From Bacteroidaceae bacterium (lineage in GTDB: Bacteria > Bacteroidota > Bacteroidia > Bacteroidales > Bacteroidaceae): DNA of 64,000 nt. The number at the start of each line of letters is the position of its first letter. The stretch's first letter is position 1. Shown here piece by piece: positions 1-64,000 of the stretch. Under the pieces are notes generated by a model, which saw nothing but the letters and a program-made list of their open reading frames with translations, was not told the origin of the DNA and searched no databases. The position numbers and the translations under genes were made by a program. The DNA lies in assembly GCA_024699495.1 (NCBI GenBank), contig JAILPK010000025.1, forward strand, positions 37,107 to 101,106, read 5' to 3'.

Positions 1-967
1 TGCGTTGACGATTTTTAAGGCTTGTGTTTATTTGGTCTATCAGATCTTGGAAGATGTGTTCAACTGGGGAAGCCGATTTGTCCCCATGCTCGTTAACAAC
101 AACATTAAGTCCGCGTGGAATCAGTTTAATCTCGATGTCTGTGCCGGCTTCTATGGGGTCTCCGTCATAGTGGATGACGCCGGGCTTTTCCCTATGCACG
201 CGCATCGACTGACATTGGAAAGAGCGTGTGTGCGGATTCTCATCTATATTCTTACCAAGCATTTGAACCACAACCTGAGCAGCCTCAAGAACGTTGAAAG
301 GCTCCAGGATGGTCACGTCCATCAGACCGTCGCTCATCGAGGCATGAGGAGCTATGTAGAAGTTGTTCCCATATTGTGATGCATTTCCACAAGCAATGAG
401 AAATGCATGATAGTGTGTCTTCTTGCCATCCACTTCTATCTCATAGGTCTCGGGCTTGTAAGCAAGTGAACTTTTTACTGTATTATCTACATACGATATG
501 AGGCCGCGTTTGCTGCTGTCGGCAAATTTCTCACTTATGAAGGCGTCGAAGCCCATCCCACAAGTGCAAAAAAACGGGTTGTCGTTGATGAGACCATAGT
601 CGAGTTGTTTGATCTGGCAGTCGGCGATAACTGACAGGGCGCCCTCGGGATTCATGGGAATCAGCAAATGACGCGCTAACCCATTCCCGCTACCCATTGG
701 AACTATTCCCAATGCAGTTTGCGTGTGTCGTAGTGAGCGTGCGACCTCGTTTACAGTTCCGTCTCCACCGATAGCGACACAAACATCATAACCATCTGTG
801 GCAGCCTTGTTAGCCAACTCTGCGGCGTGACCTCTGTGGTCAGTCCATTCCACCTTCCATTCGAACTGGTCTTCTGGAAGAAATCTTGGCAGAGCTTCAA
901 TTATAGGACGCTTGTCTCGGGTGCCGGAGATAGGATTTGCGATGAAAAGAAGTCGTTTGTGTTTCAT
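1..967 (-). CDS. Diacylglycerol kinase family lipid kinase (3' end truncated at window edge)
   Basis: Minus-strand translation from ATG at 967: MKHKRLLFIANPISGTRDKRPIIEALPRF...VCVAIGGDGTVNEVARSL...LGIVPMGSGNGLARHL; GGDGT and GSGNGLAR motifs. Not in ORF track because it runs off the edge. Confidence 0.9.
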   Translation of the reverse strand, partial: MKHKRLLFIANPISGTRDKRPIIEALPRFLPEDQFEWKVEWTDHRGHAAELANKAATDGYDVCVAIGGDGTVNEVARSLRHTQTALGIVPMGSGNGLARHLLIPMNPEGALSVIADCQIKQLDYGLINDNPFFCTCGMGFDAFISEKFADSSKRGLISYVDNTVKSSLAYKPETYEIEVDGKKTHYHAFLIACGNASQYGNNFYIAPHASMSDGLMDVTILEPFNVLEAAQVVVQMLGKNIDENPHTRSFQCQSMRVHREKPGVIHYDGDPIEAGTDIEIKLIPRGLNVVVNEHGDKSASPVEHIFQDLIDQINTSLKNRQR

Positions 968-1078
968 ATTCGGGTGCAAATATACGTTTTTTTACGACCT
1001 TAGTATGAAAAGCGGTGCAAAAGAAGATTAAAAATAAGTTTTTTATCAATTTTAATACTGCATTAACAAAATATTGTT

Positions 1079-1086
1079 TAACTTTG
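1079..1086 (+). promoter_or_regulatory. Bacteroidetes -7 element TAACTTTG upstream of spt
   Basis: TAnnTTTG match about 65 nt upstream of the ATG at 1151. Confidence 0.45.
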
Positions 1087-1150
1087 CCCCGATTTTTAAC
1101 AATCTACTAAGTAAGTATTATTACATATCCTAATTATACATTAATATTAT

Positions 1151-2341
1151 ATGGGATTATTACAAGAAAAACTGTCCAAATACACCCTTCCGCAGAAGTA
1201 TAAGGCTTTGGGCATTTATCCCTATTTCCGGGAGATTGAAGGGAAACAGGGCACGGAGGTGATAATGGATGGGCACCGCGTTTTGATGTTTGGCTCAAAT
1301 GCTTATACGGGCTTGACAGGTGACGAACGTGTTATAAATGCTGGTATTGAAGCTATGAAAAAGTATGGTAGCGGATGTGCCGGCAGTCGGTTTCTCAATG
1401 GCACGCTTGACTTGCATGTTCAGTTGGAACATGAGTTGGCTGAGTTTGTAGGAAAGGACGAAGCTTTGTGTTTCAGCACGGGATTTACCGTGAACAGCGG
1501 CGTTTTGGCCGTGTTGACTGACCATCACGATTTCATCATCTGTGACGACCGCGACCATGCTTCTATAGTTGATGGAACTCGCTCAAGTTTCTCACGCCGC
1601 TTGAAATATAAGCATAATGACATGGAGGATTTGGAAAAGCAACTCCAGAACTGCCCAGTCGAGGCTGTGAAGCTGATAGTGGTGGATGGAGTGTTCTCTA
1701 TGGAAGGAGATCTCTGCAAACTGCCCGAGATAGTCGCCCTGAAGCACAAATATCCAGGCACGGCTATAATGGTTGACGAAGCTCACGGCATTGGCGTCTT
1801 TGGCCGTCAGGGACGTGGCGTCTGTGACCATTTCGGACTGACCGACGAGGTAGATCTTATTATGGGAACCTTCTCCAAGAGTCTTGCTTCTATTGGCGGT
1901 TTCATTGCTGCTGACAGCACTACCATCAACTATCTGCGTCACAACACAAGGACATATATTTTCTCCGCTTCCGACACTCCGGCTGCCACTGCCGCTGCCC
2001 GTGAGGCCCTGCATATTATCCAGAATGAGCCCGAACGTCTCAGCGCATTGTGGGATGTTACCAACTATGCCTTGAAGCGTTTCCGCGATGCCGGGTTTGA
2101 GATTGGAGACACCGAAAGCCCAATTATCCCACTTTATGTGCGTGATGTTGACAAAACATTCCTTGTGACAAAGCAGGCATTTGAAGCTGGCGTCTTCATT
2201 AACCCCGTGATACCTCCAGCCTGTGCGCCGCAAGACACTCTTGTGCGGTTTGCGCTTATGGCCACCCACACAAAAGAGCAGGTGGATGAAGCCGTAGAGG
2301 CACTGACGAAAGTATTCCGTGATTTGGAACTTATAAAGTGA
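1151..2341 (+). CDS. spt: Serine palmitoyltransferase / alpha-oxoamine synthase (PLP-dependent)
   Basis: 396 aa; FGSNAYTGL, GSGCAGSRFLNGT, VDEAHGIGVFGRQGRG, GTFSKSLASIGGF motifs typical of the SPT/KBL family. Confidence 0.9.
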   Translation: MGLLQEKLSKYTLPQKYKALGIYPYFREIEGKQGTEVIMDGHRVLMFGSNAYTGLTGDERVINAGIEAMKKYGSGCAGSRFLNGTLDLHVQLEHELAEFVGKDEALCFSTGFTVNSGVLAVLTDHHDFIICDDRDHASIVDGTRSSFSRRLKYKHNDMEDLEKQLQNCPVEAVKLIVVDGVFSMEGDLCKLPEIVALKHKYPGTAIMVDEAHGIGVFGRQGRGVCDHFGLTDEVDLIMGTFSKSLASIGGFIAADSTTINYLRHNTRTYIFSASDTPAATAAAREALHIIQNEPERLSALWDVTNYALKRFRDAGFEIGDTESPIIPLYVRDVDKTFLVTKQAFEAGVFINPVIPPACAPQDTLVRFALMATHTKEQVDEAVEALTKVFRDLELIK

Positions 2342-2376
2342 CAATATCTCATTTTTGAGAAATTTCCGTCGAAAAG

Positions 2377-2408
2377 TTTGGCAGAGTGCATTAAAAAGCC
2401 TACCTTTG
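2377..2408 (+). promoter_or_regulatory. Bacteroidetes sigma promoter TTTG-N20-TACCTTTG driving the tRNA-Lys pair
   Basis: TTTG at 2377-2380, 20-nt spacer, TACCTTTG at 2401-2408, 22 nt upstream of the first tRNA. Confidence 0.75.
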
Positions 2409-2430
2409 CACCCGCAAAACGAAAATGGAT

Positions 2431-2503
2431 GCGTCCTTAGCTCAGTTGGTAGAGCAATTGACTCTTAATCAATGGGTCCAGGGTTCGAGCCCCTGAGGGC
2501 GTA
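2431..2503 (+). tRNA. tRNA-Lys (CTT)
   Basis: Cloverleaf: gcgtcct acceptor, D-arm gctc/gagc, anticodon loop CTCTTAA, T-arm caggg TTCGAGC ccctg. Confidence 0.95.
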
Positions 2504-2542
2504 CTCCTATAGGCGCGAGGCAGCCGAAAAAGTCTCATATAT

Positions 2543-2615
2543 GCGTCCTTAGCTCAGTTGGTAGAGCAATTGACTCTTAATCAATGGGTCCAGGGTTCGA
2601 ACCCCTGAGGGCGTA
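2543..2615 (+). tRNA. tRNA-Lys (CTT), tandem duplicate
   Basis: Identical to the 2431-2503 copy except T-loop TTCGAAC. Confidence 0.95.
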
Positions 2616-2754
2616 CTTTTGAAGAGAGAACTTCACAGTTTAAATTGTGGAGTTCTCTTGTTATTTCCTTTATATTCATTGATTTTTGTCAAGATTTTAT
2701 GCTGAAAGACACATTTTTAGCCTTTTTCAATTATTATTTTGGGATAAAATGTAT

Positions 2755-2762
2755 TATCTTTG
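2755..2762 (+). promoter_or_regulatory. -7 element TATCTTTG
   Basis: TAnnTTTG about 59 nt upstream of ATG 2821. Confidence 0.4.
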
Positions 2763-2820
2763 CAGTGCCTAAAGAAAAAGGCATATCACTATTATTAAAC
2801 GATATTTAAGTAAAAAGATC

Positions 2821-3021
2821 ATGTTTGAGAAAGCAGGTGAAATCGCAGGTGCTATTTGGACAGCCCTGAACGAGAACGGCGCACTCAGCGCAAAGGATTT
2901 GAAGAAAGCTACAAAAGTGAAAACTGAAAAGGATTTGTATCTCGGCCTTGGTTGGTTGCTCCGTGAGGACAAACTCAACGTTGCTGGCGACGAGAAAGAG
3001 CCAATGTTCTGCCTCAAGTAA
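2821..3021 (+). CDS. Small winged-helix domain-containing protein
   Basis: 66 aa MFEKAGEIAGAIWTALNENGALSAKDLKKATKVKTEKDLYLGLGWLLREDKL; Bacteroidetes small wHTH pattern. Confidence 0.8.
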   Translation: MFEKAGEIAGAIWTALNENGALSAKDLKKATKVKTEKDLYLGLGWLLREDKLNVAGDEKEPMFCLK

Positions 3022-3220
3022 GAATTCTTATCCGAAGTCATTTTTGATTCTGAATAACCTTATGGATATAGTTCTGAGTTCAGAACTGCCCCATAGATAT
3101 ATTTCAGGTTGAAGATGATTTTCAGGCCGAGTTCTGAAAAACGAATTGTCTATTTGATGGAGTCTTGATTTATTATCGCACTACTGAAGACGTTCGGCAG
3201 AATTACAAAAAAACAAAAAG

Positions 3221-3250
3221 AAATAGTTCCCGCGGGGAACTATTTTTTTT
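3221..3250 (+). terminator. Rho-independent terminator (possibly bidirectional)
   Basis: AAATAGTTCCCGCGGGGAACTATTT hairpin followed by a T-run; A-rich on the other side. Confidence 0.85.
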
Positions 3251-3330
3251 ATATATTACCTATTACATGCAGAAGGCATAAATCCGAGGCGTAGCTGCTG
3301 ACAATCCTCTGACTTCCAAGATTTTTATAT

Positions 3331-3408
3331 CTTTTCTAGTCAGCAAGTCTTTTCTAGTCAGCAAGTCTTTTCTAGTCAGCATGTCTTCAAGCCAACAAGT
3401 CTTCAAGT
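3331..3408. repeat. 18-bp tandem repeat CTTTTCTAGTCAGCAAGT x3 plus degenerate units
   Basis: Units at 3331, 3349 and 3367, then cttcaagccaacaagt cttcaagt. Confidence 0.9.
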
Positions 3409-3471
3409 CTTTGGGTTGATGGCTTAAAGAAGTGCTGAGAGTGGAAAAAGTTTTGCAATCTGCGGACGAAG

Positions 3472-3897
3472 TCAGAATTGCCACCATTTCTTTTTTCTTG
3501 GTGGAAGAGAATCTTGTGAATAGGTCTGCTCAAGAAGAATCTGCTCGTATGTCTTGCCTTCTGAGATGATCTGATATATTGTGCCCCAGTCGGGAAGACC
3601 GCCCACATTGCGGTCGTCAATCCACATATCAACTTTCAGCTTACGGCTAAAATGCATATTCTTATTCACATCCTCTTCGGGAAAGTCGCGGTTGACTGCA
3701 TAAAACTCTATTCCGCGCTCTGCACACCAGTCAACAGCCTCCTGCAACAATTCTCCTTCACGCACCGACCATAGAATCAGTTTGTGCCGATCCGCGATGA
3801 GCATACGTAGGGTTTCGCAGGCAAAAGGTATTTCCTCGCCAATATCCGGGTAACGATGGGTGACGATGGTTCCGTCGAAGTCAACAGCAATAGTCAT
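3472..3897 (-). CDS. HAD-like hydrolase (BT0820-type)
   Basis: 141 aa starting MTIAVDFDGTIVTHRYP; DxDGT motif and WIDDRN. Confidence 0.8.
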   Translation of the reverse strand: MTIAVDFDGTIVTHRYPDIGEEIPFACETLRMLIADRHKLILWSVREGELLQEAVDWCAERGIEFYAVNRDFPEEDVNKNMHFSRKLKVDMWIDDRNVGGLPDWGTIYQIISEGKTYEQILLEQTYSQDSLPPRKKKWWQF

Positions 3898-4050
3898 TAT
3901 ATATTTATAATGTAAAAATAATCGTTTTGTGTCTTATAAACGAAAATGTAAGATAAGGTTGAATATAAAAACTCGTGCAAATGTACATCAAAAAACTGTA
4001 AAAAGGGCATATTTTGTTGAATTTTTTTAGGCCGTCTGAAAGAAATTCGT

Positions 4051-4058
4051 TATATTTG
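4051..4058 (+). promoter_or_regulatory. -7 element TATATTTG
   Basis: TAnnTTTG 51 nt upstream of ATG 4109. Confidence 0.45.
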
Positions 4059-4108
4059 CAGCGTTTAAATGATTTTTCACGTTATTTTCTAACTTAAAAG
4101 TTCTATTT

Positions 4109-7100
4109 ATGAAACAGAAACTACTTTCTGTAATCGCATTCTTAGGAATTTCAACTGCCGCATTCGCTGCCGTAGGTGACGATGTGACATCCACGTATCT
4201 TAAGAATGCCGATTTCAGTGCGGGGCAGCCTGTATCCGGGTTTATCTGCACTTATGACTATGACATGGAGACGAACAGTGCCACTATGTTTGGTATGCAG
4301 CCTGTCACAGAATGGGTCGCAAGTTCTCCGTCTGACAACACTCTTCTAGACGGTCGCACAGACAACGCCAATGCTAAAGCAGCCGGCGTGTTTGCCATTG
4401 CTAGCGAAGATTCGTACCTCGGCGGAACTGCTTATCTTGCTCCGTCATTTGCTCCGGACGAGTCTGTCGAAGGACAGGTTCTTGGTTTCGTAGCTGTTTG
4501 GGGAGCCCGTGCACAATATACTCAGGCTGTCTCTCTGCCTGCTGGTGCATATCGCATCATTATCCCTGCATATAATGCAGGTGGCGCAACCGCTATCTCA
4601 TCAAACCTTTGCGGTTTCGAGACTTCCGACGGCACTCAGTACTTCTCCAAGAAACTCACTTGGACTGAGGGTGAATGGGAGAATGACACAATCGAATTCC
4701 TCTTGTCCGAGGCTGCCGAGGGTGTTATCTCTGTCGGTTATGTAGCAGGCAATGCCGGTTCTGCCGGAATGCCTCACCTCTTCTACAATCAGGTGATTAT
4801 CCAGGAAGGCGATGCCCAGGCTCTTATCCAGATTGAGATTGATGCTGCCAAGGAGCGTCTGCTCGCTGTTATTACCGATGGTGAAGAGATTGGTGTGAAC
4901 ACCTCCGCTGCTCAGGAAGTTTACGACAATCCTGCTGCAACTCTGCAGGAGGTTGAAGCTGCCATCCTCTCTCAGAAAGACATTAATGAGAAGGGTCTGA
5001 CAGACTTTACAGACTTCTTCATCAACAACGCCCACTTCTCTAACGGAACTCCTCTTGATGGTGGTGTCTGCACATATGACTACGACATCGAGACCCATCA
5101 GGACAAGGGTGCTCTCTATTATGGTATGCAGGAAGTGGATTCATGGATTCCAAGTAACACCAATGAGAATGCCCGCGCCAGCGGCGTCTTTGCAGTAGGT
5201 TCTCCTGAGACTATATGGCTCGGTGGCCCTGGCTACGCAACTCCTGAGAAGAAGGCTAACGGTTCTTCTACCGGTAATATCTTCGGTTTCGTAAGTGTTT
5301 GGACTGCCTCCAGCAGTTACACTCAGAACGTAACATTGCCTGCCGGAACATATACTATCACTATCCCGACATATAATGGTGGTGGTACAGGAAATATCGC
5401 AAAGAACCTCTGCGGCTTTATTTCAGCTGATGGAGATGAGTATCTCGCTACAACTACTTCATTCCCCGTTGGCGAATGGAAGGAAGAGACTATCCGCTTC
5501 ACCCTTGATGAGGAGACCGCAGGTGTGATCAGCATCGGTTACACTGCTGCAAACGCAGGTTCCGGCTCAATGCCTCACCTCTGGATTGATGAGTTCCTGC
5601 TGAAGTTCAGCGGCGTTACTGAGATTAAGCCCAGCCTTATCGCTTTGCAGAGTGCAGTACGCAGCGCTGAGTCCTACACCACATTTGACGACGGACAGTA
5701 TGAGGCAACCCTGAAAACTAAGGTTGAAGAAGCTTTTGCTGCTGCTATAGATCTTGTAAATGCAAGCAGCGAGGATGACGACGCAAACGTTGCAGCTACT
5801 ACAGCCCTGAACAACATCGTGAGCGAGGCCCGTGTCAGCCGTGCTAAGTATGTAGAGTTCTACACTTTCATCAATGGCGCATTAACTGAGGCTATCGAGC
5901 AGTATTTTGACCAGCCCAACTTCGAATCTCTTGTAAGCTCACTCGAAGAACTCGAGGATGAATACAACACAGCATACGAGGAAGGCTCATATACAACAGA
6001 GCAGATCAACGAGGCTATTTCCGGCCTCAACACCACGATCAAGGATGCTGTCAAGGCTGTGTTCGACCAGGCTGTCGCTTCTGGTGAAAAGCTGGCCAAC
6101 CCGATTGACATCACCAGCCTCTATGAGGAGATGACCATTCCTTACACCACCTCTCAGGCAGCTTACTCAGGCAGCATCTGGAAGAATGAGACTGGCACAG
6201 GCAACTTCAAGACTAACTACAGCACTGCTGAAGTATGGAATGCTTCTCCTTTCAATATCTACCGTGAGCTAACCGACATGCCTAAGGGTAAATATACCAT
6301 TACTGTTAAGGCATTTTATCGCACCGCAGATCAGCAGACCAATTATGACAACTACCAGTTGGAGCAGACCGACCTGGCATTCGTCTATGGTGGCTATTCA
6401 AAGAGCCCTCTGCTGAACATTGTTGAATTTGCTTCTCAGGATTCAACCGCATACACCGATGTGTCCAAGATTGTTACAGAGACCGGTTCTCTCTTCGTTC
6501 CGAACTCTCAGCTGGCTGCACACAACGTGTTTGAAGCTGATGAGGATAAAGTTACCCTGAGCACCGTTTCCACAGCCCTCGGCCAGAATGGTACTCTTAC
6601 CTTCGGTATCAAGAGTGAGCAGATGGAAGCTAACTCTTGGGTAGTATGGGCTGATTTCCGCCTCTACTATAATGCTGCTGATGCTTCTGACCTGAATCCT
6701 GAAATCGAAGGCCTTATCGAAGTTGCTACAGCACAACTGGACAACACCGGTGGTGTTCTTGCAGCTGAGAACGGCTTGCAGCAGGCTATTGAAACTGGTA
6801 ACGCTGCTATTGAAGCTGATGACGAAGCCAGCAAACTGTCTGCTATCGATGCTCTGAATGCTGCTATTGCTTATGCCAAGGAGAGCGTGACCCTCGCTGC
6901 TGAGTTCGCAGAGATCCTCCAGAGCTACAACGACCGTCTTGACCTGTCTATGATTGAGTCTGAGGACGAGTCCTTCTACGCATTGCTTGAGGAAATTGCA
7001 AACCAAAGTGAAAATGGTGACTACTTCGACAGCAACGAGCAAATCACCACTTGGATTAAGCAGATGCGCGAAGGATGGGTAATCTACGTTCTCGGTCAGG

Positions 7101-7867
7101 ATCTTTCCGAGGCTTCTCTTGATAACCCCGTTGACGTGACTGAGGCTCTTGTTAATCCTGATTTCAGCGAGGATAACCACACTAATGGCTGGATTATCGA
7201 GACCGAAGCTACAAGTGGCAACCGCGGTACCTATGAGAATGGATTCCTCGAGTTCTGGAATGTAAATGCAGGGTGGACTATCTATCAGGAGCTGCCTACT
7301 CTGAAGGCCGGTTACTACAGCCTGGTAGTAGAGGGCCTCTATCGTCCGGTTGGCATGGATGCAGTTGTTGATAGCCTCAATAACGGCAGTGCTATTGCTC
7401 AACATGTCTATATCTTCGCTGGCGACAGCAAGACTCCTATCATGAGCTGGGCTGACACTGAAAACGGAGCTTACCTGAATTCTCCAGTTCCCGAAGGTGT
7501 TACTTATGCTGAGAAGATTCTTGCTTCCAATGACACCCTCTATGCTCCTAACACCCGCGCACAACTCGCTTCCTTCACAGCTGAAGGCCGCTACCTCAAC
7601 ACATTCAACTTTAAGTATGAAGATGGTCAGGGCGCTATCCGACTGGGTCTGCTTCAGAACACCCTCAACGCTGGTGACTGGGCTCCGTTCGGTAACATCC
7701 AACTCTACTATATCGGTACGGAAGAACCCGATGCAGTCAAGAGTGTAGAAGCCGCTGATGTGCTTGCAGCCGGTAAGAACGACATCTACAACCTGGCTGG
7801 ACAACGTGTCAGCAAGGCTAAGAAGGGTCTCTACATCATCGGTGGCCGCAAGGTCGTTGTGAAATAA
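4109..7867 (+). CDS. Large secreted/surface protein with duplicated N-terminal domains and C-terminal sorting-like tail
   Basis: 1252 aa; signal peptide MKQKLLSVIAFLGISTAAFA; repeated blocks (FICTYDYDMET.. / GVCTYDYDIET..); C-terminus YNLAGQRVSKAKKGLYIIGGRKVVVK. Confidence 0.85.
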   Translation: MKQKLLSVIAFLGISTAAFAAVGDDVTSTYLKNADFSAGQPVSGFICTYDYDMETNSATMFGMQPVTEWVASSPSDNTLLDGRTDNANAKAAGVFAIASEDSYLGGTAYLAPSFAPDESVEGQVLGFVAVWGARAQYTQAVSLPAGAYRIIIPAYNAGGATAISSNLCGFETSDGTQYFSKKLTWTEGEWENDTIEFLLSEAAEGVISVGYVAGNAGSAGMPHLFYNQVIIQEGDAQALIQIEIDAAKERLLAVITDGEEIGVNTSAAQEVYDNPAATLQEVEAAILSQKDINEKGLTDFTDFFINNAHFSNGTPLDGGVCTYDYDIETHQDKGALYYGMQEVDSWIPSNTNENARASGVFAVGSPETIWLGGPGYATPEKKANGSSTGNIFGFVSVWTASSSYTQNVTLPAGTYTITIPTYNGGGTGNIAKNLCGFISADGDEYLATTTSFPVGEWKEETIRFTLDEETAGVISIGYTAANAGSGSMPHLWIDEFLLKFSGVTEIKPSLIALQSAVRSAESYTTFDDGQYEATLKTKVEEAFAAAIDLVNASSEDDDANVAATTALNNIVSEARVSRAKYVEFYTFINGALTEAIEQYFDQPNFESLVSSLEELEDEYNTAYEEGSYTTEQINEAISGLNTTIKDAVKAVFDQAVASGEKLANPIDITSLYEEMTIPYTTSQAAYSGSIWKNETGTGNFKTNYSTAEVWNASPFNIYRELTDMPKGKYTITVKAFYRTADQQTNYDNYQLEQTDLAFVYGGYSKSPLLNIVEFASQDSTAYTDVSKIVTETGSLFVPNSQLAAHNVFEADEDKVTLSTVSTALGQNGTLTFGIKSEQMEANSWVVWADFRLYYNAADASDLNPEIEGLIEVATAQLDNTGGVLAAENGLQQAIETGNAAIEADDEASKLSAIDALNAAIAYAKESVTLAAEFAEILQSYNDRLDLSMIESEDESFYALLEEIANQSENGDYFDSNEQITTWIKQMREGWVIYVLGQDLSEASLDNPVDVTEALVNPDFSEDNHTNGWIIETEATSGNRGTYENGFLEFWNVNAGWTIYQELPTLKAGYYSLVVEGLYRPVGMDAVVDSLNNGSAIAQHVYIFAGDSKTPIMSWADTENGAYLNSPVPEGVTYAEKILASNDTLYAPNTRAQLASFTAEGRYLNTFNFKYEDGQGAIRLGLLQNTLNAGDWAPFGNIQLYYIGTEEPDAVKSVEAADVLAAGKNDIYNLAGQRVSKAKKGLYIIGGRKVVVK

Positions 7868-7907
7868 GATTCCATGATTTAGTTAACTCTATAGATATTT
7901 AACAGAT

Positions 7908-7948
7908 TCGCCCCCGAGGTCAAGTACCTTTGGGGCGATCTTTTTTCT
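7908..7948 (+). terminator. Rho-independent terminator
   Basis: tcgcccccgaggt-caagt-acctttggggcga hairpin followed by tcttttttc. Confidence 0.85.
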
Positions 7949-7986
7949 TAAGTAGAGTTCGGATTTCGTTTGTGACGGGCCCCAAA

Positions 7987-8074
7987 ATACATCGGGGTCT
8001 ATTAGTAAATACATCAAGGTCTATTTACTAATACATCAAGGTGTATTTACAATTACATCGAGGTGTATTTGCAT
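7987..8074. repeat. 22-bp tandem array, four units ATACATCAAGGTSTATTTACTA, each an imperfect palindrome
   Basis: Units at 7987, 8009, 8031 and 8053; core AATACATC..GGTGTATT. Confidence 0.9.
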
Positions 8075-8182
8075 GTGTTCCTAAATGTGCATCAATATGG
8101 ATAGAAGTGGGTTGAATTGTGATGCATAATGCATGGCAGTGTGGACATAAGTACAAGCGATGTGTCAAGGTGCGGATGGGGG

Positions 8183-8222
8183 CAGATATATGTAAAAGTT
8201 TGTCAGATATATGTAAAAGTTT
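8183..8222. repeat. 21-bp direct duplication CAGATATATGTAAAAGTTTGT
   Basis: Two adjacent copies, next to the lpd terminator. Confidence 0.85.
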
Positions 8223-8254
8223 CGCCCCAGAGGCATCATAACCTTTGGGGCGAA
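8221..8254 (-). terminator. Hairpin terminator of the lpd/gcv operon
   Basis: ttcgccccagagg..cctttggggcgaa inverted repeat; T-rich on the minus-strand 3' side. Confidence 0.7.
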
Positions 8255-8286
8255 AGCTGTTCTCGAGTCGTTGTTCTTTAATTTCG

Positions 8287-9594
8287 TCAGGACACTTCGG
8301 TAAGCATCTCGGCAAGGGTGGGGTGGATGTGTACAATATCCCGCAGTTGGGACAAAGTCACGTCGCAATTCATTAATGCCGCTATTTCCTGAATCATATC
8401 AGCAGCATGGGAACCCAAGATATGAGCACCAATAATGCGGCCGTCAGAAGCAGTTATGATTTTCACGATTCCTTCGGAAGCTTCCGTAGCGAGTGCTTTG
8501 CCGTTTGCCCGGAACAGGGCTTTGTGGCAGCTGTATTGCTTCTCTCCGGAATCCTCCTGAACCTCAGCCTTGAGCTGTTCTTCAGTAAAGCCTACGCTTG
8601 CTGCTTCGGGCTGAGAAAAAACTGCTGCAGGCATAATATCAAGCCGGATATTGTCCTTTTTGCCCAGAATATGGTTCACCGCTCTCAGCCCTTGGTATGT
8701 GGCTGCATGCGCGAGCATCTGCCGTCCGTTGACATCTCCGATGGCGTAGATATGAGGGGCTGCCTCAAAAGTGTCGGGGTCAACAGTTATCCCTCCACGC
8801 CCGACATTGATGCTTGTGGCTTCGAGATTCAGTCCGTCAGTGTTGGCAAGACGGCCTGTAGCTACGAGTATGAGATCGGCTTCGACCTGCATAGCCTTCC
8901 CTTTCTTTGTGAAGTTCACCACTGCGCATTCTCTTTCCTCAATACTTTCCACTCCACTCTGCATATGGAACGTGATTCCACGCTTTTCAAGACTCTTGCG
9001 CAGACGTTTGGCAATTTCGGAATCCATCGTCGGCAAGCATTCTTTCATAAATTCTATTACTGTCACTTCGCTCCCGAAAGCAGAGAAACAGGAGGCAAAT
9101 TCAAGCCCTATAACGCCTGCTCCGATTATGCACAGACGAGCCGGAAGCTCTTTGAGAGCCAGCATCTCTGTGGAGGTGACTATGCGTGGGCTGTCTATCC
9201 CTTTGATAGGTGGCATCTTGGCTCTCGAGCCGGTTGCGATGATTATGTCTTTGGCTGAGAAGCATTCCTCACCGACGCAAACACAATTATCATTAACAAA
9301 CCGGGCACGCCCGCGCACAAGTGAAATGCCAGGTGCGGACAGAATCGTTTCAACTCCACTACGCAGAGATGCTACGACCTCGTCTTTGCGGGTCATTATA
9401 TCGGCGAAGTTCCGTTTACCCGTTTCCGCATCGTGGCAGAGGCTTTTTGTAGGAATGCAACCGCAGTTGAGACATGTCCCGCCAACTTCAGATGCCTCTA
9501 TGACTGTGACAGACAGGCCTTTTTCTGACGCATAGGCGGCGGCGCGATAGCCACCTGGGCCGGCGCCAATGATTATAAGATCCGAATAGTTCAT
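8287..9594 (-). CDS. lpdA: Dihydrolipoyl dehydrogenase
   Basis: GAGPGGYRAAAYA, GGTCLNCGCIPTKSL redox motif, HIHPTLAEML C-terminus. Confidence 0.95.
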   Translation of the reverse strand: MNYSDLIIIGAGPGGYRAAAYASEKGLSVTVIEASEVGGTCLNCGCIPTKSLCHDAETGKRNFADIMTRKDEVVASLRSGVETILSAPGISLVRGRARFVNDNCVCVGEECFSAKDIIIATGSRAKMPPIKGIDSPRIVTSTEMLALKELPARLCIIGAGVIGLEFASCFSAFGSEVTVIEFMKECLPTMDSEIAKRLRKSLEKRGITFHMQSGVESIEERECAVVNFTKKGKAMQVEADLILVATGRLANTDGLNLEATSINVGRGGITVDPDTFEAAPHIYAIGDVNGRQMLAHAATYQGLRAVNHILGKKDNIRLDIMPAAVFSQPEAASVGFTEEQLKAEVQEDSGEKQYSCHKALFRANGKALATEASEGIVKIITASDGRIIGAHILGSHAADMIQEIAALMNCDVTLSQLRDIVHIHPTLAEMLTEVS

Positions 9595-9616
9595 CCCTTT
9601 CTTTAATAGATAAACA

Positions 9617-11044
9617 TTATGCGTTTGTGTCAGCGCAGGATATCAGTTGTTTGTAAGTCACAACAGGATGCTTTGCTGCGAGAACGTCATCGACGCGTCC
9701 GATAGGTGTCGTATGCGGTGCGCTCTTAACCATTTCCGGGTCTTCTTTTGCCTCTTCAGCGATGCAGCGCATCACCTCGATAAAGCCGTCAATAGTTTCT
9801 TTACTCTCGTTCTCGGTGGGTTCTATCATTAGCGACTCATGGAAGAGCAGGGGGAAATAGATTGTAGGGGCGTGGTAGCCATAGTCAAGAAGACGTTTAG
9901 CCACATCCATCGTGGTGACGCCCGTGGATTTGTCCTTCAGACCGTTGAACACAAATTCATGTTTGCACACGCTGTCAATCGGAAGTTCATACACATCTTT
10001 CAGACGTTCCTTGATATAGTTGGCATTTAGAGTAGCCAATGGGCCAACCATTTTTATGTTTTCGCGTCCGATGGTGAGAATATAAACCAATGCTTTGATA
10101 TAGACGCCGAAGTTGCCGTTGAATGCACCAACGGTGGGGAAGAACTGCTCCAGCCCGCTGCGCACGCCCACGGGTCCGCTGCCTGGTCCGCCTCCGCCAT
10201 GAGGTGTTGAGAAGGTCTTGTGCAGGTTGATATGCATCACGTCGAATCCCATATCTCCGGGTCTGCATGCTCCGAGCATGGGGTTGAGGTTAGCTCCGTC
10301 ATAATACATCAGACCACCTTCTGCATGAATCAGTTCGGCAATTTCAGGAATGCTTCGCTCAAAAAGTCCCAGTGTGTTCGGATTGGTCATCATCATAGCG
10401 GCAATTGTGCCTTGGTTTTCAGCAACGAGGCGCCGCAGGTCATCTACATCCACAGTCCCGTCTGCCAGGCTTTTCACTTCTACTACTTCCAGACCACATA
10501 CGGCTGCACTAGCAGGATTCGTCCCATGGGCAGAGTCTGGAATAATGACTTTTGTGCGGGCATTGTCACCCCGGCTCTCGTGGTATGAGCGTATAATCAT
10601 AAGTCCGGTGAGTTCTCCGTGGGCACCAGCCATTGGGTTTAGGGTGAAGTCTGCCAATCCGGTTATTTCCGAAAGCATGCGTCTCAGTTCTGCTGCTACG
10701 GCTGATGAGCCCTCGCATGTATATTCCGGCTGTAGCGGATGAATGGCTGTAAATTCCGGTCGGGCGGCGATTTCCTCGTTGATGACAGGGTTGTACTTCA
10801 TTGTGCAAGAACCTAAAGGGTAGAATCCGTCATTAACACCGAAATTATTGTGACTGAGGTTAGTATAGTGGCGCACCACGGTCAGTTCGTCGCACTCAGG
10901 CAATTCAGCATCCTTTTTTCTCAGCAGCGTCTCTGGCAGTTGGCTTGTGGAAAAACTGCCAAATTGGTTTGCCGGCAACGAGTATCCTTTTCTGCCCGGA
11001 TGGGAGAGTTCGAATATCAGATTTCCATAAAGTCTATTATTCAT
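9617..11044 (-). CDS. gcvPB: Glycine dehydrogenase (decarboxylating) subunit 2
   Basis: GSCTMKYNP, NLHKTFSTPHGGGGPGSGPVGV. Confidence 0.95.
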   Translation of the reverse strand: MNNRLYGNLIFELSHPGRKGYSLPANQFGSFSTSQLPETLLRKKDAELPECDELTVVRHYTNLSHNNFGVNDGFYPLGSCTMKYNPVINEEIAARPEFTAIHPLQPEYTCEGSSAVAAELRRMLSEITGLADFTLNPMAGAHGELTGLMIIRSYHESRGDNARTKVIIPDSAHGTNPASAAVCGLEVVEVKSLADGTVDVDDLRRLVAENQGTIAAMMMTNPNTLGLFERSIPEIAELIHAEGGLMYYDGANLNPMLGACRPGDMGFDVMHINLHKTFSTPHGGGGPGSGPVGVRSGLEQFFPTVGAFNGNFGVYIKALVYILTIGRENIKMVGPLATLNANYIKERLKDVYELPIDSVCKHEFVFNGLKDKSTGVTTMDVAKRLLDYGYHAPTIYFPLLFHESLMIEPTENESKETIDGFIEVMRCIAEEAKEDPEMVKSAPHTTPIGRVDDVLAAKHPVVTYKQLISCADTNA

Positions 11045-12372
11045 ACTGCGTCCTCCCTAATAGATTTAATAGTTTCGACAAGATTGTCTATATCTTGTTT
11101 AGTACGCTGTTCGGTGACAGCTATAAGTATGGAGCTGTCGTCAGTTTTCACTCCAACCAGAAAGCCCCTGTCTGCACACTCTTCGATGAGAGCGTCAACG
11201 TCTCCGTCGTAAGTGAGGCAGAACTCATTAAAGAAGGGCGCATCGAACTTAGGCTTGAACCAGCCAGTAGCTACGAGCTCGTCATGGAGGTAGTGGGCTC
11301 CGGCGTACGAGAGTTCGGCTGCTTCCTTTATCCCCTGTTTACCCATTAGGGAAAGGTAGATAGTAACATAGAGCGCCATCAGGCTTTGATTTGAACAGAT
11401 GTTCGACGTTGCCTTCTGACGGCGTATATGCTGTTCGCGTGCCTGTAGTGTGAGCACGAATGCCCTCTGTTCGCGGTTGTCCTTTGTCAGTCCGACGATG
11501 CGCCCGGGCATCTTGCGCAGGAGTTTCTCTGTGCAACACATATAGCCTACGCCTGGGCCGCCGAAATTCATCGGGATACCGAGGCTTTGGCCGTCGCCGA
11601 CGGCTATGTCGGCGCCCCACTCTCCGGGAGTCTTCAGCACAGCCAGGTCGGCAATTATGCTGTTGATGATAAACAGGCTCTTGGCGTTATGGCAGATGTC
11701 AGCCATTCCGGAGAAGTCTTCGATCACGCCATAATAGTTTGGCTGCTGAACGATTACGCCTGCAACTCCGCCCTCGTTCAGGCGGGCCTGGAGGTCATTG
11801 CGGTCGGTCTGCCCGTTGGTCTCACCTACTGTTTCCAGACCAAATCCATGGAAGTGGGCGTAGGTCTCAAGTACGGCGCGTACCCTCGGGTCAATAGTGG
11901 AGCTGACGAGCACTTTAGTGCATTTCTTTCCGGCTGCCATCGCCATGATAGCCGCTTCGGCTGTGGCTGTGGCTCCGTCATACATAGAAGCGTTGCTGAT
12001 GTCCATACCGGTCATCTCCGCCATCATGCTTTGAAACTCAAAGATATAGTGCAGCGTACCTTGTGATATTTCCGCCTGATATGGGGTATAGCATGTCAGG
12101 AATTCAGAACGTTGAATGATGCTTTGTACAATGCTTGGAGCATAGTGGTCATAGCATCCGGCTCCGGCAAAGCAGATGAGAGGGTCGTTGAGTGAAGCCA
12201 GGCGGTCGAAATAGTTGCGTATCTCTATCTCGCTCATAGCCTCCGGCAGATTGTATTCACGCCGGAAACGGATAGCCTCAGGGACATCGGAATACAGGTC
12301 GTCCAGACTCTTCACTCCCGCCACACTCAGCATCTCAGCCAATTCTTCTGAGGTGTGAGGCAGGTATTTCAT
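11041..12372 (-). CDS. gcvPA: Glycine dehydrogenase (decarboxylating) subunit 1
   Basis: MKYLPHTSEELAEML, FAGAGCYDHYAPSIV, TPYQAEISQGTL; 4-bp overlap with gcvPB. Confidence 0.95.
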   Translation of the reverse strand: MKYLPHTSEELAEMLSVAGVKSLDDLYSDVPEAIRFRREYNLPEAMSEIEIRNYFDRLASLNDPLICFAGAGCYDHYAPSIVQSIIQRSEFLTCYTPYQAEISQGTLHYIFEFQSMMAEMTGMDISNASMYDGATATAEAAIMAMAAGKKCTKVLVSSTIDPRVRAVLETYAHFHGFGLETVGETNGQTDRNDLQARLNEGGVAGVIVQQPNYYGVIEDFSGMADICHNAKSLFIINSIIADLAVLKTPGEWGADIAVGDGQSLGIPMNFGGPGVGYMCCTEKLLRKMPGRIVGLTKDNREQRAFVLTLQAREQHIRRQKATSNICSNQSLMALYVTIYLSLMGKQGIKEAAELSYAGAHYLHDELVATGWFKPKFDAPFFNEFCLTYDGDVDALIEECADRGFLVGVKTDDSSILIAVTEQRTKQDIDNLVETIKSIREDAV

Positions 12373-12383
12373 ATCCTTGGTCT

Positions 12384-12770
12384 TTACTCGTTGTTACAAT
12401 GCTCTTCATAGGCGGCTCCGTCCATCAGGGCGTCCAGCTCACTCTTGTCAGAGAGTTCCACCTTGATTATCCATCCCTCTCCGTAAGCGTCCTGGTTAAT
12501 CAGCTCGGGTTGGTCTTCGAGAGCTTCGTTTACTTCAACCACGGTGCCACTGACCGGAGCGATAAGGTCGCTGGCTGCTTTCACGCTTTCCACAGCACCA
12601 AAGTCTTCGCCGGCGGTTATCTCGTCGTCTGTTTCTGGCATGTCTACATACACCACATTGCCCAAAGCGTGCTGAGCATAGTCGCTGATGCCGATAATAC
12701 CGATGTTTCCTTCCACGCGAACATACTCATGTGACTCGCTGTAGTAGAGTCCAGGTTCAATTTTTGCCAT
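12384..12770 (-). CDS. gcvH: Glycine cleavage system H protein
   Basis: VYVDMPETDDEI, ESVKAASDLIAPVSG lipoyl-lysine site. Confidence 0.95.
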   Translation of the reverse strand: MAKIEPGLYYSESHEYVRVEGNIGIIGISDYAQHALGNVVYVDMPETDDEITAGEDFGAVESVKAASDLIAPVSGTVVEVNEALEDQPELINQDAYGEGWIIKVELSDKSELDALMDGAAYEEHCNNE

Positions 12771-12829
12771 AATAATGAAAAAGATAAGTTAAGTGAATAT
12801 AAAAATGTTTGTTGTTTAAAGGTAAGTGA

Positions 12830-13921
12830 CTATTTCTTATAGTGCTTCTCGTAGAATTTTTTCTTCACTACTGTGCCAGGGAACGTCTTTTTGCGTATCT
12901 GAATTTCAACTTCTGTTCCGAGTTTTGCATACTTGGCATCAATCAGAGCCATGCAGACACTCTTATCTACGCTGAGACAATGGTAGCCGGTGGTCACCTC
13001 TCCGATGGTTACTCCGTCGGCAATTACTGCATATCCATGTCGTGGAATAGCCTTGTCCTTCAGTTCGATGCCTACCAATTTTTTATCTACACCTTCGCTC
13101 TTCTGTCTTGCTAGCGCCTCGCGGCCGATGAACTCCGGCTTGTCCAGTTTCACGAACATACCCAGTCCGGCCATTATCGGTGTGATGTCAGCGCTTAGTT
13201 CATCGCCATAGAGGGGCAGGCCGACCTCAAAGCGCAAGGTGTCGCGGCAGCCTAAACCACAAGGCTTGCATTCCCCGCTGGCTATCAGTTTGTCCCATGC
13301 GGAACGGATGTACTCGTGTGAGCCATAGATCTCAAATCCGTCTTCGCCTGTATATCCTGTGCGTGAGACAATCAGGGTCTCTCCGTCTTTTTCAATCGTC
13401 TTTACGGTGTAGAAAACGAGTTCGCCGCATTCTAAACCAAGCACATCCCGGACAACGCTTTCAGCCTCCGGGCCTTGAACAGCCAGCTGGCCGTAATAAT
13501 CGCTTTGGTGCTCCACCTTGACATCAAAACCGTCTGCATTCTGCATCATCCATTCCACGTCCTTGTCGATATTGGCGGCATTTATCACGATGAAGAAGTC
13601 ATTTTCTCCCATCTTGTAAACCAGAAGGTCGTCAACAGTTCCTCCGTTCGGGTAGCACATCATACCATAAAAGATTTTGAATTGCGGCGCATCGGTGACG
13701 TCGTTGGTGAAAATGTGGTTTACGTAACGCTCGGCGTCAGCACCGCAGACTCTCACTTCGCCCATGTGTGAAACGTCAAACACTCCGCAATGCACTCGCA
13801 CGGCGTAGTGTTCCTCAAAGATGGATGAATACTGAATCGGCATGATGAAACCTCCGAAGGGTGACATCAGCGCTCCCAGAGCTACGTGCTTGTCATATAG
13901 ACATGTTTTTTTCTCTTCCAT
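12830..13921 (-). CDS. gcvT: Aminomethyltransferase (glycine cleavage T protein)
   Basis: FDVSHMGEVRVCG, SRTGYTGEDGFEIY, GLGCRDTLRFEVGLPLYG. Confidence 0.95.
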   Translation of the reverse strand: MEEKKTCLYDKHVALGALMSPFGGFIMPIQYSSIFEEHYAVRVHCGVFDVSHMGEVRVCGADAERYVNHIFTNDVTDAPQFKIFYGMMCYPNGGTVDDLLVYKMGENDFFIVINAANIDKDVEWMMQNADGFDVKVEHQSDYYGQLAVQGPEAESVVRDVLGLECGELVFYTVKTIEKDGETLIVSRTGYTGEDGFEIYGSHEYIRSAWDKLIASGECKPCGLGCRDTLRFEVGLPLYGDELSADITPIMAGLGMFVKLDKPEFIGREALARQKSEGVDKKLVGIELKDKAIPRHGYAVIADGVTIGEVTTGYHCLSVDKSVCMALIDAKYAKLGTEVEIQIRKKTFPGTVVKKKFYEKHYKK

Positions 13922-14005
13922 AAAAACTGAGTTTTGAATTTATGTAATATGAGCTTTATAAAAATGTATGTTCAGATGTGTAGTTTTGCATTTGGCGATG
14001 TGTCC

Positions 14006-14752
14006 TTAATCCTTTGGGCATCCCGGGATATTGGCATTATATTCTTTGCCAAATATAAATTGCGGATTCAGATATCTTAGTTCAATATGTTCAATCCGTT
14101 GCAGGTTTTCCCCGGTCAGTACCCGTTCGCTCCTGCAGAGGCGTGAAATGGCATGTTGTCTGAATTGATCTATTGTCAGCGAGGTGTGTTCCCGAAGCAG
14201 AGTGATGCGCTGTCTAACACTTTTCACCCCGTGTGAATCCAATTTTTCTTTGGTCGGAGTTATCGCGTTGAGCATGTGTTCCATGTCCGTGTCGAAGAGC
14301 ATAGTGCCATGGACTATGCTATGCCCGGGAATATGGTAGAATGCGTTGCCGGAGACTTTACGCCCGCCGATGAGCACATCGTTGTGCTGCGTGGATGTGG
14401 CTTGCAGTCCCAGTTCTGCCAGCATGGATGTGACCATCGTCATGTATCTGCTGAATGTCATAGATACCTGCTCGTCACGCGTAATGTAACTCATCATCAG
14501 GTTGCTCCTGTCGGCATACACACAACCGCCGCCGCTGCGGCGCCGAAACAACTGTATGTTGTGCTTGCGGCAATATTCCAGATTTACCTCTGTCTCTATG
14601 TCCTGGTTCCGTCCGAAGATAACTGTCGGTTCCACTTGCCACATGAAAAAGCAATCATCAGCGTCGTTGAGACAACGGGCTACATACTCCTCTGCCGCGA
14701 GATAGAAACTCAGACGGCGTGGTGTCGTTTCAGGTATCCGGATATGAATCAC
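14006..14752 (-). CDS. lplA: Lipoate-protein ligase A-type protein
   Basis: RRRSGGGCVYADRSNLMMSYI, GNAFYHIPGHSIVHGTML. Confidence 0.85.
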   Translation of the reverse strand: MIHIRIPETTPRRLSFYLAAEEYVARCLNDADDCFFMWQVEPTVIFGRNQDIETEVNLEYCRKHNIQLFRRRSGGGCVYADRSNLMMSYITRDEQVSMTFSRYMTMVTSMLAELGLQATSTQHNDVLIGGRKVSGNAFYHIPGHSIVHGTMLFDTDMEHMLNAITPTKEKLDSHGVKSVRQRITLLREHTSLTIDQFRQHAISRLCRSERVLTGENLQRIEHIELRYLNPQFIFGKEYNANIPGCPKD

Positions 14753-16137
14753 AATTTGCCTTTTAAGAGTGAAAACAGTCCGCCCTGCGGTTTCTTGAAG
14801 AAGCGCTCCAACTGCTTTATCATTGCTGTACGCGCAAATGCTACGACCCGGTCACCAGGCATAATCTGCGATCGGCCGCTCACCAGCTGACCGACTCCGT
14901 CGCGAACGAGACCACCGATGGTGATACCTTTTGGCAGCCCCAGATCCATCACCCTCTTTTCACATACCAAAGAGCCTTCGATAGCGATGAATTCGGCAAC
15001 TTCGGCATCTGCTATGGTCAGTCCCTTTACATTCATCACGTCTGCATTCAACATCATCTTATATATATGGCTTGCAGCGATAGTCTTCTTGTTTATTATC
15101 GTTCCGATATCAAGCTTCTCAGCCATTGACACATATTCCAGGTTCTCAATCAGGGCCACTGTCTTTCGTACTCCAAATCGTTTAGCTGTCAGACAGGCTA
15201 GGATGTTCGTCTCGGCTTCATCCGTCAGTGCGCAGAAGGCTTGAGCATCCCGGATTCCTTCTTCAATAAGTAGTTGAGAGTCCCGTCCGTCCCCGTTGAT
15301 TATCATTACGTTATCATTGTCGAGAAGATCTGCGAGTTTGTTGCATCGGGCAGGGTCGAGTTCTATGAGTTTGGCATCCATATAGTCCGGCAACTGGTGG
15401 CATGTGTGGACAGCGATTCGTCCTCCTCCCATAATCATCACCTTCCTGACATCTGCATATTGCTCTTTGCCAACAATCTGGCGAATCAGCGGGACATATT
15501 TCTTTGTGGTCATGAAATAGGCTATGTCACCCAGTTGCAGCTCGTCCATACCGCCTGGGATGATGGTTGTCTCATCGCGTTTGATGGCCACGATATGCCA
15601 TGGAGTCTCTGGCTTGCAGAGGTCTTTGAGCGGGGTGTTATAAAGTGGGGCCGCTTCCTCGCGCAGTTTAATGCCAAGCATAATCAGCGCTCCCCCGTGC
15701 ACTTCCCACCATTGTCTCACCCACGAGCGTTTCACTCCGTCGATGATTTCGCTTGCCGCAAGCATCTCCGGATAGATGAGGCTCCCGATTCCCATGGTCT
15801 CGAAGAAATCCCGGTTGCGTTGCTCCATATATTCGGAGTTGTCTATTCGAGCCACGGTCTTCTTTGCGCCCAGGTTGTGCGCCAGCATGCAGCAGGCTAT
15901 ATTGCGCGTCTCGCTTGGGGTGACGGCTATGAAAAGATCAGCTTGTGGGGTGCCGGCTTCCTTCAGGCCGCTAATGCTGGTCGGCTCCACCGTGAGAGTC
16001 ATCAGATCGAGGCCTTCGCTGGCGCGGGACAGCTTGTCTTCGTCCGGGTCGATCAGAACGATATCCTGGCTCTCTTTCGACAGCAATTCAGCCAGATGAG
16101 TGCCTACAGCTCCTGCGCCTGCAATAATTATCTTCAT
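14749..16137 (-). CDS. trkA: Trk system potassium transport regulator TrkA (two RCK/TrkA-N domains)
   Basis: [30 protein letters not shown]; second [13 protein letters not shown] Rossmann; TrkA-C. Confidence 0.9.
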
Positions 16138-18038
16138 AGCGTAATAGCTTTTTTAATACTTTCTTTGTCGATACCGCAGATGGCCCAAAGCTCGTCACAT
16201 TTGCCGTGCTCTACAAACTCGTCGGGTAACCCGAGGCGTTTCACCATCTTCGTTTCGTAGCCGTTGTCGTTCATCCATTCCAGCACAGCGCTACCCATGC
16301 CGCCTGTGCGCACACCGTCCTCAACTGTGATTATGCGGCTGTATCCGGCCTTGGATATCTCGAGCAACAGGTCCTCGTCTAAGGGTTTCAGGAAGCGAAT
16401 GTCGTAGTGTGCAACTGACAGCCCTATGTGTTCAGCCTCCGCCTCTCTGATGGCTGCTGCAGCCGTGTTTCCGATCGGACCTATCGTCAGAACAGCCACG
16501 TCGCGGCCTTCCTTAAGTTTGCGGCCTGTGCCGGTCTTAATTTCCTTCATGGGGCATTGCCAGTCAACCAGCGAGCCTCGGCCGCGGGGGTATCTGATTA
16601 CGAATGGTCCCATGTCGGGTAGCTGGGCTGTAAACATCAGATGCCGTAGCTCGTGTTCATCCATCGGCGAAGCTACTGTGATGTTTGGTATGGGGCGGAG
16701 ATAGGCCAGGTCAAAAGCCCCGTGATGTGTAGGGCCGTCTTCTCCTACCAGTCCGGCGCGGTCCAGGCACAGCACCACGTTGAGCCGCGAGATAGCCATA
16801 TCGTGGATTATGTTGTCATAGGCGCGTTGGGCGAATGAGGAGTAGATGTTGCAGAAGGGCAATAGCCCGTCTTTGGCCATGCCACAACTGAATGTTACGG
16901 CGTGCCCTTCGGCTATTCCAACGTCGTAGGCGCGGGTTGGCATTTTCTCCATCATTATATTCAGACTGCATCCGCTGGGCATGGCCGGTGTCACGCCTAC
17001 GATGCGTTCGTTCTTCTGAGCAAGCTCCACAATCGTATGTCCGAAGACGTCCTGAAAGCGGGATGGTAGGTTGGACGTATCAACGTGTATAATCTCACCT
17101 GTAGTCTTATCGAACTTGCCGGGCGCATGCCACAACGTGGCTTCTTTTTCTGCCGGTTCGAAGCCTTTTCCCTTAACGGTATGAATATGTAGCAGTTTCG
17201 GGCCTTTCATCTCCTTTATCTTCCGTAGCGTCTCTACAAGTTCCACTACGTTGTGTCCGTCACTCGGGCCGAAATATCTGATGTTCATACCCTCGAATAT
17301 GTTCTGCTGACGGGTGAGCAGTGATTTCAGCGAGTTGTTGAAACGGATGATGGCTCTCCGCCCCTCTTCTCCAATCCAACCCCATGAATAGAGTTTCTGG
17401 GCCGTTTTGTATCGGATCAGATTATATGTCGGGTTTGTCTGCAGCTGATGCAGCAGCTCTCTCACGCCGCCTACGCTGCGGTCGATGCTCATATTGTTGT
17501 CATTGAGGATGATGAGCAGGTCATTTGGCATTCCAGAAGCGTTGTTTAGCCCTTCGAAGGCAAGGCCGCCGCTCATGGCCCCGTCGCCTATTACGGCAAC
17601 GACATGGCGTTTCGTGTTGCCTTTTGCCGCGGCTACAGCCATGCCCAGTGCTGCACTTATGCTGTTTGAAGCGTGACCGCATGTGAAAGAGTCATATTCA
17701 CTCTCATCTGGCGAGGGGAAGGGCTTCAGCCCGTGGAGATGCCGGTTGGTGTTGAAGCGCTCCTTGCGCCCGGTAAGGATTTTGTGGGCGTATGCCTGGT
17801 GCCCTACGTCCCATACGATGCGGTCTTCGGGGGTGTTAAATACATAGTGCAGGGCAACGGTCAACTCCACCACTCCCAGACTGGATGCAAAATGCCCCGG
17901 GTTTTTTGCGAGCTCGTCAATTATGAAAGTGCGAAGTTCGTCACATACTTGCGGCAGCTGCTCTACAGGCAGTTCGCGCAAGTCAGACGGATAGTGTATA
18001 TTTGTCAGGAGGGATGCTTCCTCCATGTCTTTATTCAT
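16134..18038 (-). CDS. dxs: 1-deoxy-D-xylulose-5-phosphate synthase
   Basis: [54 protein letters not shown]; start revised to MNKDMEEAS. Confidence 0.95.
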
Positions 18039-18131
18039 TAGGGGAATATGATTTTGGGTACAAATGTAGGACATTTCGGTCTAAGAGCAAAAAAAAAGAG
18101 CAAATTTTGTTCACCTTTCACACCTTTTCAC

Positions 18132-18139
18132 TACTTTTG
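18132..18139 (+). promoter_or_regulatory. -7 element TACTTTTG
   Basis: Upstream TTTG at 18106-18109 (22-nt spacer); ATG at 18181. Confidence 0.5.
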
Positions 18140-18180
18140 CAGATGACAAAACAAAACTAATCCTGTCATTAGCCTTCATA

Positions 18181-19107
18181 ATGATGCAATTTTCCACTAA
18201 AGTATCTGTTCCACCACCTGCCAGAGCTCTCTCGGTAAACAGTCATGTAGCATTTTTCGGCTCTTGCTTTGCTGAGCATGTCGGAGCTCGGATGAAAATG
18301 AGCGGCCTGCCGGCTCTGGTCAACCCCTTTGGAGTTCTCTATAACCCTCTGTCTATCCTTCAGGCGCTGACCCAGAATCCCACATCTGACACGCTATATT
18401 TCTGCGATGATGCCGGTACCTGGCATTGCTGGCTGACAGACAGCAGCTTCAACGCTTCTTCGATAGAGGCCTGCAAGGCGGGTATACTGACAGCCCGCGG
18501 ACGGGTCTTCGAGTGGAGACCGGACACGGTAATCATCACTCTTGGCACCAATCGCTACTATGAGCGTCTGGAGCCCGCACCCTTGGCCGTAGGCAATTGC
18601 CACAAACAGCCCTCGGCCACATTCCGGGAGGTTACGCTCACTCTTGAAGAGACCATTACCATATTGAATTCCATCTGTATGCTTTTCCCTTCGGCGCAGG
18701 TCGTTTTCACCGTCTCCCCCTTCAGATATTCCAAATACGGATTCCACGATAGCCAGCTGGCCAAGAGCACTCTGCTCCTTGCTATCGATGCTGTCCAGAA
18801 AGCCCGTTCGGAACAGGTGTGCTATTTCCCCGCCTATGAGCTCGTGCTTGACGAGTTACGCGACTATCGCTTCTATGCCGAGGATATGCTTCACCCCTCA
18901 TCACAGGCGATAGACTACGTGTGGGAGAGATTTGTACAATCATATATGGACGATGAGTGCCATCGCTATTTTGTTGATTTTGAGCCTATACGCAAGGCCT
19001 TGTCTCATCGTCCCAATGACCAGACGTCGCCGCAGACGTCCGAATTCCTAAAGCAGACACATCAGCGATTTGCAGAGCTGATATCCAAATATAATATCGA
19101 ACCATGA
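18181..19107 (+). CDS. GSCFA domain-containing protein
   Basis: SHVAFFGSCFAEHVGARM; GTNRYYE; 308 aa. Confidence 0.9.
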   Translation: MMQFSTKVSVPPPARALSVNSHVAFFGSCFAEHVGARMKMSGLPALVNPFGVLYNPLSILQALTQNPTSDTLYFCDDAGTWHCWLTDSSFNASSIEACKAGILTARGRVFEWRPDTVIITLGTNRYYERLEPAPLAVGNCHKQPSATFREVTLTLEETITILNSICMLFPSAQVVFTVSPFRYSKYGFHDSQLAKSTLLLAIDAVQKARSEQVCYFPAYELVLDELRDYRFYAEDMLHPSSQAIDYVWERFVQSYMDDECHRYFVDFEPIRKALSHRPNDQTSPQTSEFLKQTHQRFAELISKYNIEP

Positions 19108-21617
19108 CATATTCCATCCAGACCATTTCTGATATCATCGGAGCAGAACATGTGGGTGATTCCAATGCCCAAATTGACTGGCTGCTCACAGACAGCCGTT
19201 CGCTCACATTTCCAGAAGAAAGCCTTTTTTTTGCCATAAGGACCAGTAAGAACGACGGTCACCGCTTCATAGGCGAGCTATATCGTCGCGGTGTGCGCAA
19301 TTTTGTAGTAGAGCACCTGCCGGAAATGCTCATGCCTGACGCCAATTACTTGCGGGTGCCCTCGACTATGACTGCCCTGCAGACACTTGCCCGCAGTCAT
19401 CGCGAACAATTTGACATACCCATTGTTGGCATCACCGGCAGCAACGGAAAGACTATAGTCAAGGAGTGGCTGTATCAGCTGATGGCCGACAACGAAACCG
19501 TGACCCGCTCCCCGCGTTCATGGAACTCGCAACTCGGCGTTCCGCTTTCTGTGTGGCGCCTGGAGCAGACAACTACGCTCGGCATCTTCGAGGCCGGCAT
19601 TTCCGACCCCGGATATATGGAGGCCCTGCAGTCTATAATCCAGCCTACCATCGGAATCCTGACATGCATCGGACCTGCCCACGATGAGAATTTCGGCTCG
19701 CGACGAGAAAAATGTCTCAACAAACTATGCCTCTTCCGCGACGCAAAGACTCTCATCTACCATGCCGACGACGAACTCATCAACGAGTGTATTTCCCACT
19801 CTGACTTCAGATCCAATCTGATTGGCTGGAGTTCTGAGAATCCTTCGGCACCTATATATATAAGTGGTATTGTCAAAGGTTCAACTACAACCGAAGTTGC
19901 ATACTCTGTGGCAGCCTCCGACATATTCCCGCGACAGATGGCAGGCAGTTTCACCTTGCCGTTCATAGACGATGCCAGCATTGAGGATGCCATTCATTGC
20001 TTCTGTGCCGGTATTTGCCTTGGTCTCGCACCCGACAGTATAGCGCAGAGAATATCTCATCTCGAGCCTGTGGCTATGCGCCTTGAGGTGAAAGAGGGTC
20101 TTCACGGATGCACCCTCATCACAGACTCATACAACAGCGATCTCAACTCTCTCGAAATCGCTTTGGATTTCATGCGCCGCCGTCCTGATCACGAAGGGCG
20201 CCGCCGCACTCTTATCCTCTCCGACATAAAGCAGACAGGTCTCGGACTTATGGACTTGTACAGGCATGTGCTGGACCTGACCGGACAATATGGAATAGAG
20301 GAACTCATTGGTATTGGGCCGGAGATCAGCGCCGCCATGAAGTCACTCGGTCTCAGTCCTGACAACCTATTTCCCTCAACGGCCGATTTTCTCTCTTCCG
20401 GGCTGTTCGAGTCGTTGAGCGATCGCGTAATCCTCATCAAGGGTGCGCGTTCCTTCCGCTTTGAGCATATCACCGAGGCACTTGAGAAACGGGTGCATGA
20501 GACTATACTCGAGGTGAATCTCTCAGCTCTCAGCGAAAACCTCCGCTACTACCGATCTTTCATGCGTCCAGAAACAAAGATGGTATGCATGGTGAAGGCA
20601 TCGGCTTATGGTGCTGGAGCCGTAGAGGTGGCAAAGACACTGCAGGCCGCAGGAGTTGACTATCTGGCAGTAGCCGTTGCTGACGAAGGGGCAGAACTAC
20701 GTCGTGCCGGCATCACAGCCAACATCATAGTAATGAATCCGGAGATGTCTTCCTTTCACACGTTGTTCGAATTCCGTCTGGAGCCCGAGGTCTATTCGTT
20801 CCGTCTGCTCAAAGCCCTCATACATACAGCCGAACGCGCAGGTATTACCAATTATCCGATTCACCTGAAACTGGATACGGGAATGCATCGTCTGGGCTTC
20901 GATCCGGAGAAGGACCTTTCCGAAGTGATTCATCTGCTCACATCACAGACAGCCCTCATCCCACGTAGTGTGTTCAGTCATTTTGTAGGTTCAGACAGCG
21001 AGGAGTTCGACCAGTTCTCTGCGCTCCAGTTTGAGCGCTTCATCAAAGCCACAGAACAGCTGCAGGCTTCATTCCCACATCATATATTGCGGCATATATG
21101 CAACTCTGCCGGCATAGAGCACTTCCCCGAGAGGCATCTGGATATGGTGCGACTCGGACTCGGACTATATGGAATCAATCCCATCACTCCGCCACACAGC
21201 GCATCTTCGTCTGTCAACCTGCAGCTGACTCCCATTTCCACCCTCAAGACAACAATCCTACAGATTCGCCAGGTGCCCAAGGAAGACACAGTAGGCTATT
21301 CGCGCAAGGGCCATCTTACCCGTGACAGTCGCATCGCGGCCATACCTATAGGTTATGCCGATGGGTTGAACCGCCATCTCGGACGCGGCAAAGGCTATTG
21401 CCTCGTGGCAGGAAAGAAGGCACCATATATCGGCAATATATGCATGGATGTATGCATGATTGACGTAACTGACATCCCGTGTGAGGAGGGCGATGCCGTT
21501 CTCATTTTCGGGCCCGAACTGCCCCCGTCTGTTCTTGCCGATGCCATTGATACCATCCCTTACGAAATTCTGACATCGGTATCTCCCCGTGTCAAGAGAA
21601 TCTACTATTGGGAGTAA
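19104..21617 (+). CDS. murF/alr: Bifunctional UDP-MurNAc-tripeptide:D-Ala-D-Ala ligase / alanine racemase
   Basis: N-terminal GITGSNGKTIVKEWLYQ Mur ligase; C-terminal MVKASAYGAGAVEVAKTLQ alanine racemase PLP site. Confidence 0.95.
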   Translation: MTYSIQTISDIIGAEHVGDSNAQIDWLLTDSRSLTFPEESLFFAIRTSKNDGHRFIGELYRRGVRNFVVEHLPEMLMPDANYLRVPSTMTALQTLARSHREQFDIPIVGITGSNGKTIVKEWLYQLMADNETVTRSPRSWNSQLGVPLSVWRLEQTTTLGIFEAGISDPGYMEALQSIIQPTIGILTCIGPAHDENFGSRREKCLNKLCLFRDAKTLIYHADDELINECISHSDFRSNLIGWSSENPSAPIYISGIVKGSTTTEVAYSVAASDIFPRQMAGSFTLPFIDDASIEDAIHCFCAGICLGLAPDSIAQRISHLEPVAMRLEVKEGLHGCTLITDSYNSDLNSLEIALDFMRRRPDHEGRRRTLILSDIKQTGLGLMDLYRHVLDLTGQYGIEELIGIGPEISAAMKSLGLSPDNLFPSTADFLSSGLFESLSDRVILIKGARSFRFEHITEALEKRVHETILEVNLSALSENLRYYRSFMRPETKMVCMVKASAYGAGAVEVAKTLQAAGVDYLAVAVADEGAELRRAGITANIIVMNPEMSSFHTLFEFRLEPEVYSFRLLKALIHTAERAGITNYPIHLKLDTGMHRLGFDPEKDLSEVIHLLTSQTALIPRSVFSHFVGSDSEEFDQFSALQFERFIKATEQLQASFPHHILRHICNSAGIEHFPERHLDMVRLGLGLYGINPITPPHSASSSVNLQLTPISTLKTTILQIRQVPKEDTVGYSRKGHLTRDSRIAAIPIGYADGLNRHLGRGKGYCLVAGKKAPYIGNICMDVCMIDVTDIPCEEGDAVLIFGPELPPSVLADAIDTIPYEILTSVSPRVKRIYYWE

Positions 21618-21914
21618 ATGGCTTCAAGAATTTTATTGTTCTTTATTTGAATCTGTTTTTTTGCTGGAAATCAACTAGTTTGGCGTGCACTTTGATCGTT
21701 TTATGAAGCGTTGCAATTATGCATAATTTTCACGGCGGAATGTATTTTAGGCATTTTTGAATGTTAGACACTAATACCTGTACTTTTATTACAAGGTCTT
21801 TTCTTCTATACGTGCTTTTTTGTGGCAATAATAGAAGAATAGAAGGGATAAGCGTCCAGTCCGACTTGAAGAAAGATTGTGGGAAGTTAACCTGAATGTG
21901 TCTTGTGTGCATTA

Positions 21915-22640
21915 TTAAGGCTGTGCCTTAATTCCCATGTAATTCATGGCAGCCTCGGGTTGCCAGTTTAGAACCAGTTCGTCGGGGAACTTTGCCTCTT
22001 CGAGTAAGGGTAGGGCATAGCGGTAGTCTGCAATGGAAAAGGAGATGTGTGCATCCGAGCCGAGAATCACGGGAACGTCATATTGTTTGCACAGTCGGAG
22101 GATTTCCATATTGTTCGGCTTCGCCTGCTGCTTGTTTCGCAGAGGGATGAGACTTGAAGAGTTTATTTCGAGCAAAGTATGGGTGTCGCGTGCGGCAAGC
22201 ACAATAGGCTCAAAATCCAGTTCTGCCGTTCCGTCCCCAGGGTGGCTTATAATATTTGTCCATGGGTTACGTATGGCGTTCACCATACCCTCTGTGTTTT
22301 GCTCGCGAGTTCCACCCTTCCAGCATAGGATATGAATACCTGCAATAATAATATCCATGCATTTGTAGTGCCTTTCGTCCAAATCCAGTTGGCCGGTGCA
22401 GTCCAGTATATTTAGTTCTGCTCCGAGCAGCAGTCGTACCCCATACATCTCTCTAGGCACTATGTGCAGGTTGCGGAAATAAATGCTGTCGCAACTCCCA
22501 GGTAGGGTAGGGCCGTGCTCTGTAATGCCAAGAATCTGAATGCCTTTCTCCGCGGCAGCTTTAGCCATTTCCTGAATAGTGCTATATGCATGCCCCGAAG
22601 CTATTGTATGTGTATGTAGATCAATTAGAGGAGTTCTCAT
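21915..22640 (-). CDS. PHP-domain phosphatase (YcdX-like)
   Basis: LIDLHTHTIASGHAYSTIQEMAKAAAEKGIQILGITEHGP; LGSDAHISFSIADY. Confidence 0.9.
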   Translation of the reverse strand: MRTPLIDLHTHTIASGHAYSTIQEMAKAAAEKGIQILGITEHGPTLPGSCDSIYFRNLHIVPREMYGVRLLLGAELNILDCTGQLDLDERHYKCMDIIIAGIHILCWKGGTREQNTEGMVNAIRNPWTNIISHPGDGTAELDFEPIVLAARDTHTLLEINSSSLIPLRNKQQAKPNNMEILRLCKQYDVPVILGSDAHISFSIADYRYALPLLEEAKFPDELVLNWQPEAAMNYMGIKAQP

Positions 22641-23062
22641 TTACTGATTATAAATTGTTTCACTTTGAAGTTGAAACGTTTTTATTACGTTTTACGCAGG
22701 GTCTTTGGAATATATTTGCTCAACAGCGAATATATCTGCAGCTAAGCAGATGCTATTGCTCTACACCGATTTTTACCGGTGGTTATGTGGATTCTATTGT
22801 TCAATGCTGTTTAGTCCAAGAAGCTAAGTAGATTCTGTTCCCAATATTGTTTTGTTAAGAGTTTTGGGGCGGCATTTTGAATCGCTCCGAAATTATCGGG
22901 ATAAGAGGTAGTATCCAATCGGTATATAGTCATAAAAACTCATCAGAAACTTCCTAACTTTCATCTCAACCTTCTTTGTTCCAGCTGCTCTTAATTCTCG
23001 CATCTTGGCATTCAGTTCTCATCTTTCACCTTTCAGCTCTCACTTTTCAATTATTTACCTCT

Positions 23063-23190
23063 CACCTCAAAAACTCGAAAACTCAAAAACTCAAGAATTT
23101 ACTAACCTAAGAAACAAATCGTCAACAACTTAAGGACTTACGAACTCAAGGACTTACGAACTCAAGAACTTAAGAACTCAAAAACTCAAT
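23063..23190. repeat. Short-period intergenic repeat tract (AACTCAAGGACTTACG / AACTCAAAAACTCAA words)
   Basis: Repeated 8- and 16-nt words aactcaag gacttacg, aactcaag aacttaag, aactcaaa aactcaat. Confidence 0.8.
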
Positions 23191-23734
23191 AGAATGAGAC
23201 TATAGAGTCCAGTTCTTTGCGGGGCGGACGCTGAGCATCTTCAATCCGATGACCAACTGCTATAACAGCAGCTATGGTTTCATCCTCCGGGATATTCAGC
23301 AGGACGCGAATCGATGGTTCGTTGCGGATGCCAATAACCAGAGTGTCCAACCCTATTTCGGCAGCTTTCAGAAGCAGGTAGGCATTCTGCAGCCCCAAAT
23401 CATAGAACCCCCAGCCGTTGCCGACTTCGTTGTCAGCCACGCCTTCTCGGTTAAACCCTACGATATTATGCCGGAAAGTGGTCACGATGAGGGCCTTTGC
23501 CCCTTCGGTCTTCTGTGGGTTAGTTCCTCCGAGACAATCGCGCAATTTAAGTACAAGGTCTGGAGAACATACAACATGATATCGGCTGGTCTGCTGATTT
23601 TTCCATGACGGAGCTTCTTGGGCAAATTTGATTACAGTTTCAAGTTCGGCTCTGCTCACTGACTGTGAAGCGTCATATTTGCGGATACTGCGGCGTGTTG
23701 CTGCAATTTCATCCAAAGTCTTTACACTCTTCAT
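23186..23734 (-). CDS. Nitroreductase family protein
   Basis: ATRRSIRKYD...EAPSWKNQQTSRYHVV...PEDETIAAVIAVGH..RPPRKELDSIVSFY. Confidence 0.9.
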   Translation of the reverse strand: MKSVKTLDEIAATRRSIRKYDASQSVSRAELETVIKFAQEAPSWKNQQTSRYHVVCSPDLVLKLRDCLGGTNPQKTEGAKALIVTTFRHNIVGFNREGVADNEVGNGWGFYDLGLQNAYLLLKAAEIGLDTLVIGIRNEPSIRVLLNIPEDETIAAVIAVGHRIEDAQRPPRKELDSIVSFY

Positions 23735-23857
23735 ATCTGTTACTGTTTTTCATCTGCAAAGGTAGTCAATTTATTCGGTTTCACCAATTAAAACCGGCAA
23801 AAATAAATTTCTAAAGCATCACTACTTACGCAAGAATTGTTTTCTAAATATTGCTGC

Positions 23858-24220
23858 CCGGTAAACCACATGTTCACATGTTCGTTAAGTTCAGCATTTT
23901 GTCAAACATATTTATGCTTATATAACTCTATTTCGAACGGCTTCCACGACCTCATTGAACGAGAGTGAAATGACAGTGAGTCGAGGCATGTTTAATCTGA
24001 GACGGCCGTCTCAGATTCAGGTGACGGCTGTCTCAGATTCAGGTGACGGCCGTCTCAGATTCAGGTGACGGCTGTCTCAGATTAAATTAATGCCGATACA
24101 TGAAGAATTGATAGTCGTTCGACGTAGAGTTGTGAGGCGTGAGAAGTAGAGTTGTGAGACGTGAGACGTAGAGTTATGAGACGTGAGAAGTGGAGTTATG
24201 AGACGTGAGAAGTAGAGTCG
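23858..24220. repeat. Dispersed intergenic element, copy 1 (two consecutive 22-bp arrays)
   Basis: ccggtaaaccacatgttcacatgttcgttaag...; array A ACGGCYGTCTCAGATTCAGGTG (23991-24086); array B GTAGAGTTGTGAGACGTGAGAA (24121-24220). Confidence 0.95.
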
Positions 24221-24594
24221 TTACTAGCTCAAATTGGAATCTTTACACGTTATTACAAATAGCGATAAATCACAGGTAACCAATAAGATATAGTAAGAAC
24301 TCTAAATAGTATATTCAACTCTACACATATATCTTTATTGTTGAATACTTTTCAGAAGAATCTTGCGTGTCATAGCTGATATTGCTACTGATGAAGTAAA
24401 ACAATCAACAAGAGATTGTTGTTTTGAGCCGCTATTCGTTGAACTCGGGAACAGACAACTGTTTTGCTATGGGAACAGCGCAATCTGCCCTTACATCTTA
24501 TTTGCCTTGCTTGATCATTTGCTAAGCATTATTGTGGAATTTTCTTTGTCTTGTTTGTATTGGCTGATGATGACAATTTGCTGGTATGCGGCGT

Positions 24595-26058
24595 TTACCG
24601 GTCGCTGTTGAACAGATATCTTTTGTGAAGGTATTCTATCCATTTCTGATGCTCTTCAGACAAGAAATAGTGAGACAATATTTCAAACAACTGCTCGTAG
24701 GTGAAGGTAAGGAATGAGTCTTTGCCTCGCTCTGTAAGCAGTTTGCGATAGTCTTCTGAAGCTATGTGGAAATGCGGGTTGGCATCAGGGAATACAGTCA
24801 TCGAGGTGAAATGCCGGATATCTCCTTTCAGAAGCATTGATGCTCCAAGGATATGGTTGCGCCATATCTGCCGCAGTGGGTCCGACACGAGGTCTGCATC
24901 ACTCTCTGGGAGATAGTAGCCAGAAGCGCTGGTGACCCGTCTGTAGTGGTATGACAGTCTTACGTTACCTGCATCATCGTGGGTGTTCTTATATTCAGTC
25001 TCCCCGATAGTATATTCGCGTTCTGTGTATTTCACTTCGATGCCAATAGCCCCCTTACTGCCGTCCTTGTGCCGATATATGACAAAAGTATCAAATGAGG
25101 TGCCGTCGTTGAGGTAGTCATTTTTGGGCTGAGGGGCATATTCAATTCTTACGCTCAGCACCTCGGCGATGTCATCCCGGCCCAGCATCTCATTGAAGCA
25201 TTCTTTGGTAGCTTCCTTGTTGCATTCCTGCATCATCGGGAAGAACAGGTTATATGGGATATGTTCACTTCTCAGGGCGTTATTGAGCAGGTTCATACCG
25301 ATTTTTGTCTTCCCTTCGCAATACAGTCTCATTATGTCCTGACGGAATCCTTCGTAAAAAACCAACCCCTGAAGCGCGTATTCCTCCTTCAGCCATGCTC
25401 CGTGATTGGGGCGCTCATCCCATATACTGACATCTCCCAATTGCTTGGCCCAAAGCTTCACTTGAGCCTCTTGGTGAAGTCTGGCTGCATGCACAAAAAC
25501 CGCATGTGAGTCAACCTCCGAATTTAAAATCCTCTCCCTGACGCTTGTCTTTTTCTCTGCAGGCAGGTTAAATTCCTTTTCTTTTATATCTTCACCTTCA
25601 CATATCCACGTGATGATTTGCTCTGCTATTTTGCGATAATGCTGGTCTATCAGAGTCACTCTATGCCATTTGCCGCTTACTTGCAGCTCTTCCACAAAGG
25701 GCCATTTGCCGGTGGCAATCCATTTTACTTTGCGGCAATGCCTGAAGCGTGGGCGTGCCTCTTGGTAGTAATAATCGCCGCTGACGATTCCGACGCCAAT
25801 TATGTAGTCAAATTCATTGCGTGCAAGGACGAAATCCCCGATGTTCATCACATTGGCAAATTCTCTCAGCAGTTTTCTGCCCTGGGTACTACTTCTTGCC
25901 GACCCGTAAACAGATACAAGTGCTGCGTCCAGTCCGCCCCTGACATTCATTATCTCATCCAGATCACCCACCTCCCTGTCTTCGGGAAGTCCGCAGGCCA
26001 TGAATCCCTTCTCGACATTTTCGCCGAACTGGCTGCCCTTGGCATCCGGCCAATACAT
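24595..26058 (-). CDS. EVE-like (McrB-type N-terminal) domain fused to PD-(D/E)XK-like nuclease; candidate type IV restriction enzyme
   Basis: N-terminus ...MYWPDAKGSQFGENVEKGFMACGLPEDREVGDL..IGDFVLARNEFDYIIGVGIVSGDYYYQE..RHCRKVKWI; C-terminus SFDTFVIYRHKDGSKGAIGIEVKYTERE. Confidence 0.7.
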   Translation of the reverse strand: MYWPDAKGSQFGENVEKGFMACGLPEDREVGDLDEIMNVRGGLDAALVSVYGSARSSTQGRKLLREFANVMNIGDFVLARNEFDYIIGVGIVSGDYYYQEARPRFRHCRKVKWIATGKWPFVEELQVSGKWHRVTLIDQHYRKIAEQIITWICEGEDIKEKEFNLPAEKKTSVRERILNSEVDSHAVFVHAARLHQEAQVKLWAKQLGDVSIWDERPNHGAWLKEEYALQGLVFYEGFRQDIMRLYCEGKTKIGMNLLNNALRSEHIPYNLFFPMMQECNKEATKECFNEMLGRDDIAEVLSVRIEYAPQPKNDYLNDGTSFDTFVIYRHKDGSKGAIGIEVKYTEREYTIGETEYKNTHDDAGNVRLSYHYRRVTSASGYYLPESDADLVSDPLRQIWRNHILGASMLLKGDIRHFTSMTVFPDANPHFHIASEDYRKLLTERGKDSFLTFTYEQLFEILSHYFLSEEHQKWIEYLHKRYLFNSDR

Positions 26059-26249
26059 CCAAATGCGTTTCCCGGAAAAATCGGGCTGATATTTTTCGTT
26101 TATGATTTCTTATTTTGATTGTTTCTTGCGTGCAAATAAACTATCAAGGTACGCCAATTTGTGGCAGATGGTTGTAAAATTTGTTGCAAAAATACATTTT
26201 CTATCCTTATTTCAGCCTTCTTTGTCCTGAATTTATGGTTTCAGTTACT

Positions 26250-26283
26250 AAAAAGCCTTCCAACTCGAGTAGAAAGGCTTGTA
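26250..26283 (-). terminator. Hairpin terminator downstream of the GH2 gene
   Basis: AAGCCTT..AAGGCTT inverted repeat with T-run on the minus-strand 3' side. Confidence 0.7.
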
Positions 26284-26336
26284 TCTAAGGTTGTGAAATG
26301 AGATTATGACTTTATTTACACCCTATTTAATAAGGT

Positions 26337-28877
26337 CTAATTACCGATTTGGCTTATGTCAAGCTGAACAGACGTGCTCTCAAGCAATGGTGATGAGAAG
26401 TGAACTACGGCTTTTGGTGATTGGGCATTACCGCCTGGCTGCTGCCAACGGCCAGCAAACTGTGTGTTTCTGTCGCTACGGGTGACATAAGCTACGATAC
26501 GTCCGTTTTGCACTCGGCAGCGGTTGTCTGTCTTGGAGGTGATATCGCTCATATCGCCGTTCTCCAGTCCGAGCAGACGGGCCTGACCGGAGACGTAGCA
26601 ACTGATGTTATTGTCAGCCAGAGGCACTACAATGCCGTTCTCATCAATTACTTCAACTGTTATCTGAGCCACTTCGTCCTGACGAGTGAGTGTTGCCTTG
26701 TCAGATGTGGCGCGCAGGGCAAAGGGACGTCCGCAAGTTGTGATCTGGCAGGTCGCAGCCGATGGTTGTGAGCCAGGGAATGCAGCTTCGCAGCGGAGAG
26801 TGCCAGGAGCATAGTCTATGTCCCAAAAGAGGATGTCTGTGGCCTCGTCTCGTTGTGGCTGGCCCCCTACGGGTTTATCGTTGAGGAAAAGCTGTGCTGT
26901 TTTTGCATTTGTATAGCATACGACGCGTATTTGTTGCCCTTCACGATAGTTCCACAGGGCGGGAGCGTATGTTGATAGCCTGTTGCGATTGTCGCGTCCG
27001 CGCCGTTCGTTCGGGTAGGTGCCGATATAACAAACCGGCTTCTCAGACCAGAGTGCGGCGCGATAGTGTCCGTTTGGTTTGATGTTTCCGGATAAGTCCA
27101 GAAGTCCGGCCGATGAGCCTCGTGCTGGCCACGGACCGCTCTCACCAAGGTAATCAATGCCCGTCCACAGGAACTGTCCGAAGATATGTTCATTGTCTCT
27201 TACGGCTTTCCATGCTGGCAGGTCGTGGCGGTTTTCGCTGCCGTATATTACCCGCTTGGGATAGCGCTCGTGGTCAGTTTGATAGCGGCTTTCTGTATAG
27301 TTGTATCCAACTACATCCACAGCTTCGGGATATGCAGTCTCGTTACTCATCACCACTCCTGCCAAGGCTCCAGTGACGGCACGTGAGTTGTCTATGCTGC
27401 GAACTATACCTGCGAGGCGCTGGGCGATGATGCCTATCCGTTCGGCATTGGGCTGTTCGGGTTTATAGCCTCCATAAGCCGGTTGGGTGAAGTCGCTGCC
27501 TCCACCGTTGAGCACAGGGTGTGTATATGGGTCATTCGGGTAATCCACCTCGTTCCCAATGCTCCAGAGGAAAATGCTGGGATGGCAGCGGTCGCGACGT
27601 ACCATATCTGCCACGTCGCGGTCTATCCATTCGTTGAAGTAATCGAAGGTACCCTCGAAACCGGGTCGCCCCTGGTTCCATCCCTTTAGCCATTTGCGTT
27701 TGGGGAACTCCCACTCATCGCTGGCTTCATCCATTACGAGTAGGCCGAGTGAGTCACACAGGGCATAAAGCGCGGGGGCATGGGGGTTGTGGCTCATGCG
27801 TATGGCGTTTGCACCCACAAGTTTCAGATTCTGGAGTCTGCGCCGCCATACATCCGAGGGGACTGCCGTCCCGAGCACGCCGGCATCATCATGCAGACAA
27901 ACGCCCTTCACTTTCATCCATTTGTCATTAAGTGCAAAGCCTTTATCTGGAGAGAACGTGAGTGTGCGCAGGCCCATCGTGACTTCTGAGCGGTCTGTCT
28001 CCTGGGAGCCGTTTAGAAGGCGGGTTCTTACATTATATAAATAGGGGTTGTCCAAACTCCAGTATTTGGGGGTGGAGATATTCAGTTTTACAGTTTTTTT
28101 CTCCCTGGCCCCGATTGTTGTCTTTGTGGAGGCTACGATTTTGCCTGTGGCGTCAAGTATCTCAACGATAGCCTTGCGGCTTGCCGCCTCTGCTGTTCCC
28201 TCGTTTGTAGTCTCGACATCGACCTCCACAGAGGCTTTGTTTTTGTTTAGCGACTTGATTCTCCACGCGCTGCCCCACAGCGCAAGATGTATCTCAGGAG
28301 CTCTGATCAGCCATACCGGACGGTAAATTCCGGAACCGGTGTACCATCGGGAATCGTTTTGTCGGGAATGGTCTATTCGAACGGCCAGCACATTATTTCC
28401 ATCCGGGGACAGATAGGGAGTTAGGTCATAGAGGAAAGAGGCAAAACCGCTCGGACGGAAACCGAGCAGATGGCCGTTGAGCCATACAGACGAGCGGTTG
28501 TATGCGCCCTCGAAATAGATGAAAAGATGCTCTCCTTGAGCGAGAGGCTTGTTTCCCAAGTCGATGTGGTTGCGATACCATCCGATGCCACCGGGAAGAT
28601 AACCTTGGCATGAGCCGCAGTCGGGTGACATGGGGCGAGTCACTCCCCAGTCGTGAGGTATGGTGACATGTGCCCATCTGGAATCGTCGGTAGAAGCTTG
28701 GGCAAAGCGGGGTAGGGGCATTGAACTGTTCGGTGGGACTGTGTCTGATGGGGTGATGCTCTCAGAGAGCATGAATCTCCAGCCGGAGTTGAGCAGTTCG
28801 GGCTTACCGAAAGATGTCTGGGCTGATGCTCCAAGAGAGCATGCCAGGAGCAGGAGCGAGAGAAGAAAAATAGCCAT
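26337..28877 (-). CDS. Glycoside hydrolase family 2 protein (beta-galactosidase-like), secreted
   Basis: Signal peptide; SGIYRPVWL, GVCLHDDAGVLG, NAIRMSHNPHAPALYALCDSLGLLVMDEASDEW, SIGNEVDYPN. Confidence 0.92.
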   Translation of the reverse strand: MAIFLLSLLLLACSLGASAQTSFGKPELLNSGWRFMLSESITPSDTVPPNSSMPLPRFAQASTDDSRWAHVTIPHDWGVTRPMSPDCGSCQGYLPGGIGWYRNHIDLGNKPLAQGEHLFIYFEGAYNRSSVWLNGHLLGFRPSGFASFLYDLTPYLSPDGNNVLAVRIDHSRQNDSRWYTGSGIYRPVWLIRAPEIHLALWGSAWRIKSLNKNKASVEVDVETTNEGTAEAASRKAIVEILDATGKIVASTKTTIGAREKKTVKLNISTPKYWSLDNPYLYNVRTRLLNGSQETDRSEVTMGLRTLTFSPDKGFALNDKWMKVKGVCLHDDAGVLGTAVPSDVWRRRLQNLKLVGANAIRMSHNPHAPALYALCDSLGLLVMDEASDEWEFPKRKWLKGWNQGRPGFEGTFDYFNEWIDRDVADMVRRDRCHPSIFLWSIGNEVDYPNDPYTHPVLNGGGSDFTQPAYGGYKPEQPNAERIGIIAQRLAGIVRSIDNSRAVTGALAGVVMSNETAYPEAVDVVGYNYTESRYQTDHERYPKRVIYGSENRHDLPAWKAVRDNEHIFGQFLWTGIDYLGESGPWPARGSSAGLLDLSGNIKPNGHYRAALWSEKPVCYIGTYPNERRGRDNRNRLSTYAPALWNYREGQQIRVVCYTNAKTAQLFLNDKPVGGQPQRDEATDILFWDIDYAPGTLRCEAAFPGSQPSAATCQITTCGRPFALRATSDKATLTRQDEVAQITVEVIDENGIVVPLADNNISCYVSGQARLLGLENGDMSDITSKTDNRCRVQNGRIVAYVTRSDRNTQFAGRWQQPGGNAQSPKAVVHFSSPLLESTSVQLDISQIGN

Positions 28878-29164
28878 GGGAAGGGGGTGGTTTTAATAGT
28901 GTTCGAAAAAATATGCTGCAGGTTTGGTATATTAATCTGTATGATTGATTATTATGTTGACCGCCGGCGATTTAAAAGGTTTAACAGAAGCAGATAATTA
29001 TGTCGGGCTGAATGCATTTTTCTGTTTTGGGTTCTTCTTATGTTAAAGCTACAACTCTTCGGGTTAAGTATTTATGCGGTGTGTGCTTTTTAGGCTTTCT
29101 TATAAATATGTAATAAGGATGGAAACGAAGATGCCCTGAAGTTGATTGGCCACAAAAGGCAGAA

Positions 29165-30313
29165 CTACTCTTTGGGGAAGGCCCTGCGATAGGCCGCAAA
29201 TGAAGTGTTGAACCATGAATATCCGTTGCGGCGTTCATGGTCAATCTCCTCAACTCTTTGGCGGGGGATTCCGTCACGACCGCAAAACAGGGGGCGGCCG
29301 TACTTTAAGTCATAGAATCTGGCCCATAGTGGCGGACAGTTCTCGTCAGGCAGACAGGGGACTATTCGATAGTCGCGCTGGCGTTTGGAATTATGGAAGA
29401 ATTCTTTTCGCATGCCGTTCAGCTGGTGCTTTTCGAACCAGGACTCAGCAGACGATATTGACAGACGTACTGCTAATGAGTCCGGGCAGCTCTTTTCGCT
29501 CAGGGTTTCACGGAGAAAACGCAGTATGGTGACGCTTTCGGATGTGCAGAACGAGGGTAGTTCGTATGCTCGTGCCTGTACGGGAGCCATCGTAATCGGG
29601 TCATGCTGCTGGCACCATATAGCTAGTTTTCCTTCGTCGTCCTTCAACTGGCATTTCAATATACATCTGACTCCCTTCTCGCAGGCTTCATGTGCCCGTT
29701 GTCGCATGATGGGCAGAATCTGGTCTGCTGAGTCAGAGGCCAAAGGAGCAAAGACACCTCTCAGGGCTGCAAAGTCGCGCAACAGACGCAATACATTCAC
29801 CATGGCATTGTCGTTGAAGGTGATGGCTGCGTGATAGTGGTCGTCGCGCGGCCAATACTGCGGGAAACCGCCATTTGAATATTGCATGCATAAGAGGTAT
29901 TCTACGCCTTGCATCACCGACCTCCGGCATTGTCTGGCAAGTGCTTCTGTGTTGGCAACTGTAGATTGCCTGTTGGCTTTATAATAGCGCATCAGAAACC
30001 CAATCTCAAACGTTGTGGCGCTGTTGTCTATGGTTGCAACCGAATTTTGCTCGCTGATGCCTTTGAGTTTCCTTTGGCTCAGCGCTTTGTCATCAGAGGC
30101 AGACGGCTTGGGGAAGAATATGTTCTTCGGCCATCCCCCCACAGGAGTCTGGAATTTGATTACAGACCTCACCACATTCGCAGCTTCGGAGGACTTGAGC
30201 AGAGAGTCGGGATAGGCAGATGCAAACGGATGCCAATCCTTATAGGGCTGGCTGAATACCATCAGAGGCACCATTGTGCAGATTATGTACAGGATGCTGC
30301 GCAGGACTCTCAC
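29165..30313 (-). CDS. Pectate lyase (PL10-like)
   Basis: FQTPVGGWPKNIFFPK; ATIDNSATTFEIGFLMRYYKA; NGGFPQYWPRDDHYHAAITFNDNAMVNVLRLL. Confidence 0.85.
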   Translation of the reverse strand: MRVLRSILYIICTMVPLMVFSQPYKDWHPFASAYPDSLLKSSEAANVVRSVIKFQTPVGGWPKNIFFPKPSASDDKALSQRKLKGISEQNSVATIDNSATTFEIGFLMRYYKANRQSTVANTEALARQCRRSVMQGVEYLLCMQYSNGGFPQYWPRDDHYHAAITFNDNAMVNVLRLLRDFAALRGVFAPLASDSADQILPIMRQRAHEACEKGVRCILKCQLKDDEGKLAIWCQQHDPITMAPVQARAYELPSFCTSESVTILRFLRETLSEKSCPDSLAVRLSISSAESWFEKHQLNGMRKEFFHNSKRQRDYRIVPCLPDENCPPLWARFYDLKYGRPLFCGRDGIPRQRVEEIDHERRNGYSWFNTSFAAYRRAFPKE

Positions 30314-30317
30314 TCGT

Positions 30318-31061
30318 TCAGATGTATGTTTGCTTTTCCTGTTCGGAAAGTCGTTCTATGTTCTCCTGTTTCAGACTTCCGCCGAAGAAGGCCATCTGTA
30401 GCAGTAGCGTAAGGCTCCCGATATATGCAAAGCATGCGCCAATGGCGGCAAATACGTACTGGGCAACGGGCAACCATGCGGGTATGGTGAATGTGTCGCC
30501 AAGGCTGATGGCCGTTTTCATAACTATTTCCACATAAAGCAGTATGGCAAATGGCAAAGCACCGATGAGTGTGATTACAAACCAACTGAGACAACCTATG
30601 AGCATTACTGCTAACAGCTGCCCCCAGCGGCGGGCTCTCTTAATCATGAGAACCAGAAGCTGCAAGGTAGTTTTTTTTGCCGGCTTCAGGCCTTCAGCAA
30701 TCAGGTTTATTGCGGTTGGAGCGTTGCTCTTGTTCTTGCTTTGCCACGGGGCTCTTAAGGCGGGGAAATAACCCAGAATGTGATATTTGCGCACAAGAAT
30801 GCCAACCTGCAGTATGCCGCACACTGCCACACCGATTCCACATAAGGTTAAGACTAAGGGCACCGCAATGGAGGAGCCTGTGAAATATTTGAAAAAGAGC
30901 AGTATGGTCACACCCCAAAGGCTGCTCAAGAGGAGCATGGGCATGGAGGCGCGGATCAAGAACCACAGATTGTCGGCCATCATTCTCCACCCCTCAATCA
31001 CACATCCGGATGCTGTACGCACGCGGAGCAACTGCTGAACTTTCTTTTCTTCGTTTTCCAT
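30318..31061 (-). CDS. Multi-pass membrane protein, unknown function
   Basis: 247 aa with several hydrophobic segments. Confidence 0.75.
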   Translation of the reverse strand: MENEEKKVQQLLRVRTASGCVIEGWRMMADNLWFLIRASMPMLLLSSLWGVTILLFFKYFTGSSIAVPLVLTLCGIGVAVCGILQVGILVRKYHILGYFPALRAPWQSKNKSNAPTAINLIAEGLKPAKKTTLQLLVLMIKRARRWGQLLAVMLIGCLSWFVITLIGALPFAILLYVEIVMKTAISLGDTFTIPAWLPVAQYVFAAIGACFAYIGSLTLLLQMAFFGGSLKQENIERLSEQEKQTYI

Positions 31062-31168
31062 AACTTTAATTGGATTTTTTTCAACGCAAAGGTATATGAT
31101 TTTTATGTAACAGCATAAGAATTTTAAGAATTATAACGCAAAAAGTTGGCAATACAACTCTTTTTCCA

Positions 31169-31176
31169 TACCTTTG
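31169..31176 (+). promoter_or_regulatory. -7 element TACCTTTG
   Basis: 32 nt upstream of ATG near 31208. Confidence 0.45.
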
Positions 31177-31201
31177 CGTAGTTTTTTAACACAAATATGG
31201 T

Positions 31202-32194
31202 TTGGCTATGGCACAAGATATTGTCAGATGGGGCTTTATCGGATGCGGTGAGGTCACGGAGAAGAAGAGCGGACCGGCCTTCGGCAAGGTGGAAGGGTCC
31301 ATGGTGCAGGCGGTTATGAGCCGCAATCGGGATAAGGCGCGCAGCTATGCCGAACGTCATCATATTCCGAGTTATTATTCAGATGCCCAGCAACTTATCG
31401 ACGACCCTCAAGTGAATGCAATATATATTGCTACGCCACCCTCTTCACATGCTACATACGCCATCATGGCTATGAAGAGTGGCAAGCCTGTTTATGTCGA
31501 GAAACCTTTGGCACAAAGCTATGAGGAATGTCTTCGGGTGAATCGCGTCAGCCGCGAGACAGGCGTGCCTTGTTTTGTGGCATACTACAGGCGATGCCTC
31601 CCTTATTTTCAGTTTGTGAAAGACCTCGTGCTCAAGGGAACCATAGGCCGGGTGATGGGAGTTCAGATTCATTTTGCCGTGCCGCCAAGAGACCTGGATT
31701 ATAATCATGCAGCCCTGCCTTGGCGTGTTCAGCGTGATATAGCAGGCGGCGGTTATTTTTATGATTTGGCTCCTCATCAGTTGGATTTGCTGCAGGAGAT
31801 ATTCGGGCCAATAACGCGCGCATCTGGTTTCTGTGCCAATCGCGGTGGCCTTTATGATACTGAGGACACCGTCAGCGCGGCTTTCCAGTTTGCCGACGGC
31901 CTGCCAGGAAGCGGCACGTGGAGCTTCTGTGCCCATGACAGCGCCCGGACAGACCGGATTGCAATCATCGGTGACAAGGGGCAGGTCCGTTTCTCGGTGT
32001 TTACTTACGAGCCGATACTGTTATGCACAAGCGAGGGAGAGAAGGTCTTTAACATCCCCAATCCTCAGCATGTGCAGCAGCCGCTGATCCAGCAGGTGGT
32101 GGAACATCTGCTGAAAACCGGCACATGCACTTTGGATAGCGTGAGCGCCACCTCTGTGAATTGGGTGATGGATAAGATTCTTGGAAAACTGTAA
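31202..32194 (+). CDS. Gfo/Idh/MocA family oxidoreductase
   Basis: VRWGFIGCGEVTEKKSGPAF; VNAIYIATPPSSHATYAIMAMKSGKPVYVEKPLAQSYEEC; true ATG likely at 31208. Confidence 0.93.
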   Translation: MAMAQDIVRWGFIGCGEVTEKKSGPAFGKVEGSMVQAVMSRNRDKARSYAERHHIPSYYSDAQQLIDDPQVNAIYIATPPSSHATYAIMAMKSGKPVYVEKPLAQSYEECLRVNRVSRETGVPCFVAYYRRCLPYFQFVKDLVLKGTIGRVMGVQIHFAVPPRDLDYNHAALPWRVQRDIAGGGYFYDLAPHQLDLLQEIFGPITRASGFCANRGGLYDTEDTVSAAFQFADGLPGSGTWSFCAHDSARTDRIAIIGDKGQVRFSVFTYEPILLCTSEGEKVFNIPNPQHVQQPLIQQVVEHLLKTGTCTLDSVSATSVNWVMDKILGKL

Positions 32195-32308
32195 GAATTT
32201 CAAGGTTCTTGGAAAACAAAAGATGACATTGTTTTGGGAGAAACATATAAAGCCAATATTATGGAGAAACTTTAAAAAGTAAGATTAGAGAAGCATCAGC
32301 AAGAAAAT

Positions 32309-33517
32309 ATGCATATTGTCTCTTTTATTATATCGTTGGTTTCGTTCATGGCGTTAAGCATATTAGATGCTTTTGCTTTTGAGCCACAGTCAGGAATACC
32401 TGAAAGCGGCGACTCGCTGGCCGTGCGGGATTCTGTTTCGGCAAGCGCTTCTCTAACAGCAGATTCAGTCACGATTTCTCCCAAGCCTTTCAAAAGAGCT
32501 TTGAGTAAGGTAGGCAATTTTTTTTCGCAAGCCCTGAAGACCTTCAACGATTTCGACTCTACGTATGTGTTACCGATAGAATATAATTTTACTGCGATGT
32601 TGCAGGGTACACAGAACTATGAATTCTATTACATGCAGCAAAAGCCGTATCAGGTGTCGTTCGCCCAAAATCCTGACTTCCGCCTTGGCCCTTATTTAGG
32701 GTGGAGCTTCATCTTCCTCGGTTATACATTCGATGTGTCGCGGATAGGCAAAGGCGCATCCAGAGACTCACGCTTTGACCTCTCTCTCTACACCTCAATG
32801 GTGGGAATAGATTTTTTCTACCGGCGCACAGGCAATGATTTTAAAATCCGAAAAATAGCCGGTTGGGGAGACGACACGGCAGACCTAATCGGGACGAAAA
32901 GTGACTATATCAGCACCAGTATCCGCGGGCTTGATGTCTATTATGTGTTTAATCACCGCAGATTCTCCCTGCCTGCAGTATATAACCAGGGAAAGATGCA
33001 GAAGCGTTCTGCCGGTTCGTGGTTGTGCGGAGCCAATATTACAGGTCACGATATAAAATTTGATGTCGCCGCTCTGCCGGAAGAACTTTATGCCCAAGAT
33101 GAGGATGATAATAATAATTTCTGGGCCTTGGAGCGCGTTAATTATATAGATTACAGCGTCAATTTCGGATATGCTTACAACTGGGTTCCGCGCCGCAACT
33201 GGTGTCTCGGAATACAGGTGTTGCCAGAGTTGGGTTACAAACGTATAACGACAAAAACCATCATGGTCGATGACAACATGGAAGAGGACCGTTACGAGAA
33301 CAACATCATGAACAAACTGGACGAGGTCTTCCGCCGTCGTGGTAATCTAAATATAAATATCAAGGGCCGTGCTGGTATCGTATATAACAACCAGCGTTGG
33401 TTTACAGGTATCTATGGCGTAATCAACAGCTATAATTTCCGCCGTGGAGACCGCATATTCAGAGACACTTTTGGAACAATAAACATATATGTGGGATTCT
33501 TCTTTCAACACAAATAA
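32309..33517 (+). CDS. DUF4421 domain-containing protein
   Basis: 402 aa; SWSFIFLGYTFDV, FFYRRTGNDFKIRK, RRFSLPAVYNQGKMQKRSAGSWLCG pattern. Confidence 0.75.
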   Translation: MHIVSFIISLVSFMALSILDAFAFEPQSGIPESGDSLAVRDSVSASASLTADSVTISPKPFKRALSKVGNFFSQALKTFNDFDSTYVLPIEYNFTAMLQGTQNYEFYYMQQKPYQVSFAQNPDFRLGPYLGWSFIFLGYTFDVSRIGKGASRDSRFDLSLYTSMVGIDFFYRRTGNDFKIRKIAGWGDDTADLIGTKSDYISTSIRGLDVYYVFNHRRFSLPAVYNQGKMQKRSAGSWLCGANITGHDIKFDVAALPEELYAQDEDDNNNFWALERVNYIDYSVNFGYAYNWVPRRNWCLGIQVLPELGYKRITTKTIMVDDNMEEDRYENNIMNKLDEVFRRRGNLNINIKGRAGIVYNNQRWFTGIYGVINSYNFRRGDRIFRDTFGTINIYVGFFFQHK

Positions 33518-33521
33518 ATCG

Positions 33522-34343
33522 ATGTTAGGTCAGTATATCAAGAGCATTGAGATAGATTCTCTGTGGCGTGGAACGCGCCATATCAGATGGGAGTTGCGCC
33601 CCGGTGTAAATGTCCTCTCGGGCATCAACGGTGTGGGTAAGAGCACCATACTCAGCAAGACCATTAAGTTTCTTGCGGGCCGCAAAGAGGATTTGGGAAG
33701 AGATCTTGCGCGGCTCGGCGTTCACCTCACTTTCGAGCCGGAAGAGGCCGATACCGTGAGATATGACGTTATCAGAGGCATTGACCGCCCGCTGGTAAGC
33801 GCGGACATGCTCAGTCGTATCAGCGACACGCGGATGTCAACAGAGTTGGATTTCCAGCTCTATCAGTTACAGCGCAAATATCTCGACTATCAGGTGAACC
33901 AAAGCAACCGCATCGTTGCCCTCTTCACTGCTGCCTCCCCTGATGCCCACGAGAAAGCAGCTGCCATAGCTGGCGAAAAGACCCGTTTCTTTGATCTGGT
34001 TGACGATCTCTTCGCTTCCACCCAGAAGACTATAGACCGCACAGCTAACGAGCTGTTCTTCAATCATCTCGGAGAGCGTATCCCACCTTATGTCCTATCG
34101 TCGGGCGAGAAACAGATGCTTATAATCCTGCTTACCGTGCTCATTGAGAACCGCGAGCCGTATGTGTTGTTGATGGATGAGCCGGAAATCAGTCTTCATG
34201 TGGAATGGCAACAGAGGCTGCTGCAGCTGATTACCGAGCTGAACCCTTCTGTCCAGGTGATTCTCACCACCCACTCTCCGGCTGTGATAATGAATGGATG
34301 GATGGATTGTGTAACAGATGTTGAGGATATTATTATCGGATGA
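33522..34343 (+). CDS. AAA/ABC-type ATPase, PARIS AriA-like partner
   Basis: Walker A GINGVGKST, signature LSSGEKQML, Walker B YVLLMDEPEISLH, switch LTTHSPAVI; start MLGQYIKS preferred over 33489 (which would overlap DUF4421). Confidence 0.85.
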   Translation: MLGQYIKSIEIDSLWRGTRHIRWELRPGVNVLSGINGVGKSTILSKTIKFLAGRKEDLGRDLARLGVHLTFEPEEADTVRYDVIRGIDRPLVSADMLSRISDTRMSTELDFQLYQLQRKYLDYQVNQSNRIVALFTAASPDAHEKAAAIAGEKTRFFDLVDDLFASTQKTIDRTANELFFNHLGERIPPYVLSSGEKQMLIILLTVLIENREPYVLLMDEPEISLHVEWQQRLLQLITELNPSVQVILTTHSPAVIMNGWMDCVTDVEDIIIG

Positions 34344-35341
34344 GACGCCTGAATGATAATCTGAACAACGCGTATGTGGAGGCGGCTAACCGTCTCCGCC
34401 CTTCCCGCAGACGTCGGCGTATTGTTGCATACGTGGAGAGTTTTGATGACATTTTTTTCTGGCGTACAGTCCTTGACGAGTTCGAGAACGAGAGCCTGTA
34501 TTTTGAAATCCAACTGCCTTCGCGCCGTTCGCTACAAAAAGGAAAGAAGGCTGCCTTGATGAACCTTCTGCACACCACTCAACTGGGCAGCAGTATGATT
34601 GCCTGTGTCGATGCTGATTATGACTGGATTCTGCGTGACACCACAGAGACGTCACGTTTCATCAACAGTTCTCCGTTCGTTCTCCATACACGTGTCTATG
34701 CCATAGAAAACTTCCAATGCTATGCCCCTTCATTGCATCAGGCTGTGGTGCAGGCAACACTCAACGACCGTCCGACTATCGAATTCGAATCCTTCCTGAG
34801 CCAATACAGCATTATTGTGTGGCCGCTTTTCGTTTGGAATATATGGGCATACCGTGCTGACCGGTATTCCGGCTTCACCATGACGGATTTCTGTGGTTTT
34901 GTTTCATTCCGTGATGTGAATATCCATCACCCCGAGCAGACTTTAGAGCAGTTGCGTAGGCGTGTAAACCAGAAGATTTCGTGGATGCAGCGTAAGCACC
35001 CGGAGGCAAAAAACGGCCCGACGAGCTATTCGGCAGTGCGTGATGATTTACTTTCCATGGGGCTCACCCCGGAAACAACCTATCTGTTTATTCAGGGGCA
35101 CACTCTCTTCGAAAATGTAGTAATGCCACTTCTCTCGCCAATCTGCAATATGCTGCGCAGAGAACGCGAGCGCGAGATCCAGAGACTTGCATGCCACTCC
35201 ACTCAACGCCAGAACGAGCTCTCATCCTATCAGCACAGTCAAATGCCAATAGAACTTGTGCTGCGTCGTAATATTTATTTCAAGGATGCCCCCATGTACC
35301 AGCAGATAAGAGACAACATCACGAAGATAATAAATATGTAA
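34340..35341 (+). CDS. DUF4435 domain-containing protein (Toprim-like; PARIS AriB-like)
   Basis: VAYVESFDDIFFWRTVLDEFE and MIACVDADYDWIL (E ... DxD); ATGA overlap with ATPase gene. Confidence 0.8.
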   Translation: MRRLNDNLNNAYVEAANRLRPSRRRRRIVAYVESFDDIFFWRTVLDEFENESLYFEIQLPSRRSLQKGKKAALMNLLHTTQLGSSMIACVDADYDWILRDTTETSRFINSSPFVLHTRVYAIENFQCYAPSLHQAVVQATLNDRPTIEFESFLSQYSIIVWPLFVWNIWAYRADRYSGFTMTDFCGFVSFRDVNIHHPEQTLEQLRRRVNQKISWMQRKHPEAKNGPTSYSAVRDDLLSMGLTPETTYLFIQGHTLFENVVMPLLSPICNMLRREREREIQRLACHSTQRQNELSSYQHSQMPIELVLRRNIYFKDAPMYQQIRDNITKIINM

Positions 35342-35603
35342 CCATCCTTATTGCACGATAGCCCGGCTCCCACATTTTCCATCGGCTTTCGCCTACCTAT
35401 CACCCTCGGCTCATACCGTGCCAGACCACATTTTCCATCTTCCATTTTCCATCGGCCATCGGCCGCTACGCCATCCTTCCTTTCCTTCCATTCTCCGCTC
35501 CCTGAGGAGAGGCCTGGAGTTGTTCTGCTGCTGCCGTCTGTTCCTTTTGGTGAAGCAGCTTCACCCTCCTGCACAGCCCTTTATGTATAGCGAGTAAATA
35601 CCC

Positions 35604-36815
35604 CTATTTGTTTGGGGCTTGTTTGTTTGCGGGCAGGAGTAGGTTGAGTGCCACGCCGACTAAGGCGGACAGTCCGATGCCGCTGATCGAGAAATTACCT
35701 ACGGAGAGCACTGCTCCCCCGATGCCCATGGTGAGGGTGACGGATATGATTATTATGTTACGTGTGAGATGCAGGTCTACTTTGTTCTGTATGAGATTCT
35801 GAATGCCTACGGTGGCTATGGTGCCGAAGAGTAGCAGCATAATCCCTCCTAGTACGGCTTGGGGAATGGAGTGCAGGAGTGCCGACATCTTGTCCACGAT
35901 GGAGAATATGATGGCTGTGATGGCAGTGATGCGGATTACTTGGGGGTGTGTTACTCGGGTGATCTGCATGGCCCCGGTAACCTCGCTGTAGGTGGTCACT
36001 GGAGGGCCTCCGAAAAAGGCTGCGAACAGGCATGCCAGTCCGTCCCCAAACATAGTGCGATGGAGTCCGGGGTCTTTGACGAAATCCTTTCCTGCCACGG
36101 TTCCCACGACGTAGACGTCTCCGATATGTTCGATTACGGGGGCTATTGCCACGGGAATCATGAACACAAACGGCTTCCATGCAAATTGGGGCAGATGGAA
36201 ATTGGTAATGCTCGGCGGCAGGGCGAACCAGGAGGCTTCGCTGAGCGCAGAGAGATCAACCAACCCCATCAGCAGAGCTGTCACGTAGCCCACAGTTATT
36301 CCGCATACCACGGGCACGAGTTTCATTAGTCCGCGGCCGAAGGTAAGTACGAGGATGGCTGTGACTAGGGATATTGATGCCAGCAGCCAGTTTTGCTTGG
36401 CCATATCTATGGCGGCGGGGGAGAGCGACAGACCAATGAGTATGATTACCGGCCCGACGACCACCGGGGGAAAGAGTCTGCTGAGCAGTTGGCGTCCGCG
36501 CCATTTGATTAGGAGGGACATTGAGAAATATACGAGAGCCACGCCGGAAATGCCTGCCAGCGTCCCCGGCATGCCCCATTGTTTCGAAGCGGATATGATA
36601 GGCGCAATGAAGGCAAAACTGGACCCTAGGAAGATGGGTACACGCCGTTTAGTCACCAGATGGAAGAGCAGCGTGCCTATGCCCGCAGTGAATAGGGCTG
36701 TGGCGGGATCTAGCCCGACCATCAGCGGCACGATGACAGTGGAACCAAAGGCTACAAAGAGAAATTGAATGCCTACGATGACCTTTCTGGAGGGAGATAG
36801 TTCTTCTGTTTCCAT
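35604..36815 (-). CDS. uraA: Uracil permease / NCS2 family transporter
   Basis: GLDPATALFTAGIGTLLFHLVTKRRVPIFLGSSFAFIAPI; HIGDVYVVGTVAGKDF; GGPPVTTYSEVTGAMQITRV. Confidence 0.93.
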   Translation of the reverse strand: METEELSPSRKVIVGIQFLFVAFGSTVIVPLMVGLDPATALFTAGIGTLLFHLVTKRRVPIFLGSSFAFIAPIISASKQWGMPGTLAGISGVALVYFSMSLLIKWRGRQLLSRLFPPVVVGPVIILIGLSLSPAAIDMAKQNWLLASISLVTAILVLTFGRGLMKLVPVVCGITVGYVTALLMGLVDLSALSEASWFALPPSITNFHLPQFAWKPFVFMIPVAIAPVIEHIGDVYVVGTVAGKDFVKDPGLHRTMFGDGLACLFAAFFGGPPVTTYSEVTGAMQITRVTHPQVIRITAITAIIFSIVDKMSALLHSIPQAVLGGIMLLLFGTIATVGIQNLIQNKVDLHLTRNIIIISVTLTMGIGGAVLSVGNFSISGIGLSALVGVALNLLLPANKQAPNK

Positions 36816-37050
36816 CTTTCAGTTTTTAGTTTATAATCAGTTCAAATCAGCGCAAATTTAATAACAGTTTTCATTACGGACAATCCAAGAGTTTTAAACA
36901 ATGTTAAAATCGATCTATTGCACAAGAATCGGTAGGAATCAGCATGTGAGAAGCAGTCTCCGGCTTTGTTCAGACGTCAGCAAATTGCATTTGTCTGCAT
37001 TGCTGTAAAAAATATATTATGAATGAGGATTTTTCTTCGGAATTTATGCC

Positions 37051-37058
37051 TATCTTTG
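37051..37058 (+). promoter_or_regulatory. -7 element TATCTTTG
   Basis: 86 nt upstream of ATG 37144. Confidence 0.4.
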
Positions 37059-37143
37059 CACGTGATTTGAGACTTTCGCCACAGAAACATCTCAAAAAAG
37101 AATAATAACAAGACAAATAACACGAAAAAAAAGAAATAAAAAT

Positions 37144-37407
37144 ATGAGTCAGAGGACATTTGCTACATGCGGGACATGCTCTAAGTTTATAAATTTCGAA
37201 ATTGATGACAACGGTTGTTTACACAACGTGCAGTTCGTAGGAGGTTGTCAGGGAAACACTACTGGCGTCGCGCGTCTGGTGGAGGGAATGAAGGCTGAGG
37301 AGGTTGTCTGCCGTCTGCGTGGTATCCAGTGCGGGCACAAGGGTACTTCATGTCCGGACCAGTTGGCCCAGGCTCTTGAGAAAGAGTTGGCGGAGGGAGG
37401 AATTTAA
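37144..37407 (+). CDS. TSCPD domain-containing protein (TIGR03905-like)
   Basis: FATCGTCSKFINFEIDDNGCLHNVQFVGGCQGNTTGVARLVEGM..CRLRGIQCGHKGTSCPDQLAQAL. Confidence 0.9.
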   Translation: MSQRTFATCGTCSKFINFEIDDNGCLHNVQFVGGCQGNTTGVARLVEGMKAEEVVCRLRGIQCGHKGTSCPDQLAQALEKELAEGGI

Positions 37408-37448
37408 CTATAGTGGCGTGCAGCCATGAGGGTGGGGGATTCAAAAAG

Positions 37449-38144
37449 TTATTTAGGTCTTCGAATCTCCTTCTCAGCAATCATAATATTGCCTTTTCTT
37501 ATCAGTTTTACAGCATCTGCCAGATGTCTATTCAGTTCCTCGGATGAAATATCATACATGTGTAAATATTTGGTGGAATGCATAAAACGATTGAAGAAGG
37601 GATTAAAGGAAACAAACCACTGAGAGTCAGCCACATTGGGAAGGTCCTGTATTATTATTGCGCATCTGAGCACTCTTGACTTGGCGCAGATGGCCAAAGT
37701 CATTCTTCCGTCCTTCATGTGCATCACGCAGATGCAGTGCTCGTGGATGACACGTTCGTGTTTCAGGTCATCTGCAGTCATTTTGTAATTGATGTTGACA
37801 TGGCGGTCGAAGCGGCTGTTGATGTCATTCATCATACTCCTGAACACTTTCCCGTGGGGGCTGGTGTCCTGTATCTGGTGGCTTATTATATAATAATGTA
37901 TCATCTCGTGTATGATACAGTCTTCAAATACCTGTTCATTTAAGTCATAAGCCCTGTTCATCTCAATGGAAAACTGTTTGTAGAAGCTGGTGCCGTCGGC
38001 CCTCTTCTCCTTATAGCATTTTACCCGCCCCATGGCGTTTCGTGCCTTGAAAAGTCCGAATCGGGGTCGGCTCAGTTCTCCGTTGAAGCACAGCTGGTTG
38101 AACTCGTCAAACTTCTGTTCGATGTAGCTTAATGTGACAGTCAT
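37449..38144 (-). CDS. SprT-like zinc metalloprotease domain protein
   Basis: FEDCIIHEMIHYYIISHQ HExxH-type motif; SRPRFGLFKARNAMGRVKCY. Confidence 0.85.
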   Translation of the reverse strand: MTVTLSYIEQKFDEFNQLCFNGELSRPRFGLFKARNAMGRVKCYKEKRADGTSFYKQFSIEMNRAYDLNEQVFEDCIIHEMIHYYIISHQIQDTSPHGKVFRSMMNDINSRFDRHVNINYKMTADDLKHERVIHEHCICVMHMKDGRMTLAICAKSRVLRCAIIIQDLPNVADSQWFVSFNPFFNRFMHSTKYLHMYDISSEELNRHLADAVKLIRKGNIMIAEKEIRRPK

Positions 38145-38403
38145 TAATATTCTTCCGCTTTATCGGGCACAAATATAGGCATAATTTTTATTGAGTGATT
38201 TCTTTATTGCTCTTTTATTTTGATGTGTGTTGATGTTTATATGTAAGAAGCCGAACGGGAGCAGTGGGCTTCTTCGCCAATCCTGCTTTTTATCACTTTG
38301 AAGAATGAGCCGCTGCTAATTTGCAAAATAAGTTAAATTATTTGCCCATCTCGCTTATAAAAGCGTACTTTGTACAGTTTTGTATTTATGTGATATATGA
38401 AGC

Positions 38404-38480
38404 AGAGGCTGCCACCACGACCACATACAACTGACGGCTGGTGGCCGGAGTAAAATGAGGCTTGAGAGAGTGGCTCCTCT
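38404..38480 (+). ncRNA. Possible structured 5' leader upstream of flavin reductase gene
   Basis: GCCACCA(38411-38417)/TGGTGGC(38439-38445) stem inside AGAGG(38404-38408)/CCTCT(38476-38480) closing stem. Confidence 0.3.
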
Positions 38481-38517
38481 TCCGTAAAAAATAATTTTTA
38501 TAATAAAGAATATATTT

Positions 38518-39084
38518 ATGAAACAATTCAAGTCAAGTGCGTGGCTGCTGCCACAACCGGTTCTGATCATCGGAACCTACGACAAAGAAGGTAAGCCAAA
38601 CGCTATGAATGCGGCTTGGGGCGGACAGTGGGATATGCATGAGATAATCATCTCGCTCGGTTCGCATTGCACCACCGACAACCTGGCCGCGAACCCTGAG
38701 TTTACTGTTGCCTTTGCCACCGTCGACACTATGGTGGCAGCGGATTATGTAGGTCTTGTGAGCGGTAGAAATACATCGGACAAAATAGCCCGGACGGGTT
38801 GGGAGACCGTCAAGGCTCCCGACGTGAACGCACCTCTGTTCAAGAACTTCCCGATGACTTTGGAGTGTCGGGTGAAAGAGAAAATCAACGAAAGTGACTC
38901 CGGTTATTATCTTATAGCTGAGATTGTAAATATCCTTTGCGACGAGAAGTATCTGGCTGCAGATGGCAAACCGGATGTGGAGAGGATGAATCTTATCACT
39001 TTCGACCCCGTACATAACGGTTACATACAGTTGGGTAAGACTGTAGGCAGCGCGTTCGCCGAAGGCAAAAAACTGAAATCCTAA
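38518..39084 (+). CDS. Flavin reductase family protein
   Basis: QPVLIIGTYDKEGKPNAMNAAWGG; SGRNTSDKIARTGWE. Confidence 0.9.
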   Translation: MKQFKSSAWLLPQPVLIIGTYDKEGKPNAMNAAWGGQWDMHEIIISLGSHCTTDNLAANPEFTVAFATVDTMVAADYVGLVSGRNTSDKIARTGWETVKAPDVNAPLFKNFPMTLECRVKEKINESDSGYYLIAEIVNILCDEKYLAADGKPDVERMNLITFDPVHNGYIQLGKTVGSAFAEGKKLKS

Positions 39085-39095
39085 TATTTCCTGAT

Positions 39096-39569
39096 ATGAA
39101 TGTGAGAAGAAGAATTATCAATCCCTGGCGTAATCTGCCTGAGTACAACTGTTTCGGATGCTGCCCCGACAACCCCATCGGTCTGCATCTTGAATTCTTT
39201 GAGGAGGACGATTATATTGTGAGTAACTGGCGCCCGGAACACAACTATCAGGGGTGGGTGAATACGATGCACGGTGGCATACTGAGCACTCTGATTGACG
39301 AAGTATGCGGATGGGTTGTTACCCGCAAGCTGCAAACCAGCGGCTACACTGTGCAGTTGAATGTGAAGTTCCGCAAGGCTATCCCGACCACCGAGCCGGA
39401 GCTTACTATTCGCGCCAAAGTCACTAAGCAGGTGCGTAACCTGGCGTATATAAATGCGGAGATTATTAACAGCAAGGGAGAACTCTGCAACGAGGGGGAG
39501 GCCATCTATTTCCTAATGAAAGAGGATAAGGCCAAAGAAATGGGCTTCCTGCATTGCGAGGTGGAGTAA
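39096..39569 (+). CDS. PaaI-family thioesterase (hotdog fold)
   Basis: YQGWVNTMHGGILSTLIDEVCGWVV; CFGCCPDNPIGL. Confidence 0.88.
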   Translation: MNVRRRIINPWRNLPEYNCFGCCPDNPIGLHLEFFEEDDYIVSNWRPEHNYQGWVNTMHGGILSTLIDEVCGWVVTRKLQTSGYTVQLNVKFRKAIPTTEPELTIRAKVTKQVRNLAYINAEIINSKGELCNEGEAIYFLMKEDKAKEMGFLHCEVE

Positions 39570-39669
39570 GCTGCGAAGCTGCATGGCCTGCGGCCGTTTA
39601 CAGTTTACAATTTACGGGTTCGGCTGCTGCGGCCTACGGCTGCGAGTCTCGAACAGCCTTGGCCGCAGG

Positions 39670-41193
39670 CTAACGGCCCAGGCACCGGGTCAGCATTTTT
39701 TTGTTTGTGATGCATTGGGGCAGTTCGTTCTCATAGTGGGAAACTATTATGAGGGTCTTGGAAGGGTCTGAACAGAAGTCTTCAATAATAGAAGTGGCAA
39801 GAATTCTTCTTTGGTCGTCGAGCCCATGAAAGGGCTCGTCAAGAATGAGGAGCTCCGGCGTTTTTACAAAGGCGCGTGCAAGGAGGCACATCCGCTGTTC
39901 ACCGGATGAGAGGCTGAGGAAGGTGCGTTCGGCGAGATCTTCGATACCGAAGCGTCGCATCCACAAGATACATGTCTGCCGCTGTTCGGGTCGTGGACGT
40001 ACGTAGAGGCCGACGCTGTCGTGGAGTCCGCTAGCAACTATGTCGATGGCTGGCAAGTCTTTCTGATATGCGCGGTGCATTTCCGGAGAAACATATCCGA
40101 TGTGTCGTTTTATTTCCCATATGCTTTCCCCGCTTCCCCGTTGGTGACCGAACAGTCTGATATCACAGGCGTATGCTTGGGGGTTGTCAGCACAGACCAG
40201 ACTCAGAAGGGTGCTTTTCCCTGATCCGTTGTCTCCGCCAAGCGCCCAGTGTTCGCCCTGGTTCACGGTCCAGGAGAGGTCGTTGAGTATGGTCCTTGAG
40301 CCGTATCGTATGCATACGTGTGAGAATTGGAGCAGTGGTGTCTTTGTCTGCTGAGGCCTGGTGTCAGGCAGCGGTTCGGTTGTGGTTTTTTCCCCATTTG
40401 TATGATATGTATGCGGTTCGGTTGTCCCTCCGCTTCCCGCTGCGTCAGCCCCTGAGGGTGTCGTGTCAGGCAACTGAGCCGTTTGATTTGCGGAGACAGA
40501 GCCTCTCTCAGCTGGTTTGAGCATATCCAGTTCGCTGCATGAAGGGGGCAGGGGATAGGTCATCTTTTTCATCATACGGCATCCGGGTGCGACTGGAATT
40601 ATATGAGTTATGAAGTCAGGGATGTCAGATAGCCGCGAGAGAACGAGAATGACTTGGAGCCCGTGGTGTCTGATTAGTTCGGATAGTGTGTCGTGGAGTT
40701 CTTGCCGTGCGTGGACATCGAGTCCGATGAACGGCGCGTCGAGAATCAGAAGACTCGGGTTGGTGATCAAGGCCTTGTTCAGCTGATATTTGCGCAGTTC
40801 GCCGCTTGAGAGACTTATAATCGGCTTCCCCTCTACCCGCGGCATGTCATCATCAATATCATGCTGGTTCCATCTCTGCTGATAATAATATGTGGTGGAG
40901 GTGTCGCCATAGCTGTCGCGGAATGCGAGATATTTGATGTTGTCCGAGATCATGGCATCATTATCAAAATTGTATTTTATGGCATCGCCGAGCAGCGGCC
41001 AACGTCCGGTGATGATTTCTACGAGACGTGTTTTTCCGGCTCCGTTGGGCCCCACGATTGCGATCTGCTCGCCAGGCATGATGTCCATGTTGACAGCTTC
41101 CGCCATGCGGTGTGCTGGGTGACGCGTGACGCCGTTGCGTATAGAGATGAGTGGTGTTGCTTTCGGGTCTGCAGTATTTTGTTGATTAGCCAT
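39670..41193 (-). CDS. ABC transporter ATP-binding protein with two ATPase domains (ModF-like)
   Basis: GPNGAGKTRLVE / LSSGELRKYQL and GDNGSGKSTLLS / LSSGEQRMCLLARAFVKTPELLILDEPFHGLD. Confidence 0.85.
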   Translation of the reverse strand: MANQQNTADPKATPLISIRNGVTRHPAHRMAEAVNMDIMPGEQIAIVGPNGAGKTRLVEIITGRWPLLGDAIKYNFDNDAMISDNIKYLAFRDSYGDTSTTYYYQQRWNQHDIDDDMPRVEGKPIISLSSGELRKYQLNKALITNPSLLILDAPFIGLDVHARQELHDTLSELIRHHGLQVILVLSRLSDIPDFITHIIPVAPGCRMMKKMTYPLPPSCSELDMLKPAERGSVSANQTAQLPDTTPSGADAAGSGGTTEPHTYHTNGEKTTTEPLPDTRPQQTKTPLLQFSHVCIRYGSRTILNDLSWTVNQGEHWALGGDNGSGKSTLLSLVCADNPQAYACDIRLFGHQRGSGESIWEIKRHIGYVSPEMHRAYQKDLPAIDIVASGLHDSVGLYVRPRPEQRQTCILWMRRFGIEDLAERTFLSLSSGEQRMCLLARAFVKTPELLILDEPFHGLDDQRRILATSIIEDFCSDPSKTLIIVSHYENELPQCITNKKMLTRCLGR

Positions 41194-41416
41194 GATGTGA
41201 TTCGGCGCGTATATAGAGAGTTCTGAAGTTTTAGTTTTTGTCTGAAGGTGAAATATCGAGATATTATTCTGGCAGAATTTCTCTTCTGGAAGCGAATAGT
41301 CTCATTTCTTTGTTGATATGGGAGATGATATGTCTTATTCGGGCGGAGGTCGCAGTAGTCTGGTATCAGAAAAATCCTTTATGAGTAGAGAGAAGAAGAA
41401 ATTCAGGAGCGCTGTT

Positions 41417-41983
41417 CTACTGTTTGCCACTCACGCGGTTCTGATTTTTCTTTACAAACTCCTTCCATGAGCGGGCTCCGCCGGAGGCTGTGGGGCGCTG
41501 GCTCTCGATGTAGTGGCAATAGGCAGCGGCGAGTCCGTCTGTGGCATCGAGCCACGGAAGCATGGAATCCTCGGGGATGTTGAGTATCTTGCGCAGCATA
41601 TAAGCCACCTGCTCCTTGGATGCCTGCCCGTTGCCTGTTATGGCCATCTTGATTCGCAGGGGAGCGTATTCGGTGATTGGGACTTGCCGGCTGATGGCAG
41701 CTGCCATAGCCACGCCCTGGGCACGTCCGAGCTTAAGCATCGACTGCACATTCTTGCCGAAGAAGGGTGCCTCGATGGCCATTTCGTCAGGCAGAAAACC
41801 GCCTATAATATCGCTGATACGCTCAAAGATATGTCCCAGTTTCAGATAGTGGTCACCATACTTCCGTAGGTCTATGACGCCCATGGTGACCATCTCTGCC
41901 TTACGGCCTTGCACCCGCAGAACTCCGTATCCCATGATGGTTGTTCCGGGGTCAATCCCCAATATTATTCTTTCGTTTTCCAC
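41417..41983 (-). CDS. ruvC: Crossover junction endodeoxyribonuclease RuvC
   Basis: [48 protein letters not shown] start at 41983 proposed instead of 42061. Confidence 0.93.
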
Positions 41984-41999
41984 TTTTGATAATATTAGC

Positions 42000-42066
42000 C
42001 GCGGAGCGGCGTCTAAGGTCCAAAGTCTGAAGTCTAAGGCAAGCCGTAGAGCGGCGTTCACCGCTT
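42000..42066. repeat. Dispersed mosaic intergenic repeat, copy a
   Basis: gcggagcggcgtctaaggtccaaagtctgaagtctaaggcaagccgtagagcggcgttcaccgctta, similar to 47298-47345. Confidence 0.7.
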
Positions 42067-42197
42067 AAGCAAGCGAAGACTATTGATTACGCGGTAGCGT
42101 TTCTTAACCCTACTCTAAACTCTCCGTTCTAAACTCTAACCTAATTTGGCGGAGCCGAAGACTTCCATATTCCATCTCCCATTTTACGGCCAAAGGC

Positions 42198-42506
42198 TCA
42201 TCCCTCAATGACCTCCATCATGGTGGAGAAGCCGATGACACGATTCTCGAACAGGCGCAGCATCTCTTCGTTGAGCTGTTTGCCCTGTTTGACAAACCAG
42301 GCATGCAGGGTGGCAGTGCTTTCGGTTTCGAACTGCACAGCGAAACACTCGGAGTCGTCCTCCTTGTGTGACAGGATTCGCGCAAGCCGTCCGTTGCGCA
42401 TCATTCCCTGCCCGTTGGTTTCAGGCAGCAGCACCTGATGCACCCAGATGACAAAGTTGCGTGCGTCTTCGGTGGGCATCTGGTATGTTGTGTTGTAGAT
42501 AATCAT
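42198..42506 (-). CDS. DUF4286 family protein
   Basis: 102 aa MIIYNTTYQMPTEDARNFVIWVHQVLLPET..FAVQFETESTATLHAWF. Confidence 0.85.
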   Translation of the reverse strand: MIIYNTTYQMPTEDARNFVIWVHQVLLPETNGQGMMRNGRLARILSHKEDDSECFAVQFETESTATLHAWFVKQGKQLNEEMLRLFENRVIGFSTMMEVIEG

Positions 42507-42623
42507 TGGCAGATAGTTGTCATATTTGTTAATGTGAGTGCAAAAGTAGTTAAAAGTTTTAGGAATTAGGCCTTATCTTGAAATATTTTTTGGATAAGAA
42601 GACCAAGAATGCGAAAAACTTCA

Positions 42624-42631
42624 TATATTTG
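42624..42631 (+). promoter_or_regulatory. -7 element TATATTTG
   Basis: 26 nt upstream of ATG 42657. Confidence 0.45.
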
Positions 42632-42656
42632 CAACGCAAACCATATATTTATAAAT

Positions 42657-43097
42657 ATGAAAAGACTAATTCTATTTTCCATGCTGGCTGTCTTTTGCTC
42701 AGGATTGGCAAATGCCAGCGAACCACAAAGCAAAAAGAAACACGTTGAAAAACAACTGATGCAGAAGAGTGACAAGGCTGCTGAAATCAAATTTGACACT
42801 TTAGCTTACAATTTCGGAACCTTCTCGGAGAAGTCACCTGTGGTAAAGTGCTCTTTCCATTTCAAGAATGTAGGTGATGCGCCGTTGGTAATCCATCAGG
42901 CTATCGCCTCATGCGGATGCACTGTGCCCACTTATACTAAGAGCCCAATACAGCCGGGCGGCGACGGAACGATTGACGTTACTTACAACGGTAAAGGCAA
43001 GTTCCCCGGGCACTTCAAAAAGAACATCAGCGTACGCACAAACGCAAAAAACAACGAACTTATCCGCCTCACCATTGAGGGCAATATGGAGGAGTGA
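42657..43097 (+). CDS. DUF1573 domain-containing secreted protein
   Basis: MKRLILFSMLAVFCSGLANA signal; YNFGTFSEKSPVVKCSFHFKNVGDAPLVIHQAIASCGCTVPTY. Confidence 0.9.
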   Translation: MKRLILFSMLAVFCSGLANASEPQSKKKHVEKQLMQKSDKAAEIKFDTLAYNFGTFSEKSPVVKCSFHFKNVGDAPLVIHQAIASCGCTVPTYTKSPIQPGGDGTIDVTYNGKGKFPGHFKKNISVRTNAKNNELIRLTIEGNMEE

Positions 43098-43180
43098 TCA
43101 CGTCAGAACAATAATGCCTGTATTTGAAATTTTGCTCTAAATACATGCTTATAATCATTTGATTTAGTTAAATTTAACAT

Positions 43181-44503
43181 ATGAAGAGGATTACTATATT
43201 ACTCCTTGTTCTGCTCGTGCCGATGTGCATGTTTGCAGCCAAGAAAAAGAAAGTTACCGAACCCGCTAACCCATTGGGCGACGGCGCTTCCGACCGTGCA
43301 TACTGGACCGAACTGGCCTATACGATGGCTGCTCCGGTGCTGGAGAATATGGCCAACGGCACTCTGCAGAAGAATATGAAACTGGAGCTGTCTCCAACCT
43401 GGGACAATCGAAATAAAAAGGTTGCTTATATGGAGTGCTTCGGTCGTCTGATGGCAGGTATCGCGCCGTGGCTCACCCTTCCGGATGACGACACAGCCGA
43501 GGGTAAGAAACGTAAACAGTTGCGCGAGTGGGCTCTGAAAGCCTACGCCAATGCCGTAGATCCCGAAAGCCCCGACTATCTTGGCTGGAACAGCGGCGGA
43601 CAGACGCTGGTGGATGCAGCCTATGTCGTTGAGAGTTTGTTCCGCGGCTACAGCGCTTTGTGGGAACCTCTCGACCAGGTGACCAAAGACCGCTATATCA
43701 AAGAGATTCAGGGCTTGCGCCGCTATGACCCGCCTTATACCAACTGGGTTCTTTTCGTGGGCATGGAGGAGGCTTTCCTCATGTATGTAGGTGCACAGTA
43801 TGATGCTTATCGTATAAAAATGGCGGTGAGCAAAGCCGAGGAGTGGTATATTGGCGACGGCCTCTACAGCGACGGACCTTCATTTGCGTTCGACTATTAC
43901 AACGCCTATGTCATTCAGCCGATGTACACCGAGATTCTGCAGATGGTTGCTGCCCGCCACCCGAACAACAATTATCTTGTGCGCTCTCATGGAGATAATC
44001 GTAACGGAGCAAAGAACCGACTCGGTGTCGTCACCAAGCGAATGCAGAAATATGCAGTTATCCTGGAGCGCTTTATTTCGCCTGAGGGCACTTTCCCTGT
44101 AGTAGGGCGCTCAATTCCCTACCGCTTGGCTGCGCTTCAGCCTCTGGCTCTCCTGCCGTGGATGAAGCAGCTGCCCAACGAACTGCATAACGGCCAGGTC
44201 CGCGCTGCAATAACTGCTGTGATGAAACGCATGTTCGAAGGCAAGGGCAAGACGAACTTCACCGAAGACGGCTACCTCACAATCGGTTTTGTGGGCTCGC
44301 ATCCGAATGTGGCTGACTGGTACACAAATAACGGCTCCCTCTATATGACATCCCTGGCATTTATGCCTCTCGGTCTGCCTGCTAACGACCCGTTCTGGAC
44401 AGATGCACCCGAGAAATGGACATCGAAAAAGGCTTGGGAAGGAGACGATTTCCCGAAAGATCACAAGTGGGATATTAACCGCCAGATTCTCTATTGGGAA
44501 TAA
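43181..44503 (+). CDS. DUF2264 domain-containing secreted protein
   Basis: Signal peptide; RAYWTELAYTMAAPVLENMANGTLQKNM...YGDGPSFAFDYYNAYVIQPM-type pattern. Confidence 0.88.
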   Translation: MKRITILLLVLLVPMCMFAAKKKKVTEPANPLGDGASDRAYWTELAYTMAAPVLENMANGTLQKNMKLELSPTWDNRNKKVAYMECFGRLMAGIAPWLTLPDDDTAEGKKRKQLREWALKAYANAVDPESPDYLGWNSGGQTLVDAAYVVESLFRGYSALWEPLDQVTKDRYIKEIQGLRRYDPPYTNWVLFVGMEEAFLMYVGAQYDAYRIKMAVSKAEEWYIGDGLYSDGPSFAFDYYNAYVIQPMYTEILQMVAARHPNNNYLVRSHGDNRNGAKNRLGVVTKRMQKYAVILERFISPEGTFPVVGRSIPYRLAALQPLALLPWMKQLPNELHNGQVRAAITAVMKRMFEGKGKTNFTEDGYLTIGFVGSHPNVADWYTNNGSLYMTSLAFMPLGLPANDPFWTDAPEKWTSKKAWEGDDFPKDHKWDINRQILYWE

Positions 44504-44573
44504 TGTGAGCAGAGCGGAAGCCGTCCGCAACCCCGATATAAGGCTCACAGACAGCATTTATCTGTCATAAATC

Positions 44574-44633
44574 AAAAAAACGCACACTTAAAGTGAATTT
44601 TTTCATGCTTTATGTGTGCGTTTACTTTCTTTT
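44574..44633. terminator. Hairpin terminator upstream of glmS
   Basis: AAACGCACACTTAAAG ... CTTTATGTGTGCGTTT inverted repeat. Confidence 0.7.
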
Positions 44634-44636
44634 TGT

Positions 44637-44644
44637 TACATTTG
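44637..44644 (+). promoter_or_regulatory. -7 element TACATTTG upstream of glmS
   Basis: TAnnTTTG about 97 nt upstream of ATG 44741. Confidence 0.5.
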
Positions 44645-44740
44645 CGCCGCTTTTGGTTGGATAAATGCAACCATACAAACGTAAAAATAATATTAAGTGA
44701 AGTAAACATTATATTAATATAGAAAAAGGTAAAAGGAATT

Positions 44741-46588
44741 ATGTGCGGAATAGTAGGTTATATTGGCAGCAAAAAAGCTTATCCGATTTTGATAAAGGGA
44801 TTGAAGCGTCTTGAATATCGCGGTTACGACAGCGCAGGTGTAGCAATGATTAGCGACAAGGGTGATCTGAATGTCTATAAGGCCAAGGGCAAGGTGGCCG
44901 ACTTGGAAACATTCTGCGAGGAGAAGGATGTCAGCGGGACAGCCGGAATCGCGCATACGCGGTGGGCTACTCACGGCGAACCGTCCAGTACCAACGCGCA
45001 TCCCCACTACTCGGCATCCGGCCGTCTTGCCCTGATTCACAATGGCATAATTGAGAATTATATTACCATCAAGGAGAAGCTGACAGAGCGTGGCATCAGT
45101 TTTCGCAGTGTCACAGACTCTGAGGTTCTGGTGCAGCTCATCGAATATATCATGCAAAGCAATGAACTGGAGCTGCTGGAAGCAGTTCAGGTGGCCTTGC
45201 ACCAGGTGATAGGAGCTTATGCAATAGCCATTCTCGACCGGGAGCATCCGGACACCATAGTATGCGCACGTCAGAGTTCGCCCTTGGTTGTCGGCATCGG
45301 CTCTGACGGCGATTTCTATCTGGCTTCAGATGCCAGTCCGATAGCTGAATATACAGACAAGGTGGTTTATCTCAACGACGGCGACATAGCTGTGATGCGT
45401 ATTGGCTGTGAACTCAAGGTTGTGAATGCAGACAATGAGACCCAGCACCCGAAGGTGAAGCAGATAGATATCACTCTCGGTCAGTTGGAGAAAGGGGGCT
45501 ACCCTTATTTTATGCTGAAAGAGATCTTCGAGCAGCCTAATTGTCTACGAGACTGCATGAGGGGGCGCATCAATGTGGAGGCGGACCGCATCACCCTCTC
45601 TGCTGTCATTGACTACAGGGAAAAATTAGCGGGCGCCCGCCGCTTCATCATCGTGGCCTGCGGGACATCATGGCATGCCGGCCTCATTGGGAAACAACTC
45701 ATAGAAAGTCTCTGCAGGATTCCTGTAGAAGTGGAGTATGCATCCGAGTTCCGCTATCGCGAGCCGGTTATTTATCCTGATGACGTGGTGATTGCCATTT
45801 CCCAAAGCGGAGAGACTGCAGATACTTTGGCCGCTATAGAGCAGGCGCGTCAGGCAGGCGCTTTTGTCTTAGGCGTATGTAACGCTATTGGAGCAAGCAT
45901 TCCGCGTCAGACGCAGACGGGCGTGTATATACATGTCGGTCCGGAAATCGGAGTGGCCTCGACAAAGGCGTTTACTGGTCAGGTGACGGTGCTTTCGATG
46001 CTCGCTCTTACCATTGCCAACGAGCGCCGCACGATATCCGGTGAACAGTATAAAGAGATGGTGGCTGAGCTGACACGTATTCCGGAGAAGATGGAGGAGG
46101 CTCTGAAGACCAATGAGCAGATAGAGCGTCTGGCCCCAATATTCACCTATGCCAAGAATTGTCTCTATCTGGGACGTGGATATAACTACCCCGTAGCCCT
46201 CGAGGGAGCCCTGAAACTCAAGGAAATCAGCTATATCCATGCAGAGGGCTATCCAGCAGCAGAGATGAAACACGGACCTATCGCCCTAATCGACTCTGAA
46301 ATGCCTGTCTTTGTCATAGCGACGCGCGACAAACTGTATGAGAAAGTTATCAGTAATATTCAAGAGGTACGCGCACGAGGCGGACGTGTAACGGCTCTGG
46401 TTACCAAGGGCGACGAACAGATACAGAAGTTTGCCGACCACGTAATCGAACTGCCTGACACCTGTGAGCAGTTCCAGCCGCTCATCGCGTCAATCCCGCT
46501 GCAGCTGCTGGCATATCATATCGCAGTATGCAAAGGCAAGGATGTTGACCGTCCGCGCAATCTAGCCAAGAGCGTAACCGTAGAGTAG
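44741..46588 (+). CDS. glmS: Glutamine--fructose-6-phosphate transaminase (isomerizing)
   Basis: MCGIVGYIGSKKAYPILIKGLKRLEYRGYDSAG; CGTSWHAGLIGKQ; C-terminus DVDRPRNLAKSVTVE. Confidence 0.98.
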   Translation: MCGIVGYIGSKKAYPILIKGLKRLEYRGYDSAGVAMISDKGDLNVYKAKGKVADLETFCEEKDVSGTAGIAHTRWATHGEPSSTNAHPHYSASGRLALIHNGIIENYITIKEKLTERGISFRSVTDSEVLVQLIEYIMQSNELELLEAVQVALHQVIGAYAIAILDREHPDTIVCARQSSPLVVGIGSDGDFYLASDASPIAEYTDKVVYLNDGDIAVMRIGCELKVVNADNETQHPKVKQIDITLGQLEKGGYPYFMLKEIFEQPNCLRDCMRGRINVEADRITLSAVIDYREKLAGARRFIIVACGTSWHAGLIGKQLIESLCRIPVEVEYASEFRYREPVIYPDDVVIAISQSGETADTLAAIEQARQAGAFVLGVCNAIGASIPRQTQTGVYIHVGPEIGVASTKAFTGQVTVLSMLALTIANERRTISGEQYKEMVAELTRIPEKMEEALKTNEQIERLAPIFTYAKNCLYLGRGYNYPVALEGALKLKEISYIHAEGYPAAEMKHGPIALIDSEMPVFVIATRDKLYEKVISNIQEVRARGGRVTALVTKGDEQIQKFADHVIELPDTCEQFQPLIASIPLQLLAYHIAVCKGKDVDRPRNLAKSVTVE

Positions 46589-46608
46589 TTCATTTATTCA
46601 GAATAAAA

Positions 46609-47316
46609 ATGCAACCGATAGCACATTATCACGGCCCTTTCAGCAGCAAGTTCGGTATTCCCCGACAGAGCGGAATGACATCTGTTGCGGGGCATATTAT
46701 TTTCACACCGGAGTTCCGCAATCCTGTTGCCTTGCGCGGCTTGGAGGGGTTTACCTATATATGGCTTATATGGGAATTCTCAGAGAATACCTCAGCACCC
46801 AAACGCCCCACAGTACGTCCGCCAATCCTGGGCGGAAATGAGCGGGTAGGGGTGTGGGCCACGCGCTCGTCCTTCAGACCAAACAATTTGGGCCTCTCAT
46901 CTGTGAGAATCATTGGAATTGATTTGAAAACAGAAAACGGACCAGTGATTAATGTGGTGGGGGCTGATCTTATGGATGGAACTCCTATATTTGATATCAA
47001 ACCCTATATTCCGTTTGCCGACTGCCATCCCGATGCCCTAAGCGGCTTTGCTAAGCCCTCAGGATGGCATCCTTTGAATGTTGTCTTCTCCCTTGAAGTC
47101 TTTGGCGCTTCTCCTTATACCCAAGAAGAGCTGCAAGCTTTAGTCGAAGTTCTTACGATAGATCCGCGTCCGCAATATCATAAAGACCCGCAACGCATAT
47201 ATGTTTTTACGTTTGCCGGTTATGAAGTCCGCTTCAGAGTCGAAGAATATAGTTTGTATATCCTGTCAATAACAAAGCCCGGGAGCCCTACCCCTGGAAC
47301 GGCATCTAAGGTCTAA
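46609..47316 (+). CDS. trmO: tRNA (N6-threonylcarbamoyladenosine(37)-N6)-methyltransferase TrmO
   Basis: SKFGIPRQSG; FEFSENTSAPKRPTVRPPILGGNERVGVWATRSSFRPNNLGLSSVRI-type motifs. Confidence 0.92.
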   Translation: MQPIAHYHGPFSSKFGIPRQSGMTSVAGHIIFTPEFRNPVALRGLEGFTYIWLIWEFSENTSAPKRPTVRPPILGGNERVGVWATRSSFRPNNLGLSSVRIIGIDLKTENGPVINVVGADLMDGTPIFDIKPYIPFADCHPDALSGFAKPSGWHPLNVVFSLEVFGASPYTQEELQALVEVLTIDPRPQYHKDPQRIYVFTFAGYEVRFRVEEYSLYILSITKPGSPTPGTASKV

Positions 47317-47345
47317 GGCGAACCGCGAAGCAGCGTTTAAGGCTT
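47298..47345. repeat. Dispersed mosaic intergenic repeat, copy b
   Basis: ggaacggcatctaaggtctaaggcgaaccgcgaagcagcgtttaaggctta, alignable to 42000-42066 with a central gap; enters the trmO 3' end. Confidence 0.7.
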
Positions 47346-47512
47346 ATTGCTAACAAGCTTATTGCTAACAAGCTTATTGCTAACAAGCTTATTGCTAACA
47401 AGTTTATTGCTAACAAGCTTATTGTTAACAAGTTTATTGCTAACAAGCTTATTGCTAACAAGTTTATTGCTAACAAGCATATTGCTAACAAGTTTATTGC
47501 TAACAAGTTTGC
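47343..47512. repeat. 15-bp tandem repeat (AAGYTTATTGCTAAC), about 11 units
   Basis: ttattgctaacaagc repeated with C/T variation (aagctt vs aagttt). Confidence 0.97.
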
Positions 47513-47652
47513 GCCTTACAGGTCGAGACCGAAGGCATTCGGGCAATTCGCCCTGCGAGCCTCCGGTCTCTGCGCCAGCTTGACCGCTGTCTGTTATCCG
47601 TTGTCCGTGGTTGTTGATACTTGCCTCAATGACCACGGACTAGTTTTATATA

Positions 47653-48297
47653 TTATTTTTCTTCAAAGAAAGAACCTTTTTTCATTTCTGTATTATCTTC
47701 GAGACAGCAATTGTAGTTCTCGCGTGAGCGGCGTTCGCGGGCGAACATCTCAGTTGTTCCCTTGTCGTCTTGCTCAAATTCCAAGTGCTCATCTATAGAA
47801 AAATTATATGCCATAGTCTCTACGTCCAGGTTGCTTGTTCCGATGAGAGTGAATGTCCAGTTGTGTTCCTTCAGTTTCTCAATCAATGTGCGAATCATTT
47901 TCAGCGTCCATTCCTCGCTGCAGTTTTCTTCTCCATCGGTGATTACTGTGACCAGAACGTTGTCATCCTCATTAACCTGGGCATTGAGTTTTGAGATAGA
48001 TCTACCCATTGCGTCGTATAATGGTGTGCCTCCGCAGGGGTCGTAGTCGTTCCATTTCAGGTTATGCGTCTTTGTTGCTGGAGTGTTGTCATATTGCCAT
48101 TTGATTTTATCGCTGTCGAATGTCACAAGGGTAACATATTGCTCTGTGTTTTCAAATTTCTTCTGCATCTGCCTAACTGTTTCCAGGGTTTCGTTCATAC
48201 CTGTGAAGGCTTGTTTGCGGATAATGGACATCGAGCCGCTTTCGTCAACAATAATAAGGTTAAACACGCGCTTTGTCTTTGATGCATTCTTTTTCAT
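47653..48297 (-). CDS. VWA (von Willebrand factor A) domain protein
   Basis: FNLIIVDESGSMSIIRKQAF (MIDAS DxSxS), GGTPLYDAMG, VTVITDGEENCSEEW. Confidence 0.9.
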   Translation of the reverse strand: MKKNASKTKRVFNLIIVDESGSMSIIRKQAFTGMNETLETVRQMQKKFENTEQYVTLVTFDSDKIKWQYDNTPATKTHNLKWNDYDPCGGTPLYDAMGRSISKLNAQVNEDDNVLVTVITDGEENCSEEWTLKMIRTLIEKLKEHNWTFTLIGTSNLDVETMAYNFSIDEHLEFEQDDKGTTEMFARERRSRENYNCCLEDNTEMKKGSFFEEK

Positions 48298-48397
48298 AAT
48301 AGATAATTTAAATTGGTTTAAAAATGAGTTTTCGTTCTTCTTTTATCTATTTAAAGATGATTTTGGAAATTAATTAAGCAGAAATGATAATTATTTG

Positions 48398-48405
48398 TAT
48401 TTTTG
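48398..48405 (+). promoter_or_regulatory. -7 element TATTTTTG
   Basis: 19 nt upstream of ATG 48424. Confidence 0.45.
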
Positions 48406-48423
48406 CAAAAAAATCACAGCTAT

Positions 48424-49515
48424 ATGTTTAGGCAGGAACTTTCTGACGAAGAAATATTGGACGGATTCAGAACAGGTGACGGGTATGTCATCCACAAATA
48501 TTTCTACGGCTATTGCCGTGACGGATATAATCTCTTCGACAAACGCTACCAGTTGCGTTCAAAAGAGAATCTGGATTTCATGTCGCTGGCACATCAATAT
48601 GTTATCTATCTGTTGGAGTATAACTGGAAGCCCCTCGAGGACCGTTCGCCGAATATGAGCCTGAAGACATGGTTAATCAACGGTTTCAGATATATCGTGC
48701 TTGATGCGCTTAAATGGCATCATAAGGAATATGGCAGCATTACCTTCCAGGACTATCTGCAGACATTCAGCATGTCTGATGATTTGCGTCTCAAATTCAA
48801 TAAGACGGTTGAGGAGCTTTGTGACAATGCGCCACTTAACCGCTATGACCGCATTATCATCAACATGCTGCTGATTCAGGGCTTCAAGGGCAAGGATATC
48901 GCAGCACAAATCGGGATGACACCATCGGCAGTCTCCCAACGATATAAAAAACTGAAGAATAAGATAATAGTCCCCTTCTTCAGAAAGAATTTCGATATGG
49001 ATATGGATATTGAAATGGATATGGATATGCCGGAAGTGATGAAAAGTTCTGTTGCTGATATTGCAGAATGCCTTCAAACCGACTTCCTCTTGCTATCTGA
49101 TGACGACAACACATGTAAGTTCAGTATTTCCGAACCCAAAAAGGAAATCAAGCGGACTACTTCCGAATATATCTCGTATCTCGAGCCCAATGAGATTTTT
49201 GTATTCGGCAGCAATCTGAAGGGTTTGCATGGCGGCGGAGCTGCATATGCAGCATACCGAAGATTCGGTGCCATAATGGGGCAGGGTGTGGGACTGCAAG
49301 GCCAGAGCTATGCTATCCCTACAATGCAGGGAGGTGTAAACACTATTATCCCCTATGTGGAGGATTTCATCTCTTTTGCCAGAGAACACCCGGATTTGAC
49401 TTTCCTCGTAACCCGCTTAGGATGCGGCATGGCCGGTTTTACAGATCGCGAAATATCGCCTCTCTTCCATGATGCAGCTTCTTTGCCGAATGTAGTTTTA
49501 CCTTATGGATGGTGA
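48424..49515 (+). CDS. Sigma-70-family-like protein fused to C-terminal macro-like domain (A1S_2505-type)
   Basis: N-terminus ELSDEEILDGFRTGDGYVIHKYFYGYCRDGY..., HTH GFKGKDIAAQIGMTPSAVSQRYKKLKNKI; C-terminus NEIFVFGSNLKGLHGGGAAYAAYRRFGAIMGQGVGLQGQSYAIPTMQGG..FLVTRLGCGMAGFTDREISPLF. Confidence 0.8.
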   Translation: MFRQELSDEEILDGFRTGDGYVIHKYFYGYCRDGYNLFDKRYQLRSKENLDFMSLAHQYVIYLLEYNWKPLEDRSPNMSLKTWLINGFRYIVLDALKWHHKEYGSITFQDYLQTFSMSDDLRLKFNKTVEELCDNAPLNRYDRIIINMLLIQGFKGKDIAAQIGMTPSAVSQRYKKLKNKIIVPFFRKNFDMDMDIEMDMDMPEVMKSSVADIAECLQTDFLLLSDDDNTCKFSISEPKKEIKRTTSEYISYLEPNEIFVFGSNLKGLHGGGAAYAAYRRFGAIMGQGVGLQGQSYAIPTMQGGVNTIIPYVEDFISFAREHPDLTFLVTRLGCGMAGFTDREISPLFHDAASLPNVVLPYGW

Positions 49516-49688
49516 TGGCACGCAATAAAATCCAGCAGAAGCAGCTAACTGTATTATATTCTTCCCAGAACCACAATCCGGTTATCAGAATGGGGGATAA
49601 TTAGTTTGGCGGCTGCAATAACAATAATACTTTACCACCTGACTAAATACATTAAAAAAAGAGGAAGCCGATAAAGAATTATTGGTTT

Positions 49689-50042
49689 CCGGTAAACCAC
49701 GTGTTCACATGTTCGTTAAGTTAAGTATTTTGTTAAACACATGAAAGCTTATATAACTCTGTTTCTAACGGCTTCCACGACCTCTTTGAATGAGGGGGAA
49801 ATGACAGTGAGTCGAGGTGTATTCAATCTGAGACGGCTGTCTCAGATTCAGGTGACGGCTGTCTCAGATTCAGGTGACGGCCGTCTCAGATTCAGGTGAC
49901 GGCCGTCTCAGATTAAATTAATGCTGATTCATGAAGAATTGATATTCGTTCGAAGTAGATTTGTGAGTCGTTCGACGTGGAGTTGTGAATCGTGAGAAGT
50001 AGATTTGTGACTCGTTCGACGTGAAGTTGTGAGTCGTGAGAA
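49689..50042. repeat. Dispersed intergenic element, copy 2 (two consecutive 22-bp arrays)
   Basis: Alignable end to end with 23858-24220 in the same orientation; array A 49824-49917, array B 49954-50042. Confidence 0.95.
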
Positions 50043-50201
50043 TCACAGGCTTTAGGGGCAGGATTTTATTGCATACAGAGTTTTACCGGACTGCAAATAT
50101 AGGGAATAAACCTAATTTTGTAAAGTTTGTCAGATAAAGAGGAATGCCACGAAAGAGTAAATCTGATAATAACGTTAGACAGATATAAAGAGGGAGGCAA
50201 G

Positions 50202-50250
50202 AAAAAAATCCCAAACCGGTTGTATTCTCTGCAGACCGATTTGGGATTGA
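50202..50250 (-). terminator. Rho-independent terminator of the 50408-51307 gene
   Basis: AATCCCAAAccGGT..ACCgaTTTGGGATT hairpin; minus strand continues TTTTTTT. Confidence 0.8.
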
Positions 50251-50407
50251 CTGAAATTATAAATTCCTGAAAACGGATACTCTTTTTATGTTGTTGCTTT
50301 TTCCCAGCAGGGGAAGTAGAAAGCATTTTGTCGTGTTTTATCTTAGTGTTTTTATATTTATCTTTGCGTGATGTAAAGAGTATCTTGTTGTGTTGATTTG
50401 AGTGTTT

Positions 50408-51307
50408 TTATTCAGTTTCTCCTGTTTGTCCAGCTTGCTTTTCTCCTGTTTGGAAAGCGAAGAGCATATTGCCGTGGCCCGTCTCCATAAATGCTGAAAT
50501 GTTGGCTTTCATAACCTGCTTGTCAGCGCTAAGTGTGGCACCTTCCATTGTGCATGCGAACTCCACAGTCTGATTAGAATGTCTGTCGTTCATAAGGAAT
50601 GTTCCCTCGCCTTGAGCCAGTGTGTAGGAGCCATCAGCACCCTTGGTGGCTGTGATGCCCGTGATGGTTGCTCTCCCCCAGGTGGAATTTTTGAAGACTC
50701 CGGTGAGTGTCCCGTCAGCGGTGAGGCTGATGGTGAGCGAGTCTCCCTCATAATCCTTACTGAAGATGGCGGTGGTCAGGGCAGTCCAGCCGGTCCATGT
50801 TCCGACACATTCAATCTCGGTCTTCTCTCCTGTGTGGAAAGCGAAAAGCATATTGCCGTGTCCGATTTGCATGTTGGCAGATATATTCGCCTCTAAATTC
50901 TGTTTGTCAGCACTCAGAGTGGCGCTCTCTAACCGGCATGAGAATTCCTGAGTTCCACCAGTGCGCTTGTTATTCATCACAAAGTTACCTATGCCTCCGG
51001 TAAGTGTGAATGAGCCGTCAGCAGCCTGTGTGGCATTGATTCCTACGATGGTGGCTGTGCCCCAGGTGGCATTTTTGAACACTCCTGTGAGGGAGCCGTC
51101 CTCGGCTACCGTAATAATGATGGAGTCATTGGCATATCCTTTTTCAAGAATGCTGCTTGTCAGATATGTCCATCCAGTCCATGTCCCTTCACACAAAGTG
51201 TTGGCGTTATCCTGATTTTCAGCTTCTTCTTCCTTGTCGCCGCAAGCGCTAAGGCAAAACACTCCCAAGACGATGAGCATCATGCCTGCAATCATTTTTA
51301 GTTTCAT
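50408..51307 (-). CDS. Lipoprotein with two tandem calycin-like domains
   Basis: Lipobox MIVLGVFCLSACGDKEEE; two ~110-aa repeats CEGTWTGWTYLTSSIL.. and CVGTWTGWTALTTAIF.., each ending GHGNMLFAFxTGEK. Confidence 0.85.
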   Translation of the reverse strand: MKLKMIAGMMLIVLGVFCLSACGDKEEEAENQDNANTLCEGTWTGWTYLTSSILEKGYANDSIIITVAEDGSLTGVFKNATWGTATIVGINATQAADGSFTLTGGIGNFVMNNKRTGGTQEFSCRLESATLSADKQNLEANISANMQIGHGNMLFAFHTGEKTEIECVGTWTGWTALTTAIFSKDYEGDSLTISLTADGTLTGVFKNSTWGRATITGITATKGADGSYTLAQGEGTFLMNDRHSNQTVEFACTMEGATLSADKQVMKANISAFMETGHGNMLFAFQTGEKQAGQTGETE

Positions 51308-51656
51308 AAATTTTTATTTTGGTTTTTATTTCGGCGGTAAAGATACGGCAAAAATCAGTGTTCTACAATCCTAATAAATGATGATTTTAGCGTTTTTGAC
51401 CTTGTGACATTATAAAATTACTTCTTTCATGCTGTTTTGTATCCACTCTTAACCTATAGTCCGTCCTTGTTTTGCTTTCCTAAGGGTATGAAATGAATGT
51501 TCTTTTATCGAGTTGCCATCAGAAAGTTTTATATTTTTGAGCATTATTTCCATATCTTTCGATTTCTATTTTTGTGTTAGAAGGAGAGAATTTTGTTATA
51601 AAAAACCAGTTTGAGAAAAAATAAATAAAAAAATTGTGTGAGTCGAAAAAGATGTG

Positions 51657-51664
51657 TAGTTTTG
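51657..51664 (+). promoter_or_regulatory. -7 element TAGTTTTG
   Basis: 83 nt upstream of ATG 51747. Confidence 0.4.
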
Positions 51665-51746
51665 CGGCGTAGGATTTCTCGTTCATTAGTTGTTCACGTA
51701 AACTACGTTCATATTTTACATTATTATTAATAATAAATATACAGCT

Positions 51747-53477
51747 ATGAAAAAGATAGAGCTTTTCCTCGTTTCACTACTCGCGGTATTTTTGTTTTCT
51801 GCATGCGGAGGGAATGACGACATTGATCCTGGAAATACCGACAATCACACCGAGCCACCTGCTGAGAGTGATAGTGTTCTTATGAATATCTTTACGCTGG
51901 TAGGTGCAGATGAAGCCGCACATCCTGTGCCACGTCTCATCGCAGAATGGGGGGAGAATATGGTTGCCCAGGTAACCAACCCGGCAAACGACAGCATAAT
52001 GATGTTTCAATATGTCAACAGTCATGAGCAATATGATGCAGCCGTTCTTGTCTCTAAACACAATGTAGTCTTTATGCATTACAACCCGCTTACAGACCGC
52101 AGTTTTCCTACTGATGTGCTGATGATTGGAGATTATGACAACTTCTCATCCGTCTCTTCATGCAAAGTTGACTGGTCCACAAATGATATTGAGTTCGTGC
52201 AAACAATTCCTCTGTCAACAGAAACCTCAGCAAAGAAATATCTGCCAGAACAAACCAGAGGGGAAAACGATAACCTGAAGAAACCCTTCTTCGACATGCT
52301 TGACCAGATTAGCGGTGACATAGGCAAAATAAAAGATGTAATTGATGATTTCGGCGCTGCCGGCAGGTCCGCTTCCATCCTCTGTGATGCCTGGACTGGT
52401 GTGCTCATCCCCATAATGAAATATCAGCTTTATAACGATGACGAAATTGCTCAGCGTCACTTTGTTGAGGAACTCTTCACCTCACAAGTGATGTCTGTGG
52501 TGGAGGAAGCAGTGGGTAAGCAGACTGAACAACTGAAGGACGAATCAGTAAAATTCCTATGTAAGATAACAAGTGTTGATGAGGAGGATGTGAATATGGC
52601 TCTTTGGGCTTACGACCTACTCGAGCGAGTTACGGATAAGACCGGTGAAGAGCGTAATATAGACATCAATACATATGAGGATAGGGGAGTTCAGGCTTCG
52701 GTGGCTTACGCCTCGCAATGCGCTCAAGCAGCTCCGATAGTAAATGTTACATACGAGCGTGAGCAGAATGCGCCGGTGGCTGTTACCCTCACTGTGGACC
52801 ATGTCACCAATTCCACGATTTCTGTTTCTGGACGAGTAAGGATAGACGACAGCATGTATGCCAATGTTCTCTCAGCCGGATATGTTTATTATGTAGGCAA
52901 CAGGGAATATCGCCTTGCTACAGGCGTTGACGCAAACTTCAACATCCAGCCTGCAACCATCCAGAATCTTCAGCCCAACACCTCATACCGCATTGCAGCC
53001 TACTACGAGACCCTCGCTTCAAACAGCATATTCTACAGCGAGTTCACCACTGTTGAGACTACAGGCGAGAAGGAAGATAACCAATGGGAAGGAACCAAAT
53101 GGCATTTCAGTGGTAAAATGATTAGTCACGATTCTATAGAGGGCGACGAAGAACAAGCTGCAGATTTTATTCTGGACCTCACAGACCTCGGTAACTGGGC
53201 TTTAAATATACAGATGGAAGGTGAGCGAAGCTATAGCATAGATTCTGAAGGCAATCTGATTCTTAAAATAACCCACTCATATTACGAAAAGGATTCTGAT
53301 GGTTACGTTTTCGGAAATTATGAACAGATCATGACCCTGCATCGCACTTCCGCTACCACAGCCACGTTGAAGTGGGATGGCGTTGAAGAAGGTGGGTGGC
53401 ATTCGGATGTGTTAAATCGAACGGAAACAAGTACAATAACCCTTGACGGTTCTTTCGAAGGCACACTCGTAGAATAA
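51747..53477 (+). CDS. Lipoprotein, unknown function, with fibronectin-III-like region
   Basis: Lipobox LLAVFLFSACGGNDD; 'LQPNTSYRIAAYYET' Fn3-like segment. Confidence 0.8.
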   Translation: MKKIELFLVSLLAVFLFSACGGNDDIDPGNTDNHTEPPAESDSVLMNIFTLVGADEAAHPVPRLIAEWGENMVAQVTNPANDSIMMFQYVNSHEQYDAAVLVSKHNVVFMHYNPLTDRSFPTDVLMIGDYDNFSSVSSCKVDWSTNDIEFVQTIPLSTETSAKKYLPEQTRGENDNLKKPFFDMLDQISGDIGKIKDVIDDFGAAGRSASILCDAWTGVLIPIMKYQLYNDDEIAQRHFVEELFTSQVMSVVEEAVGKQTEQLKDESVKFLCKITSVDEEDVNMALWAYDLLERVTDKTGEERNIDINTYEDRGVQASVAYASQCAQAAPIVNVTYEREQNAPVAVTLTVDHVTNSTISVSGRVRIDDSMYANVLSAGYVYYVGNREYRLATGVDANFNIQPATIQNLQPNTSYRIAAYYETLASNSIFYSEFTTVETTGEKEDNQWEGTKWHFSGKMISHDSIEGDEEQAADFILDLTDLGNWALNIQMEGERSYSIDSEGNLILKITHSYYEKDSDGYVFGNYEQIMTLHRTSATTATLKWDGVEEGGWHSDVLNRTETSTITLDGSFEGTLVE

Positions 53478-53525
53478 TTCTGATTCGGAAGAAGTCAAAT
53501 CTGTAAGATCTGTTACGAAAGAGTG

Positions 53526-54368
53526 TTATGCTTTTGAATTCATCCAGAAATGCCGCTCCTCATCCGTCATTTTCTCAATAGCATAACGGAGAGTTGTTCT
53601 GGACATCTCGTGAGCGTGCTGGCAAAGGAAGTCACGCAGTAAATCCATGCTTACTCGTTTCCCCATCTCACGTAACATCCACCCAACGGCCTTGTGCATG
53701 AGGTCATGCGGGTGATGCAGATGTATCTCGGCATAGCGCAAGCACCACGAAGGGTCCCCCTGTTGCGATGTCTTCCATGTGCATACCATGCTCATACGTT
53801 GTTTCCACAGATTGTTGCTCTGAGCCAATGAATCCAGCACTTCTGTTTTGATGCTCCTGTCGTCTGATTCATCGTAGCGTTCCCCGCTCCTGCAATTACT
53901 TATTGTGTGGGTGAGGAAGTCCGGTAATTGCTCTGCATTCAAGTCTGTAGGCAACAGCAGCCAGTGGCCAATAATTTTATGAACAGACAAATCAACAAGA
54001 TCCCAATTGTTTGCCCGTTCTGCATATGTTAAGTACAATTTAACAATCTCATCCCTGCCGCGAATGGCTTCCTTGTCATTCTCCAGGCGTTTGGATGCCA
54101 GCTTTTCGAACTTTGCTACAAGAATAAGAAAACCGCAGAGTCGCACTTCATGCCAGCGGTCCATCAGCAATTCCGGAACTTGACTCAGCGGCAGATCCTT
54201 CCACGCAACTCTTACTATTTCTCTTGTTTGTGGAACCTTTAATCCAAGAAACTCATCTCCATAGCCATACTCACCCTTGGCGGTTTTGAAGAAACGCATC
54301 AAGATATCCCGCTGCTTGTCATCTCGCAGCGTTTCCATAATGCTGATTATTTCTTTGGCCGTGGACAT
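53526..54368 (-). CDS. DNA alkylation repair protein (AlkD-like HEAT repeat)
   Basis: FLGLKVPQTREIVRVAWKDLPLSQVPELLMDRWHEVRLCGFLILV; NNWDLVDLSVHKIIGHWL; MHKAVGWMLREMGKR. Confidence 0.93.
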   Translation of the reverse strand: MSTAKEIISIMETLRDDKQRDILMRFFKTAKGEYGYGDEFLGLKVPQTREIVRVAWKDLPLSQVPELLMDRWHEVRLCGFLILVAKFEKLASKRLENDKEAIRGRDEIVKLYLTYAERANNWDLVDLSVHKIIGHWLLLPTDLNAEQLPDFLTHTISNCRSGERYDESDDRSIKTEVLDSLAQSNNLWKQRMSMVCTWKTSQQGDPSWCLRYAEIHLHHPHDLMHKAVGWMLREMGKRVSMDLLRDFLCQHAHEMSRTTLRYAIEKMTDEERHFWMNSKA

Positions 54369-54432
54369 TTTGGGTTTACCGTTTACTGTTTACAGTTTGC
54401 TGTTCTTGCGAATCGATGTATCAATGAAGATT

Positions 54433-54493
54433 CAGGTTGGCCTGATAGGTTCTTCCGTTTAAATTACGGAACTTGCCTAATCGGGCCAACCTG
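54433..54493 (-). terminator. Long hairpin downstream of the capsule-type operon
   Basis: CAGGTTGGCC..TAGG..TTCCGT / ACGGAA..CCTAA..GGCCAACCTG imperfect inverted repeat. Confidence 0.6.
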
Positions 54494-54518
54494 AAACCTT
54501 AAATCTATAATTCGGAAA

Positions 54519-55679
54519 TCAATATTTTCTCCACACCATCTTATTCACCACGCCAACATAGCTCTGGATGATTCTGACCACTTTCGTGCTTACGTTCTCA
54601 TCCACATAATCTGGCACGGGGATGCCGTGATTGCCGTCTCGAATAAGTTCAACTGCCACATCTACGCTTTGCAGCAAGCCCAAGGTGTCAATTCCGCTCA
54701 ATACAAAACAGCCTTTGTCCAAAGCCTCAGGCCGCTCCGTACTTGTGCGGATGCAAACGGCAGGGAAGGGATGTCCGACACTGGTGAAGAAGCTGCTCTC
54801 CTCAGGCAGGGTTCCACTATCACTCACAACAGCAAAAGCATTCATCTGAAGGCAGTTGTAGTCGTGGAATCCAAGAGGTTCATGCTGAATGACTCGCTTG
54901 TCAAGTTTGAAGTTCGTTGTCTCAAGACGTTTGCGGCTGCGTGGATGACAGCTATAAAGTATAGGCATATTATACTTCTCTGCCATCGCATTTATAGCAT
55001 TGAAGAGAGAGAGGAAATTCTTTTCCGTATCAATATTTTCTTCGCGGTGGGCGCTCAGAAGAATATATTTCCCCTTCTCCAGTCCCAGTCGCTTGTGAAT
55101 ATCGCTGGCCTCAATCTCGGCCAGATTATTATGCAGCACCTCTGCCATAGGTGAGCCTGTAACATAAGTACGTTCCTTTGGCAAACCGGTATCAGCAAGA
55201 TAACGACGTGCATGTTCGGAATATGCCATATTCACATCGCTGATGATATCAACAATTCGGCGGTTGGTTTCCTCGGGGAGGCATTCGTCTTTGCAACGGT
55301 TTCCAGCTTCCATGTGGAATATAGGAATGTGTAGCCGTTTAGCACCGATGACGCTGAGGCAGGAGTTCGTATCACCAAGCACAAGAACAGCATCCGGCTT
55401 CACCTCCACCATCAGCTGGTAGCTCTTGGCAATGATATTTCCCATTGTCTCTCCGAGGTCATTGCCTACAGCCTCCATGTAAATATCGGGATCAGCCAAT
55501 TTCAGGTCTTTGAAAAATACGCCATTCAGATTGTAGTCGTAATTCTGACCTGTGTGAGCCAGAAGGCAGTCGAAATACTGACGGCATTTGTTAATCACAG
55601 CGGCCAGTCGGATAATCTCTGGCCTCGTTCCAACTATTATCAGAAGCTTCAGCTTCCCGTTGTTTTTAAAATTTGCCAT
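54519..55679 (-). CDS. fnlC: Non-hydrolysing UDP-sugar 2-epimerase (WecB/FnlC/CapG-like)
   Basis: LLIIVGTRPEIIRLAAVI; HTGQNYDYNLNGVFF; LSAHREENIDTEKNF; position in FnlA-FnlB-FnlC trio. Confidence 0.85.
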   Translation of the reverse strand: MANFKNNGKLKLLIIVGTRPEIIRLAAVINKCRQYFDCLLAHTGQNYDYNLNGVFFKDLKLADPDIYMEAVGNDLGETMGNIIAKSYQLMVEVKPDAVLVLGDTNSCLSVIGAKRLHIPIFHMEAGNRCKDECLPEETNRRIVDIISDVNMAYSEHARRYLADTGLPKERTYVTGSPMAEVLHNNLAEIEASDIHKRLGLEKGKYILLSAHREENIDTEKNFLSLFNAINAMAEKYNMPILYSCHPRSRKRLETTNFKLDKRVIQHEPLGFHDYNCLQMNAFAVVSDSGTLPEESSFFTSVGHPFPAVCIRTSTERPEALDKGCFVLSGIDTLGLLQSVDVAVELIRDGNHGIPVPDYVDENVSTKVVRIIQSYVGVVNKMVWRKY

Positions 55680-55802
55680 ATTCCTATCGTATTACGCGTG
55701 CGCGCTTACTAATTTAATATTGTTTTGTTTCCACGAAAGTATTGTCATGCCTTGCATTATCGCGCCTCTCATACTCGTGGTTTGTATTATTTGCGGACCT
55801 TA

Positions 55803-57002
55803 TTAAACAGGTTCAAAGAATGTGTCGGGTTTCTCCGGGTTGAATATCTCGTTGCAATACATCACTGTCACGAGGTTTTCCGAATCACTCAGATTAATGA
55901 TATTGTGGGTGTAGCCAGGCAACATGTGAATGCATTGGATGTCATCCCCGCTCACCTCGAACTCTATAATTTCATCAGTTCCGAGTTTACGTTCCTGAAT
56001 CAATCCATGCCCACTAACCACGATAAAGAACTCCCACTTGGTGTTGTGCCAGTGTTGTCCTTTTGTGATACCTGGTTTGCTGATGTTAATGCTTACCTGT
56101 CCGCAATTGAGGGTGTGAACGAGCTCAGTGAAGCTGCCGCGGTCATCCACATTCATCTTCAGCGGGAAGGCCACTTTCTCTTTTGGCAGATAGCTGAGAT
56201 ATGTGCTATATAACTTCTTTGCGAAGCTGTTGGCTGGTATCTCGGGTATCATAAGAGTCTGTGGCTGCTCTGCGAACTTATGCAGCAAGTCAACGATTTC
56301 GCCGAGAGTAATCTTATGGGTTACAGGTGCATAGCAGTATTTGCCATCTTCCTTGGGCAAGACATCAAGGCCGTCGAATTCGCAATGATGTTCCTTACCT
56401 TCGAGTGCATCCAGCATCTCAGTCACGAGGTCGTCAATATAAAGCAGTTCGAGCTCAACTGACGGGTCGTTGACTGTGATTGGCAGGTCGTTGGCTATGT
56501 TATTGCAGAACGTGGCAACGGCAGAGTTATAGTTAGGACGACACCACTTGCCGAAGAGGTTAGGGAAGCGATAGATGAATACCTTTGCTCCAGTTTCCTT
56601 GCTGTAGTCGAGGAACAAGTCCTCTCCGGCTTTCTTGCTTCGCCCATATTCCGAGTTCCCGAATCGTCCGGTGAGGCTTGCTTGCTGACTTGAAGACAGC
56701 ATTACGGGACAGCGGTTGCCATATTTCTTAAGTGTATCAAGCAGGGTAGAGGCGAAGCCGAAATTGCCTTGCATGAACTCTTCTTGATTTTGGGGGCGGT
56801 TGACACCAGCAAGATTGAACACGAAATGGCATTCTTTACACCACGCGTCGAGTTCTTCAGAGGTGGAATCCAGGTCGTACTCATAGATCTCATCTATCTT
56901 GAGTCCGGGTCTCGTTCTGTCTTTGCCTTCGCTTATGTTTTTTAAGGCAGCACAGAAATTCCTGCCTACAAATCCTTTAGCTCCCGTTACAAGTATATTC
57001 AT
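55803..57002 (-). CDS. fnlB: UDP-2-acetamido-2,6-dideoxy-hexulose reductase (CapF/FnlB), epimerase plus cupin
   Basis: NILVTGAKGFVGRNFCAAL; C-terminal cupin GQVSINISKPGITKGQHWHNTKWEFFIVVSG. Confidence 0.88.
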   Translation of the reverse strand: MNILVTGAKGFVGRNFCAALKNISEGKDRTRPGLKIDEIYEYDLDSTSEELDAWCKECHFVFNLAGVNRPQNQEEFMQGNFGFASTLLDTLKKYGNRCPVMLSSSQQASLTGRFGNSEYGRSKKAGEDLFLDYSKETGAKVFIYRFPNLFGKWCRPNYNSAVATFCNNIANDLPITVNDPSVELELLYIDDLVTEMLDALEGKEHHCEFDGLDVLPKEDGKYCYAPVTHKITLGEIVDLLHKFAEQPQTLMIPEIPANSFAKKLYSTYLSYLPKEKVAFPLKMNVDDRGSFTELVHTLNCGQVSINISKPGITKGQHWHNTKWEFFIVVSGHGLIQERKLGTDEIIEFEVSGDDIQCIHMLPGYTHNIINLSDSENLVTVMYCNEIFNPEKPDTFFEPV

Positions 57003-57065
57003 AATTCTTGATTTTCGTAGATGTCCTGATGACTTCCTATGAATTCTTTGCGAATAAATCTTGTA

Positions 57066-58112
57066 TTACACTAAGTTGGGGATGCCGTTGAGCTCGTTCT
57101 GGATATACTCAAGACTTGCAATCTTAGCTATCGTCTCTTCGAGATTCAGACGTCGGGTATTGTCGGAGTTGAACTCTTCGATAGTCGCACGTTTCACGTC
57201 ACCCTCTTTGAAGAACTTATCGTAATTCAGATCGCGGTTGTCAGCGGGGACAGCATAGAAATTACCCATATCTATGGCTTTAGCAGCCTCCTCTTTGGTA
57301 AGAAGAGTCTCATACATCTTCTCTCCATGGCGGATGCCTATGACCTTGATTTCCTCTTTCTTGCCGCCGAAGAGATCGCATACAGCTTCGGCCTGAGTCT
57401 GAATTGTGCACGCCGGAGCTTTCTGAACGAGGATGTCACCATTCTTGCCATGCTCGAAGGCGAACAAAACGAGATCGACAGCCTCTTCAAGACTCATGAT
57501 GAAGCGGGTCATCTTAGGCTCTGTAAGAGTGATGGGGTTACCCTTACGAATCTGGTCTATCCACAGAGGAATGACAGAGCCGCGGCTGCACATTACGTTT
57601 CCGTAGCGAGTGCAGCAAATCTTAGTTTCACCGGAAAGACGGCTCTTGGCCACGGCAATTTTTTCTTCGATGGCTTTTGTGATACCCATTGCGTTGATTG
57701 GGTATGCGGCCTTGTCGGTGGAGAGGCAAATCACGCATTTCACGCCGGCTTCAATGGCAGCATCCAAAGTGTTGTCAGTTCCAATCACATTGGTCTTGAC
57801 AGCCTCCATAGGGAAGAATTCGCATGAAGGCACCTGCTTCAGAGCAGCGGCGTGGAACACATAATCCACACCCTTCATCGCATACTTAAGAGTGCTCTTA
57901 TTGCGCACATCGCCGATATAGAACTTGATTTTGCTGGCCACTTCCGGCATTCTGGCCTGGAAGTCGTGGCGCATATCATCCTGTTTTTTCTCGTCGCGGG
58001 AGAATATTCTGATTTCTCCGATGTCTGTGCGCAGAAATCGGTTTAGCACTGCATTTCCAAAACTGCCTGTTCCACCTGTAATAAGTAGCGTCTTGTCTTT
58101 AAATACACTCAT
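57066..58112 (-). CDS. fnlA: UDP-GlcNAc 4,6-dehydratase/5-epimerase family (CapE/FnlA)
   Basis: LLITGGTGSFGNAVLNRF; IFSRDEKKQDDMRHDF; TRYGNVMCSRGSVIPLW. Confidence 0.9.
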   Translation of the reverse strand: MSVFKDKTLLITGGTGSFGNAVLNRFLRTDIGEIRIFSRDEKKQDDMRHDFQARMPEVASKIKFYIGDVRNKSTLKYAMKGVDYVFHAAALKQVPSCEFFPMEAVKTNVIGTDNTLDAAIEAGVKCVICLSTDKAAYPINAMGITKAIEEKIAVAKSRLSGETKICCTRYGNVMCSRGSVIPLWIDQIRKGNPITLTEPKMTRFIMSLEEAVDLVLFAFEHGKNGDILVQKAPACTIQTQAEAVCDLFGGKKEEIKVIGIRHGEKMYETLLTKEEAAKAIDMGNFYAVPADNRDLNYDKFFKEGDVKRATIEEFNSDNTRRLNLEETIAKIASLEYIQNELNGIPNLV

Positions 58113-58160
58113 AAGATTATAATGTTTAATATTTGATTTATCTGTATTGAAAGCATCTTG

Positions 58161-58586
58161 TCATTTCTTTTCCATGACATCCTCCGGCCCCAGTGGGGCA
58201 TAGGCTCCGTCTTTCATTTCTATGATTATTGTTCCAGATTCGAGAACTTCCACCGTGTGCCACTGGCCAATGGGGATATTTAGAGCTGGGCATTCACCGC
58301 CAGGCATCATGTCGATAACTTCGGTTATTTCTCCATTGTCATTATAGAACAATTCCCTTAAATGTCCTCTTAAGCACACGACGGACTCGCTTGATTGCAT
58401 GTGGCGATGGATAGGGAGAGGACTGCCAGGCTCGATGGCGTTGAGCATCCTCTGGCTCTGGTCGTCAGCTGAGTTGCGCAGGTCAAAATTCATCCTCAAT
58501 CGTGGGGAGTTCTTTGCCTGTTCAGTCAGTTTGTCAAATATATCTTTTCCTATTGTCATTCTATACATTATTAATAATCGCGGCAA
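58161..58586 (-). CDS. wbuC: WbuC family cupin-fold metalloprotein
   Basis: QRMLNAIEPGSPLPIHRHMQSSESVVCLRGHLRELFYNDNG. Confidence 0.88.
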   Translation of the reverse strand: MPRLLIMYRMTIGKDIFDKLTEQAKNSPRLRMNFDLRNSADDQSQRMLNAIEPGSPLPIHRHMQSSESVVCLRGHLRELFYNDNGEITEVIDMMPGGECPALNIPIGQWHTVEVLESGTIIIEMKDGAYAPLGPEDVMEKK

Positions 58587-58799
58587 AATTACTAAAAAAA
58601 ATCAAAAGCATGCAAAAAACAAATGTTTTATTTCTTATAAGCCTAAAACTAACCGCTTAAAAGAAATAATAATAATCCTCGAGAGCTATATAAATGCGAA
58701 TCCGGGAAACATTTACCTCTTTCATCCCAACCATCAGTTCGTGGGCTTAAGAACCCGGTAATTCCCACTTGGTAACGCCTTCTTGGAGTTCTTCCTGTC

Positions 58800-59822
58800 T
58801 TAACAGCGGGTGAGCAGGAATTCGGCTTTTCCCGACAGCATCAGTTCTGGAGTTGTTGCAGGAATAAATATCGTATCTCCCTTTCTGAAGGAAAGGATGT
58901 GATCCTTATTCTTCATCCCGTCATGAGCCTTCGGATTCGCAGCATCCGGATTCTGAACCTCTCTCAACTCGCCCTCGCCCTCGATGCATAGCAGCACGCG
59001 GAAAGACTCGGGCAACGGGGGGATTGCTACACCTGTGGAGTGGAGTAGGCAGCGTGACACCTCGAAATACTGGCAGCGGGCAAGAGATTCTGTGGCAAAT
59101 CCGGGGCGGTAGCGCAACACCCGCAATGGTTGTCTCGGATTCTGTGAACCGCTCAGATCGGCCACGTCAAGCGCTTTCTCTATATGCAGCTCACGCGGCT
59201 TGCCGTCTTTGTCAAGCCGTCCATAGTCATACAGCCGGTATGTCAGATTCGAGTTCTGCTGGATTTCAGCTATCAGAGCCCCGCTCCCGATGGCATGTAT
59301 GGTTCCTGAAGGGATGAAAAACACATCGTCTTTGTGAACCGGAATCCGGCGCAGATAATGTTCTATCGTCCCCAATTCCAGACTTTGCCGCAATTCATCT
59401 GCCGAGATGGCTCTGTTCAGTCCGAACACGAGCTGTGCTCCGGGCTCAGCGTCAACTACATACCACATCTCGGTCTTGCCGTCTTGCCCATTCTCCTCGC
59501 GGCGTGCATAGTCATCATCTGGATGAACTTGAACAGAGAGGTTGTTTCGCGCGTCAATGAATTTAATCAGGACCGGAAGATTAACTGAGGAAGATACAGA
59601 TGGCGAAGTCCCGAGAAAATCAGGATTTTTCTTAAGCACCTCGGTGAGCGTAATACCATGGAACACCCCGGATGCCACATACGAGGGACCATCAGGATGG
59701 GTAGAACATTCCCATGTCTCTGCCAGCGGTTCTTGTGGCAGATCCTTATGGAACTCTTCTCGCAGCCGGGTCCCGCCCCAGATATAATCCTTGCCTGAAG
59801 GTTTTAATAGAAATGGTGTCAA
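58800..59822 (-). CDS. manA: Mannose-6-phosphate isomerase, class I
   Basis: KPSGKDYIWGGTRLREEF; LPVLIKFIDARNNLSVQVHPDD; HKDDVFFIPSGTIHAIGSGALIAEIQQNSNLTYRLYDYGR. Confidence 0.93.
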   Translation of the reverse strand: MTPFLLKPSGKDYIWGGTRLREEFHKDLPQEPLAETWECSTHPDGPSYVASGVFHGITLTEVLKKNPDFLGTSPSVSSSVNLPVLIKFIDARNNLSVQVHPDDDYARREENGQDGKTEMWYVVDAEPGAQLVFGLNRAISADELRQSLELGTIEHYLRRIPVHKDDVFFIPSGTIHAIGSGALIAEIQQNSNLTYRLYDYGRLDKDGKPRELHIEKALDVADLSGSQNPRQPLRVLRYRPGFATESLARCQYFEVSRCLLHSTGVAIPPLPESFRVLLCIEGEGELREVQNPDAANPKAHDGMKNKDHILSFRKGDTIFIPATTPELMLSGKAEFLLTRC

Positions 59823-61129
59823 ATTTCAAACTTTTTCTTATCGTGGACGCTAATGTTCTTCCCAAGCTGAATCTCTACGAGAGTCAGTTCTGTAAGAGCG
59901 CGAATTGTATGTTTGCAGCCTGCCAGAATAGTGATTACATCTCCTGGTTGCACCTTCTGCTTCATGCCGTCTATGAGAGTCTCTCCCTCTCCAGAAAGCA
60001 CGGTCCACACCTCATCACGATATTCATGGCTGTGGTAATTCATCGCGTGCCCGACATTCAGCTTTACTTTTATCGTGAGGCTGCCTGGCTGTTCGTCAAT
60101 CACATGATAGCTGCCCCATGACTTCTCGGCGAACATAATCTGCTGGTCCAGCCCGTCAACATATGGCTTGATGCCTTCTGAACTCTGCTTGTCGGATACC
60201 AGAATCCCATCTGCCGATGCAGCTACCACCACATCATGCAAGCCCATACACAACACCGGGACGTCTATCTCATTGATGACATTGACATTCTGGCATCCGT
60301 CGCCAAGAATCACCTTGCCCATGGTCTGCTCTGACATGGCTTCAGTCATTGAATTCCAGGTGCCTATATCCTTCCAGACTCCAGAGAAGCGCATAACCGA
60401 AATTTCCGGCTCATGCTCTACCACGGCATAGTCGAAACTGATTTTCTCCAGAGTCTCGTATTTGCTGAACAAATCCTGATAGTCAGTGAAATCAATCAGC
60501 TCATGTGCCCTGTTTAGCACATATCCCAGTTTATAGGCGAACACGCCGCCGTTCCAAAGTGCTCCTTTTGCTATATATTGAGCCGCAACAGCTTGCGTCG
60601 GCTTCTCCTTGAACGTCTCCACGCTGCTGATATCCTCCTTGGAGCGGGGTATGATATAGCCGAACTTCTCGCTGGGGCAGGTCGGTTCCATCCCCATCAG
60701 AGTCAGGTTGGCTGCACCTGTCTTTGCCAGTTCCGAGAGCCGCTTGAGAGCCATAAAATAATCATCTTCAACAAACGGGTCAACCGGGCAAACCACGACT
60801 GGTTCATTCAGCCCGATTCCCTGCACATAATGCAGATAGGCGGTGGTAAGTGCTATGGCGGGGAATGTATCCCTGCGGCAGGGCTCAACACTTATCCCTA
60901 CGCTGTCGCCGAGCTGGTTATGGATGGCGGACACCTGATTCCGGGATGTGGCTATAGTCACGGAAGCCTCGGGAGCCACAGAGCGGATTTGCCTGAACAT
61001 CCGCTGAACCATAGACTCATAAGAGCCGTCGGCGCATTTGAAAATCTTTATAAATTGTTTCGAGCGAATCTCGTTTGACAGAGGCCACAAGCGCTTCCCT
61101 GATCCTCCCGATAATAATATTACTTGCAT
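59819..61129 (-). CDS. manC: Mannose-1-phosphate guanylyltransferase with C-terminal cupin
   Basis: VILLSGGSGKRLWPLSNE; GALWNGGVFAYKLGYVL; cupin GHAMNYHSHEYRDEVWTVLSGEGE. Confidence 0.9.
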   Translation of the reverse strand: MQVILLSGGSGKRLWPLSNEIRSKQFIKIFKCADGSYESMVQRMFRQIRSVAPEASVTIATSRNQVSAIHNQLGDSVGISVEPCRRDTFPAIALTTAYLHYVQGIGLNEPVVVCPVDPFVEDDYFMALKRLSELAKTGAANLTLMGMEPTCPSEKFGYIIPRSKEDISSVETFKEKPTQAVAAQYIAKGALWNGGVFAYKLGYVLNRAHELIDFTDYQDLFSKYETLEKISFDYAVVEHEPEISVMRFSGVWKDIGTWNSMTEAMSEQTMGKVILGDGCQNVNVINEIDVPVLCMGLHDVVVAASADGILVSDKQSSEGIKPYVDGLDQQIMFAEKSWGSYHVIDEQPGSLTIKVKLNVGHAMNYHSHEYRDEVWTVLSGEGETLIDGMKQKVQPGDVITILAGCKHTIRALTELTLVEIQLGKNISVHDKKKFEI

Positions 61130-61180
61130 CTGTTGTTTATGTTTGTTTAGTGAGGGCTTGAGCCCATGCTTCTCTGTCCG

Positions 61181-62452
61181 TCACATCCCCGGACGGCGTA
61201 TTGTCAGTCTGAATGCCTCGCTGCGCTCTCTGCAAAACAGCTCGCTGTCTTTGACAACACAGGCCAGATAACCGCCGCCGCCGGCACCGGGCATCTTCCA
61301 TGCCAGCACATCCGTCATAGCTGAATATGTGTCAATATAATCCTGGATGCTCTTCTCATTCCCGTCCTGACCCTTGTCCACATTTTGCACTTCGTATTGG
61401 ATATGCCCTGCGTCACTTATCACAGCGGGCTTCACCATCCCCGGGAACATATCAACCTGGGCCTCGAAGGATGCCTTGTAGGCTGATGCAAAACGCTTCA
61501 GGTCGCGGGCGAGGATTGCCTGCCAGCAGTCGTCGGCAGCCTTGGCCAGCGCCATCACCTTCGATTTGGTGATGTCTTTCCCTTCCACCACAGAGCAACC
61601 TGGGCGTCGTGGTTCCATTGGTATCATCACGAGATGCTCCTCCAGCCAGCTCAGCACCTTCTCATCGCTGCATGTCTCTATCTTTTCCGGCCAGAAGCGG
61701 TTGTTGTAGTAATGACGGCAGAGTCCGGGAACGCAAATGCCGATAGAGTCCTGAGCACCAGCAATAATTCCATCGGAGCGTTCGGGGTCATTCTCGAAGC
61801 AGAATACCAGTTTTGCCAGTGTCTCTGGGTCCATGTTCGGCAACTGGTAAGGCCATATCTTCTTTATCATATTTCGCGTGCTTGTGCTAAGTCCACAGCG
61901 CTCGCGTACCTGGAAGGTCGGCTCCAGGGAAATGGTTATTGCCCATCCGGGCTCAAAACAGCTGACATAGGGCTGGTCAATCCAAGTGCCTGCGATATCC
62001 AGTCGAGTCGGAATCTGCGATTTTGTCTTTTTCAGATCTGTCGAGGAGCGGGCTTCTAATCCTGCTTGTGGCACTCGTTCCAAAACGACATATTCAATCC
62101 CCCGTTCTTCGCAAACCTTACGTTTGTCATCGTTGCCTCCATCACTGTTCACCACCAGAATATCCGGTCTTACGATGTCCAGGGTGGGCAGGAAATCCAG
62201 AATGCCGCTTCCTGCATTTATATATGCATCTTTCACGTAGCGTATGCTCTTCACCATGAACAGGCGCTCCTGCTCCGAATAAATAGTCTTATGGTGCTTG
62301 TACCCCTCTATAGTCTTGTCGCTCCCGATTCCGACATAGAGGTCGCCGTATTCTGCCGCCTGACGGAAGAATTCCACATGCCCGCTATGCAGCAAATCAT
62401 AGCATCCGCTCACAAATACTCGTGGTGTCTTATTTGAATGTTTTGGGTTCAT
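61181..62452 (-). CDS. Cytidylyltransferase-like domain fused to GHMP kinase domain
   Basis: N-terminus VFVSGCYDLLHSGHVEFFRQAAEYGDLYVGIGSD; C-terminus PTRLDIAGTWIDQPYV, ERCGLSTSTRNMI, GAQDSIGICVPGL, KMPGAGGGGYLACV. Confidence 0.85.
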   Translation of the reverse strand: MNPKHSNKTPRVFVSGCYDLLHSGHVEFFRQAAEYGDLYVGIGSDKTIEGYKHHKTIYSEQERLFMVKSIRYVKDAYINAGSGILDFLPTLDIVRPDILVVNSDGGNDDKRKVCEERGIEYVVLERVPQAGLEARSSTDLKKTKSQIPTRLDIAGTWIDQPYVSCFEPGWAITISLEPTFQVRERCGLSTSTRNMIKKIWPYQLPNMDPETLAKLVFCFENDPERSDGIIAGAQDSIGICVPGLCRHYYNNRFWPEKIETCSDEKVLSWLEEHLVMIPMEPRRPGCSVVEGKDITKSKVMALAKAADDCWQAILARDLKRFASAYKASFEAQVDMFPGMVKPAVISDAGHIQYEVQNVDKGQDGNEKSIQDYIDTYSAMTDVLAWKMPGAGGGGYLACVVKDSELFCRERSEAFRLTIRRPGM

Positions 62453-62591
62453 GTATATGATAGAGAATATGAAATGCCTTGAATATTGTATTTTAATTTC
62501 TTTGTTTATTATAGATGTCTTGGGTTATGTCATAACGTCCTCGGATTATTTATGAATAGCCGTGAAAACGTTAATAGCTGAAGATATGGAA

Positions 62592-63806
62592 TCAGTTCTC
62601 CAGACTTCCCTTATACCACTGGAAGAGACGGCTTACGCCATCCTCTATCTCAACCTTGTGTGTCCACCCCAGCGAGTGCAGCTTGGATACATCTATCAGC
62701 TTGCGCATCGTTCCGTCGGGCTTGGACGAATCAAATTCCACCTCGCCCCCGAAACCGACTGCCTTAACCACGAGCTCGGAAAGTTCGCGGATAGTCAGTT
62801 CCTTGCCTGTGCCTACGTTGATATGGCAGTTGCGGATTTCACCAAGCGACGGAATATATCCTCCGCGCCCGGCAGAGTGATTTCTGTCCACAGCCCCGTC
62901 GGTCGAAGCCCCGTAATGAACAGATGAATATTTCTCTATTCCAATCACATCCTTGAAGTCAACATTCAGAAGCACATGCACAGAAGCATCCGCCATGTCC
63001 TCGCTCCAGAGGAACTCGCGCAGCGGCGTGCCTGTTCCCCACAGCACCACTTTATTGTCTGAAATGCCGTATTTGGCAAGAATGTCCAGCACTCGCCTGC
63101 GGGCTGCCGTCACATTCGCAACGTCTTCTTTTGCACCCGCCACGAGGCCTTCGCCTGTAATGCCTTCCACGGGCCGTTTGTCGAGGTCAACCGCTATCAT
63201 ATCCCACGCCCCGTCGTGAATCAGTTTTGCCAGATATACCTTACGCATCATGGCAGGCATCACATGACTGTTCTCGAGGTGGAAATTGTCGTTGGGACCA
63301 TAGAGATTGGTAGGCATCACAGCGATGTAGTTGGTTCCATATTGCAGATTATAGCTCTCGCACATCTTCAGACCGGCGATTTTGGCGATGGCATATTCTT
63401 CGTTGGTATATTCCAGCGGACTTGTCAGCAGACAGTCCTCTTTCATGGGTTGCGGCGCGTTCTTAGGGTAGATGCAGGTGCTGCCCAGGAACAGAAGTTT
63501 ATCAACGCCGTGAGCATAGGCTTCGCTGATCACATTGCACTGAATCTTCATATTCATCATGATGAAGTCAGCGCGATAGAGCATATTTGCCATAATGCCC
63601 CCTACGAATGCGGCAGCCAGAACTACGGCATCCGGCTTCTCCTCGTCGAAGAACGCCTTCACAGCCACCTGGTCCGTAAGGTCCAGTTCCTTGTGACTTC
63701 TCCCAACAAGATTATTATATCCTCGGGATTTCAGGTTATTCCAGATGGCAGAACCAACCAGTCCGTTGTGCCCAGCCACATAGATTTTACTATTTTTATC
63801 AAGCAT
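62592..63806 (-). CDS. fcl: GDP-L-fucose synthase
   Basis: [68 protein letters not shown]; start MLDKNSKIY at 63806. Confidence 0.95.
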
Positions 63807-64000
63807 ATAGATTCTCCCTAACCCTCCTTGCAAGGAGGGAACTCTGTCCCTCGGAGGGCGTTTTAATTTTGTTTATTGTATTATCAATATCACATTCAAC
63901 TTCTTCATTGGTGAACCTTATCACTTTGAACCCTTGGTGCTCTAACCAATCTTGACGTATAGCGTCATCTTCCACTTGTCTTGGTTCTGAGTGATAACCA
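63799..64000 (-). CDS. DUF559 / VSR-like endonuclease domain protein (C-terminal part; truncated by window edge)
   Basis: Minus-strand translation [66 protein letters not shown]; stop overlaps fcl ATG; not in ORF track. Confidence 0.8.
63822..63839. repeat. Perfect 18-bp palindrome CCCTCCTTGCAAGGAGGG
   Basis: Direct reading; lies in the 3' coding tail of the DUF559 gene. Confidence 0.95.

Follow-up and report, generated by a model that had tools for sequence, protein, structure and literature searches.

PARIS is a two-gene anti-phage system in which a hexamer of the ATPase AriA sequesters the effector AriB until a trigger appears. The trigger is an anti-restriction protein or another protein of the phage (Ocr, Arn, Ptr), and AriB of Escherichia coli cuts tRNA Lys-UUU and Thr-UGU in the anticodon stem. 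Genes of anti-phage systems are usually patchy in their distribution and are usually treated as accessory, coming and going. RNase M5 belongs to the Toprim RNases and has a role in maturation. The active site of AriB is reported to resemble that of RNase M5, and the E. coli protein holds tRNA through lysines K60/K64 (PMC12409363). Once released, the E. coli effector acts as a tRNase that halts translation (PMC12409363; PMC11455837), and deletion of either gene of the pair is not toxic (PMC9122126). PARIS overall was found in 5.2% of genomes, and its published detection rule asks for a score above 32 for AAA_15 or above 27 for AAA_21, together with a score above 27 for DUF4435 (PMC9122126). Septu and the retron-associated PtuA, Gabija GajA and the OLD nucleases contain a related ABC ATPase core; in Septu, however, the partner is the HNH protein PtuB, and Gabija and OLD join the Toprim domain to the ATPase in one chain.

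Here, we analysed a window of 64,000 nucleotides from a Bacteroidaceae genome (contig JAILPK010000025.1), in which a sequence-only reading had proposed a shorter, possibly divergent chromosomal version of PARIS.

Gene pair and family assignment

Both open reading frames were found on the + strand where the sequence-only reading had placed them, with the motifs that it quoted and the overlap at ATGA (Table 1). The length of AriA is counted from the conserved start; an alternative upstream ATG at 33489 gives a protein of 284 aa. In the window, the ATGA at 34340-34343 makes a 4 bp overlap between the two genes. This overlap is not conserved: a gap of -4 was observed in 4 of about 150 related pairs, the majority of which are separated by about 0-60 bp.

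Table 1. Features of the AriA-AriB locus in window coordinates, with conservation counted over about 140 family loci (AriA 139, AriB 140).
Feature	Coordinates	Strand	Basis or conservation
AriA-like ABC/AAA ATPase, compact sensor/guard subunit, 273 aa	33522..34343	+	Pfam, PADLOC, AF2/Foldseek
Walker A GINGVGKST, AriA residues 34-42	33621..33647	+	K40 in 138/139
AriA helical hairpin H108-136/H142-167, repeatedly lost in other genera	33843..34022	+	AF2 model; hairpin-less alleles
ABC signature LSSGEKQ, AriA residues 192-198	34095..34115	+	S193, G195, E196, Q198 in 139/139
Walker B and catalytic Glu LLMDEPE, AriA residues 216-222	34167..34187	+	D219 and E220 in 139/139
Switch histidine H251 of TTHSPA, AriA	34272..34274	+	139/139
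AriB-like DUF4435 protein, Toprim-type nuclease, effector, 333 aa	34340..35341	+	Pfam, PADLOC, AF2/Foldseek
Toprim glutamate E33 of YVES, AriB	34436..34438	+	140/140 in family, 13/14 outside
Basic KGKK stretch, AriB residues 67-70	34538..34549	+	G68 and K69 in 140/140
Toprim acids DADYD, AriB D91, D93 and D95	34610..34624	+	140/140 in family

The ATPase matched Pfam AAA_21 (E = 4e-22, 80.1 bits) and AAA_15 (65.4 bits), and the downstream protein matched DUF4435 (E = 7.3e-44, 150.7 bits, residues 26-276). In PADLOC, AriA was recognised by model PDLC04164, which has 253 positions, with an E-value of 8.5e-56 across residues 2-271, and AriB by the AriB model with 5.4e-58; the PADLOC models were also matched by all the members of our family alignments (38/38 for AriA and 26/26 for AriB). 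The ATPase score, the DUF4435 score and the adjacency of the two genes all agree with the published PARIS rule. Neither window protein matched any HNH family of Pfam or PADLOC and the partner is a DUF4435 protein, unlike in Septu, while ATPase and Toprim are encoded by separate genes and not in one polypeptide as in Gabija and OLD. The assignment of the pair to AriA and AriB is thus borne out by profile and, as described below, by fold searches. The pair is PARIS-like, a variant of a known protein family, and what is surprising is its core status rather than the family to which it belongs.

The gene order is that of the two-gene PARIS of E. coli B185, where the ATPase gene also lies directly 5' of the gene of the DUF4435 Toprim nuclease. 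The description of the locus as shorter holds with respect to AriA of E. coli, which has 464 aa in the PDB as compared to 273 aa here, but it is not a distinction in this group, where short AriAs are usual, as shown by the 253-aa PADLOC model and by sporadic PARIS loci of other Bacteroidales, whose AriA often has 245-281 aa. The short PADLOC models (PDLC04164/PDLC04165 and PDLC02983), which cover AriA over nearly its full length and match every sampled family member, are annotation only, and no member of this compact group with a tested phenotype was found in the searchable papers.

Structural models and conserved residues

AlphaFold2 models of AriA and AriB, built from alignments of the window proteins with those of related loci, had mean pLDDT values of 86.9 and 89.0, respectively, and were compared with the PDB by Foldseek. 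The top nine matches of the AriA model were all AriA chains (best E 7.6e-11). The AriB model gave a single match above noise, 8ux9_A, which is AriB of the PARIS complex (E = 8.2e-3, probability 1.00, TM-scores 0.44/0.47), followed by a match with an E-value of 1.6. The best solved-structure matches of both proteins are AriA and AriB. Considering that the TM-scores with respect to the solved proteins were moderate (0.40-0.61), they support the fold family and not its details. The models support a Toprim-type fold for AriB, and its sequence keeps the catalytic Glu and Asp of the E. coli protein.

At the sequence level, AriB is so little identical to the E. coli protein that sequence searches of the PDB do not find it: neither phmmer nor a profile of 26 sequences matched window AriB to solved AriB, and a Klebsiella homologue failed to bridge the two. 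Since the fold search alone linked them, E. coli residue numbers cannot be mapped onto AriB of the window. The KGKK stretch may possibly be the counterpart of K60/K64, with a putative role in holding tRNA, and its invariant G68 and K69 are only suggestive of tRNA cleavage.

For AriA, an AriA profile paired residues 7-54 with residues 5-50 of the E. coli protein, and residues 191-267 with its residues 365-439. About 137 residues separate the N-terminal from the signature part in the window protein, as compared to about 315 in the E. coli one, which indicates that the E. coli insertion has lost about 180 of its residues here and that a short helical hairpin takes their place. Because most of this insertion is missing, the surface that it offers to the trigger may be missing as well, and the same trigger should not be assumed here.

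Distribution in the Bacteroidaceae and beyond

AriB was found in 285 of 301 family genomes, belonging to 28 of 30 genera, and AriA in 281 of 301; in the genus of the window, AriB was present in 32 of 37 genomes. RpoB, used as a yardstick in the same search, was detected in 254 of 301 genomes, a lower total for which breakage of this long gene at contig ends is probably responsible. The genomes are a sample and mostly metagenome-assembled; an artefact of incomplete genomes was discarded, since among those at least 90% complete AriA and AriB were each found in 161 of 168, as compared to 162 of 168 for RpoB. The two genes are usually single-copy, although some genomes gave second matches. In the reference collection, the named relatives belong to Bacteroides, Phocaeicola, Prevotella, Paraprevotella and Alloprevotella, which points to the GTDB Bacteroidaceae as the family sampled.

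In other families of the order, a single-sequence search returned about 7%, and the more sensitive DUF4435 profile 36 of 196 genomes (18%), as compared to about 95% in the Bacteroidaceae. These sporadic loci are AriA-AriB pairs that share the catalytic residues (13/14 for AriB), whereas their AriB proteins are mostly 22-37% identical to that of the window. Many of them are open frames of about 520-545 codons, a length that would apparently correspond to AriAB fusions.

The sequence-only reading implied an occasional chromosomal defence system, a view that finds no support here, considering that the pair is nearly universal, vertically inherited and usually single-copy in the family. The patchy, mobile distribution that is typical of PARIS, although not part of its definition, was not observed (285/301, with trees congruent with rpoB). 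The same reading had regarded strict universal conservation with a housekeeping phenotype as evidence against itself: conservation is indeed nearly universal, but it is not strict, the pair being jointly absent from some genomes.

In the open literature we found no paper that describes PARIS as core or vertically inherited in Bacteroidaceae. For Bacteroides strain jmh43, a published analysis lists PARIS, as called by DefenseFinder, among systems for which transcription was reported (PMC12135933), and therefore the annotation itself is not new. The main new fact is that the PARIS-like pair is part of the core genome across the family.

Inheritance, genomic context and loss

AriA directly adjoins AriB in 150 of 153 loci. 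Trees built from 40 genomes of 13 genera were compared with that of rpoB: AriB had 25 of 37 splits in common with it and AriA 22, with label-permuted means of 0.24 and 0.31, and strongly supported conflicts were limited to one for AriB and none for AriA. Spearman correlations of the distances with those of rpoB were 0.73 for AriB and 0.67 for AriA, values that were reached in 0 of 500 permutations. The descent of both genes is thus largely vertical. In close pairs, dN/dS was about 0.003-0.13 for both genes, showing that both proteins are maintained.

The flanking genes vary by lineage and are nevertheless housekeeping or metabolic (trkA, dxs, a Mur-ligase/alanine racemase gene, dnaA, an amidase gene, rplS); no regulatory partner is conserved next to the pair across the loci examined. 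Carriage by mobile elements was considered and rejected: no copy was found in phage records or in IMG/VR, the latter by a pattern scan that reaches close relatives only, and two close matches fell on plasmid-labelled records, from B. finegoldii and P. massiliensis. The former record carries the chromosome-like genes meaB and alpha-2-macroglobulin; the latter has no listed genes at that place.

AriA and AriB are jointly absent from 15 genomes, including three single-contig and other near-complete ones, and the genomes without them contain no DUF4435 gene of any kind. The pair is dispensable despite its conservation.

According to Pfam, the neighbouring genes in the window are ordinary and encode a GFO/IDH oxidoreductase, a DUF4421 protein, a xanthine/uracil permease and a TSCPD protein. 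The DUF4421 gene (32309-33517, +; Pfam 1.4e-85) stops a few bp 5' of AriA and may be co-transcribed with it in this genome. It was rejected as a third component, given that it adjoins AriA in the window's own genome only and the other examined loci have other neighbours. An SF1 helicase with AAA_11/AAA_12 domains (Upf1-like) was observed close to AriAB, a few genes away at most, in 19 of 80 loci from many genera (L081, L093, L097, L118, L132, L150 and others), a proximity that may represent old synteny or a functional link. A 175-aa protein recurs immediately 5' of AriA in 19 loci (for example L094:2900-3427, +) and had no Pfam match at a threshold of 1e-10. The window also contains tandem tRNA-Lys(CTT) genes (2431-2504 and 2543-2616, +); the target of E. 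coli AriB is tRNA-Lys(UUU), and we claim no link between the two.

Variation of the AriA hairpin

Some genomes, from at least four genera, encode an AriA of 221-246 aa in which the hairpin is mostly or partly gone (L022, L024, L234-L243, L252-L262). The AriB next to these hairpin-less proteins is otherwise normal and groups with its own genus or nearest neighbours. When the hairpin columns were left out of the trees, the hairpin state changed three times on the AriA tree and four times on the AriB tree. A single origin followed by exchange of the hairpin-less form was rejected: the AriA tree unites the forms of genera g1 and g179 (support 97/94) and places those of g154 and g170 elsewhere, so that at least three changes are needed. 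The union of g1 and g179 is itself doubtful owing to long branches. Three of the hairpin-less branches measure 1.2-2.0 changes per column, which suggests altered or relaxed sensing, and recurrent loss together with fast change of the hairpin beside constant catalytic cores would suit a sensor with a variable trigger-facing part. Genus g157 (L263-L265) contains a divergent pair: its AriA has 358 aa, its AriB shares only about 30% identity with that of the window, and the pair has probably replaced the core locus.

Discussion

For this locus we established what the two proteins are, how they are predicted to fold, that their catalytic residues are invariant, that the genes are obligatorily paired and lost together, and that they descend vertically under purifying selection. 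The protein evidence makes a PARIS-like mechanism the most likely one. We therefore favour, with a probability of about 0.6, a compact two-gene PARIS-type locus that is fixed and vertically inherited in the Bacteroidaceae chromosome and acts as a standing core abortive-infection guard, cutting tRNA or another essential RNA upon a phage trigger. By analogy with E. coli, the AriA ATPase scaffold would hold the AriB Toprim nuclease inactive, and a trigger would cause ATP-loaded AriA to let AriB go. Freed AriB would then dimerise and cut tRNA or another essential RNA, so that growth stops. Sequestration, release and RNA cleavage are all drawn from the relatives, and the usual trigger is taken to be a phage protein commonly met by Bacteroidaceae. 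Phage-triggered growth arrest is the likeliest role of the pair.

Near-universality, usually as a single copy, vertical descent and housekeeping neighbours count against a guard, being unusual for an anti-phage system. The loss of most of the E. coli AriA insertion and the moderate TM-scores weigh on the same side. It is conceivable, and we say so tentatively, that an ancestor of the Bacteroidaceae domesticated a PARIS-type pair for core RNA quality control or stress arrest, distinct from or added to defence, and that the sensor hairpin was then repeatedly discarded. In a stricter form, which we consider rather unlikely, the pair was recruited as a housekeeping nuclease for processing, quality control or repair of RNA (or DNA) and the defence role is gone. 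The RpoB-like distribution (RpoB 254/301, AriB 285/301, AriA 281/301), the vertical trees with very low dN/dS, flanks such as dnaA, dxs, trkA, rplS and the amidase gene in place of defence genes, and the likeness of the AriB active site to RNase M5 (PMC12409363) would all fit such a function. It is harder to reconcile with the disappearance of the pair from at least three single-contig and other near-complete genomes without a DUF4435 substitute, and with the immune role of the nearest characterised relatives; moreover, keeping the full AriA core and repeatedly losing the hairpin while the nuclease stays would be odd for a fixed processing machine.

Release of AriB might instead answer starvation, DNA damage or other host stress, so that the pair would work as a toxin-antitoxin-like switch leading to dormancy, instead of or besides defence. 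A translation-stopping tRNase as the E. coli effector (PMC12409363; PMC11455837) is compatible with dormancy, and joint presence, joint loss and stable core inheritance fit an addiction-like pair. Yet deletion of either E. coli gene is not toxic (PMC9122126), which argues against a classical addiction module, and no regulatory partner is conserved next to the pair; we regard such a switch as unlikely. That an ATPase gene and a DUF4435 frame are merely adjacent, as a chance look-alike or a decaying, non-functional relic, is extremely improbable. Only the low identity of the two sequences to AriA and AriB of E. coli speaks for it, and the conservation data refute it: catalytic residues are invariant, dN/dS is far below 1 and AriA stands beside AriB in 150 of 153 loci. 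The Pfam and PADLOC E-values and the orthologous pairs in hundreds of genomes likewise rule out a chance resemblance. A fixed core immune guard and a domesticated function are thus both live readings, between which the evidence is not decisive, and we prefer the guard.

A PARIS-type pair whose presence across a dominant family of gut bacteria about equals that of RpoB, and which is under strong purifying selection, represents either a rare case in which abortive infection has become permanently fixed or a defence module that now serves cell physiology. When PARIS is called automatically in Bacteroides and Prevotella, this core pair is counted as variable defence. AriAs with and without the hairpin form a natural series that provides a means to map what the sensor senses.

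Follow-up and report, generated by a model that had tools for sequence, protein, structure and literature searches.

In ECF41 sigma factors, a regulatory domain is fused to the sigma factor, and the sole target gene lies adjacent, preceded by a conserved promoter (PMC3426412). The sensors fused to sigma factors have been reviewed as SnoaL, TPR, cysteine-rich, WD40, and similar domains, and none with a macrodomain or a link to ADP-ribose is mentioned there (PMC8999054). ADP-ribosylglycohydrolase-centred systems, predicted to reverse viral ADP-ribosylation (PMC9503650), contain vWA chaperones along with transcription factors of the Nudix or WYL type (PMC9503650, section 3.8); A1S_2505 is not named in that source. 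The A1S_2505 family (NF049995, phrog_2072) is usually free-standing and is named only as 'phage non-structural protein'; a literature search on A1S_2505, DUF1810, and ECF-macro returned nothing relevant.

The window analysed here, a 64,000-nucleotide stretch of Bacteroidaceae DNA from a Prevotella-type gut bacterium, harbored a gene in which a sigma-like half was fused to an A1S_2505 domain (Table 1). The new components described here were the vWA gene facing this fusion and the 36-bp two-box element between the two genes, the latter present in essentially one copy per genome. The fusion and ECF41 shared, as judged by computation, a fused C-terminal domain, one adjacent target, and a conserved promoter, but they differed in that (i) ECF41 had a SnoaL-like C-terminal domain, while the fusion had A1S_2505 with a predicted macrodomain fold, and (ii) the predicted target of the fusion was a divergent vWA gene, in a Bacteroidota host. 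By this analogy, ECF41 would be the closest working precedent: the fusion may work like an ECF41 sigma factor and is not an ECF41 member. The systems of PMC9503650 and the present one shared a vWA partner and ADP-ribosylglycohydrolase, NrtR–Nudix, Macro, and Sir2 genes in the neighbourhoods, and the transcription regulator of the present system may, as suggested by the fold, likewise bear a sensor domain of the ADP-ribose type. The regulator here was a putative sigma factor while theirs was a repressor, and the ADP-ribosylglycohydrolase here was encoded not in the same locus but by another operon elsewhere in the genome (contig C84). The fusion had the whole C-terminal domain in common with the A1S_2505 family, and it had the predicted fold in common with TARG1/ALC1- and DarG-type macrodomains, Poa1p, and bacterial PARG, its GCGxAG loop being aligned with RIGCGLAG of macrodomain 5e3b and GCGVFG of bacterial PARG; compared to these proteins, the fusion domain was composed of ~120 residues and displayed no significant sequence similarity. 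The best reading of these comparisons would be ECF41-type logic with a new sensor, operating within an ADP-ribose-processing network.

Table 1. Features of the fusion locus (coordinates are those of the window)
Feature	Coordinates	Strand	Remarks
Sigma–A1S_2505 (macrodomain-like) fusion gene	48424..49515	+	363 aa
ECF-type sigma2–sigma4 part (putative), residues 1–190	48424..48993	+	TIGR02937, hhalign, Foldseek
Variable acidic/Met-rich linker, residues 191–243	48994..49152	+	32% pairwise identity, no invariant residue, tandem repeat
A1S_2505 domain with predicted macrodomain fold, residues 244–363	49153..49512	+	NF049995, AF2, Foldseek
Two-box element TTATCTcTTTgAAGA-N-AAAAATTAAG, 36 bp	48343..48378	.	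Between the start codons of the fusion and vWA genes
TATTTTTG, possibly the promoter from which the fusion gene is read	48398..48405	+	Match to TAnnTTTG
vWA gene (MIDAS, DESGSM...GGTPLYDA...TDGEEN), probable target/partner	47653..48297	-	Head-to-head with the fusion gene; co-occurrence

The fusion gene was a single intact ORF (ATG at 48424 and stop at 49515), and both of its halves were retained, with a variable linker between them, in ~35 distinct full-length homologues from Bacteroidales/Prevotella; identity was mostly 57–68%, and many Prevotella and Bacteroidaceae genomes were represented. The claim of the first-pass annotation that a sigma-like region and a macro-like domain are joined in one protein was thereby borne out, and the HTH GKDIAAQIGMTPSAVSQRYKKLKNKI and the C-terminal pattern VFGSNL...GGGAA...GQSYAIPT...FLVTRLGCGMAGF that it had quoted were both present exactly as given. 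Across 30 distinct sequences, the sigma, macro, and linker parts displayed pairwise identities of 75%, 85%, and 32% and contained 55, 61, and 0 invariant residues, respectively. Since an even sample of the order, comprising 344 genomes, contained no close sigma half beyond that of the window's own genome, the fusion looks lineage-specific. Loci from separate searches overlapped, and the counts given here are counts of loci, not of independent lineages.

The linker started with six in-frame GATATG repeats (window 48994–49029), whose slippage by whole units would alter linker length without a frameshift. A Met immediately ahead of the macro-like domain (the residue before KRTTPEF) was found in 26 of the 30 fusions, among the relatives L022–L043, and it was absent from the fusion of the window; in the fusions that have it, an internal start yielding a free macro domain is possible. 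In plasmid pE2-28 (NZ_CP091789.1), an open 371-aa sigma–macro fusion was recognized (L116:5251–6366), of which the gene table lists the last 124 aa only, the sigma half being unannotated in the record.

The sigma-type nature of residues 1–190, as proposed in the first-pass annotation, was upheld by profile and fold comparisons. The fusion-family alignment matched the ECF sigma factors encoded by the window's genome in hhalign (prob 88, E 3.6e-7, 168 columns) from region 2 through region 4, with controls at ≤0.3. Foldseek matched the N-terminal AlphaFold model, itself of modest confidence (pLDDT 68.9), almost only to sigma factors in PDB (AlgU, SigmaE/SigE, SigH, and WhiG among the top matches). 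This half thus had the ECF (group 4) arrangement of sigma2 plus sigma4 without sigma3, together with a sigma fold, on a weak model with a best Foldseek E of 0.011; it scored below the curated cut-offs of TIGR02937 sigma70-ECF (31 bits against 42.9, E 1e-7, with the match peaking over the region-4 HTH) and of the Pfam sigma regions (region 4, 20 bits against 25.7). More distant relatives scored nearer the curated cut-offs than the window copy: the divergent relative L103 reached 39.4 bits and passed the Pfam Sigma70_r4 cut-off (26.9 against 24.1). A PDB sequence search with the whole protein gave nothing useful, and one with the N-terminal profile gave winged-helix regulators over the HTH and no other matches. 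Most invariant residues of the sigma part were located in the core-binding sigma2 region. The N-terminal half was accepted as sigma-like on these profile and model comparisons, with a predicted sigma activity. For H1/L111, a relative of the N-terminal half, descent from a phage was not accepted, its 4-kb 'Bacteriophage sp.' scaffold having the look of bacterial chromosomal DNA.

The C-terminal domain belonged to the A1S_2505 family by NCBIfam NF049995 (138 bits where the curated cut-off is 45, E 1e-40), it also matched phrog_2072 (5e-33), and every family-invariant A1S_2505 residue was retained in the fusion. Its AF2 model was confident (pLDDT 92.5, pTM 0.88), and the top Foldseek matches in PDB were nearly all ADP-ribose-binding-type macrodomains (TM 0.58–0.71, prob up to 1.00, E 3e-3 to 0.1, none at E 1e-3), including Streptomyces 5e3b, Poa1p with ADP-ribose, TARG1 with ADP-ribose (TM 0.71), and DarG (TM 0.67–0.68). 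A PDB profile search gave four matches, all weak; three of them had the macrodomain fold, namely 5e3b and two sequences of bacterial PARG, and the alignment fell on the GCGxAG loop. The Pfam Macro profile (PF01661) gave no match, and no signal was obtained when the A1S_2505 profile was compared with that of a small alignment of three MacroD sequences. The earlier designation 'macro-like' was thus sustained by the fold, while classical Macro sequence profiles did not detect the domain; since they had no match, A1S_2505 is best modelled as a divergent member of the macrodomain fold outside PF01661, an assignment based on predicted fold plus weak motif matches. The domain would accordingly be a candidate for ADP-ribose binding, a prediction that is strengthened by the gene neighbourhoods (see below). 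In the viral library, A1S_2505 was also found as part of large phage proteins, including one with the name ART-PolyVal-like, and several phage copies were annotated as ADP-ribosylglycohydrolase, macro, or ADP-ribosyltransferase, these names being the depositors'.

The divergent vWA gene contained complete MIDAS motifs. It was arranged head-to-head with the fusion in 44 of 53 fusion loci, whereas of 47 free A1S_2505 loci only 2 had a vWA neighbour; some of these loci were redundant copies. vWA and A1S_2505 were also found in one ORF, in L014:802–1893 (a free-domain locus) and L191:1246–2580. The two-box element between the start codons was asymmetric, lay at a median of 45 nt from each start codon in 30 loci, had a spacing of 36 in 28 and of 37 in 2 of these, and displayed a mean information of 1.56 bits per column versus 0.57 and 0.92 in its flanks. 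A pattern search found one good copy in the window's own genome, and the element was matched in 29 of the 31 genomes searched, nearly always as one copy with 0–1 mismatch located at the gene pair. Where the pair was split (L034 and G261), the element stayed with vWA, and the fusion had none; in L100, it was found beside the fusion without vWA. vWA orthologues of 72% identity were present in two genomes of one genus that had no fusion, and the element was absent upstream of them (scores -10.9 and -7.7, compared to ~44–67 in fusion loci with the common spacing). The simplest reading is that the element is the vWA promoter, recognised by the fusion as the one member of the pair that binds DNA; it is probably recognised as a promoter by the fusion sigma and most likely read toward vWA. 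The reading of the fusion as a regulator, made in the first-pass annotation, was supported and made concrete by the vWA gene and the shared element, neither of which had been mentioned there.

Ahead of the fusion gene, TATTTTTG matched the Bacteroidota housekeeping -7 consensus TAnnTTTG and may be part of the promoter of that gene; the T-run/ATTTT was conserved in relatives. Free A1S_2505 genes with the element were considered as independent regulon members and were dropped from that role; they are likelier to be fusions that lost the sigma part, because remnants of the fusion were retained: the initial sigma codons in L051, and the last stretch of the fusion linker in L026, L048, and L054. 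The element was decaying in three of these four loci.

A1S_2505, fused and free, kept company with ADP-ribosylglycohydrolase, NrtR–Nudix, Sir2, Macro, and DUF1810: (i) in the window's own genome, an NrtR–Nudix regulator, an ADP-ribosylglycohydrolase, and DUF1810–A1S_2505 were arranged in tandem, ~20 nt apart, on contig C84 (L162:6209–9024); (ii) an ADP-ribosylglycohydrolase ORF followed the fusion gene by 6 nt in L029; (iii) ADP-ribosylglycohydrolase with Sir2 and/or Nudix was present near the fusion in L026, L033, and L045, and an ADP-ribosylglycohydrolase, Sir2, or Nudix gene near that of L116; (iv) ADP-ribosylglycohydrolase–A1S_2505 fusions were found in L077 and L078; and (v) a canonical Macro gene was located near A1S_2505 in G006. 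There was no ADP-ribosylglycohydrolase beside the window gene, and among the 82 fusion entries, a recognisable ADP-ribosylglycohydrolase or Sir2 gene was located within 3 kb in just a handful; the ADP-ribose link at fusion loci was therefore real but not tight. Hardly any literature on DUF1810 was found within the searched library.

These data are considered to favour, by a modest preponderance, an ECF-like sigma factor that is a one-component regulator: its sensor would be the fused macro-like (A1S_2505) domain, and it would serve one dedicated target promoter. In the scheme proposed, in which sigma activity, recognition of the element by the fusion sigma, the identity of the ligand, and a biological or anti-phage role are predictions, a housekeeping-type promoter would probably provide basal expression of the fusion gene; the ligand of the macro-like domain would be ADP-ribose, one of its derivatives, or a macromolecule that has been ADP-ribosylated, and its binding would alter the engagement of core RNA polymerase or DNA by sigma2–sigma4; the active holoenzyme would then start at the 36-bp element and raise expression of the divergent vWA gene and possibly of the fusion gene too. 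The vWA protein, as a Mg-dependent (MIDAS) binding protein, together with ADP-ribosylglycohydrolase, NrtR–Nudix, Sir2, and further A1S_2505 copies, would act on ADP-ribosylated targets, these ADP-ribose-processing enzymes being encoded nearby or elsewhere in the genome, and attack by phage or toxin ADP-ribosyltransferases could be one trigger. It is further suggested, tentatively and with some doubt, that the fusion would be the first sigma factor known to be gated directly, via a macro-like sensor, by ADP-ribose or by ligands that carry it, reprogramming RNA polymerase upon ADP-ribosylation (phage, toxin, or NAD stress) with the vWA effector as its only regulon. If true, the macro-like domain would tie transcription initiation to ADP-ribose signalling, and the orphan A1S_2505 family, present in hundreds of phage genomes, would gain a testable biochemical hypothesis, namely that it binds or hydrolyses ADP-ribose; with a single-copy element and a predicted one-gene regulon, the test would be small and decisive.

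In an alternative explanation, the macro-like domain would be an ADP-ribosylhydrolase whose production and dose are coupled by the fusion to an autoregulated sigma factor, with sensing located elsewhere, e.g., in the vWA protein as an anti-sigma factor or co-regulator. Free A1S_2505 genes resembling sigma-deleted fusions were common, so the domain works without the sigma part and may have an enzymatic role instead of a sensory one; free copies were interleaved with fusions on the domain tree with 20 label changes, a tree from which the order of gain versus loss is not recoverable. The hydrolase explanation also draws on the full set of family-invariant residues kept in the fusion, on the genetic company of other ADP-ribose hydrolases, and on vWA as a constant partner that is itself fused to A1S_2505 elsewhere. 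It is nevertheless judged rather unlikely: in known ECFs without an anti-sigma gene, the fused domain usually regulates the sigma factor (PMC8999054), and the element marks vWA, not enzymes.

Still less probable, though deserving some weight, is an N-terminal half that is a sigma-derived DNA binder and no longer a sigma factor, repressing or activating the divergent promoters via the 36-bp element. The sub-threshold sigma scores, the position of the element at 45 nt from both start codons, which is plausible for an operator, and the housekeeping-like -7 box ahead of the fusion would all suit such a binder, but the match to sigma factors runs over the full length of sigma2–sigma4 and includes core-binding sigma2 with most of the invariant residues, and an asymmetric two-box element with a spacing of 36 or 37 bp is promoter-like rather than a dyad operator. 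That the gene is a local fusion or assembly artefact without function, a possibility raised in the first-pass annotation, has practically no probability left: it was refuted by the survey of relatives, with their ~35 distinct full-length homologues, by the 116 invariant residues, and by the conserved promoter element.

Eleven copies of a 15-bp repeat were located between trmO and the vWA gene (window 47342–47507), and a 22-bp tandem repeat unit GACGGCCGTCTCAGATTCAGGT, in ~4 copies, was found at two distant intergenic sites, 24001–24083 and 49832–49914, the latter a short way downstream of the fusion gene. Free genes related to the sigma half were also found, in L106:258–1968 and L109:1507–2995; the gene after that of L106 carried a RyR domain (Pfam, E 1e-31), the neighbours in L109 resembled those in L106 by eye, and the two loci possibly represent another ligand-linked sigma system.
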